In this document: in pieces, positions 1 to 33,841 of the stretch
How positions within the stretch are numbered: the first letter of the stretch is position 1
Layout: each line of letters begins with the position of its first letter
DNA from: Chloroflexota bacterium
GTDB taxonomy: Bacteria > Chloroflexota > Dehalococcoidia > DSGV01
Direction: 5' to 3'
NCBI GenBank assembly: GCA_021787985.1
Contig: JAJYLG010000031.1
Span: 1 to 33,841, forward strand
Length of the DNA: 33,841 bases
Notes under the pieces: model-generated
Database searches by the model: none
Told to the model about the DNA's origin: nothing
Seen by the model: only the letters and a program-made list of their open reading frames with translations
Position numbers and translations under genes: made by a program

Positions 1-491
1 AGGTCGAGGAACGCCGAGGCGGCCTCGATGATCGGCACCACCAGGCGATCGTGCAGCTCCCAGTGGCGGGCGCGGCGGCGGGCCAGGTCCTCCAGCTCGA
101 GTCGGAGCGACGCGTCGGAGAGCGCGGCCGGGTCGAGGGCGCGCAGGCGGGCGATGTCGGCCAGCACCTCGGGCTCCCATTCGGCCCGCCACGCCTCGGC
201 CGACTCGCGCGCTCGGGCGGCGGTGCGCTGCCGCGCGTCGTCTGGTACGTGGTGGCCGGGCTGGGCGGCAGCGGAGGCGTACACGTAACCGTTGACGGCC
301 ACCAGCCGGACGTCGAGGGCGATGCCGAGGGCGGTCTGCGCATTGGTGAAGCCGACCGACATGGCCGGCAGCTCGAGCGTGGCGCAGAACGTGGAGACCG
401 GGCGCGGCCAGTGCATGCGGTCGAGCACCCACGACCGCCGCGGGTCGGGCGGCTCGAAGTCGGGGGCGAGCAGCGGCGAGGGGTGGCTCAC
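1..491 (-). CDS. PEP-utilising-enzyme-like protein, N-terminal part (runs off window)
   Basis: An open frame starts at GTG 489-491 on the minus strand and runs without a stop to the left edge, giving 163 residues of the N-terminus. It carries a WVLDRMHWPRPVS segment, then NGYVY, then a charged helical stretch with W-E-L-H-D. This pattern (hydrophobic-aspartate-R-x-H-x-P-x-P, NG-Y/F-VY, long helices) is typical of the region before the swivelling phosphohistidine domain in stand-alone PEP-utilising proteins of Chloroflexota and Actinobacteria, which are usually about 550 residues. The phosphohistidine domain itself lies outside the window, so the family call rests on the N-terminal pattern alone. 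No Shine-Dalgarno sequence is seen; a TACGAT hexamer ends 6 nt before the start, as in leaderless genes. Substrate unknown. Confidence 0.55.
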   Translation of the reverse strand, partial: MSHPSPLLAPDFEPPDPRRSWVLDRMHWPRPVSTFCATLELPAMSVGFTNAQTALGIALDVRLVAVNGYVYASAAAQPGHHVPDDARQRTAARARESAEAWRAEWEPEVLADIARLRALDPAALSDASLRLELEDLARRRARHWELHDRLVVPIIEAASAFLD

Positions 492-542
492 GCCTCTATC
501 GTAGCGGCCCCGCGCGTCCGTCCCCGGTGATAGGATCGCCGC
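492..542. promoter_or_regulatory. Divergent promoter region with two leaderless-type -10 boxes
   Basis: The 51-bp gap between two divergent GTG starts contains TAGGAT at 531-536 for the plus-strand gene and TACGAT (complement of 498-503) for the minus-strand gene. Each hexamer ends exactly 6 nt before its GTG. Neither gene has a purine-rich ribosome-binding site at normal spacing, and no -35 box is evident. A TANNNT box at this distance is the known signature of leaderless transcripts in several high-GC phyla. Confidence 0.45.
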
Positions 543-1799
543 GTGCAAGAGACGGGGACCCTCACCGTCGCGGACGTGCAAGCGGCGCGCGAGCGGCTGG
601 CCGGCTGGGCGCGGCACACTCCCGTGCTGCCGTCGTCGGCGCTCTCGCGGGTCGCGGGTGGGCCGGTCTTCCTCAAGGCCGAGGTGCTGCAGCGCACGGG
701 GTCGTTCAAGGTGCGCGGCGCGGGAAACATGCTGACCGCGCTGCCACGTGACGCGCTGCGGGGCGGGGTGATCGCGGCCAGCGCCGGCAACCATGCGCAG
801 GGCGTGGCGGTGGCCGCGGCGCGCGTCGGCGTGCCTTGCACGGTCGTGATGCCGGTGACGGCCACGCTGGCGAAGGTCGAGGCGACGCGCTCCTACGGGG
901 CGCGGGTGATCCAGGCGGGCCACAGCTACCAGGAGGCCGCCGCGCAGGCCGAGACACTGGCGGCGGAGCGCGGGCTGTTGGCCGTCCCCGCGTACGACCA
1001 TCCGCTGGTGATCGCCGGCCAGGGGACGCTTGGCCTGGAGCTCGTGGACGACCTGCCGGACGCGGAGCTGGTCGTGGTGCCGGTGGGCGGCGGCGGGCTG
1101 GCCGCAGGCATCGCGCTGGCGGTCCACGCGCGCCGGCCGCAGGCGCGGATCGTGGGGGTGCAGGCGTCAGCGGCGCCGGCGGCCGCGATTTCGTTCCGGG
1201 AGCGGTCGCGCACGCGGGTCGAGCCGGCGCAGACGATCGCCGATGGCATTGCGGTCTCGGAGCCGGGGTCGCTGACGCTGCCGATCCTGCTCGACCACTT
1301 GGACGACATCTACACCGTGGACGAGGAGACGATCACGCAGGCGATGGTCTTCCTGCTCGAGCGGTCGAAGCTGGTGACGGAGGGCGCCGGGGCGGCTGGC
1401 GCGGCGCTCCTCCTCTCGGGCCGCATCGCGCTCGACGGGCGGAAGGCGGCGGTGGTGCTGTCGGGCGGGAACGTGGACGTGAACCTGCTCGACCGCGTCG
1501 TGCAGTACGGGCTGGCCCACGCCGGCCGCTACCTGATCGTGCGCATCGCGATGGACGATCGCCCCGGGCAGCTCGCGGCCGTGCTGGGGATCATCGCCGC
1601 CGCGGGGGCGAATGTGCTGGACGTGGATCACCGCCGGACCGGGTCGCAGCTCACGTTCGGGCGGGTGGCGGTGGAGCTGCTGCTGGAGACGCGCAACGCC
1701 GAGCACGCGGCCGAGGTGGTGAAGGCGCTGGAGGAGGCGGGCTTTCCGGAGCAGCCCGGGCCGCCGCGGCTGGCGCGCTCCTTCGCGCCGGCGGACTGA
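543..1799 (+). CDS. ilvA: Threonine dehydratase (threonine ammonia-lyase) with C-terminal ACT domain
   Basis: This 418-residue protein should deaminate L-threonine to 2-oxobutanoate and ammonia, a PLP-dependent step towards isoleucine. It is a fold-type II PLP enzyme: the cofactor lysine is K56 in GSFKVRGAGN, the AGNHAQG substrate loop is at 81-87, and the PLP-phosphate loop GGGGL is at 182-186. After about residue 330 a single ACT domain begins (RYLIVRIAMDDRPGQLAAVLG), which in this family binds amino acids and gives allosteric control. Length and one-ACT architecture match the shorter ilvA/tdcB-type enzymes rather than the about 510-residue two-ACT form. The start is GTG 543 with no clear ribosome-binding site and a TAGGAT box 6 nt upstream. 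The biosynthetic or catabolic role cannot be decided from sequence alone. Confidence 0.9.
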   Translation: MQETGTLTVADVQAARERLAGWARHTPVLPSSALSRVAGGPVFLKAEVLQRTGSFKVRGAGNMLTALPRDALRGGVIAASAGNHAQGVAVAAARVGVPCTVVMPVTATLAKVEATRSYGARVIQAGHSYQEAAAQAETLAAERGLLAVPAYDHPLVIAGQGTLGLELVDDLPDAELVVVPVGGGGLAAGIALAVHARRPQARIVGVQASAAPAAAISFRERSRTRVEPAQTIADGIAVSEPGSLTLPILLDHLDDIYTVDEETITQAMVFLLERSKLVTEGAGAAGAALLLSGRIALDGRKAAVVLSGGNVDVNLLDRVVQYGLAHAGRYLIVRIAMDDRPGQLAAVLGIIAAAGANVLDVDHRRTGSQLTFGRVAVELLLETRNAEHAAEVVKALEEAGFPEQPGPPRLARSFAPAD

Positions 1800-1937
1800 C
1801 GCGTCGCCCTGCCGCGGCCGGCCCCGTGCGTTGCCTCGCCAGGCTACAAGCCCCTGTCACCCGTGGGGCCGGTCGCCCGGGGAGGTACTCAGGCCAACGC
1901 GCCTGGCTCACAGACAAGGGACGAGAGAGGCGCTTCG

Positions 1938-2246
1938 TTGGCAGTCCGCCTTCACCCGCACGCGAGGGACCGCCTCCTGGAGCGCGGTGCGACCGAAGAG
2001 GAAGTGACAAGGACCGTCCTGGAGGGCGAGACTTTCCCGGCCAAGTTTGGACGCAGCGGCTTCCGCCGGAACTTCGCCTTCGGAGACGTTTGGCGCGGGC
2101 GCCGCTACGAGACCAAGCAGGTTGAGGCCTACGCCGTCCGCGAAGGCAACGACTGGCTGGTCCCGACCCTCGCCATAACATCGCCTACCTCCGTCTCGCG
2201 GAGAAGGTCGCTCAGGTGGAGACCGTGCGCGTCAGCGAGGAGCTGA
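1938..2246 (+). pseudogene. DUF4258 protein with its C-terminus replaced by a deletion junction
   Basis: From TTG 1938 (GAGAGG at 1925-1930 is a plausible ribosome-binding site) the product reads LHPHARDRLLERGATEEEV, then EGETFPAKFGRSGFRRNF, then KQVEAYAVREGNDWLVPT. This is the body of a DUF4258 protein, a small RelE-like fold often encoded just before a DUF2283 gene. Family members end shortly after the DWLV motif. Here the frame instead runs on to 2246 through sequence that, in another frame, encodes the inside of a DUF2283 protein. The end of the first gene and the start of the second therefore seem to have been fused by a deletion near 2160-2170. The catalytic-like HARDR and KFGRxGFRRNF motifs survive, so partial activity cannot be excluded. 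An upstream in-frame ATG at 1863 is less likely. Confidence 0.6.
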
Positions 2247-2390
2247 ACGTCGACCTCGCTCCGGACGGCAAGGTCTATCTATCGGATCGAGCTGCTCAAC
2301 GCCAATGAGCAGGTGCGGGCGCTCGCCGATAGCAAGCTCATCGTCGAGAACGAGGAGACGGGAGCGACGGTTGAGGTCGGCCTGCCCTAG
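2165..2390 (+). pseudogene. DUF2283 protein remnant, 5' truncated and frameshifted
   Basis: Starting at the deletion junction, codons from 2165 read DPRHNIAYLRLAEKV followed by VRVSEELNVDLAPDGKVY, the core of a DUF2283 protein. The usual initiator and first strand are missing. After about 2276 the frame breaks: the continuation IELLNANEQVRALAD is read from 2286 in a different frame, ending with TAG 2388-2390. One 1-nt insertion or 2-nt loss near 2277-2285 explains this. DUF2283 genes normally follow DUF4258 genes, as here, and the pair is often described as toxin-antitoxin-like. Both damages make the pair non-functional as an intact module. The stop lies inside the left flanking repeat. Confidence 0.6.
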
Positions 2391-2470
2391 CCGACGGCGA
2401 TCCCCGCACGATCCACGAGGAGGTCGGCCGTCTCGGCGCTCGCTGCCCGCGGGAGGACGGACAGGATGAG
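2385..2470 (+). repeat. Left direct repeat bounding the defence island
   Basis: The segment recurs in the same orientation at 12887-12973. The first 46 bp (2385-2430 and 12887-12932) are identical. A diverged stretch of about 14-15 bp follows (one 1-nt indel), then about 26 bp that match at all but one position, ending GGACGGACAGGATGAG. The copy begins at the stop codon of the DUF2283 remnant. The two copies enclose the whole DISARM operon, with about 10.4 kb between them. Confidence 0.85.
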
Positions 2471-2472
2471 GG

Positions 2473-2572
2473 CAGGGTAGCAGTTCACCTGGTACCCGGT
2501 CGGCGGGACGTAGCCGAGTGCCCCGAGGCGGCAGCGGTGGTCGAACTGCCCGACCCACTCCAGAGCGCCGCG
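2473..2572 (-). pseudogene. IS3-type transposase C-terminal remnant
   Basis: Read on the minus strand, this stretch encodes ALEWVGQFDHRCRLGALGY followed by VPPTGYQVNCYP. The pattern A-L-x-W-V-x-x-[FY]-[DN]-x-R-R-L-x-x-x-x-G-Y-x-P-P-x-x-[FY]-E is the usual C-terminal end of IS3-family OrfB integrases after the last catalytic glutamate. Only this tail is recognisable; the upstream DDE core is absent and the substitutions indicate decay. It lies directly inside the left direct repeat, so an insertion sequence probably once sat at this edge of the island. Confidence 0.5.
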
Positions 2573-2718
2573 AGAATGAGGTGCTCGCAGCCGCGGCTGG
2601 CGCGGCGTGACCCTCACGCCCGCCGCCATCCGCCTGCGGCACGACTTGCCCCCGCCGCGACAGGCAAACTCGCGTCGCCGGCTGCCGCGTCCGCCGGCAC
2701 GAGAGGCGGCGAGCACGA

Positions 2719-2747
2719 AAGACACGGTCACGCGGGCGGCGTAAGAT
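2719..2747 (+). promoter_or_regulatory. Weak candidate promoter for the DISARM operon
   Basis: AAGACA (2719-2724) and TAAGAT (2742-2747) are separated by 17 bp and lie about 75 bp before the first methyltransferase codon. Each matches the sigma-70 consensus at four of six positions. It is the best candidate in the 430-bp region before the operon, but it is unproven. Confidence 0.25.
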
Positions 2748-2821
2748 GAGGCGAAAGCGGAGTCAGTCCTCGCCGCCCTTTGCATCAACGACAAGGGGCG
2801 ACCTGAGGCGACAGACATCAC

Positions 2822-3787
2822 GTGACGAGGCTTGGGGAACGCATGCCACCTCTGCCGACTGATGAAGCGGCCAGTGGTGAGATGGTCGCGGCATACCATA
2901 CGCGCTACGGCCAAATGGTGCAGGGGAGCGCCGAACAGGTGCTTAGGGCCGAGGCCACCACCATGTACAGGGGCAGGGTGCAATTGATCTTCACCTCGCC
3001 CCCGTTTCCCCTGAATCGCAAGAAGAAGTATGGGAATCACCGGGGGGACGCGTATGTGACGTGGTTCGCCTCCTTCGCGGAGACGTTTCGTGAGTTCCTC
3101 ACAGCTGACGGGTCGATCGTTGTGGAGCTTGGTAATGCGTGGGTGCAGGGCCGGCCGGTGATGTCGACACTGGCGCTGAAGGCGTTGCTCGCCTTTCTCG
3201 ACAGGGGCCGGCTTCACCTGTGCCAGCAGTTCATCTGCTACAACCGGGCCAGGCTGCCCACGCCGGCGCAGTGGGTGAACGTGGAGCGGATTCGGGTCAA
3301 GGATTCGTACACGCACGTGTGGTGGATGGCGCCAAGCGAGCGGCCGAAGGCGGACAACCGGCGGGTTCTGAAGCCGTACAGCGCCGCGATGCGCAGGTTA
3401 TTGCAGACCCAGAAATACAACTCGGGGAAACGCCCTTCCGAGCACGACATCGGCACAGAGTCCTTCCTAACCGATAACGGAGGAGCGATTCCATCAAACG
3501 TGCTGGAGTTCGCCAATACGAGTGCGAGCGACCCATACCAAGAATACTGCCGCAAGCACGAGCTGTCTCTTCACCCGGCTAGGATGCCGCTGGGGCTTGC
3601 TGAGTTCTTCATCAGGTTCCTCACGGAGCCAGGCGATCTTGTGCTGGATCCGTTCGCCGGAAGCAACACGACCGGCGCAGCGGCGGAGCGGTTGGCGCGG
3701 CGGTGGCTAGCGATCGAGCCGCGGGAGGACTACATCCGCGGGTCGGTCGGCCGATTTGGCGACGGCGTCACGGTCGCGTGGTTGTAG
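2822..3787 (+). CDS. Beta-class amino-methyltransferase (N4-cytosine or N6-adenine) of the DISARM operon
   Basis: This is a 321-residue site-specific DNA methyltransferase that would mark host DNA as self. The catalytic motif IV, TSPPF, is at 58-62, and the SAM-binding motif I, DPFAGSNTT, is near the C-terminus at 276-284. This order (IV before I) defines the beta class. The middle holds the ERIRVKDSYTHVWWM and NRRVLKPYS segments typical of stand-alone type II-like enzymes. TSPP[FY] is more common in N4-cytosine enzymes, but the base cannot be assigned securely. GTG 2822 is the longest start; ATG 2843, preceded by TTGGGGAA, is a good alternative. The gene lies 14 bp before the DrmE-like gene, in one operon. 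Classical DISARM types use a large adenine enzyme (type 1) or a C5-cytosine enzyme (type 2), so this one is atypical. Confidence 0.85.
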   Translation: MTRLGERMPPLPTDEAASGEMVAAYHTRYGQMVQGSAEQVLRAEATTMYRGRVQLIFTSPPFPLNRKKKYGNHRGDAYVTWFASFAETFREFLTADGSIVVELGNAWVQGRPVMSTLALKALLAFLDRGRLHLCQQFICYNRARLPTPAQWVNVERIRVKDSYTHVWWMAPSERPKADNRRVLKPYSAAMRRLLQTQKYNSGKRPSEHDIGTESFLTDNGGAIPSNVLEFANTSASDPYQEYCRKHELSLHPARMPLGLAEFFIRFLTEPGDLVLDPFAGSNTTGAAAERLARRWLAIEPREDYIRGSVGRFGDGVTVAWL

Positions 3788-3801
3788 ACGCAGAGGCACG
3801 C

Positions 3802-6414
3802 ATGCACATGGCGGGGGAGTCAGAACATCTAGTGGCACGACTGCGGAAACTGGTGGATCTGAGTCCATACCAGCCGGCTAATGGTGGCCCCGCTTGGTTG
3901 TGCGAGCTTGGGACGGCTGCTGCCAGTGACGGGGGTGCGCTCGCCCTGCTGGGGCCGAAGGGGATCGGCGTGGCCACGGAGGACAATCGACGGGTGCGGG
4001 CGATGCCGGATCCACCGGGAGTCTTGCTCGCCGGGCTTGCCGGGCGTGTACGACGAAGGAGAGAGCGAGTCGCCGTCGGCCTACCGCCTGCCGCGCGACA
4101 CTTACCGCTGCTGCTGGCGAGTTCGGCCGTCCTGTCCGACACCCTGGCCTTGCCAGCGGGGACAGCCCCCGGATTCCGCAGAGGCGTTCTAGTGATCAGC
4201 CCCGACCTGGAAATGCGCAGCCGTTACTGTGACCTCTACGTAGGGAACGTTCCGCTGGACTCGGCAAAGCCGGGAACGCGAATGAAGCCGAATGGTGAGT
4301 TGGTGCCGCTGCGGCCGGACAAGGCCAAAGCGGGCGATGGCGGCGTCTGCTTCTTCCTCCCTCTGCTGGCGCTCCCGGACCGGGTAGCCTATGCTCCGGC
4401 GCTAGTAGTCCTCGATCTGCGCTACGCCCAGTGGGTGCGGCGGGTAGCTGCGCTCGCCCAATGGGCGAGGGAGGTCGGTAAGGAGGCCGGAGTGCTCGCG
4501 CTCTACACAGTGGGCGACAGCGAGACGCTGACTGCACTCACGGATGCCGGCTTCGCTGATCTGCCGCTGGACCATGAGGCAATCGCGACCTGCACGAAGG
4601 GGATGAAGAGAGCGGCGACGCCAGTCACGGGTACCCTGGACTGGTCGCTTGCACCTGCACCGTCTTATCTCGCGCGGGAGCACGAGGTCAAGGAACTGCC
4701 GCATGGCGAGAGCTTGGACGAGGCGTTCAAGGGAATTGCCGCGCTGCTAGACGAGTACCGGGAAGTCGACAGTCTCGATGTGCGCCGCGCCCGCTGGCTG
4801 CTCGCCATCCTCACCCAGATGCCTGTGCCACTGGACTGGTATGAACGGGCGGCCAGGGATTCCGGACGTTCTACGCTGCGGCGGCTGATCGAGCGGCTCG
4901 GCATCCTCGACCGAGACGGGCGCGTGCCGGGGGCGGTGACAGGAACGCTACGAATGAACTTCGAGCGCGTCTACCGTGCACTCGAGGGCACCAATCCGCG
5001 CGCGGAGATGTTGAGAGCGGTCCTGCCGGAGGTGGCGGAAGCCAAACCGGACGACAGGGTGCTGCTGCTGGTCCGACACCGGACGATGGAGCGGGCCGTG
5101 CGGGCCTGGCTGATGCTGGACGCCTTTGCCGGGTGTGACTGGCTCACGGGCGTGGACATCGTGGCCTGTGCGGATTACGCGAGGGTGGCGGAGCGCCGGT
5201 ATGCAACGGCGATCGTCAACGGCGCGCTTCCCCGCCGGTACCGGTGGATCCTCGGTGGCGCGCTTGCAGCGCAGGTGATCTACTTAGCGTATCCGTATGA
5301 GGTGGATGGGATTGAGCGTCAGCTGCAGAGCGTCTATGGGGAGGAGGCGCGCGAGGCCCGCGCCAGGAGGCGTCATACAACCGTGACCGGCGGCGAGAAC
5401 GCGGCTGATGGAGCCGGGCAGGGCGCGGAAGCAGCCGTGCCGGAACTCATCCTGAGGCGGCCGGCGCGACCTGCTCCAGAGACCAGAGGGCGCCAGGACC
5501 AGCCGGAGCGGACGCTGCACGGGTTCAAGGGACTCGCTCAGGCGTTGGAGGAATTGAGTCGGAGCGCAAAGCCGCCGAGCTCGGCAGAGGATCTGGCCGT
5601 GTGGGAGCACGATCCCGGCGAGGATGACCCGCCTGGCGATGACGATGTTGACCTCGACGACGTGGCAGTCGCGGAGCGGGTAGAGTGTCTGCGCGCGGAC
5701 GTGGAATCGCGCCTGCACGGGAAGGGCTTGGTGTGGCTGCCAGTGGCCGGCCTGATCGAGGTGGCACGGCCGGAGACAGGGGACGACATCCCGCTGCTTC
5801 GTGCGGACGAGCTACGGGCTGGTGACGTAATTGTCTGCCTAGACGCGGATGGCCGGTCGGGGTTGTTCGAGCGGATGGTGGAGCTCGCGGCTGACCAGCC
5901 TGAGATGCGCTCCCTTGCGACCTTGCGTCGGCGCTGGCTGGATGCTATGCAAGGCCTCGTGGCGCGGTTTCAACAGGACGGTAGGGTCAATTACGCGGCG
6001 CTGCTGCGGGCGTTGCAGGCAAACGGGGCGACGATCACGAGTGAGCTGACCGTGCGGATGTGGATTCTGGGCCAGGCTATCGGCCCGGAGGATCGATCCT
6101 CGATCGTCGCCGTGGGCAAGGTGGTCGGATCTGACGCGCTAGTGCAGCACGCGCGTGAGCTAGACAAGGCCTTCCGGCGGATTCGAGGTATTCGTCAGGG
6201 GATCGGCCGGCGCTTGAGCGGAGTGATTCGCAGGACGTTCCAACACGTGGCCGCAGGTGTGGACGAACAGGCGGCCGCGCAGCTCGAGGACCGTCTCAGC
6301 CTGCCGCTGAACGAGCTGTTGGAGACCATTGATCTCGTCAGGGTAGTGAAGGTGAGCGGCGAGACGCGCCCGGTGCCACCCCAGTGGATGCGGCGGTGGC
6401 GGCCCGCCAGCTAG
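3802..6414 (+). CDS. drmE: DISARM DrmE-like protein
   Basis: This is a large protein of about 870 residues with no enzymatic motif that I can recognise. It is called DrmE from its position before drmA, its size and two segments that fit what I remember of the family. One is around 417-480 (VLLLVRHRTMERAVRAWL, then AIVNGALPRRYRWI). The other is a C-terminal block (about 740-820) with ALQANGATITSELTVRMW, GQAIGPEDRSSIVAVG and FRRIRGIRQGIGRRLS. DrmE is the signature subunit of type 2 DISARM and was reported as required for defence there. A strongly acidic linker (EHDPGEDDPPGDDDVDLDD) sits around 600-620. The frame is open from 3703, but that overlaps the methyltransferase end, so ATG 3802 (or 3808) is preferred. 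It ends 9 nt before drmA. The DrmE call rests on pattern memory and context. Confidence 0.65.
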   Translation: MHMAGESEHLVARLRKLVDLSPYQPANGGPAWLCELGTAAASDGGALALLGPKGIGVATEDNRRVRAMPDPPGVLLAGLAGRVRRRRERVAVGLPPAARHLPLLLASSAVLSDTLALPAGTAPGFRRGVLVISPDLEMRSRYCDLYVGNVPLDSAKPGTRMKPNGELVPLRPDKAKAGDGGVCFFLPLLALPDRVAYAPALVVLDLRYAQWVRRVAALAQWAREVGKEAGVLALYTVGDSETLTALTDAGFADLPLDHEAIATCTKGMKRAATPVTGTLDWSLAPAPSYLAREHEVKELPHGESLDEAFKGIAALLDEYREVDSLDVRRARWLLAILTQMPVPLDWYERAARDSGRSTLRRLIERLGILDRDGRVPGAVTGTLRMNFERVYRALEGTNPRAEMLRAVLPEVAEAKPDDRVLLLVRHRTMERAVRAWLMLDAFAGCDWLTGVDIVACADYARVAERRYATAIVNGALPRRYRWILGGALAAQVIYLAYPYEVDGIERQLQSVYGEEAREARARRRHTTVTGGENAADGAGQGAEAAVPELILRRPARPAPETRGRQDQPERTLHGFKGLAQALEELSRSAKPPSSAEDLAVWEHDPGEDDPPGDDDVDLDDVAVAERVECLRADVESRLHGKGLVWLPVAGLIEVARPETGDDIPLLRADELRAGDVIVCLDADGRSGLFERMVELAADQPEMRSLATLRRRWLDAMQGLVARFQQDGRVNYAALLRALQANGATITSELTVRMWILGQAIGPEDRSSIVAVGKVVGSDALVQHARELDKAFRRIRGIRQGIGRRLSGVIRRTFQHVAAGVDEQAAAQLEDRLSLPLNELLETIDLVRVVKVSGETRPVPPQWMRRWRPAS

Positions 6415-6423
6415 GAGGTTGTG

Positions 6424-9400
6424 GTGGCTGACGCGCAGGCAAGCAGGATCACCGAGGACGACAAACTGCTGCTGGCGGAGTACCTGCTGGACCGGGTACT
6501 GACCGGCTTGAGCGGCCGGGATGGCGAGGATCTTGTTGACATGACGCCGACGCGGACGATCTTCGCCGGCGTGCTCTCGCTGCCCCGAGCGGCGGAGGTG
6601 GAGGCCGCGCGACGGGGGCTCGCGATCGGTGACGCGCCAGCCGGGACGTCGATGGGGCTGGACTTCCGTGTGCGGCCTACGGGCCGGCTCGGCACGGTGC
6701 GGCTGCGGATCGCGCCGCGCTGGAGCCATTACTACCCGGTGTTCCCCACCTGGGAGCAGGCTGTTCGCGCTAATGAGGGAACGATACAGGCAGCAGGCGC
6801 AGAAGTGGGGATGATAGGCGAGGACGACGGGGGAGAACTCGCGCTGCTCGACGGGGGTGTGGGCACGGACACCGATGGGGCTGGGGCAGAAGTGGGGGAG
6901 GAAACCGACGAGCAGGCAGGTGGGCCAGCGCAGAGTCAACCGGGGCAGGCCGTGTTGCCGCGCGTATGGCGACGGCGCGATGTCACAGTAGATGAGATCC
7001 AGGTCGATCTGCCGCCTGATCAGACAATCGTAGCCCCTCTCGGTGCGCGGGAGATCGCGTTGGGGATCGACGAGGCCAGCGTAGCGATGGTGGCGGATCC
7101 GAACGGATGGCGGCACCTCGGGGATCCGAAGCAGCGGCAGCGTTCGTTGGGAGACGCGGGCGTGCTTGCCAGTGAGCGGGCATACGCGAGCGCGCTGACG
7201 CGTGTGCAGGGAGAGCGGGCGCCGCTGCCGCCCTGGTCGGCCAGTGTGCAGGTGGAGTCAAGCCCGGACCCGACCGCACCCAACGTACTACGGGTGCGGG
7301 TGCTGCTGGCGAACACCACGCCGGAGTTGCGGTTGTACGGGTCTGATCGGGAGACCGATGAGATCGACCCTTGGTTGCAGGAACGACCACTGTTCGACGC
7401 CGGGCTGGCGGTTGAAGTTGAGGGCGGCGAGGTGGTTCCGTTCGACTTCCTACTCGCGCCGAAGGACTACCGGACGAACCCGCAGATGGTTGCGAAGGGG
7501 ATCAACTGCGTGGCGCGGCGGAGCGAGGCGGCAAGCGGGCGGCTGGAGACTGAGACCTTGCCCGTCTTTCGCCAGCCGTTGTACAGGACGCGAGATGACC
7601 TGGAAGTGCCGTTTGGGAGTTTGGACGGAGCGGATCCTGTCCCGCAACTGGAACGGATCGCGGCGGCGATGGATGAGTACCTGCAGACGTGGGACAGGTT
7701 CTTGGCCGTGGAGGCGCCGCAGCGGTTTGGCGACGCAGAGATCGAGGCGTGCAGTTCGGATCGAGAGCAGTTTCGACGTGAGATTGAGCGCTACCGGCTT
7801 GGTGTCGAGACGCTTCGGCGAGACCCCGGGCTGGTGGAGGCCTTCCGCCTAATGAATCGGGCGTTCGGCCGGCTGGCGGCGCGGTCGCGCGGGCGTATGC
7901 GGGCCTGGCGGCTCTTCCAGATCGGGTTCATTGTTTCGCAACTGTCGGCGCTCGCGGTACGCGAGTTGGGGACTGACGAGTCGGGGGAGTACGCGGGGGC
8001 GCTGCGAGCTTCGTTCAGTGACGTGGGCGTGCTGTGGTTTCCGACCGGGGGTGGCAAGACAGAGGCATATCTGGGGCTGATCGCGACTGCGCTCCTATAT
8101 GACCGGCTGCGCGGGAAGCAGCGGGGCGTGTGCGCCTGGATGCGGTTTCCGCTGCGGATGCTGTCGCTCCAACAGTTAGAGCGATTGGCCCGCGTCATCG
8201 CGGCGCTAAATGAGCTGCGAGCAGAGGAACCGCGGGTGCAGGCGGGTGACCCGTTCGCGATCGGGTATTACGTGGGGAGCACCAACACACCGAATAGGCT
8301 CGACCGGCACGCGATGGACCGTTTCAAGCAACGGGAGGATCTGCGCGAGGAAGTACGCCTGCTTCGCAAATGCCCGTTCTGCGGGAACCCCGTGGACATC
8401 AAGCCCGACGAGCATACCTGGCGGCTGGCGCATGTGTGCCGCAGCGCGGACTGCTTCTCAAATACGTCTGCGAGCATGGGACCGTACAGGGGCGCGCTAC
8501 CGGTATGCGTCGTCGACTATGAGATCTACCGATATCTGCCATCGGTCCTCGTTGGGACGGTAGACAAGCTGGCCATCGCTGGCCGCAACCGGTACTTTGC
8601 GCACCTCACGCGGGGTGTGTCGCAGCAGTGCCCCGCGCACGGCTACACCTCGTACGACGAGTGCATGGAGCAGGGGGAGCGCTGGGGCGGCTGCAAGGCG
8701 AAGAAGAGCGATCTGCTGAAGGTCTCGGTGTTCAAGGATCCGGGCCTGTCGCTGCTGATCCAGGACGAGCTGCACTTGCTGCGTGACGAGCTGGGCGTGT
8801 TCAGTGGGCACTATGAGGGACTGCTGCATTACCTTGGGGCGAAGGCACATCTGCCGGCTAAGGTCCTAGCGGCGACGGCGACGATCGAGGCATACGATGT
8901 ACAGGCGTTTCACATCTATCTTAGCCGGGCGTGCCGGTACCCGCAGCCAGCGTGGGAGCAGGGCGAATCGTTCTATGCCACCAGCCGGCCGGCGCGACAG
9001 CGACGCCTGTATGCCGGTGTGTTGGGACACACGCGGGCGATCGAGGAGCCGGCTTTGCGGGTGCTGGCGCTGTACCAGCGGGAGATACGCCGGCTGAAAG
9101 CCGACCCCCATCGAGCGGCGGAGATCATGCAGCGCAGAGATGCGTCAACTGAGGCGATACTCGATACCGTTCGGCTGTACGATCTGTCACTGGCATATGT
9201 GAATCGTAAGGCGACCGGTGGCAGCATCGCGGACAAGGTGGGGGCCCAGGTCGATCGGCTGCTGGCGCCAGAAGATCTGGGCACGGTGCAGGCACGCTTA
9301 CTCACCGGCGACCAAACACTGGACGCGGTTGGGGCGACGCTAGAGCGGATCGAGCGGGAGCGCGAGGAGACCGGCGAGTCCCGACTGGACCTAGTGATCG

Positions 9401-10086
9401 CCACCAACCTTATCAGCCACGGGGTCGATCTTGAGCGTATCAACATGATGAGCGTGTGCGGCATGCCATCGCACTATGCCGAATACGTCCAATCGACCAG
9501 CCGGGCGGCGCGCACCCATCCGGGGCTGGTGTTCGTGTGCTTTCGGGCACGTGACCCGCGGGAGGCCTCGCAATACGAGTTCTTCCCGGCAATGCACGAG
9601 CACATGGAGCGGCTGATCGAGGCCGTAGCAGTGAATCGGTTCGCGTCGTTCGCGCCTGAGAAGACCGTACCGGGCCTCCTCGCCGCCGTGCTGCTGCATG
9701 ACCTGGGCCCCGACCTCTTCTCCGCGCGGCAGATTGCGAAAGCGCTGGACCATGTGCCGACGCTCCTAACGGCACTTGGGAAACGGCCGAGGGACAAGGC
9801 GGGGACGGTCGTCAAGTGCATCGAAGAGGGAGACTTGCTCGACGCGCTCAACCGTATCGTCGGCGTGGACGATGTGCGCCCACCAGCGTCGCCGGCGCAA
9901 GTGCGAAATGTGAGCGAGAAGATCGCCCAGGTCTTCGAAGACCGGATGGGCGCGATCAAGCGCGCGGACGAGACATGGCTGAGCGACGTGCTCGATCCCC
10001 TGACATCGTTTCGTGACGTGGATGAGGGGATTGAGTTTGGGAGCTTGGATTCGGCCGCGCTCGTGGACCGCATTCGGGGAAGGTAA
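6424..10086 (+). CDS. drmA: DISARM helicase DrmA (superfamily 2)
   Basis: This 1,220-residue helicase is one half of the DrmA-DrmB DNA-engaging complex. The Walker A motif PTGGGKT is at 540-546, the Walker B/DEAH-type box is DELH at 781-784, and motif III is ATAT near 817. Motif V (ATNLISHGVDLERI) is near 990 and motif VI (QSTSRAAR) near 1023. Between motifs I and II a zinc-binding insert carries CPFC near 650 and two further cysteines near 670-675. The first 500 residues are accessory and include an acidic, Gly-rich low-complexity stretch at about 120-170. GTG 6424 is preferred because AGGAGG (6413-6418) sits 5 nt before it; GTG 6421 is too close. The AGGAGG overlaps the drmE stop, suggesting coupled translation. 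DrmA is known as an essential DISARM component that binds DNA with DrmB. Confidence 0.87.
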   Translation: MADAQASRITEDDKLLLAEYLLDRVLTGLSGRDGEDLVDMTPTRTIFAGVLSLPRAAEVEAARRGLAIGDAPAGTSMGLDFRVRPTGRLGTVRLRIAPRWSHYYPVFPTWEQAVRANEGTIQAAGAEVGMIGEDDGGELALLDGGVGTDTDGAGAEVGEETDEQAGGPAQSQPGQAVLPRVWRRRDVTVDEIQVDLPPDQTIVAPLGAREIALGIDEASVAMVADPNGWRHLGDPKQRQRSLGDAGVLASERAYASALTRVQGERAPLPPWSASVQVESSPDPTAPNVLRVRVLLANTTPELRLYGSDRETDEIDPWLQERPLFDAGLAVEVEGGEVVPFDFLLAPKDYRTNPQMVAKGINCVARRSEAASGRLETETLPVFRQPLYRTRDDLEVPFGSLDGADPVPQLERIAAAMDEYLQTWDRFLAVEAPQRFGDAEIEACSSDREQFRREIERYRLGVETLRRDPGLVEAFRLMNRAFGRLAARSRGRMRAWRLFQIGFIVSQLSALAVRELGTDESGEYAGALRASFSDVGVLWFPTGGGKTEAYLGLIATALLYDRLRGKQRGVCAWMRFPLRMLSLQQLERLARVIAALNELRAEEPRVQAGDPFAIGYYVGSTNTPNRLDRHAMDRFKQREDLREEVRLLRKCPFCGNPVDIKPDEHTWRLAHVCRSADCFSNTSASMGPYRGALPVCVVDYEIYRYLPSVLVGTVDKLAIAGRNRYFAHLTRGVSQQCPAHGYTSYDECMEQGERWGGCKAKKSDLLKVSVFKDPGLSLLIQDELHLLRDELGVFSGHYEGLLHYLGAKAHLPAKVLAATATIEAYDVQAFHIYLSRACRYPQPAWEQGESFYATSRPARQRRLYAGVLGHTRAIEEPALRVLALYQREIRRLKADPHRAAEIMQRRDASTEAILDTVRLYDLSLAYVNRKATGGSIADKVGAQVDRLLAPEDLGTVQARLLTGDQTLDAVGATLERIEREREETGESRLDLVIATNLISHGVDLERINMMSVCGMPSHYAEYVQSTSRAARTHPGLVFVCFRARDPREASQYEFFPAMHEHMERLIEAVAVNRFASFAPEKTVPGLLAAVLLHDLGPDLFSARQIAKALDHVPTLLTALGKRPRDKAGTVVKCIEEGDLLDALNRIVGVDDVRPPASPAQVRNVSEKIAQVFEDRMGAIKRADETWLSDVLDPLTSFRDVDEGIEFGSLDSAALVDRIRGR

Positions 10087-10094
10087 GGGGCCAG

Positions 10095-12065
10095 ATGGAC
10101 GATGTGATGCGCCGAGGACGCTCGCAGACGATCTGGCGATACGCGCCTGGTGCCGCGTTCCGGTATGCGGAAAGCGGCGCCTGGTGCCAAACGACGGGCA
10201 TCACGCTGCGCGACCCGAAGCGCCTGCAGGGCGCGCTGGCCGAGGCGGTGCGGCAGGCGCTGCTGCGCTGGATAGCAGTCGCCCCGGCTGGAGCATTCCC
10301 GGACCCCGGGACACATCCTGCCAAGTATGCCGTGGGGACGCCGTACCAGGTGACGTACCAACTGTGGCCGCTGGTTTTCACCTGTCGGCAGTGTGGGCGG
10401 CTGCATTATTACCAGACCCGGGAAAACCTGAAACGATCGAATGAGGCGCTCGGCTGCGACAGCTGCAGGGGCCGCGACCTCCTGCGTCAGGTGCCGTACG
10501 CCTTCGTGTGCGAGTGCGGGCGGCTCGACACCGTCTTTGCGCCCAGCCACCCACGCGATCACCCGATCACGCTCGTCAATAAGGGCAACTTCCAAGAGTC
10601 GTACTGGTACTGCACTGTCTGCAAGCGCTCGCTGGCGCGCATACCGCGGGAGGGACTCGGTTTCCGTCGCTGCGAGTGCGCGCCGGGGAAAATGAAGCGG
10701 GGGATCCTCATCGAGGACGGGCGGGTCTACTATTCGCAGACCATCGACCTAGTGGACGTAGAGCCGAAGACACTTGATCCGTGGCGGGATAATGCGGGGT
10801 TCTCCGATCTGCTGCTTGGCGCGGTGCTCGGTATTCCTGCATATCGGCCCAGCCACATCCAGGACCTGGCGAGCAGACAGCCCGGAGACCACGAGCTCTC
10901 GCCCGAGTTGCGAGCGATGCGCGAGGAGCTGATTGCGGGGGGCATGGCCGCAGAGCAGGCCGAGGCGATGGTCCGGCGCGTAGCGGGCCGCGCCGGGGCT
11001 GACGCCTGGACCGCGTATGAAACGGAGCTAGCGCCCTATCGCGGCTGGGTGGGCGGGTATGACTGGAAGAGCCAGCGGCGGACCGTGGAGTACGTGTTCG
11101 TCCGTGATGACCCGAGCACGGCCGCGATCGCGCTCGACCAGCTGATTTGTGAGGCGCGCGATTACGGCGACGAAGGTACGGCAGAGCGACTCGAGCGCGA
11201 GCGCGAGATCGCCAGGCAGATAGGATTGATCAACCTGCGGGTGGTCCAGGCGCTGCCAGTACTGCTTGCAGGCATCGGGTACACGCGATACAAGCAGAGC
11301 CCGGGCGATATCGATGATGGTGATACTGCGTCGAGTGGTCCACCGGCAGCGTTGCGACCCTACCGCGAGCAGGATGGGAAGATCCCGATCTATGTCGCCC
11401 GTAACGAGACGGAGGCGCTGCTGTATGAGGTCGACCCTTGGCGGCTTGCGGCGTTTCTGTCGCTGAACACCGGCACGGCAGTACCGCAGGAGGCCATAGC
11501 CTCAACGTGGGCCGTCCGGGCCTGGCTGCTGGGGCGATGGGGGAGGCTGGTGGAGCGCGGCGAGTCTCACCTGGTGCTGCAGTCCTGGGAGGTCGATGCT
11601 GGACAGACGGTGGACCAGCCATCGGCGCTCGTGTTCGGTGTATTGCACACACTCTCACACGTATTGAAGGCGACAGCCCACCGCTATGTGGGTGTTGATG
11701 CCGACTCGCTGGCGGAGTACCTGTTCCCGGCGCACGCGACGGGCCTGCTCTATGCCTCCTCGCAGGTGGAGTTCACGCTGGGTGGCATCGACGCGGTGTT
11801 CCGATCAAACCTGACGCAGTGGCTCGGCTCGGCAAGGGACTACGCGGGGCGCTGCTCGTTCGATCCAGTGTGCGAGCGGAGCGGTGGAGCCTGCCTCGCC
11901 TGTCTATATCCCAAGTTCGGCTGTGGATACTTCAAGCGGACGGTGAGCCGGGCGTTCCTGCTCGGCGGAAGCATCGCGGGCCGCAGCGCGCGGCTGGAGG
12001 GTTTCTGGTCGGCGCGCGTGGCGCAGGCGACGCACGAGCTCCGCGCTCGCAAGGGCGGTGGATGA
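10095..12065 (+). CDS. drmB: DISARM protein DrmB (DUF1998)
   Basis: This 656-residue partner of DrmA opens with RRGRSQTIWRYAPGAAFRY, similar to the Q-x-I-x-x-Y-x-P-G-A start of DrmB and other DUF1998 proteins. It has several Cys pairs that probably bind zinc: CRQC near 96, CDSC near 121, CEC near 139, CTVC near 173 and CEC near 194. The C-terminal DUF1998 domain has LHTLSHVL near 518 and a Cys-rich block at about 586-615 (CSFDPVC, CLAC, GCGYFKR). In characterised DISARM, DrmB associates with the DrmA helicase to form the DNA-binding core and is needed for protection. The gene starts 8 nt after drmA with AAGGGG just upstream, and ends directly against the drmC start. Domain order and length look complete. 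Confidence 0.87.
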   Translation: MDDVMRRGRSQTIWRYAPGAAFRYAESGAWCQTTGITLRDPKRLQGALAEAVRQALLRWIAVAPAGAFPDPGTHPAKYAVGTPYQVTYQLWPLVFTCRQCGRLHYYQTRENLKRSNEALGCDSCRGRDLLRQVPYAFVCECGRLDTVFAPSHPRDHPITLVNKGNFQESYWYCTVCKRSLARIPREGLGFRRCECAPGKMKRGILIEDGRVYYSQTIDLVDVEPKTLDPWRDNAGFSDLLLGAVLGIPAYRPSHIQDLASRQPGDHELSPELRAMREELIAGGMAAEQAEAMVRRVAGRAGADAWTAYETELAPYRGWVGGYDWKSQRRTVEYVFVRDDPSTAAIALDQLICEARDYGDEGTAERLEREREIARQIGLINLRVVQALPVLLAGIGYTRYKQSPGDIDDGDTASSGPPAALRPYREQDGKIPIYVARNETEALLYEVDPWRLAAFLSLNTGTAVPQEAIASTWAVRAWLLGRWGRLVERGESHLVLQSWEVDAGQTVDQPSALVFGVLHTLSHVLKATAHRYVGVDADSLAEYLFPAHATGLLYASSQVEFTLGGIDAVFRSNLTQWLGSARDYAGRCSFDPVCERSGGACLACLYPKFGCGYFKRTVSRAFLLGGSIAGRSARLEGFWSARVAQATHELRARKGGG

Positions 12066-12626
12066 TTGAAGAACGAAGCTTGTCCGCCCGTTGTTTACTT
12101 GACGCCCGGACACCGGCGGCTGTTGCCGCCCGACCTGCGAGGGCGATTTCGGGACCTGGACCAATTCGTGCGGGACCTGGTCTCATCGGCAACACAGCGG
12201 CTGCTGATCGTGTCGCCGTATCTGGGTCCGGCCGGGATGACGATGCTCCGCGGGGCGATGGCCGTTTCGGCGGAGCAAGGGGCATGGATTCGATTTGTTA
12301 CCGGGGATCTGGCCGACGTGGAAGGGGCAAACCGGCAGGCGCTGGCGGTGCTGGTCCGGGGCGTGGAGGGGAGACTCATTCGCCAGCGGCTGCGGGTACT
12401 CACGAGTTCCACGGAGTTCCCGGTCCTGCTTCACGCCAAGATCGTGGTAGCCGACGGCAGGCGAGGATATCTCGGCTCGGCGAATCTGTCAGGGCGCGCG
12501 CTGGATGAGAACTTCGAGGTGGGCACTGCGCTGGCGGCGAATCAGGCGAAGTCTCTCGATGACTTGGTAGCGTATCTGGAAGCTCAGGGCCTTCTCGTGG
12601 ACCGAACCGATGCGGTCTTCGGCTAG
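12066..12626 (+). CDS. drmC: DISARM protein DrmC (phospholipase D-like nuclease fold)
   Basis: This 186-residue protein has a single, complete HKD motif: H123, K125, D130 and GSAN 137-140, matching HxKx4Dx6GSxN. PLD-fold proteins of this size act as dimers in which two HKD motifs make one active site; in defence systems they are usually nucleases. In DISARM, DrmC was reported to be less critical than the other subunits. The frame starts with TTG 12066, right after the drmB stop, so translation is probably coupled; no later start fits as well. Everything expected is intact. It closes the operon, and the next 260 bases before the right flanking repeat hold no gene. Confidence 0.82.
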   Translation: MKNEACPPVVYLTPGHRRLLPPDLRGRFRDLDQFVRDLVSSATQRLLIVSPYLGPAGMTMLRGAMAVSAEQGAWIRFVTGDLADVEGANRQALAVLVRGVEGRLIRQRLRVLTSSTEFPVLLHAKIVVADGRRGYLGSANLSGRALDENFEVGTALAANQAKSLDDLVAYLEAQGLLVDRTDAVFG

Positions 12627-12988
12627 GATCTGCCCCCTACTGACCCGACCCAGCAATTCGCTTGATGCGTTCCTGTTGGTACGCGCGAACGCCACGGAAG
12701 AGCGTACCCGCCGGACAAGCAGGAGAAAGCAACCCAAACGATGCTCGAGCAGGCTGCGATGGTGTCTCGTGCTCGGCGTAGGAGCGGCGATGCGCACTGG
12801 CTCCTCAGTCCACACATAGGAGCTCCACACCCGGGCAGCCACGAGTATCGCCGGTCGAGCGCATCCGCGCCCGGATCGTCCGACGGCCCTAGCCGACGGC
12901 GATCCCCGCACGATCCACGAGGAGGTCGGCCGCGCCGGCAGTCCCCCGCCCGCGGCAGGACGGACAGGATGAGCGGAAGCCGCACGGC
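12627..12988. other. Non-coding right end of the island
   Basis: No gene is supported between drmC and the TlpA-like gene. The stretch contains the right direct repeat (12887-12973). Minus-strand frames exist, one ending at about 12638 with an AYQQERIKRIAGSGQ tail, but they lack a start and family features. No integrase, tRNA fragment or terminal inverted repeat was recognised. Confidence 0.5.
12887..12973 (+). repeat. Right direct repeat bounding the defence island
   Basis: This is the second copy of the sequence at 2385-2470, in the same orientation. The first 46 bp are identical, the middle is diverged with one extra base, and the final part is nearly identical. It sits 15 bp from the stop codon of the convergent TlpA-like gene. 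Same orientation and precise bracketing of the operon suggest an attachment-site-like or recombination boundary. Confidence 0.85.
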
Positions 12989-13564
12989 TCACTCCCCGAG
13001 GAGCTGCTTGACCCGGTACTCGAAGTTGGCGCGCGTGAGTGCCCCAACCTGCACGTGCCGCAGCGTGCCGTCCGGCGCGATGAAGAACGATCCGGGCAGC
13101 CCGTTGACGCGGTACTGCTTCGCCACACGGCCGTCGGCGTCCATGAGCACCGGGTAGCCGAAGGGGATGCGCTGGCGGAAGGACTCGGTGTCCGCGGCCG
13201 TCTCGCCCACGTCCACGCCGAGGACGACCAGGCCGCGCGAGCGGTACTCCCGGTAGACCTGGTCGAGATCCGGGATCTCGGCCTGGCAGGGGCCGCACCA
13301 GGTCGCCCAGAAGTTGATGATGACCGGCTTGTCGCGGAAGCTGTCGAGGTTCACCACCCGGCCATCCTCCGCCCGCAGGGCGAAGCGCGGCGCCGGATCG
13401 CCGACATGTGGCGCGGTCGTGTCGAGCGGGCCGAGCGCGGTCGCGCCGCCGGACGAGCCGACCCGCCTGAGGAGGGCGGCGACGGCCAGCGCGCCGACAA
13501 GGATCACGGCGGCTGCGAGGATCCGCCAGGTCGTGGGGGAACGCAGTCGCGCCGGCGTCGGCAT
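12989..13564 (-). CDS. TlpA/ResA-type membrane-anchored thiol-disulfide oxidoreductase
   Basis: This 191-residue thioredoxin-fold protein faces the outside of the membrane. An uncleaved signal anchor spans about 14-32 (RILAAAVILVGALAVAAL). The AhpC/TSA-Redoxin domain follows, with the active site WATWCGPC (cysteines 90 and 93) and the usual cis-proline region near NGLPGSFFI. TlpA/ResA proteins keep the haem-binding cysteines of apocytochrome c reduced during cytochrome maturation. No ccm/ccs or resBC gene is nearby, so that role is inference. ATG 13564 is chosen because AGGAGG lies 7 nt upstream; the frame stays open to 13630, but the extra residues look unlike a signal sequence. It is divergent from the SDR gene. 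Confidence 0.85.
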   Translation of the reverse strand: MPTPARLRSPTTWRILAAAVILVGALAVAALLRRVGSSGGATALGPLDTTAPHVGDPAPRFALRAEDGRVVNLDSFRDKPVIINFWATWCGPCQAEIPDLDQVYREYRSRGLVVLGVDVGETAADTESFRQRIPFGYPVLMDADGRVAKQYRVNGLPGSFFIAPDGTLRHVQVGALTRANFEYRVKQLLGE

Positions 13565-13666
13565 GGTCGTGCCTCCTTCCCTCATGATCGCAGCGGCGCC
13601 GCCACGAGCACAGCCCACCATCCTGAGCACGGCCGCCGAAGGCCGGCGGTGGTATCGGCTGGCTCA

Positions 13667-13675
13667 TGGTATGCT
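13667..13675 (+). promoter_or_regulatory. Extended -10 promoter candidate for the SDR gene
   Basis: TGG-TATGCT is an extended -10 element located about 32-40 nt before GTG 13707, which would put transcription start near 13682. It supports GTG 13707 as the translation start, because the in-frame ATG 13671 would lie inside the promoter. Confidence 0.35.
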
Positions 13676-13706
13676 CGCCGCGGAATCGGAGCAGGGGGTC
13701 GGGTCG

Positions 13707-14471
13707 GTGCGGCTGGAGGGAAAGGCGGCGATCGTCACGGGTTCGGCCACGGGCGTGGGGCGGTCCACGGCCGTCATGCTGGCCGAGCGCGGCTGCGACG
13801 TGGTGGTGAACTACACGCGCAGTGAGACGGAGGCGCGCGAGACGGCGCGGGCGGTGGAGCAGGCCGGCACCCGCGCGCTGCTGCAGCAGTGCGACGTGAG
13901 CGACGACCGCGCGGTGCGGGCCATGGTGGCGGCGTGCCAGCGCGAGCTGGGGCGGCTCGACGTGCTGGTGAACAACGCCGGCACGACGCACTTCGTGCCG
14001 TTCTCGGACCTCGATGCGCTGACAGACGAGATCTGGGAGCGCATCTTCGCGGTGAACGTGCGCGGCGCGTTCAACGTCACGCGGGCGGCAGCGCCGCTGA
14101 TGCGGGCGGCCGGAGGGGGGGCCGTGGTCAACGTGGCCAGTCTCGCGGGCCTGCGCGCGTCCGGCTCGTCGATCCCCTACGCGGCCAGCAAGGCGGCGCT
14201 GCTGAACATGACGGTCGCGCTGGCGCGCACGCTCGCGCCCGAGATCCGCGTCAACGCGGTAGCGCCCGGCTTCATCGAGGGTCGGTGGCTGCAAGGCGGT
14301 CTCGGGGAGCGCTACGAGGGCTCGCTGGCGGCGGTTGCGACGCGCACGCCGCTGGGCAGGGTCGCGCGGCCGGAGGACGTCGCCCAGGCGATCCTGGCGC
14401 TGGTCGAATCGGCCGACTTCGTGACCGGGCAGACGATCGCGGTGGACGGCGGGAACCACATCGCGATTTGA
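13707..14471 (+). CDS. Short-chain dehydrogenase/reductase (FabG-like)
   Basis: This 254-residue classical SDR oxidoreductase uses NAD(P). The cofactor loop TGSATGVG is at 11-18, NNAG at 89-92, and the catalytic Ser145, Tyr158 and Lys162 occur in the NVAS and YAASK motifs. The end FVTGQTIAVDGG is standard for the family. It resembles 3-oxoacyl-ACP reductases, but the substrate cannot be read from the sequence and no fatty-acid genes adjoin it. GTG 13707 gives the canonical opening VRLEGKAAIVTG and follows a G-rich ribosome-binding site; the longer in-frame start at 13671 is less likely. Its stop overlaps the start of the next gene by a few bases. Confidence 0.88.
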   Translation: MRLEGKAAIVTGSATGVGRSTAVMLAERGCDVVVNYTRSETEARETARAVEQAGTRALLQQCDVSDDRAVRAMVAACQRELGRLDVLVNNAGTTHFVPFSDLDALTDEIWERIFAVNVRGAFNVTRAAAPLMRAAGGGAVVNVASLAGLRASGSSIPYAASKAALLNMTVALARTLAPEIRVNAVAPGFIEGRWLQGGLGERYEGSLAAVATRTPLGRVARPEDVAQAILALVESADFVTGQTIAVDGGNHIAI

Positions 14472-15661
14472 GCGGGCCGTCGCCTCGAGCCGCCGCCGTG
14501 GCCATCCGGCAGCACGGCGAGACGATCGCGGACGTATCTCGTCTGGTGGGTGACGCGGTCCGCTGGCCTGGCGCCGTGGCGCGGCTGCGGCGCGAGCTGC
14601 CGCCCGAGATGGCGGCGGCGGTCGCTGAGCTGGCGGTGGGCCGGGAGCGGGCAACGCGGCGCTTCGGGGACGCCGACCGCTGGTGGTTCACCCGCGCGCT
14701 CGCCGAGCAGGCGTCGCACCCCGCGTGCGCCGCTCACCGCGCGCGGCGCTTCGCCGCCTGCGCGTCCGCCGCCGACCTGACCTGCGGCGCGGGAGTCGAC
14801 GCGCTCGCCATGGCGGCCGCGGGGACGCGGGTATTCGCCGGCGACCGCGACCCGCTGGCGGTGACGCTCTGCCGGGCAAACGCGAGCCGGCGCGCCGCAA
14901 TGGTGGACGTCGCCGTCGCCGATGCGCTGCACCCGCCGTTGCGCGACCTGCCGGCGGTCTTTCTCGACCCGGCGCGGCGGAGCGGCTGGCGGCGGGGCCG
15001 AGAGCAGGAGTCGCCGACGCTGACGGAGGCCTACGCGCTGGCGGAGGGCGCGCCGGGCGCGTGTGTCAAGGCATCGCCAGCGCTGGCGCGGGCGGAGTGG
15101 CCCGCGGCCGCGGAGGTCGAGCTGGTCTCGGTCGGCGGCGAGCTCAAGGAGTGCGTGCTGTGGTTCGGCGCGCTGCGCTCGGGCGCCAGCCGGCGCGCGA
15201 CCGTGCTGCCGGCGGATGCCACGCTGACCGGTGCGCCAGAGGCGGACGGCGGCGCGGGGCGGACGCCAACATGCCCGCCGGGGCGCGTGCTTTACGAGCC
15301 GGATCCCGCCGTGGTGCGCGCGGGTCTGGTGGAGACGCTGGCGGAGCGGCTTGGCGCGTGGAAGCTCCATCCCCGCGGGGCGCTGCTCTCGGCCGACGCG
15401 CATCTCGCGACGCCCTTCGCGCGCACGTACCGAGTGCTGGCAGCGGTGGCCTGGTCCGCTCGCGGCGGACGGCGCGTGCGCGAAGCGCTCGCCGCGCGGG
15501 ACGCGGGCGAGGTCGTGGTCAAGACGCGCGGCGTCGCGGTCGACGCGGATGCGCTGGCGCGGCGGCTACGCGGGCGCGGCGCGCGCCGGCTGGTGGTGCT
15601 GCTGGCGCACGCGCCGGAGGGCGTGCGGGCGTATGTGCTCGAGCCGCCCGCCGAGGCGTGA
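14468..15661 (+). CDS. THUMP-like-domain class I SAM-dependent methyltransferase-like protein
   Basis: This is a protein of about 397 residues with a Rossmann methyltransferase core. Motif I is DLTCGAGVDALAMA, followed by an acidic second strand (FAGDRDPLAVTLC), the FLDPARR motif characteristic of this family and a C-terminal THUMP-like segment (EVVVKTRGVAVDADALARRLR). Such proteins are common in Actinobacteria and Chloroflexota and are thought to modify RNA, but the target is unknown. The frame is open far upstream over the SDR gene; that part is out-of-frame shadow. TTG 14468 overlaps the SDR stop by 4 nt and suggests coupling; GTG 14498 is an alternative, so the first 10 residues are uncertain. 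It converges on osmC with only 15 bp between the stops. Confidence 0.75.
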   Translation: MSGPSPRAAAVAIRQHGETIADVSRLVGDAVRWPGAVARLRRELPPEMAAAVAELAVGRERATRRFGDADRWWFTRALAEQASHPACAAHRARRFAACASAADLTCGAGVDALAMAAAGTRVFAGDRDPLAVTLCRANASRRAAMVDVAVADALHPPLRDLPAVFLDPARRSGWRRGREQESPTLTEAYALAEGAPGACVKASPALARAEWPAAAEVELVSVGGELKECVLWFGALRSGASRRATVLPADATLTGAPEADGGAGRTPTCPPGRVLYEPDPAVVRAGLVETLAERLGAWKLHPRGALLSADAHLATPFARTYRVLAAVAWSARGGRRVREALAARDAGEVVVKTRGVAVDADALARRLRGRGARRLVVLLAHAPEGVRAYVLEPPAEA

Positions 15662-15676
15662 CGCGCCGCGGGCCGG

Positions 15677-16114
15677 CTACTCCGCCACGAGCGTGTCGAC
15701 GATGTGGGGCTGGTACTTCAGGAGGCGGGCCACCGGGCAGTGGTCGGCGATCTGCATCAGCCGCTGCCGCTGCGCGTCGTCGAGCGGTCCCTCGAGGCGG
15801 ATCTGCCGGCCGATCTTATCGACATAACCGGTTTCGGAGGGCGGGCAGTCGGGACACTCGTCCTGGCGAAGCCGCTGGTGGTTGATGTGGACGCTGACAC
15901 CCTCGAGGGGCCAGCCTTTGCGCTCGGCGTACATGCGCAGGGTCATGGCGGTGCAAGAGCCGAGCGCCCACAGCGCCATCTCGACCGGGCTGGGGCCGAG
16001 GTCCTCACCCTCTCTGCCGACCGGCTCATCGCTGATGCCGCTGTGCGAGCGGGAGCGAGTGAGGGTCGTGTAGCGGTGCCCGGGCAGGAGGTCAGCGTCA
16101 GCTTCCCAGGACAT
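15677..16114 (-). CDS. OsmC/Ohr family protein
   Basis: This 145-residue OsmC-family protein probably reduces organic or fatty-acid hydroperoxides using paired thiols. The two family cysteines are present: C54 in ALGSCTAMTLRMYAERK and C126 in DHCPV. It belongs to the OsmC-like rather than the strict Ohr branch, judging from GPSPVEMALWALGSC. An additional CPDC pair (87 and 90) sits in a loop, a feature of some YhfA-type members that could be a metal or redox site. ATG 16114 has GAGGAG a few bases upstream. It is transcribed alone, converging on the methyltransferase gene. Confidence 0.87.
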   Translation of the reverse strand: MSWEADADLLPGHRYTTLTRSRSHSGISDEPVGREGEDLGPSPVEMALWALGSCTAMTLRMYAERKGWPLEGVSVHINHQRLRQDECPDCPPSETGYVDKIGRQIRLEGPLDDAQRQRLMQIADHCPVARLLKYQPHIVDTLVAE

Positions 16115-16249
16115 GCAATACTCCTCTACATAAGAGCTGAAGCGGCCGCCGCCGCAGCATCATCGTAGCAGCGGCGGCCAGGTGGTCGTACCGTCCAGCG
16201 CCGTTCGCGAGTGGACCGCGGCGGCGGGTGCTCGGCGCCTCCGGTCCGC

Positions 16250-16270
16250 GGCCAGGGACGGTCCAGTGCG
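16250..16270 (+). repeat. 21-bp exact repeat, copy A
   Basis: An identical 21-bp sequence in the same orientation lies at 23968-23988. It contains the 9-bp palindrome GGACGGTCC. The two copies bracket the TetR-to-ligase cluster. It could be an intergenic repeat family, an operator or a boundary scar. Confidence 0.7.
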
Positions 16271-16512
16271 CCCCAGCGCTTTCTGGTTCGCGCGCCCTGA
16301 GGCCTGTGGCGGGAGTGACTCGGCCCCGAGCGTGCCGGACGGCGGCGGCGTGGGCGCGCCAGCACCGGCGCGAGCCCGCGCGGCACAGGCGCGAAGCGGA
16401 CCCTTGCCCCGCTGCCGGTGGCACGATAGCCGCCCCAGCCTGGCGATCCGCGCCAGGCAGACCGCCAGGTCGACATTGGGGAACGTCCGGGCTCCATCAC
16501 CGCAGCCTCCCG

Positions 16513-16574
16513 GTTCGTGATATGGTGCTGTCATCGAACGAGGGTTCGGAAGGGATTCCGCGCTATTGTTCGAT
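16513..16574. promoter_or_regulatory. Possible TetR autoregulatory operator cluster
   Basis: The pentamer GTTCG or its complement occurs four times: 16513-16517, 16535-16539 (as CGAAC), 16544-16548 and 16568-16572. ATCGAAC (16533-16539) and GTTCGAT (16568-16574) form a perfect 7-bp inverted pair, and CGAAC/GTTCG at 16535-16548 form a 5-bp hairpin-like dyad. The cluster lies 60-120 bp before the TetR start, the usual place for self-regulation. Confidence 0.3.
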
Positions 16575-16633
16575 AGTCTGCCCGGTCCGTCCTGGTCTCG
16601 CCGGCGACGCAGCCTGGGCCTCGGTGGTGTCTT

Positions 16634-17242
16634 ATGGTGCAGCGCAAGACGAATCGCCCATTGCGCGACGCTCGGCAGCGGCTAATCCGCGCAAGCGAGA
16701 AGGTCTTCGGCCAACGAGGTTACACTAGCGCGACGATTGCGGAGATCACGCGGCTGGCGGGCACCGGCCTCGGCACGTTCTATGAGTATTTCCCGAGCAA
16801 GGAGAGCCTCTTCGCGCAACTGGTGGAATACATGAGCCACGAAACGCGCGCGTACATCGCCAAGGCCGTGGAAAGGGAGCGCACGCGGCTAGAGAAGGAG
16901 CTCGCGGGGTTCCGGGCGTTCTTCCGTTTCGAGCGGGCGCACATCAACCTGTACCGCATTGTCATGCAAAGTCAGTTCGTGAACGAGGATCTGTATCGCA
17001 CGTACTACAGGCGCCTGGCCGACGGCTACGTTAGCGGCCTTGCCGACGCCCAAGCCCGTGGCGAGGTGGACTCGGGATACGACCCGGAGGCGCTGGCGTG
17101 GATACTCATGGGTGCCGCGCAGTTCTTGGGCATGCGGTACGTGCTATGGGAGCATCGCGAGCCGCCAGCGGCAGCGCAGCTCACACTGTCCACTGTCCTA
17201 GGCCGGATCTTGTCGCGCGCCGAGCAAGGGGCCGAAGGCTAA
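16634..17242 (+). CDS. TetR/AcrR family transcriptional regulator
   Basis: This 202-residue regulator has an N-terminal TetR helix-turn-helix at about 12-58: RLIRASEKVFGQRGYTSATI, then EITRLAGTGLGTFYEYFPSKESLF. The remainder is helical and would form the dimerisation and ligand-binding core; residues about 115-180 resemble the C-terminal domains of regulators that sense acyl-CoA or aromatic ligands, but this is not decisive. It lies directly before, and on the same strand as, the binding-protein and CoA-mutase operon, with a 570-bp gap, so it most likely controls that operon and itself. ATG 16634 is chosen as the start; no strong ribosome-binding site is visible. The ligand may be a CoA ester of the imported acid (inference). 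Confidence 0.85.
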   Translation: MVQRKTNRPLRDARQRLIRASEKVFGQRGYTSATIAEITRLAGTGLGTFYEYFPSKESLFAQLVEYMSHETRAYIAKAVERERTRLEKELAGFRAFFRFERAHINLYRIVMQSQFVNEDLYRTYYRRLADGYVSGLADAQARGEVDSGYDPEALAWILMGAAQFLGMRYVLWEHREPPAAAQLTLSTVLGRILSRAEQGAEG

Positions 17243-17812
17243 GTATCGCCTTTTCGGCCGGCTGGCCGAACGGGGCGCAAGCGCCCGCGTCTGGGCAAGA
17301 CTTCGGCGGCTAGGTGCTCGGCCGTCAACTCGGCGATGAATCCGGCGGCGGCAAGGCGGTAGGCACCCTTGGTGCTCCGGCCGCTGCCATCGCCTCCTGG
17401 CGGATCTTGCCGTCCCGTGCCACGGCGGTCTTCTGTCCTCGGGTGTCAGCTCGTGTCCTTGACAACCATCCTCTCGCAGGCGACCGGCTTTCCACCTGGC
17501 CTCTCACCCGCTCCCGAGCTCGCTTCCGGCCGCCGTCCAAGGCGAGACTTCGGCCCCATCCGGCCGAATGCGCCATCCCGGACCGGCCTCATCGCCTGCC
17601 TGCGCTACCTGCGCCCTGTCTCCGGGCCGCCTGCGCTCGCTCGCCGCTGAGCCTCGGCCACGAGTCGCCACTGGTTTCTCCCGCGGGCGAGCACTCGGAT
17701 TCCGGGTCGCGGCAGTCTGCGGAGAACCCCTGGCGGCCTTGACTTGTCGTCGCCAGGGAAGTAGAAGTAGAGCGGCGAACACTGATTCGGCGCTCATACG
17801 AGGAGGAGAGGC
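17243..17812. other. Long intergenic region before the binding-protein/mutase operon
   Basis: This 570-base stretch has no supported gene. On the minus strand a short frame near 17245-17370 reads AYRLAAAGFIAELTAEHLAA then EVLPRRGRLRPVRPAG; it has no identifiable family and could be a remnant. The last 75 bases carry a good promoter candidate and a strong ribosome-binding site for the binding-protein gene. Confidence 0.5.
17739..17767 (+). promoter_or_regulatory. Sigma-70-like promoter for the binding-protein/mutase operon
   Basis: TTGACT (17739-17744) and TAGAAG (17762-17767) are separated by 17 bp and lie 45-75 bp before ATG 17813. Directly downstream, CGAA and TTCG arms form an imperfect dyad around 17775-17790 that shares the CGAAC core found before the TetR gene, so this may be the regulated promoter. 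Confidence 0.45.
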
Positions 17813-19066
17813 ATGAGCTGCATGAGACCCCTAGTACGACGCGGTTGGCCGTTGCTCGCGATAATCGCGGTCGCCTTGGCGGCTTGCAGGGGCAGTAGCC
17901 AGTCGGCATCCCCACGGTCCACGACGGCGGGCACCGCCACCGCCACCGCGACGGCTACCACAACGGGCGTCAGCTCGAACGAGATCCTGATTGGGTCTTC
18001 CTTCGCCCTCTCAGGTCCAGCGGCGTCTTTTGCGGTTATCACGAAGGCGGAGCAGGCGTACTTCGACTGGGTCAACGCGCAGGGCGGAGTCTATGGCAGG
18101 AAGATCAAGTTCATTGTTCGCGACGATCAGTATAACCCGGCCCAGACGGTTTCCGTGGTGCATCGTTTGGTGACGGAAGACGGGGTGTTCGCCGTCTTCA
18201 GCAGCTTGGGCACCCCCACCGGCCAGGCGGTGCTCGGCTACCTGAACGAACAGAAGGTCCCCTTCGTGTTCGTCGCTTCGGCAGCCTCCCTCTTCAATAA
18301 CCCGCGGGCATACCCGCTGACGTTCGGCTTCGCGCCTACCTACGCCTGGGAAGGGGCGTTTGAGGCTCGCTACTACCTCGACCACCTGGCCGGCAAGAAG
18401 GTCGGCATCCTCTACCAGAACGACGACTTCGGCAAGGAGTACCTCGACAGCTTCCTGAAGGCGGTGGGCAGCGGCGCCCCTATCGTTTCTCAGCAGGGGT
18501 ACGAGGCGACCGCAACCGATGTGGGTTCCCAGATCGCTGCCTTGAGGCAGGCGGGAGCCCAGGTCGTCATCATCTATGCACTCCCCAGTTTCGCGGCCAA
18601 AGCGCTGAAGGATATCCACAACTCGGGCTGGCAGCCGACGATCCTCATGGCGTCCGTCTCCGCTGACCCGCTGGTGATCGGGGCTGTCGGCCCTGCCGCC
18701 TCCAACGGAGTGATCACCATGGGGTACATGCCCCTTGCGTCTGACGGAGCCAACGAAAGCGTCCAGTTTCTCGGCGAGATCTTGGCGAAATACGCGGCGG
18801 GAACCCCCGTCACCAACTGGACGCTCGACGGCTTGGCTCGCGCCGAATTGCTCGTGCACGCTTTGAAGCGAGCGGGTCCTGACCTCACGCGAGCGCGGTT
18901 CATCGACGCGCTTCAATCGATCAAGGATTACAAGTTCGCTCCCCTCGCTCCAGCCACCATCACGAGCAATGACCACACGGCGTTGCACTGCTTGCAACCG
19001 ATGCGCGTAGAGAACGGGCAGTTCTCTTACTTCGGCGCTCAGTATTGTCAATCGCCGGCGCCATGA
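17813..19066 (+). CDS. Branched-chain amino acid/carboxylate ABC transporter substrate-binding lipoprotein
   Basis: This 417-residue extracytoplasmic binding protein belongs to the Leu/Ile/Val-binding (Peripla_BP_6) family. The signal peptide ends in LAAC with the lipidated cysteine at residue 25, followed by a Ser/Thr-rich linker. The mature part starts EILIGSSFALSGPAASFAV and includes GVYGRKIKFIVRDDQYNPAQ, both typical of the family. Family ligands include amino acids, short branched acids, amides and aromatic acids. It has no permease or ATPase genes next to it, but precedes the CoA-mutase operon and may deliver the acid used there, perhaps through the Liv permease encoded at 25.3-28.6 kb. 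ATG 17813 has AGGAGGAGAG directly upstream. Confidence 0.87.
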   Translation: MSCMRPLVRRGWPLLAIIAVALAACRGSSQSASPRSTTAGTATATATATTTGVSSNEILIGSSFALSGPAASFAVITKAEQAYFDWVNAQGGVYGRKIKFIVRDDQYNPAQTVSVVHRLVTEDGVFAVFSSLGTPTGQAVLGYLNEQKVPFVFVASAASLFNNPRAYPLTFGFAPTYAWEGAFEARYYLDHLAGKKVGILYQNDDFGKEYLDSFLKAVGSGAPIVSQQGYEATATDVGSQIAALRQAGAQVVIIYALPSFAAKALKDIHNSGWQPTILMASVSADPLVIGAVGPAASNGVITMGYMPLASDGANESVQFLGEILAKYAAGTPVTNWTLDGLARAELLVHALKRAGPDLTRARFIDALQSIKDYKFAPLAPATITSNDHTALHCLQPMRVENGQFSYFGAQYCQSPAP

Positions 19067-19124
19067 ACCTGGGGCCGTCGTGGGCAGCGGCCCATTAGCG
19101 CATGCGAGCGAAGGAGGACACACG

Positions 19125-20873
19125 ATGGCAGCCGCGGACGATCGCCGGCTTAGAGGCGACGGCAAGACCCAGTCCGGCATCGAGGTCAAGGAAGTTTACG
19201 GTCCCGAGGACGTGGCCCATCTTACGGAAGGGGACATCGGGCAGCCCGGGGTTTACCCGTTCACGAGGGGCTCCTACCCGCGCATGTACCGCGAGAAGCT
19301 GTGGGTCAGCGGCCAGCAGGGTTTGACGAGCTCGACGCCATACATAGAAGAGCGTGGCCTCGACCCAGGCGATTACGTGGAGCAGCTGATCGCGGACGGT
19401 GTGCTCACGTCAGGGACGCGCACCGGTGGCGATTACCACAATCTGGCCACGATCGATCCAGATCATCCGCTTGTGCGCTACGATCTCGGCACGTGCGCCG
19501 GCCCGATGTACTCGTTGTGGCAGATGCTGCACGGACGCAAGCGGTACTATCAGCGGATCATTCAGAGAAGTCTCGACGAAGGTTTTGTGATCGAGTTCGG
19601 GCATCAGGTAGGGCCGGCAGACGTGTGCGAATGGACCATGTATCTTGCCCTGATCGAGATGCTTGACTGGGACAAGACGAAGTTTCGCGGCAACATGGTG
19701 AATGACCCATTGACCTCGCAAATCACGAGCTGTATGAACTACCGGCAGCCACTGGACGTGGCGTTCCGTGTGTCGTGCGATGCCCAGGAGTACGCGTACC
19801 GCAACCTGCCGCTGTATCGGCCTACGAACGGCGGTTGTGCATACGACTTGCGCGAGGCCGGCATCAACACCTTTCAGGAGCTTGCGTTCCGTTTCGCTAA
19901 CTTCATCGAGTATGCGGACGAGATGGTGCGGCGCGGACTCCGCTTCGAGGAGTTTGGCAACCGACCAGCCATGGCCTTTAGTGGAGAGATCGACTTCTTT
20001 GAGACGATATGCAAGCTGCGAGCCGCCCGCCGCATGTGGGCGCGCATTGGCCGCGAGCGGTATGGTGCCGACACGGTGGCGATGAAGTGTCCGCCGGTGA
20101 ATACCAACAGCGCGGGCAGTTCGATGACTCAGCGGCAGCAGATCCTGAACGTGGTCCGCCAGACCGTGGAAACGCTGGCAAGCGTCCTCGGTGGTGTCAA
20201 TGGCATGGAGCTGAAGGCGTACACGGAAGCCGTTAGCCCGCCGACGACGGAGGGACTGGTGGTGAACCAAGGTATCGAGAAGATCATCGCGCAGGAGACG
20301 AACGTTTGTCTGACTGCCGATCCGCTGGGGGGCTCCTACTATGTGGAGTGGCTCACGGACCATATCGAGAGGAAGTCGACGGAGCTACTACAACAGATCC
20401 TGGACCGCGGCGGCATGCGGGCTTGCGTCCGGAGCGGCTGGATTCAGGGCGAGGTCGAACGAGCGGCGCAAGACCGGGCAAGAGAGCTCGAGGAGGGGCG
20501 TAAGATCCGGGTCGGCGACAATGCGTACCAGGAGCTTAACGATTATGAGATCGGACTTCCTCAATTCGAGTTCTCACGGGGAAGGCCAGGTGCCCCTTAC
20601 ACGGAGAAGCAGAGGCGAGATCTTGAGGAATGGGAAGCGTTCAAGGGCTCACGGGATCTGGCCGTGGTGAGCCAGGCGCTGGCCAGTCTGTACGAGGCGA
20701 CCAGGGGTGGCGAAAACGTAGTGCCATGGATGATTGAGGCGTGGAAGGCATTCGCCAGTATCGGCGAGGTGATGGGCGTGATCCGCGAGGCGATGGGCTT
20801 CCCCTATGACCAGTTCGAGCTGGTATCACGTCCAAGCTGGCTCGAGCACTGGAACGGAAGGAGGGGAAGATGA
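19125..20873 (+). CDS. Divergent AdoCbl-dependent acyl-CoA mutase, large (substrate-binding) subunit
   Basis: This 582-residue protein is of the methylmalonyl-CoA mutase large-subunit family, which moves a carbon skeleton branch by radical chemistry. The family core is clear: YPFTRG at 44-49, YDLREAG at 240-246 then FQELAF, KLRAARRMW, NTNSAGSSMTQRQQILN and LTADPLGGSYYVE. By ungapped comparison with the Propionibacterium enzyme, residues equivalent to Tyr89, Arg87, Thr85 and Arg82 are Gln65, Gly63, Val61 and Lys58, and the His244 position is Asp241. The substrate is therefore probably not methylmalonyl-, isobutyryl- or 2-hydroxyisobutyryl-CoA. The cobalamin domain is on a separate gene, as in IcmAB/HcmAB-type enzymes. 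ATG 19125 is chosen for the GAAGGAGG ribosome-binding site. The stop overlaps the next start (ATGA). Confidence 0.82.
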   Translation: MAAADDRRLRGDGKTQSGIEVKEVYGPEDVAHLTEGDIGQPGVYPFTRGSYPRMYREKLWVSGQQGLTSSTPYIEERGLDPGDYVEQLIADGVLTSGTRTGGDYHNLATIDPDHPLVRYDLGTCAGPMYSLWQMLHGRKRYYQRIIQRSLDEGFVIEFGHQVGPADVCEWTMYLALIEMLDWDKTKFRGNMVNDPLTSQITSCMNYRQPLDVAFRVSCDAQEYAYRNLPLYRPTNGGCAYDLREAGINTFQELAFRFANFIEYADEMVRRGLRFEEFGNRPAMAFSGEIDFFETICKLRAARRMWARIGRERYGADTVAMKCPPVNTNSAGSSMTQRQQILNVVRQTVETLASVLGGVNGMELKAYTEAVSPPTTEGLVVNQGIEKIIAQETNVCLTADPLGGSYYVEWLTDHIERKSTELLQQILDRGGMRACVRSGWIQGEVERAAQDRARELEEGRKIRVGDNAYQELNDYEIGLPQFEFSRGRPGAPYTEKQRRDLEEWEAFKGSRDLAVVSQALASLYEATRGGENVVPWMIEAWKAFASIGEVMGVIREAMGFPYDQFELVSRPSWLEHWNGRRGR

Positions 20874-21301
20874 CGTCAGAGCGACCGATTCGGATCGTGT
20901 TGGCGAAGCTGGGGCTGGACGACCACCTGCGCGCCTTGTTCGCGTTGTCGCAAGCGTTTCGGGACGCGGGAATGGAAGTGATCTATCTCGGCGCATATCA
21001 GACCCCCGAGACGGTTGTGGCGACCGCGGAGGTGGAAAACGCTGACGCTGTTGGCCTGAGCTTTCACACCGTGAACTACTTCGGTTGGGTCGAGGAGACG
21101 ATGCGGCTGTGCCGCGAGCGGCTGGGCGACGAAGTGAGCGTGTTCGTCGGAGGCACCATCCCGCGAGAGGACAAGTCGATGCTGGAGAGCGTCGGAGTGC
21201 GAGGCGTTTTCTTCCCCGGTGATTCGCTGGGGCACATTGCCGCGAGTATCGCCCGAGTGGTCGGTGAAACGCGTGGCAAGGCAGAGGCGACGGCGGGGTG
21301 A
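20870..21301 (+). CDS. Cobalamin-binding small subunit of the acyl-CoA mutase
   Basis: This 143-residue B12-binding domain protein carries the coenzyme for the adjacent large subunit. The lower-ligand motif is D17-x-H19-x-x-A22 rather than the usual DxHxxG: the histidine that replaces dimethylbenzimidazole is kept, but the final glycycine position is alanine. The second motif (normally SxL) is S64-F-H66, and the GG pair is at 94-95. Length matches IcmB/HcmB-type small subunits (about 135-140 residues). It overlaps the large-subunit gene by 4 nt and the GTPase gene by 4 nt, with AGGAGGGG before ATG 20870, so the three are translationally coupled. The altered motifs parallel the divergence of the large subunit. 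Confidence 0.82.
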   Translation: MTSERPIRIVLAKLGLDDHLRALFALSQAFRDAGMEVIYLGAYQTPETVVATAEVENADAVGLSFHTVNYFGWVEETMRLCRERLGDEVSVFVGGTIPREDKSMLESVGVRGVFFPGDSLGHIAASIARVVGETRGKAEATAG

Positions 21302-22263
21302 CGAGGATGATGGCTGGCGAAGCCCAAGGCCTGTTTGTGAGGGCCTCGGAGGGTGACAAGCGAGCGTTCGGCCGGCTCCTGACGCGCATCGAGGAGAACC
21401 CCCGGGAGTCGTCGGCGGTGCTGCAGTCGCTGGCGGAGAAGGTGGTCGACCGGCGGGACAGCGGAGTCGTGGGAGTCGTCGGGGCTCCGGGCGTCGGCAA
21501 GAGCACTCTGGTGGGCGCTCTGGTAGGCATGCTTGCCACCGATCATCCGCGGGTGGGCGTGCTGGCCATCGATCCCACCAGTCCCCTTTCAGGGGGTGCT
21601 GTCCTGGGGGACATCGTTCGCATGCAAGCGCACGCTCACCGACCGAACGTGTTCGCGCGGAGCATGGCCACACGCGGGCACCAGGGCGGGCTCTCGCGCT
21701 CCGCCCCCGAAGTGGTCGCTGTGCTCCGCGCGCTCGGACTCGAACCGATAATCGTCGAGACGTCGGGAGCCGGTCAAGCGGACGTGGAAGTACGCGACAT
21801 AGCCGACACCGTGGCGGTTGTGGTTGTGCCTGGATGGGGTGACAGCATCCAGGTGATAAAGGCGGGGCTCCTGGAGATCGCCGACATTTACGTGGTCAAC
21901 AAGGCCGACCAGGAGGGGGCGCTGGCGGCGGCCCGAGACCTGGAACGCATGCTCGCCTACAGCAAGCCGAGGCCAGGATGGGTCCCGAAGGTGGTACAGA
22001 CGGTGGCAGCATCCGGATCCGGGATTCGCGAGCTGTGGGAGCAGATCGTCGCGCACCGGCAGTACCTGGCGTCCACGGGGGCGGGGTACGAGCGGCGACG
22101 TCAGCAGATGGCGACCATTATCAGGCGGATGACGCTGGCCGAACTCGGGCCCACATGGCGAGACGGTACGCTGCTGCGCTTGGCGGATCGGGTGCTCGGA
22201 CGCGAGCTGGACCTTGCTCGGGCAGTGGCAGAGGCGAAAGCGGGCTTAGTGGAAACCGCATAG
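21298..22263 (+). CDS. meaB: MeaB/ArgK-type G3E GTPase, mutase chaperone
   Basis: This 321-residue P-loop GTPase protects and reloads the AdoCbl mutase. Walker A GAPGVGKST is at 62-70, the DPTSPLSGGAVLGDIVRM switch region starts at 92, and the guanine-specificity motif NKAD is at 201-204. The base of switch II reads ETSGAGQAD (154-162) where most MeaB proteins have ETVGVGQSE, so the mutase contact surface may be co-adapted. Its gene lies between the small subunit and the ligase. GTG 21298 overlaps the previous stop (GTGA); ATG 21307 or 21310 are alternatives. In-operon MeaB genes are a standard sign of a functional B12 mutase, which argues against the mutase being a relic. Confidence 0.87.
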   Translation: MTRMMAGEAQGLFVRASEGDKRAFGRLLTRIEENPRESSAVLQSLAEKVVDRRDSGVVGVVGAPGVGKSTLVGALVGMLATDHPRVGVLAIDPTSPLSGGAVLGDIVRMQAHAHRPNVFARSMATRGHQGGLSRSAPEVVAVLRALGLEPIIVETSGAGQADVEVRDIADTVAVVVVPGWGDSIQVIKAGLLEIADIYVVNKADQEGALAAARDLERMLAYSKPRPGWVPKVVQTVAASGSGIRELWEQIVAHRQYLASTGAGYERRRQQMATIIRRMTLAELGPTWRDGTLLRLADRVLGRELDLARAVAEAKAGLVETA

Positions 22264-22312
22264 CGGGGAGTCCAACGACTGGCCTGGTCGCGTGCCAGTG
22301 AGAGGAGGAGTG

Positions 22313-23872
22313 ATGGTCGGCCCGAACATGGCAAGCGTGCTGCGGCGCGTCGCGGCCCGGTATCCGCGGCGCGAAGCGCTGATCTTCAACGACGAGCGAT
22401 ACACGTACGGTCAGTTCAACGAGCGTGTGAACCAGCTTGCGCACGGCTTTCTCGATTGGGGATTGAGCAAGGGCGACGTTGTCGCCATTTTCAGCCAGAA
22501 CTGCAACGAGTACCTCGAGGCCTATTTCGCTTGCGCGAAGACCGGATGCATCCTGAATATCCTCAACTGGCGTCTCGCCGCGGACGAGATCCTGTACATG
22601 ATGCAGCAGTCTCGGTCGCAGGCACTGCTCGTCGCCCAGGAGTACCAGGACTTCTTCCGGCCGCTGTTGCCTCGCCTCGATGAGGCCCTGAAGACGCGGA
22701 TCCTCGTGATCGATGGGGGCTCCTATCTTCCCGGTGCGGTGGACTACGAGGAATTCATCCGCGCCAGGCCGAGCTGTGAGCCAGTGGTCGCTGTCGATGG
22801 TGAGGATCCGGTCCTTCTGCTTTACACCTCGGGGACCACGGGGCTGCCAAAGGGGGCGCTGCTGACCCAGAGCAATTGGGTCTGGGATGCCCTGGCCCAC
22901 TTGTATCACTTTGAGTACCGCTCAGGGGATAAGCTATTGGTCACGATGCCGTTCGTGCACGTGAGCGGCATTCACATGGGCACCAATACGTTCATCCTCA
23001 AGGGTCTGCCCATCGTGATTCAGAAGGCGTTCGAACCTCAGGGCTTCTGTGAGCTTGTTCAGCGAGAGCGCTGCACAGCGGCGACGACGGTGATCACTCC
23101 GGTGCGCACGCTGCTGGACCATCCAGAAGTGGATCGTTACGATCTGTCATCGCTGCGGCTGCTGCTCACCGCAGCAGGACCGTACGATCGGGAATTCGGT
23201 GCGCGGGCATTGTACAAGCTGGGCGTGAGCAAGTTCCTCTTCGGGTATGGCCTGACCGAAGCATCCCCTTGTGTGACGCTCATGGACAGCACCGGCGAGG
23301 TTCTCTTCAAAGAGAATGCTCTGGGATGGCCCGTCTGGACCGTGGACGTGCGGGTGGTGAACCCGGAGACTGGCGAGGATGTCCCCGAGGAGACCGTGGG
23401 CGAGCTTCTGGTGCGCGGCCCCAACGTCTTCAAGGGATATCTGGGCATGCCCGATGCGACCGACCAGGCACTGCGGGGCGGCTGGCTCTGGACGGGCGAC
23501 CTGGTGCGCCGGGATGGCGATGGCTGCTTCTTCTTCGTTGATCGCACGAAGGACATGATCAAGTCAGGTGGCGAGAACGTGTACTCGGCCGAGGTTGAAG
23601 GCGCTCTGCTTCGCCACAACCCCTCGCTCGCAGAAGCGGTGGTCGTTGCCATTCCTGACCCGAGGTGGGGCGAGGCCGTCACCGCAGTGTGCGTGGTGAG
23701 GCCGGGCAAGGAGACGACCGAGGAGGAAGTCCGGGGTAATCTACGTGGCCATCTGGCCGGTTTCAAGATCCCGAAATCCGTGCAATTCGTCGCCGCCGAA
23801 GATCTGCCCCGGACGGTGTCGGGAAAGGTCCAGAAGCGTCTCCTGCGGCAACGTCTCCTTGGAAAGCAGTGA
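22313..23872 (+). CDS. Acyl-CoA ligase (AMP-forming)
   Basis: This 519-residue member of the ANL superfamily makes acyl-CoA from a carboxylic acid, ATP and CoA via an acyl-AMP. The phosphate loop YTSGTTGLPKG starts at about residue 171, GYGLTEASP near 312, the hinge and C-terminal lid segment TGDLVRRDGDG then RTKDMIKSGGENVYSAEVE near 400-430, and the catalytic C-terminal lysine in RTVSGKVQKR near 506. Length is normal. The family includes fatty-acid, benzoate-like and short branched-chain acid ligases, so the substrate is not fixed. As last gene of the mutase operon it probably supplies the mutase substrate. ATG 22313 follows AGAGGAGG; an in-frame GTG at 22292 exists but lacks a site. Confidence 0.88.
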   Translation: MVGPNMASVLRRVAARYPRREALIFNDERYTYGQFNERVNQLAHGFLDWGLSKGDVVAIFSQNCNEYLEAYFACAKTGCILNILNWRLAADEILYMMQQSRSQALLVAQEYQDFFRPLLPRLDEALKTRILVIDGGSYLPGAVDYEEFIRARPSCEPVVAVDGEDPVLLLYTSGTTGLPKGALLTQSNWVWDALAHLYHFEYRSGDKLLVTMPFVHVSGIHMGTNTFILKGLPIVIQKAFEPQGFCELVQRERCTAATTVITPVRTLLDHPEVDRYDLSSLRLLLTAAGPYDREFGARALYKLGVSKFLFGYGLTEASPCVTLMDSTGEVLFKENALGWPVWTVDVRVVNPETGEDVPEETVGELLVRGPNVFKGYLGMPDATDQALRGGWLWTGDLVRRDGDGCFFFVDRTKDMIKSGGENVYSAEVEGALLRHNPSLAEAVVVAIPDPRWGEAVTAVCVVRPGKETTEEEVRGNLRGHLAGFKIPKSVQFVAAEDLPRTVSGKVQKRLLRQRLLGKQ

Positions 23873-24191
23873 GACTGGGCGGCGGATCGCTCGCGAAAAG
23901 CAGCACGGGCGCGACGAGTGCTACGCTGCTTTCTCCCCCGCCTCGCGGCCGGACGGGCGTGCCGACGGGCCAGGGACGGTCCAGTGCGTCCTGCTTCGGA
24001 GGACGGGACATTCCGGTGCGCTCCCACGGCCCGTAGGATGGAGGCACGCCGCGTCGCCGGCACGGCGGTGGACGTATGGCGCGGGCGGGCGTCGCGGGTC
24101 GCGGTGATGATCTGGTCGGGACCGGTGGACAGAAGACCGGCCGTGGCCGATAACTAATACTGACGCACCGACCAGCCGACGGAGGGGATCA
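23873..24191. other. Intergenic region between ligase and diguanylate cyclase genes
   Basis: The 319 bases hold no supported gene. Present are the second copy of the 21-bp repeat (23968-23988), a TAATAC hexamer at 24155-24160 that could be a -10 box, and GGAGGGG just before the GTG at 24192. No cyclic-di-GMP riboswitch fold was recognised. Confidence 0.5.
23968..23988 (+). repeat. 21-bp exact repeat, copy B
   Basis: Identical to 16250-16270 and in the same orientation, with the GGACGGTCC palindrome in the middle. Flanking bases differ between the copies, so the conserved unit is short. It lies about 95 bp after the acyl-CoA ligase stop codon. Confidence 0.7.
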
Positions 24192-25277
24192 GTGGATCTG
24201 TGGCGTGGGCGACCAGGGCCGAGCGTCGACGAGTTTCCTGGAGAGTCGGCGTGGCGCTGGCGCCTGCAGCTCAAAGCGGAACGGATCATCTCGCCGCTGC
24301 GCGCCGTCCTGGCCGCCATCAATACGGCTGTCTGGGCCTGGCTGCCGCCGGCGCCGGGAGCGATCCCGTGGCTGGCATGGACGCTCACGGGCGCCGTCTG
24401 GTGCTACGTGGTCGTGGACCTGCTGCTGCTCTACCGCCGCCCCGCGCTCGCCGGGCGCGTCCCGTACCGGTCCGTGCTGCTCGACGCGGCCTTCCTCGTC
24501 GGCTGGATCGAGGCCACGGGTGGCTCTCGCAGCCCGTTCTTGCCGGTGATCATCATCGGCGTCATCTCGGTAGGCCCGAGGCTGCCCCTGGGCCGTGGGC
24601 TGATGGCGGCCGCGTTGTACGCGGGCATCGCCGCCGTGCTCGGCGGCCCCGAGCACCTGCTGCTGGCGGGCTATGGGTTGATCGGCGGTGTGGGCATGTG
24701 CGCCTGGGTGTGGGTGCTCGCCAATGACCGGCGGAACAGCCTGCGAGACGCGCTGACGGGCGCATTCGGCCGCGAATACGGGTTCTTCCAGATCGAGGAG
24801 CTGCTGCAAGGGAAGGAGCTTCCCTTCTGTGTCGGCCTCGTCGACCTGGACGGCTTCAAGGGCATCAACGACCAACTCGGCCACCTGACGGGCGACCTGG
24901 TGCTGACCACCTGCGCGCGCGCCCTGACGGCGGTGATGCGCCCGGGAGACCTGCTGGTGCGTTTCGGCGGCGACGAGTTTCTCGTGGTGTGGCCGAACGT
25001 GCCGTTGGAGCAGGCGTGCGCGATCGCCGAGCGCGTCCGGCTCGAGATGGAAGGGTCGGCTTTCCGGGTGCGCGGCGAGCAGACGCTGGTGCGGTTGACG
25101 ACGAGCATCGGCGTGGCCGAGGCGAGGAGCGGCGATACCGCCGTCGATCTGCTGCAGCGGGTCGACGACGCGCTGTACCGGGCCAAGGCGGAACGCAACC
25201 GCGTGGTCGCCGCGCGGGCGGTTGGGCTGGCGGCGCCGGCGCCGCCTGAGTGGCTGGAAGAGGTCGTGGCCGGGTGA
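24192..25277 (+). CDS. Membrane-bound diguanylate cyclase (GGDEF)
   Basis: This 361-residue protein should make cyclic-di-GMP from two GTP. Residues about 34-178 form several hydrophobic helices, an N-terminal membrane sensor with no recognised ligand family. The GGDEF domain follows from about 185: DALTGAFGRE, DLDGFKGINDQLGH and the active-site RFGGDEF (GGDEF 259-263). RPGD at 250-253 lies exactly five residues before GGDEF, the standard product-inhibition I-site, so feedback inhibition is likely. The usual Asn of the LTGLxNR motif is Gly here. GTG 24192 has GGAGGGG 5 nt upstream. It is a single gene converging on the Liv operon. No effector or phosphodiesterase is nearby. Confidence 0.9.
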   Translation: MDLWRGRPGPSVDEFPGESAWRWRLQLKAERIISPLRAVLAAINTAVWAWLPPAPGAIPWLAWTLTGAVWCYVVVDLLLLYRRPALAGRVPYRSVLLDAAFLVGWIEATGGSRSPFLPVIIIGVISVGPRLPLGRGLMAAALYAGIAAVLGGPEHLLLAGYGLIGGVGMCAWVWVLANDRRNSLRDALTGAFGREYGFFQIEELLQGKELPFCVGLVDLDGFKGINDQLGHLTGDLVLTTCARALTAVMRPGDLLVRFGGDEFLVVWPNVPLEQACAIAERVRLEMEGSAFRVRGEQTLVRLTTSIGVAEARSGDTAVDLLQRVDDALYRAKAERNRVVAARAVGLAAPAPPEWLEEVVAG

Positions 25278-25315
25278 CCGCGGCGGTCAGCCCCCGCGGT
25301 CGGCTCCTGGAGCCG
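25276..25315. terminator. Bidirectional terminator candidate between convergent genes
   Basis: GACCGCGG (25276-25283) and CCGCGGTC (25294-25301) form a perfect 8-bp stem with a 10-nt loop, followed by a second palindrome CGGCTCC/GGAGCCG (25301-25315). The site lies between the GGDEF stop and the livF stop. There is no T-run, so intrinsic termination is not certain. Confidence 0.4.
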
Positions 25316-25320
25316 GCGCT

Positions 25321-26022
25321 TCAGAACAGCGACCAGAGCTCGGGGCGCGCCCGGAACACGTCGCGCGGCTCTGCGGCGATGATCTTGCCGACCTTCATCA
25401 CGTAGACGTACTCGCACAGCTCGCGCGTGAGCTGGACGTTCTGCTCGACCACCAGCGTGGTGAGGCCGAGCTCGGCGGTGAGGCGGCTGACGCTGTCGAG
25501 CAGTTGCTGCGCCAGGTTCGGGGCGAGGCCGATGGTCGGCTCGTCGAGCAGCAGCACGCGCGGCTCCCCCATCAGTGCGATGCCCACGGCCAGCATGCGC
25601 TGCTGGCCGCCGCTGAGCGAGTCCGCCAGCTGCCGCAGGCGATCGGCGAGAGCGGGAAAGGTGGCAAAGACCCGCGCCATACGCCGCTCCAGCTCGCCGT
25701 GTTCGAGCCCGCGGGCGCCGAGCTCGAGGTTCTCGCCGACGGTAAGCCCAGGGAAGACGGCGCTCTGCTGGGGGACGAGCACCAGGCCGTGTTGACGGCG
25801 GCGCCAGGCCGGCCAGCCCAGGATGTCCTGATCATCGAGCCGGGCTTGCCCCGCCCTCGCGTGCACCAGCCCGGCCAAGCAGCGCAAGAGCGTGCTCTTG
25901 CCGGCGCCGTTGTGGCCAAAGAGCGCCGTCACGCCCCCCGGGTGGACCTGCAGGTCGATCCCCCGCAACACTTCGCGCCGCCCGTACCCGGCGACCAGTT
26001 GACCGACCATGAGCTCCGCCAT
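25321..26022 (-). CDS. livF: Branched-chain ABC transporter ATPase LivF
   Basis: This 233-residue ATPase is one of the two nucleotide-binding subunits of a Liv-type importer. It has Walker A GHNGAGKST at 36-44, the LSGGQ signature, Walker B VLLLDEP and the switch histidine replaced by VVEQN, as is normal for LivF. Length is standard. It is the last gene of a five-gene minus-strand operon; its ATG 26022 lies 13 bp after the stop of the LivM-LivG fusion gene. The transported ligand is not determined by this subunit. Confidence 0.9.
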   Translation of the reverse strand: MAELMVGQLVAGYGRREVLRGIDLQVHPGGVTALFGHNGAGKSTLLRCLAGLVHARAGQARLDDQDILGWPAWRRRQHGLVLVPQQSAVFPGLTVGENLELGARGLEHGELERRMARVFATFPALADRLRQLADSLSGGQQRMLAVGIALMGEPRVLLLDEPTIGLAPNLAQQLLDSVSRLTAELGLTTLVVEQNVQLTRELCEYVYVMKVGKIIAAEPRDVFRARPELWSLF

Positions 26023-26035
26023 CGTCTCCCGCCCG

Positions 26036-27739
26036 CTACCGCGTCCCGAAGTAGATCTCCGCCAGCTCGGGGCGACCGATCAGCTCGCGCGGTGTGCCGC
26101 GAGCGACGATCCGCCCCTGGTCCATGAAGACCGCCTCATCCGCCACCGACAGGATGGCGTCCATGTTGTGCTCGACCACACACACCGTGCAGCCGGCCTC
26201 GCCCTGCCGGCGGACCTCGTCGTACAGCAGTCGCGCGCTGTGCTCGTCCAGGCCGGACCCCGGCTCGTCCAGCAGCAGGACGCGGGCGCGCGTGGCGAGC
26301 AGCCGCGCCAGGGAGAGCAGTTTCTGCTCGGCGTACGACAGCTCGTGCGCGGCCACGTCGGCCGCATGCCCGAGGCCGATCGCCCCCAGGATCCGTCGCG
26401 CTTCGGTCTCGCGTGCGCGTTGGTCGCGCAGGACGGCAGGGATCAGGGCGAGCTGATGCATGTGCTCGCCGAACGGTCGGGGCAACGCCACCGCCACGTT
26501 CTGGAGCGCGGTCAGGTTGGAGAAGAGGCGCACGTCCTGGAACGTGCGCGCCACGCCGAGCGAGACGCGCCGGTGCACGGGCGTGCGCGTGATCTCGCGT
26601 TCGCCGAGCCGGATGAGCCCCTCGTCGACGCGCAGCGCGCCAGCCAGCAGGTTGAACAGGGTCGTCTTGCCGGCGCCGTTGGGCCCGACGAGCCCCAGCA
26701 CACGCCCCGGGTGCACCTCGATCTCCACGCGGTCCACGGCGCGGACTCCGCCGAAGTGCTTGCTCACTCCCTGCCCGGTCAGCAGCAGGGCGGGCGGCCC
26801 GGCCGCGGCGGGCGACGCCGGCGCGGAGGTCCGGGCGTCGGCCTGGGCCGAGGCGGCGCGCCGCCGCCCGCGGAGCGAGAAGCCTTCGCCGATGGCGCCG
26901 GTCGGCCGGAACGCCATGGCGGCGGCCAGCGCCATGCCGTAGACCGCCTCGCGCAGGGGGGCGGCGGTCTGCTCGCTGATGCTGAGCCGCCGGAGGAACT
27001 CCGGCAGCAGGATGATGGCTCCGGCGCCGACCGCCGGACCGACGGGGTTCCCCAGCCCGCCGAGCGCGACCATGGCGACGATGGCGATGGACTGGTCCAG
27101 GTTGAACGAGTCGGGGCTGATGAAGCTGGAGTAGCCGGCATACCACGCGCCCGCGATGGCGGCCACGGCGGCGGCGGCAGCGAACGCCTCGAGCTTGAGC
27201 ACGAGGATGTTCTTGCCGACGGCGCGCGCGGCCGTCTCGTCCTCGCGTATGGTGCGCAATGCCAGGCCGAAGGGCGAGCGAGAAAGCCAGGTCGCCAGCA
27301 GCAGCACGAGCACCAACAGGACGACCGAGTACGGGAAGTAGTCGCCCGGCTGCAGCAGCCGGTGGCCGAGGATCGTCGGGTGGGGGATGCCGTAGATGCC
27401 GGTGGTTCCATTCGTGAGGCCGTTGAGGTTGTTGAGCAGGCCGCTGACCACGAACTGAAAGGCGAGCGTCAGGACGATCAGGTACTCGTCACGCACGCGC
27501 AGGGCGGGGACGGCGAGCAGCGCGCCGAGCGCGAGGGCGATGCACATCGCCACCAGCGAGGCGGGCCAGAAGCTCCAGCCTTCTTTCGTCATCAGGATCG
27601 CGACGCCGTACGCGCCGAAGCCGAAGAAGGCCGCCTGCCCGAGGGACAGGAGCCCGGCGAAGCCCATCACGAAGTTGAGGGAGATGGCCAGCACTCCGAA
27701 GATGCAGATCAGGTTGCCGATGTGCAGCCAGTAGTCCAT
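26036..27739 (-). CDS. Fused permease-ATPase (LivM-LivG) of a branched-chain ABC transporter
   Basis: This 567-residue fusion combines two Liv subunits in one chain. Residues 1 to about 290 are a LivM permease with about nine hydrophobic segments and the family motif NFVMGFAGLLSLGQAAFFG. A short Ala/Pro-rich linker follows. From about 315 there is a LivG ATPase with Walker A GPNGAGKTT near 355, a degenerate signature region (AHELSYAEQKLLSLARLL) and Walker B LLLDEPGSGLD. LivM-LivG fusions are known in several phyla. The signature is LSYAEQ rather than LSGGQ, which is usual for LivG (LSYGxQ-like). It begins 4 bp after the livH stop, in the same operon. Confidence 0.9.
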   Translation of the reverse strand: MDYWLHIGNLICIFGVLAISLNFVMGFAGLLSLGQAAFFGFGAYGVAILMTKEGWSFWPASLVAMCIALALGALLAVPALRVRDEYLIVLTLAFQFVVSGLLNNLNGLTNGTTGIYGIPHPTILGHRLLQPGDYFPYSVVLLVLVLLLATWLSRSPFGLALRTIREDETAARAVGKNILVLKLEAFAAAAAVAAIAGAWYAGYSSFISPDSFNLDQSIAIVAMVALGGLGNPVGPAVGAGAIILLPEFLRRLSISEQTAAPLREAVYGMALAAAMAFRPTGAIGEGFSLRGRRRAASAQADARTSAPASPAAAGPPALLLTGQGVSKHFGGVRAVDRVEIEVHPGRVLGLVGPNGAGKTTLFNLLAGALRVDEGLIRLGEREITRTPVHRRVSLGVARTFQDVRLFSNLTALQNVAVALPRPFGEHMHQLALIPAVLRDQRARETEARRILGAIGLGHAADVAAHELSYAEQKLLSLARLLATRARVLLLDEPGSGLDEHSARLLYDEVRRQGEAGCTVCVVEHNMDAILSVADEAVFMDQGRIVARGTPRELIGRPELAEIYFGTR

Positions 27740-27743
27740 GGCG

Positions 27744-28613
27744 CTACCGGGCCACCCGGCCGAGGATGCCGGCGGGCCGCAGGACCAGCACCAGGAAGAA
27801 GAGGGCGAACGCGGCGGTGGTCTGCCAGTACGCGGGTAGCCAGAGTGAGCTCCACTGGGCGATGAGCCCCAGCGCGATGCCGCCGATGACCGCGCCCCAG
27901 AGGCTCTCCAGGCCGCCCAGGAAGACGGCGATGAAGGCGTAGAGCACCGCCGAGACGCCCATCTGCGGCGTGGCCACGTTGTCGAGCGCGAACAGGACGG
28001 CCGCCGGACCGATCATCGCCGAGCCGATGGCGAAGGTCAGCGCGTAGACCTGCGGCGAGCGAATGCCGACCAGCTCGGCGAGGTCGTAGTTCCTCGCGGT
28101 GGCGCGGATCTCGCGGCCGAGGCGCGTGCGCTGGAGGAAGAGCGCCAGGGCGAGCACGAGCAGCGCCGCGATGCCCGAAGAGAGGAGCAGCGGGCGGCTG
28201 GCGGCTACCGGTCCCCAGATCTGGATGCCGAGGGACGGCACCTTCAGCGTCTGGGCGTCCGGGCCGAACCCGATCTGCAGGAAGCTCTGCCCGGCAATCA
28301 AGATGCCGAGCGAGGCGAGGAAGATGCCCAACTGCAGCGTGGCGCGCCGCCGGAGTGGCGCGTAGACGAGCAGCTCACAGGCCAGGCCGACGACCATCGC
28401 GCCGAGGACCCCGGCGACGATGCCGACGACCAGGTTGCCGGCTAGGTGCTGGGTGGCGGCCACGGCGGCATACGCCGCGCAGGCGTATGCCAGGCCGTGC
28501 GCGAAGTGGAACGTCCGCGTCGTCCCGTAGATAAGCCCCCAGCTCACGCCCAGGAGGGCGTAGACCACGCCGGTGAGCAGGCCGGTGACGGTGAGCTGCC
28601 AGAACAGGTCCAT
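27744..28613 (-). CDS. livH: Branched-chain ABC transporter permease LivH
   Basis: This 289-residue integral membrane permease has about eight hydrophobic helices. Family motifs include GLIYGTTRTFHFAHGLAYA near residue 30 and GGLESLWGAVIGGIALGL near the C-terminal third. It pairs with the LivM half of the next gene to form the channel. ATG 28613 gives the usual Liv opening; there is no strong ribosome-binding site, and it follows the binding-protein stop by 22 bp, so translation may depend on the upstream gene. Confidence 0.88.
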   Translation of the reverse strand: MDLFWQLTVTGLLTGVVYALLGVSWGLIYGTTRTFHFAHGLAYACAAYAAVAATQHLAGNLVVGIVAGVLGAMVVGLACELLVYAPLRRRATLQLGIFLASLGILIAGQSFLQIGFGPDAQTLKVPSLGIQIWGPVAASRPLLLSSGIAALLVLALALFLQRTRLGREIRATARNYDLAELVGIRSPQVYALTFAIGSAMIGPAAVLFALDNVATPQMGVSAVLYAFIAVFLGGLESLWGAVIGGIALGLIAQWSSLWLPAYWQTTAAFALFFLVLVLRPAGILGRVAR

Positions 28614-28635
28614 CCGGCGGCGCGTCAGTCCGTCG

Positions 28636-29859
28636 CTACTGGCCGCCGGCCGAGGTGAGCTTCTTGAGCGAGCCGTCGGTCTGCACCGCGTAGATGGCGG
28701 ACGGCTTCACCGCCGAACCGTCTCTCTGGAACTTGAGCTCCGCGCCGTACACCGTCGGGAAGCTCTTCACCTGCGGGAAGGCGCCCGTCAGCGAGGCAGG
28801 CTGAGTCGGGTCCTTGCCGTCCTTGGCCGCCTGCTCGACCAGGGTCTTCACCACGTAGACCAGGTCGTAGTAGTTCGCCGCGTAGAACTCGGCCGGCTCG
28901 TTGTACTTGGCCTTGTACGCGTCGGCGAACTTCTGCGCCGCCGGGCTGAGCGAGGGGTCGAACGTGTCGAGCGCGACGATCGTGCCCTGCGCGTCGGCGC
29001 CGGCGATCTTCGCATCGTCCGCGGTCCACTCGACGCCGACGATCTTGGCGTTGATGCCGAGCTGGCGGGCCTGCTTGACGATGTAGCCGACGTCGGTGCC
29101 CCAGGACCAGATGCCGATGATGTCAGGGTTGGCCGCTTTGATGCGGGCGAGCTCGGCGCTGTAGTTCGTTGTGCCGGACTTATACGGCTCGTCGTCGACG
29201 ACCTGGCCGCCCTTGCCCTCCCAGAACTTCTTGACGTCTTGCTGGACGCTCTGGCCGGCGATGTCGTTCCAGTGGATGGTGGCGAGCTTGTGGCCCGTCG
29301 CCTGGCCGAAGATGTAGGTCAGCACCTGGGGCGCGAGCTGGTTGCCCAGCGCGCGCGTGTTGTAGAGGTTCTTCTTGTTGAGCAATGCGGGACTCACCGC
29401 CCCACCGTTGAAGACGAGCATGCTGTTGTCAGCGGCGATCGGCTGCACCGCCAGCGTGGGCGCGCTGTAGCTGGAGAGGATGGCGGCGACGTGGTCCTGG
29501 CTGATGAGCTTGCGCGCGCCGGTCACCGCCGCGTCGGCGTTGCCGCTCTTGTGGTCCTCGATGACGAGCTGCAGCTTGTAGCCGGCCGCGCCACCGGCCG
29601 CGTTGATCTGGTCGACGGCGAGCTGTGCGCCCTGGCTCATGACCTTGCCGTAAAACGAGCCGGCGCCGGTCATGGCGAGGATCATGCCGATCTTGACGGT
29701 ACCTTTGGGCGCGGCCGTGGTGGCCGTGCCGCCGGCGCCGGGGGTGCCGGCCTGGGGAGTGGGGCTCGAGGACTTGCCGCCGCCACAGGCCGCCGCCACG
29801 ACGGTCAGCACGGCGAGCACGAGCGCCATTGCCGTTCGGGATCGTCCCTTCACGTTCAT
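28636..29859 (-). CDS. Branched-chain ABC transporter substrate-binding lipoprotein
   Basis: This 407-residue Peripla_BP_6 binding protein belongs to the adjacent Liv transporter. The signal peptide leads to a lipidation cysteine at residue 25 (VVAAACGGG), then a Ser/Thr/Pro-rich linker. The mature domain starts GTVKIGMILAMTGAGSFYGK and includes AVDQINAAGGAAGYKLQLV, both family hallmarks. ATG 29859 is chosen because GGAGGAAGA lies directly before it; the frame stays open upstream but without a signal sequence. It is a paralogue of the binding protein at 17.8 kb, with the same fold but clearly different sequence, so the two probably bind different ligands or serve the same permease in parallel. 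Confidence 0.9.
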   Translation of the reverse strand: MNVKGRSRTAMALVLAVLTVVAAACGGGKSSSPTPQAGTPGAGGTATTAAPKGTVKIGMILAMTGAGSFYGKVMSQGAQLAVDQINAAGGAAGYKLQLVIEDHKSGNADAAVTGARKLISQDHVAAILSSYSAPTLAVQPIAADNSMLVFNGGAVSPALLNKKNLYNTRALGNQLAPQVLTYIFGQATGHKLATIHWNDIAGQSVQQDVKKFWEGKGGQVVDDEPYKSGTTNYSAELARIKAANPDIIGIWSWGTDVGYIVKQARQLGINAKIVGVEWTADDAKIAGADAQGTIVALDTFDPSLSPAAQKFADAYKAKYNEPAEFYAANYYDLVYVVKTLVEQAAKDGKDPTQPASLTGAFPQVKSFPTVYGAELKFQRDGSAVKPSAIYAVQTDGSLKKLTSAGGQ

Positions 29860-29882
29860 CTCTTCCTCCTGCATGTGTTGGG

Positions 29883-31073
29883 TCAGCCGACGGCGATCAC
29901 CTTCTGCGCCGCCAGCTCCCCGATCTCGTCGGTGGAGAAGCCTGCTTCCGCGAGGACCTCCCTCGTGTCGCGCCCGAGTGTGGGAGCCGGCCGGTAGCAT
30001 GGCGGGTCGGCGTCCGAGAGGCGCACCGGAGCGGCCATCATGGTGGTCGAGCCGGCCCACGGGTCATCCACGGTCACGAGCATGTCGTTGGCGAGGAACT
30101 GCTCGTGATCGAAGATCTCGGCGCGCCCCAGCACCGGGGCCGCCGGGACATCGTGCGCCAGCAAGGTCGCGAGCCACTCCGCGCGCGGCCTCGTGGCGAA
30201 CGCGGCCGCGAGGATCTCGTAGATGGAGTCCGACTCCTGGGCACGCTTCAGTGGCGCGTCGAAGCGCGGGTCGGCGGCCAGGTGCTCCAGCTCCAATGCC
30301 TCGCACAGCCGTTGCCACTGGCGGTCCTGAATGATGACGATGACCAGCCACTGGTCGTCGGCGCAACGGTAGGGCGCGTACATCGCCTGGCGCGAGTAGT
30401 CGCGTCCGTCCTCCTGGGCGGATGTCACGCGTACCGCGTCGACGGACTGCATGGCCAGGCTGGCCATGAGCAGCGAGCCGTCGACCATCTGTCCCCGGCC
30501 GCTGCGCTCGCGCATCAGCAGGGCGAGGGTGATGCCGTAGGCCAGCACCATCGGCGCGGAGCAATCCGCCACCCACACGCCGGAGGCGATGGGCATGCCG
30601 TCGGGCATCCGCCGGCGGCCGAGGATGCCGCTCAGCGCTTGGATGATGAGGTCATAACCGGGCTTGTCCGCGTACGGTCCACGGCTGCCGTACGCGGTCA
30701 GGTGCACGTAGATGAGGCGTGGGTTGATGCGTCGCAACGTCTCGTAGTCCACGCGCAGCCGGTCGGCCACACCGGGGCGAAAGTTGACCAGCACGACGTC
30801 GAAGCGAGGCACGAGGCGGTGGATCACCGCCTGGCCGGCTTCCTGGCGGAGATCGAGGGCGATGCCGCGCTTGTTGCGGTTCACCGCCAGGTAGGCGCGG
30901 CTCTGGCCGTCGCGGATCGGCGCCGCGGTGAGGGTGTAGCGCGAGTCGTCCCCGGTCAGCGGCTCGATCTTGACGACGTCCGCGCCCTGGTCGGCCAGGT
31001 ACATCGCTGCGCCGGGTGCGGCCCACATCTGCGAAAGGTCAAGAACGCGAATGCCATCCAGTGGTCGCGCCAT
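29883..31073 (-). CDS. CaiB/BaiF family (class III) CoA transferase
   Basis: This 396-residue class III CoA transferase moves CoA between acyl-CoA and a free acid through an aspartyl-CoA intermediate. The catalytic residue is Asp169 in GVWVADCSAPM, at the same number as in formyl-CoA transferase. The N-terminal GIRVLDLSQMWAAPGAAMYLADQGADVVKIE and NRNKRGIALDL blocks are canonical. It is the first gene of the Liv operon, 23 bp before the binding-protein gene, so import and CoA activation of the same acid may be coupled. Donor and acceptor cannot be read from the sequence. ATG 31073 gives the family's normal N-terminus. Together with the ligase at 22.3 kb it gives the region two ways to make acyl-CoA. 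Confidence 0.88.
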   Translation of the reverse strand: MARPLDGIRVLDLSQMWAAPGAAMYLADQGADVVKIEPLTGDDSRYTLTAAPIRDGQSRAYLAVNRNKRGIALDLRQEAGQAVIHRLVPRFDVVLVNFRPGVADRLRVDYETLRRINPRLIYVHLTAYGSRGPYADKPGYDLIIQALSGILGRRRMPDGMPIASGVWVADCSAPMVLAYGITLALLMRERSGRGQMVDGSLLMASLAMQSVDAVRVTSAQEDGRDYSRQAMYAPYRCADDQWLVIVIIQDRQWQRLCEALELEHLAADPRFDAPLKRAQESDSIYEILAAAFATRPRAEWLATLLAHDVPAAPVLGRAEIFDHEQFLANDMLVTVDDPWAGSTTMMAAPVRLSDADPPCYRPAPTLGRDTREVLAEAGFSTDEIGELAAQKVIAVG

Positions 31074-31142
31074 ACTGCGAGAGTAGACAGCGTGTCAGGC
31101 TGGTGCAACCATTCGCGCCTTGTCGGACCAGCCGGCGCCGGG

Positions 31143-32288
31143 CTACGGGTGGTAGTACCAGCGGTCGGTGAACGTCCCCAGCGGCGGGTAGTACTGCATG
31201 ATCCAGGCGCCGGCGGCAGGCCAGATCGGCGCGCCGTTGAGGCTGGCCCAGGATCCCGGACAGGCGAGCGGCTGGCCGAGCGGCTGGCTCCACACCAGGC
31301 ACGATTGGCCGGGCTGCAGCGCCCCACGGGCGAAGGTGAACGTGTTGCTCCCGTCCGGTGAGCGGAGCTGCAGGCCTTCGAGCGGGGCCGGCGCTCCACC
31401 CACGTTCTGCAGCTCGACGTACTCGCGCGTCACGTCCGCTGCAATGCCCACGGCGACGGCGCGCAAGTTCGGCCAGCCCTGCTGCTGCGACACTTGCGCG
31501 ACCACGTCCAGGTCGCCGGCGGCGGCGTGGATGCGGATGTACGCCAGCAGGATGTCGGCGGGCGTCGGTTGCGCGACGCCGAACCAGTGCAGCACGCCGG
31601 TCAGCTCGCCGCGGGCGTTGTACCAGAGGGCGGCGCGCATCGGGTCGCACTCGGGCTGGGTGTCGGGCCGCTCGGGGATGCAGCGCCGCGTGCGGTCGCG
31701 GTCGATGCGCCGCAGCAGAGGCTGTCCCGGTCCCGGGTCGAGCGCTGGCGGCGAGGTGGTGGGGCCGTCGGACGCACACGGCGTGAGTCGGGTGCTGACG
31801 GTGTTGGAGACCACCGGGTCTTGGCCGGGCACGGACACGATGAAGGTCACCTGGAGCGTGCCGCACGGGCCGGGGGGAGCCCAGGTGGTCACGGCCACCG
31901 CGGCCGCGCTTGCGCCCGGTAGGGTGAAGGTGCACGGCAGGGAGGAGCAGGAGGCCGCCGCGTCGGCGCCGCTGACCGCCTCCACTTCCAGCGCCGCGTC
32001 GAGCTGTCCCTCGACGGTGACCGCGCTGTCGCCGCCGGTGTTCTGGACGACGAGCTGATAGGTGAAGATGGTGCCCGAAGGCATCCAGGAGGGCCCGACG
32101 GCGGCGGCGGAGATGAGCGGCGGGGCGGCCATTGGGGTCGGGGTGGGCGTGGGTGTCGGTCCAGCGGGCGCCGCCGCGGTGGCGCTCGGTCGCATGGTGG
32201 CGAGCGCGGCAGCCGCCGTCAGGCCGACGAGGGCAGTGGCCAGGAGCGCCAGCGGAACGCGCCCGGCGCGGCGGAGTGTCGTCGGCAT
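31143..32288 (-). CDS. Secreted protein with DUF11/CARDB-like region and Lamin-tail domain
   Basis: This protein of about 381 residues is exported: a signal peptide at about 10-32 (VPLALLATALVGLTAAAALA) is followed by a Thr-Pro repeat linker (PTPTPTPTP, near 44-52). Next is a region around 65-150 resembling DUF11/CARDB surface domains (TYQLVVQNTGGDSAVTVEG), with paired cysteines. The C-terminal third, about 275-350, is a Lamin-tail domain: TREYVELQNVGGAPAPLEGL, then LQPGQSCLVWS. Lamin-tail domains in bacteria often accompany secreted nucleases or matrix proteins; no nuclease motif is visible here. ATG 32288 is chosen as the start since the signal peptide begins there, though the ribosome-binding site is weak and the frame extends upstream to 32432. 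Confidence 0.65.
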   Translation of the reverse strand: MPTTLRRAGRVPLALLATALVGLTAAAALATMRPSATAAAPAGPTPTPTPTPMAAPPLISAAAVGPSWMPSGTIFTYQLVVQNTGGDSAVTVEGQLDAALEVEAVSGADAAASCSSLPCTFTLPGASAAAVAVTTWAPPGPCGTLQVTFIVSVPGQDPVVSNTVSTRLTPCASDGPTTSPPALDPGPGQPLLRRIDRDRTRRCIPERPDTQPECDPMRAALWYNARGELTGVLHWFGVAQPTPADILLAYIRIHAAAGDLDVVAQVSQQQGWPNLRAVAVGIAADVTREYVELQNVGGAPAPLEGLQLRSPDGSNTFTFARGALQPGQSCLVWSQPLGQPLACPGSWASLNGAPIWPAAGAWIMQYYPPLGTFTDRWYYHP

Positions 32289-32351
32289 GATGCACCGTCC
32301 TGCGGTTGTCAGCGGCTGGCGGGGGCCTGCCCCCGCGAGCTGGCGAGGGCG

Positions 32352-32399
32352 GCCCCGCCCCGCGTGGGGCCCAAGCTGCTTCCCTGGGCGGGGCGCCCC
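32352..32399 (-). terminator. GC-rich hairpins downstream of the SGNH hydrolase gene
   Basis: GCCCCGCCC (32352-32360) pairs perfectly with GGGCGGGGC (32386-32394). Shorter alternatives are GCCCC-GCGT-GGGGC (32357-32370) and the palindrome GGGGCGCCCC (32390-32399). The hairpins lie between the SGNH stop and the Lamin-tail gene, suggesting separate transcripts. No T-run follows. Confidence 0.3.
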
Positions 32400-32446
32400 C
32401 ACTTGAGGTTCGGCCGCTGGCCGCAAGAGCAAAGGCCGCCGTGCGC

Positions 32447-33394
32447 CTAGGGCAGGCGGCCGGACGCGAGTCGAGCGAGATTCGCCAGGCTCGCGGCGAT
32501 CACCAGGTCGCGCACGTTGTTCCCGGCGCGCAGGCAGTCGAGCGTGAAGACGGAGGGGCCGCGGCCGCAGGTCGTCAGGTGGGTGCCGTCAGGCAAGTAC
32601 GCGGTGCGTGGGCCGGTGGTCGAACGGAGCGCCACCGACAGGTCGATCAGCGGCAGGCGGCGTTCGGCCGCGATGCGGCGGATCTCTTCGTTGACTTCGC
32701 TCGCCCAGCGGTCGTGCTCCTCCACCGCCGGGCTCCCCGGCACCGTGATCAGGACAGGCACGACGTGGCGCGCTTCGAGCGCGGATACCAGGCGCAGCAT
32801 GCCGCGGCGGAAGCAGGCGAGTTGCAGGTCGCACCAGTACCAGTCGTTGGTGCCGTACTCGATCAGCGCGAACGCCGGCTTCGCCACGCGCTGCTCATGG
32901 TCCAATGGCGTCTCGCCGGGACGGCAGTCGGGCAGGCGGCATGCTCGCGGCAGGAAGGGGAAGGTCACGCCGCCGCCGGGGACCGTCGCGGCCGAGCGGT
33001 GTGAGCAGCTATCGAAGGGCTCGCTGCAGAACCAGCGCACTCCGTCGCGGTACGCGTCGTAGCCGGACCAGGCGGCGCGTGCCAGCCCGCAGTAGGTGTC
33101 GCAGTCGGCGCTGATGCTATCGCCGAGCTTGATGAAGGCGTGTGGGTTGAGGCCCTGCGCGCTGCCGGCGCCGAGCAGGTCGTGGACACGCGCCGTGACG
33201 GCCGCGTCGGGAACGAACGCGCCCGGCACGACCACGTACGCCTCCTGGGAGGGCGCCGCCGTGGCGAAAGCGGGGCTCGTCGTGGCGGGAGCGCCGGCCG
33301 GGGCCGGCCGCGCGTGGGCTGCGAACGCGAAACCGACCGCGGCCGCGGCCCCGATGGTGGCGAGCAACACCGACGTCCCGTGTCGGATGTGCAT
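32447..33394 (-). CDS. Secreted SGNH/GDSL-family hydrolase
   Basis: This 315-residue exported esterase/lipase-like enzyme has a signal peptide at 1 to about 28. The catalytic blocks are block I KLGDSIS (nucleophile Ser93), block III EYGTNDW near 188-194, and block V DGTHLT near 270 with the Asp and His of the triad. Eight or more cysteines, several in close pairs, suggest disulfides in the extracellular fold. SGNH enzymes cleave carbohydrate esters, lipids or acyl groups; the substrate is open. It is adjacent to and on the same strand as the secreted Lamin-tail protein, with 158 bp and GC-rich hairpins between. ATG 33394 fits the signal peptide. Confidence 0.8.
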   Translation of the reverse strand: MHIRHGTSVLLATIGAAAAVGFAFAAHARPAPAGAPATTSPAFATAAPSQEAYVVVPGAFVPDAAVTARVHDLLGAGSAQGLNPHAFIKLGDSISADCDTYCGLARAAWSGYDAYRDGVRWFCSEPFDSCSHRSAATVPGGGVTFPFLPRACRLPDCRPGETPLDHEQRVAKPAFALIEYGTNDWYWCDLQLACFRRGMLRLVSALEARHVVPVLITVPGSPAVEEHDRWASEVNEEIRRIAAERRLPLIDLSVALRSTTGPRTAYLPDGTHLTTCGRGPSVFTLDCLRAGNNVRDLVIAASLANLARLASGRLP

Positions 33395-33472
33395 GCGGAC
33401 GGCACCCCTGGTGAGCTACGGCCGGCCCCAGCGGCGACAAGATCCGTCGGGGCAGGCCGCGCGTGACGTCGC

Positions 33473-33841
33473 TCAGGCCACGCGTCGCAGGACCGCGTGC
33501 GGAGGCAAGGCACGGGCCTGGGGCACGCTCGCGTCGATGGCAAAGCGGGCGACGAGCTGGTTGAGCTGCTCGCCGGTAGTTGCGAGCTGTTGCGCCTGGG
33601 CCGAGATCTGCTCGACCTGTGCTGCCATCTCCTCGGCGCTCGCGCTCACCTCCTCGGCGGCGGCGCTCTGCTGCTGGGAGACGGCGGCGATGGAGTCGAC
33701 GGCGGAAGTGACCTGGGCAGCGTTCGCGGCCATGTGCTGGGTGGCGGCGGTGTTCTCCGTGACGACGGTCGTCACCCGCTCGAGGGCCTCGACGACGGTG
33801 CGCGCACCGGCGGCCATCTGCTGGGCGGGGGCGGCGATGCC
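33473..33841 (-). CDS. Methyl-accepting chemotaxis protein, C-terminal end (runs off window)
   Basis: This frame enters from the right edge and ends at TGA (33473-33475), giving the last 122 residues of a chemoreceptor. It is an Ala/Gln/Glu-rich coiled coil: VTENTAATQHMAANAAQVT, then IAAVSQQQSAAAEEVSAS and AEEMAAQVEQISAQAQQL. The S-x-Q-Q/E-x-x-A-x-E-V/I-x-x-S pattern is the descending helix of the methylation bundle of the MCP signalling domain. The final part is a short basic tail without a CheR-tether pentapeptide. The sensory and hairpin-tip regions lie outside the window, so the ligand cannot be judged. Confidence 0.8.
   Translation of the reverse strand, partial: GIAAPAQQMAAGARTVVEALERVTTVVTENTAATQHMAANAAQVTSAVDSIAAVSQQQSAAAEEVSASAEEMAAQVEQISAQAQQLATTGEQLNQLVARFAIDASVPQARALPPHAVLRRVA

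What the first reader, a model, noticed from the sequence alone, without database searches (positions are those of the whole stretch)
2822..12626. DISARM system with a mixed composition: DrmE plus a beta-class amino-methyltransferase
The sequence shows five closely packed genes: a beta-class DNA methyltransferase (TSPPF before DPFAGSNTT), a large DrmE-like protein, DrmA helicase, DrmB (DUF1998) and DrmC (HKD). As described, type 1 DISARM uses DrmD plus a large N6-adenine methylase, and type 2 uses DrmE plus a C5-cytosine methylase. This operon has the type 2 core with neither usual methylase, and the methylase gene is first rather than last. It may be an undescribed subtype with another self-mark (N4-methylcytosine or N6-methyladenine).
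Basis: partly seen in the sequence, partly recalled or inferred. Interest (0 to 1): 0.85.

Follow-up and report, generated by a model that had tools for sequence, protein, structure and literature searches.

The report
DISARM variant with PvuII-type N4-cytosine methylase
A five-gene bacterial anti-virus operon of the DISARM type carries an unusual self-marking enzyme, a relative of the PvuII N4-cytosine methylase, and comparison with related operons suggests that this marking gene is an exchangeable part of such systems.

Summary
Window 2822-12626 holds five packed co-directional genes: methyltransferase, DrmE-family protein, DrmA helicase, DrmB, and a short PLD protein (DrmC). The methyltransferase is a PvuII-family beta-class enzyme (full-length match to M.PvuII, PDB 1boo, 257 bits), so N4-methylcytosine is the likely mark. 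No DrmMI, DrmMII or DrmD was found. DrmE passes the broad NCBIfam DrmE_fam cut-off but fails the strict DISARM_DrmE one.

The gene set is not unique. Lysinibacillus sp. ZYM-1 has drmE-A-B-C followed by a PvuII-family methylase; Ferroacidibacillus organovorans very probably has the same, across a contig break. The three DrmA proteins form one supported clade (98/98). Their methylases do not (one clade rejected), implying separate recruitment or replacement. Other DrmE-type loci carry C5 methylases, PglX-like amino-methylases, or no recognised methylase. Methylase-first order also occurs with C5 enzymes, so it is not diagnostic.

This is a new variant of class 2 DISARM, best read as modular exchange of the self-mark. 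Side results: DrmE models resemble RIG-I-like/Hef SF2 helicases without a Walker A lysine; the host genome has a separate PvuII-type R-M and strong CAGCTG avoidance.

The parts
2822..3787 (+). PvuII-family beta-class DNA methyltransferase (321 aa from GTG 2822; an ATG at 2843 is an alternative start); predicted N4-cytosine self-mark
   Evidence: 1boo M.PvuII 257 bits over residues 24-314; Pfam N6_N4_Mtase; TSPPF ... DPFAGSNTT
3802..6414 (+). DrmE-family protein, 870 aa from ATG 3802 (ORF opens at 3703); predicted degenerate SF2 helicase fold without a Walker A lysine
   Evidence: NCBIfam DrmE_fam 128.8 vs 80, Pfam DrmE_C 73.3 vs 27; AF2 model (mean pLDDT 61.9) matches RIG-I/Hef helicases, Foldseek E 5e-9
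6421..10086 (+). DrmA, SF2 (YprA-family) helicase, 1221 aa
   Evidence: PADLOC DrmA 385.6 bits, NCBIfam DrmAS 372 bits (below the strict cut-off of 950); helicase motifs conserved
10095..12065 (+). DrmB, DUF1998/MZB zinc-binding partner of DrmA, 656 aa
   Evidence: PADLOC DrmB 91.3 bits; weak MZB; Cys cluster 587-610
12066..12626 (+). DrmC, short PLD-family nuclease, 186 aa, one HKD motif (TTG start)
   Evidence: PADLOC DrmC 54.4, NCBIfam DrmC_I 60.9 (cut-off 133), Pfam PLDc_2; HKD intact, and similarly short DrmC in L019, L043, L063

Best explanation
This is a class 2-like (DrmE-containing) DISARM operon in which the usual C5-cytosine methylase is replaced by a PvuII-family N4-cytosine methylase. 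Proposed working: the methylase marks a short palindrome in the host genome. The DrmA-DrmB helicase complex engages incoming DNA at ends or 5' overhangs and is activated less by marked DNA. DrmE, a helicase-like protein without a functional ATP site, acts as a DNA-binding or regulatory partner, and DrmC contributes nuclease activity. The marking enzyme is an exchangeable module: different DISARM core lineages have acquired C5, PglX-like or PvuII-family methylases. Shown here: gene content, homology, clade structure, and the non-orthologous origin of the methylases. Inferred: the N4mC product, methylation sensing by this DrmAB, the roles of DrmE and DrmC, and anti-phage activity.
For: Gene content and profiles. 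M.PvuII match over nearly the full length. Independent loci with the same composition: Lysinibacillus L034 drmE-A-B-C-MTase and Ferroacidibacillus, where L035 ends inside drmA and L153 starts inside drmA and runs drmB-drmC-MTase-C5 MTase. DrmA tree: these three as one clade 98/98; DrmB 89/89; DrmE SH-aLRT 94. In 400 same-phylum genomes the methylase family is common (31 genomes), yet none of the other methylase neighbourhoods read there had Drm genes, so the pairing is not explained by the family simply being everywhere. Published class 1 biochemistry: DrmAB ATPase is lower on methylated DNA (PMC9142583).
Against: DrmA, DrmB, DrmC and DrmE all fall below NCBIfam's strict cut-offs. The three methylases are not one clade (p-AU 9e-80), so long co-inheritance of one methylase with the core is excluded and chance neighbourhood is harder to rule out for any single locus. 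Support for the three-locus clade is below the starred level in the DrmB and DrmE trees. Base and site of methylation are not measured. The genome has another, closer M.PvuII homologue.
Confidence: 0.66

Rival explanations
1. The methylase is not part of the DISARM. It is a solitary or hitch-hiking PvuII-family methylase that happens to precede drmE, and the core works without it, as in the DrmE-type loci with no recognised methylase.
For: Several DrmE-type loci lack a recognised methylase. PvuII-family methylases are common and often stand apart from DISARM. The three DISARM-linked methylases are not one clade.
Against: Same strand, 14 bp from drmE, in an operon-like array. The association recurs at two further loci of the same core clade. 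The slot is filled by some recognised methylase in 17 of 28 loci in the tree.
Confidence: 0.15
2. The mark is N6-methyladenine rather than N4-methylcytosine: the enzyme is a beta-class adenine methylase with an N4C-like motif.
For: Beta-class enzymes include both types; weak secondary matches to CcrM, MboIIA and DpnA. Sequence alone does not fix the target base.
Against: The best match by far is M.PvuII (257 bits; next 46), over nearly the whole chain, with the same TSPPF motif IV.
Confidence: 0.1
3. The methylase mainly shields the operon from the resident PvuII-type restriction enzyme: the element entered a CAGCTG-restricting genome carrying its own CAGCTG methylase.
For: The genome has an R.PvuII homologue beside an M.PvuII homologue and CAGCTG is depleted about 7-fold (23 seen, 165.5 expected). 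The operon itself holds four CAGCTG sites, close to the undepleted density, as expected of recent arrival.
Against: The resident M.PvuII homologue would be expected to methylate the operon after entry. PvuII-family methylases also accompany DISARM in Lysinibacillus and Ferroacidibacillus, where no R.PvuII homologue was found (a negative without a positive control) and CAGCTG is not clearly avoided. The window methylase lies on a branch away from M.PvuII.
Confidence: 0.05
4. The operon is decayed: the short DrmC and low-scoring DrmB and DrmE mark an inactive system.
For: DrmC is 186 aa against about 285 in the two sister loci; all Drm scores are below strict cut-offs.
Against: All five frames are open; the HKD, DELH and helicase motifs are intact; similarly short DrmC proteins occur in an independent clade (L019, L043, L063).
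Confidence: 0.06

Closest known systems
DISARM class 2 (DrmA, DrmB, DrmC, DrmE, DrmMII)
   Same: Same core: DrmE-family protein, DrmA, DrmB, DrmC in one operon
   Different: PvuII-family N4C-type methylase instead of C5 DrmMII; members below strict model cut-offs; would not satisfy PADLOC's published type II definition (PMC9252829)
DISARM class 1 (DrmD, DrmMI, DrmA, DrmB, DrmC)
   Same: An amino-methylase rather than a C5 one; shared DrmA, DrmB, DrmC
   Different: No DrmD, no large DrmMI; DrmE present, which PADLOC prohibits in type I
PvuII restriction-modification (M.PvuII)
   Same: The methylase is homologous to M.PvuII over nearly its full length
   Different: No R.PvuII or C protein recognised beside it; a separate branch of the methylase tree; the PvuII-type R-M of this genome lies on another contig
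Lysinibacillus sp. ZYM-1 and Ferroacidibacillus organovorans DISARM loci (L034, L035/L153)
   Same: DrmE core plus PvuII-family methylase; one DrmA clade with the window, 98/98
   Different: Methylase after drmC, from another methylase branch; an extra C5 methylase in Ferroacidibacillus

Membership tests
DISARM class 2 | DrmA helicase and DrmB (DUF1998) | tested here: met
   PADLOC DrmA 385.6 bits, DrmB 91.3 bits; below NCBIfam strict cut-offs
DISARM class 2 | DrmC PLD protein | tested here: met
   PADLOC DrmC 54.4 bits, HKD intact, but only 186 aa
DISARM class 2 | DrmE | tested here: met
   DrmE_fam 128.8 vs 80 and DrmE_C 73.3 vs 27 pass; strict DISARM_DrmE fails, 40.7 vs 250
DISARM class 2 | DrmMII C5-cytosine methylase | tested here: not met
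   The methylase is PF01555 / M.PvuII-like; no C5 methylase hit in the operon or in the ten flanking ORFs scanned with PADLOC. So: a variant, not a canonical member
DISARM class 1 | DrmD and DrmMI | tested here: not met
   No DrmD or DrmMI hit listed among the operon proteins or ten flanking ORFs
DISARM (function) | Anti-phage activity dependent on the operon | not testable with these tools
   Needs cloning and phage challenge
PvuII R-M | M.PvuII-like methylase | tested here: met
   1boo 257 bits
PvuII R-M | Adjacent R.PvuII-like endonuclease | tested here: inconclusive
   No PADLOC hit in flanking ORFs that would mark one, but no direct R.PvuII search of the window was made; the genome's own R.PvuII homologue is on contig C15
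PvuII R-M | Specificity CAGCTG for this methylase | not testable with these tools
   Homology suggests it, but the enzyme is on a separate branch; genome CAGCTG avoidance is explained by the other R-M
ARMADA / Druantia / Dpd | System-specific partners (BrxHII- or PglX-like genes, deazaguanine genes, YprA helicase and DUF1998 in one gene) | tested here: not met
   DrmA and DrmB are separate genes and DrmE is present; features of the other systems taken from PMC12458937

The most novel reading that the evidence does not exclude
DrmE-type DISARM is a chassis that senses absence of modification in a way tolerant of chemistry (5mC, N4mC, amino-methylation by PglX-like enzymes), so that methylases of unrelated families can be swapped in as self-marks, and one core lineage has taken PvuII-family N4C methylases at least twice. 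DrmE would be a dead RIG-I/Hef-like helicase that reads duplex DNA.
Probability: 0.35. Interest if true: 0.72.

Novelty: new variant of a known kind. Interest (0 to 1): 0.52.

Why it matters
How DISARM tells self from non-self is unresolved. Class 1 data point to a single base contact by DrmA (PMC9142583). If one core clade works with N4-methylcytosine and its sisters with 5-methylcytosine or amino-methylation by PglX-like enzymes, sensing is either tolerant of chemistry or retuned each time; swapping methylases between matched cores would separate the two. The sister loci also score below strict models and one DrmE had no PADLOC hit, so defence surveys probably undercount such systems.

Tried and rejected
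A first genome-contig scan with DrmE found nothing; DrmE is too divergent, so DrmA was used. No close relative of the operon in 100 relatives or in 400 same-phylum genomes. DrmE gave no match in plasmids. A search of 398 genomes in the phylum of Ferroacidibacillus with its DrmE gave only three weak hits beyond itself. CAGCTG avoidance as a sign of DISARM methylase specificity was rejected: it is strong in this genome but absent in Lysinibacillus and weak in Ferroacidibacillus, and a PvuII R-M accounts for it. The claim 'methylase first is special' was rejected. Co-inheritance of one methylase with the core was rejected. The original DISARM paper could not be read.
Full report
Observation. The window contains five closely spaced + strand ORFs at 2822-12626. 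The 321-residue first protein has TSPPF before DPFAGSNTT. Profile searches give a PF01555 DNA methylase, DrmE_C and DrmE_fam for the second protein, and DrmA, DrmB and DrmC for the rest. The DrmE protein passes the DrmE_fam cut-off (128.8 vs 80) and fails the stricter DISARM_DrmE (40.7 vs 250). DrmA, DrmB and DrmC are likewise real but divergent. Operon proteins and ten flanking ORFs gave no listed DrmD, DrmMI or DrmMII match.

The methylase. Against solved structures the best match is M.PvuII, the N4-cytosine methylase (1boo), 257 bits over residues 24-314; the next is 46 bits. That makes an N4mC mark likely but not proven.

Is the gene set unique? A scan with a DrmA alignment gave 80 loci. 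Labelling their neighbours showed that DrmE-type loci carry several kinds of methylase: C5 enzymes (for example L018, L052, L057, L066), large PglX/HmaB-like amino-methylases (L023, L024, L040, L041, L045, L046, L086), or no recognised methylase. Five of the last kind (L019, L043, L044, L048, L063) have a GNAT-ABC ATPase just upstream, weakly similar to MADS mad3 in the four scanned with PADLOC. One locus, Lysinibacillus sp. ZYM-1, has drmE-A-B-C followed by a PvuII-family methylase (353.5 bits to the same PADLOC profile as the window's). A contig end cuts Ferroacidibacillus organovorans drmA; searching that genome found a second contig that begins with a DrmA C-terminus and continues drmB, drmC, PvuII-family methylase, C5 methylase. 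The two DrmA pieces align to window residues 14-969 and 989-1204, so they are very probably one gene; the join is inferred.

Trees. In a careful DrmA tree of 28 DrmE-type loci the window, Lysinibacillus and Ferroacidibacillus form one clade, 98/98; the five ATPase loci form another at 100/100; PglX-like and C5 labels are spread over several clades. An earlier quick DrmA tree with three more loci placed the same three together at SH-aLRT 92. The careful tree left out three long or distant rows (L021, L072, L074). DrmB (89/89) and DrmE (94) agree without reaching the starred level. The methylase tree disagrees: the window enzyme sits with L155, L157 and a plasmid enzyme of Aurantiacibacter, while the two Bacillota enzymes pair together on the M.PvuII side; holding all three together is rejected (p-AU 9e-80). 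The simplest reading is that this core lineage took PvuII-family methylases more than once, or replaced one by another. L035 was relabelled as PvuII-type after its methylase was found and before the careful tree was run; the tree itself uses only DrmA.

Background rate. PvuII-family methylases occur in 31 of 400 same-phylum genomes. Of the 20 neighbourhoods fetched, one (L161) showed no methylase in my ORF calls; among the rest only the Ferroacidibacillus one, fetched for that reason, has Drm genes, though several stretches were short and the display was limited to about five genes on each side. I therefore treat the pairing in the window as meaningful rather than accidental, with the recurrence in the sister loci as the main argument.

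DrmE. AlphaFold2 models of the window DrmE (mean pLDDT 61.9) and of the Ferroacidibacillus DrmE (65.4) both match RIG-I-like receptors and related SF2 helicases (Foldseek E down to 5e-9 and 6e-10; Hef among the matches of the first). TM-scores are low (0.13-0.30 by query) and the models are mediocre, so the domain arrangement is not established. The motif I region has a near-invariant Pro (P128) but no GKT, and the motif II region keeps an Asp (D238) without the following Glu. I read DrmE as a helicase-like protein without a working ATP site; this is inference.

Host genome. The same genome carries, at the edge of contig C15, an R.PvuII homologue (114 bits to the duplicated chain 3ksk, 57 to single-chain PvuII) next to a methylase closer to M.PvuII (395 bits) than the window's. 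In 326 kb sampled, CAGCTG occurs 23 times against 165.5 expected, the most depleted of 52 palindromes. Lysinibacillus (131 vs 128) shows no depletion and Ferroacidibacillus only a weak one (37 vs 50.5). The DISARM operon holds four CAGCTG sites where 0.52 are expected at the depleted rate (P about 0.002, a test chosen after seeing the sites) and 5.0 at the undepleted rate, and its G+C is 0.64-0.67 against 0.70. This fits a recent arrival. It does not tell the specificity of the DISARM methylase.

Known work. PADLOC defines type I by DrmA, B, C, D, MI with DrmE prohibited, and type II by DrmA, B, C, E, MII (PMC9252829). A cryo-EM study of DISARM shows reduced DrmAB ATPase on methylated DNA (PMC9142583). 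A 2025 preprint on YprA helicases states that many uncharacterised DISARM-like classes exist (PMC12458937); a 2024 paper lists a class 2 DISARM with a generic MTase_II in archaeal proviruses (PMC11705971). In the papers searched I found no description of a PvuII-family methylase in DISARM; the library lacks the founding paper.

Verdict. A real DISARM operon of the DrmE class with a non-canonical methylase, a new variant of a known kind. The wider point, that the marking gene is an exchangeable module, is supported by the survey and trees. Function is untested.

Noticed in passing
G000 contig C15:1-1346 (L154): A PvuII-type R-M: R.PvuII homologue (cut by the contig end) overlapping tail-to-tail with an M.PvuII homologue of 395 bits.
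   Followed up: yes
G000, 326 kb sampled (window, L154, L178-L197): CAGCTG depleted about 7-fold (23 vs 165.5), most of 52 palindromes; GAGCTC also low (167 vs 268.8), unexplained.
   Followed up: partly
L019:6265-8427, L043:745-2997, L044:5565-7433, L048:4469-6382, L063:5298-7394: A DISARM clade (100/100) with no recognised methylase and a GNAT plus ABC-ATPase protein (mad3-like where scanned) directly upstream of drmE.
   Followed up: partly
L030:7944-13631 (Aurantiacibacter plasmid): A methylase about 52-54% identical to the window's, followed by a DEAD/DEAH helicase, a small 'DNA modification system-associated' protein and an AAA ATPase: a possible other defence system.
   Followed up: no
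L023:3843-5930, L024:3610-5547, L041:3715-5802: PglX-like amino-methylases next to drmE in Streptomyces and Rubrobacter; DrmE of L023 and L024 has no PADLOC hit.
   Followed up: partly
L018:11324-12049: A 241-residue protein between the C5 methylase and drmE in G059; by eye it looks like an endonuclease III/MutY-type glycosylase (no profile search made).
   Followed up: no
L155:6522-8897: A 791-residue protein, by eye a GHKL-type ATPase, beside the closest relative of the window methylase.
   Followed up: no
window 3802-6414 and L035:7198-9984: Both DrmE models match RIG-I-like/Hef SF2 helicases, without a Walker A lysine.
   Followed up: partly
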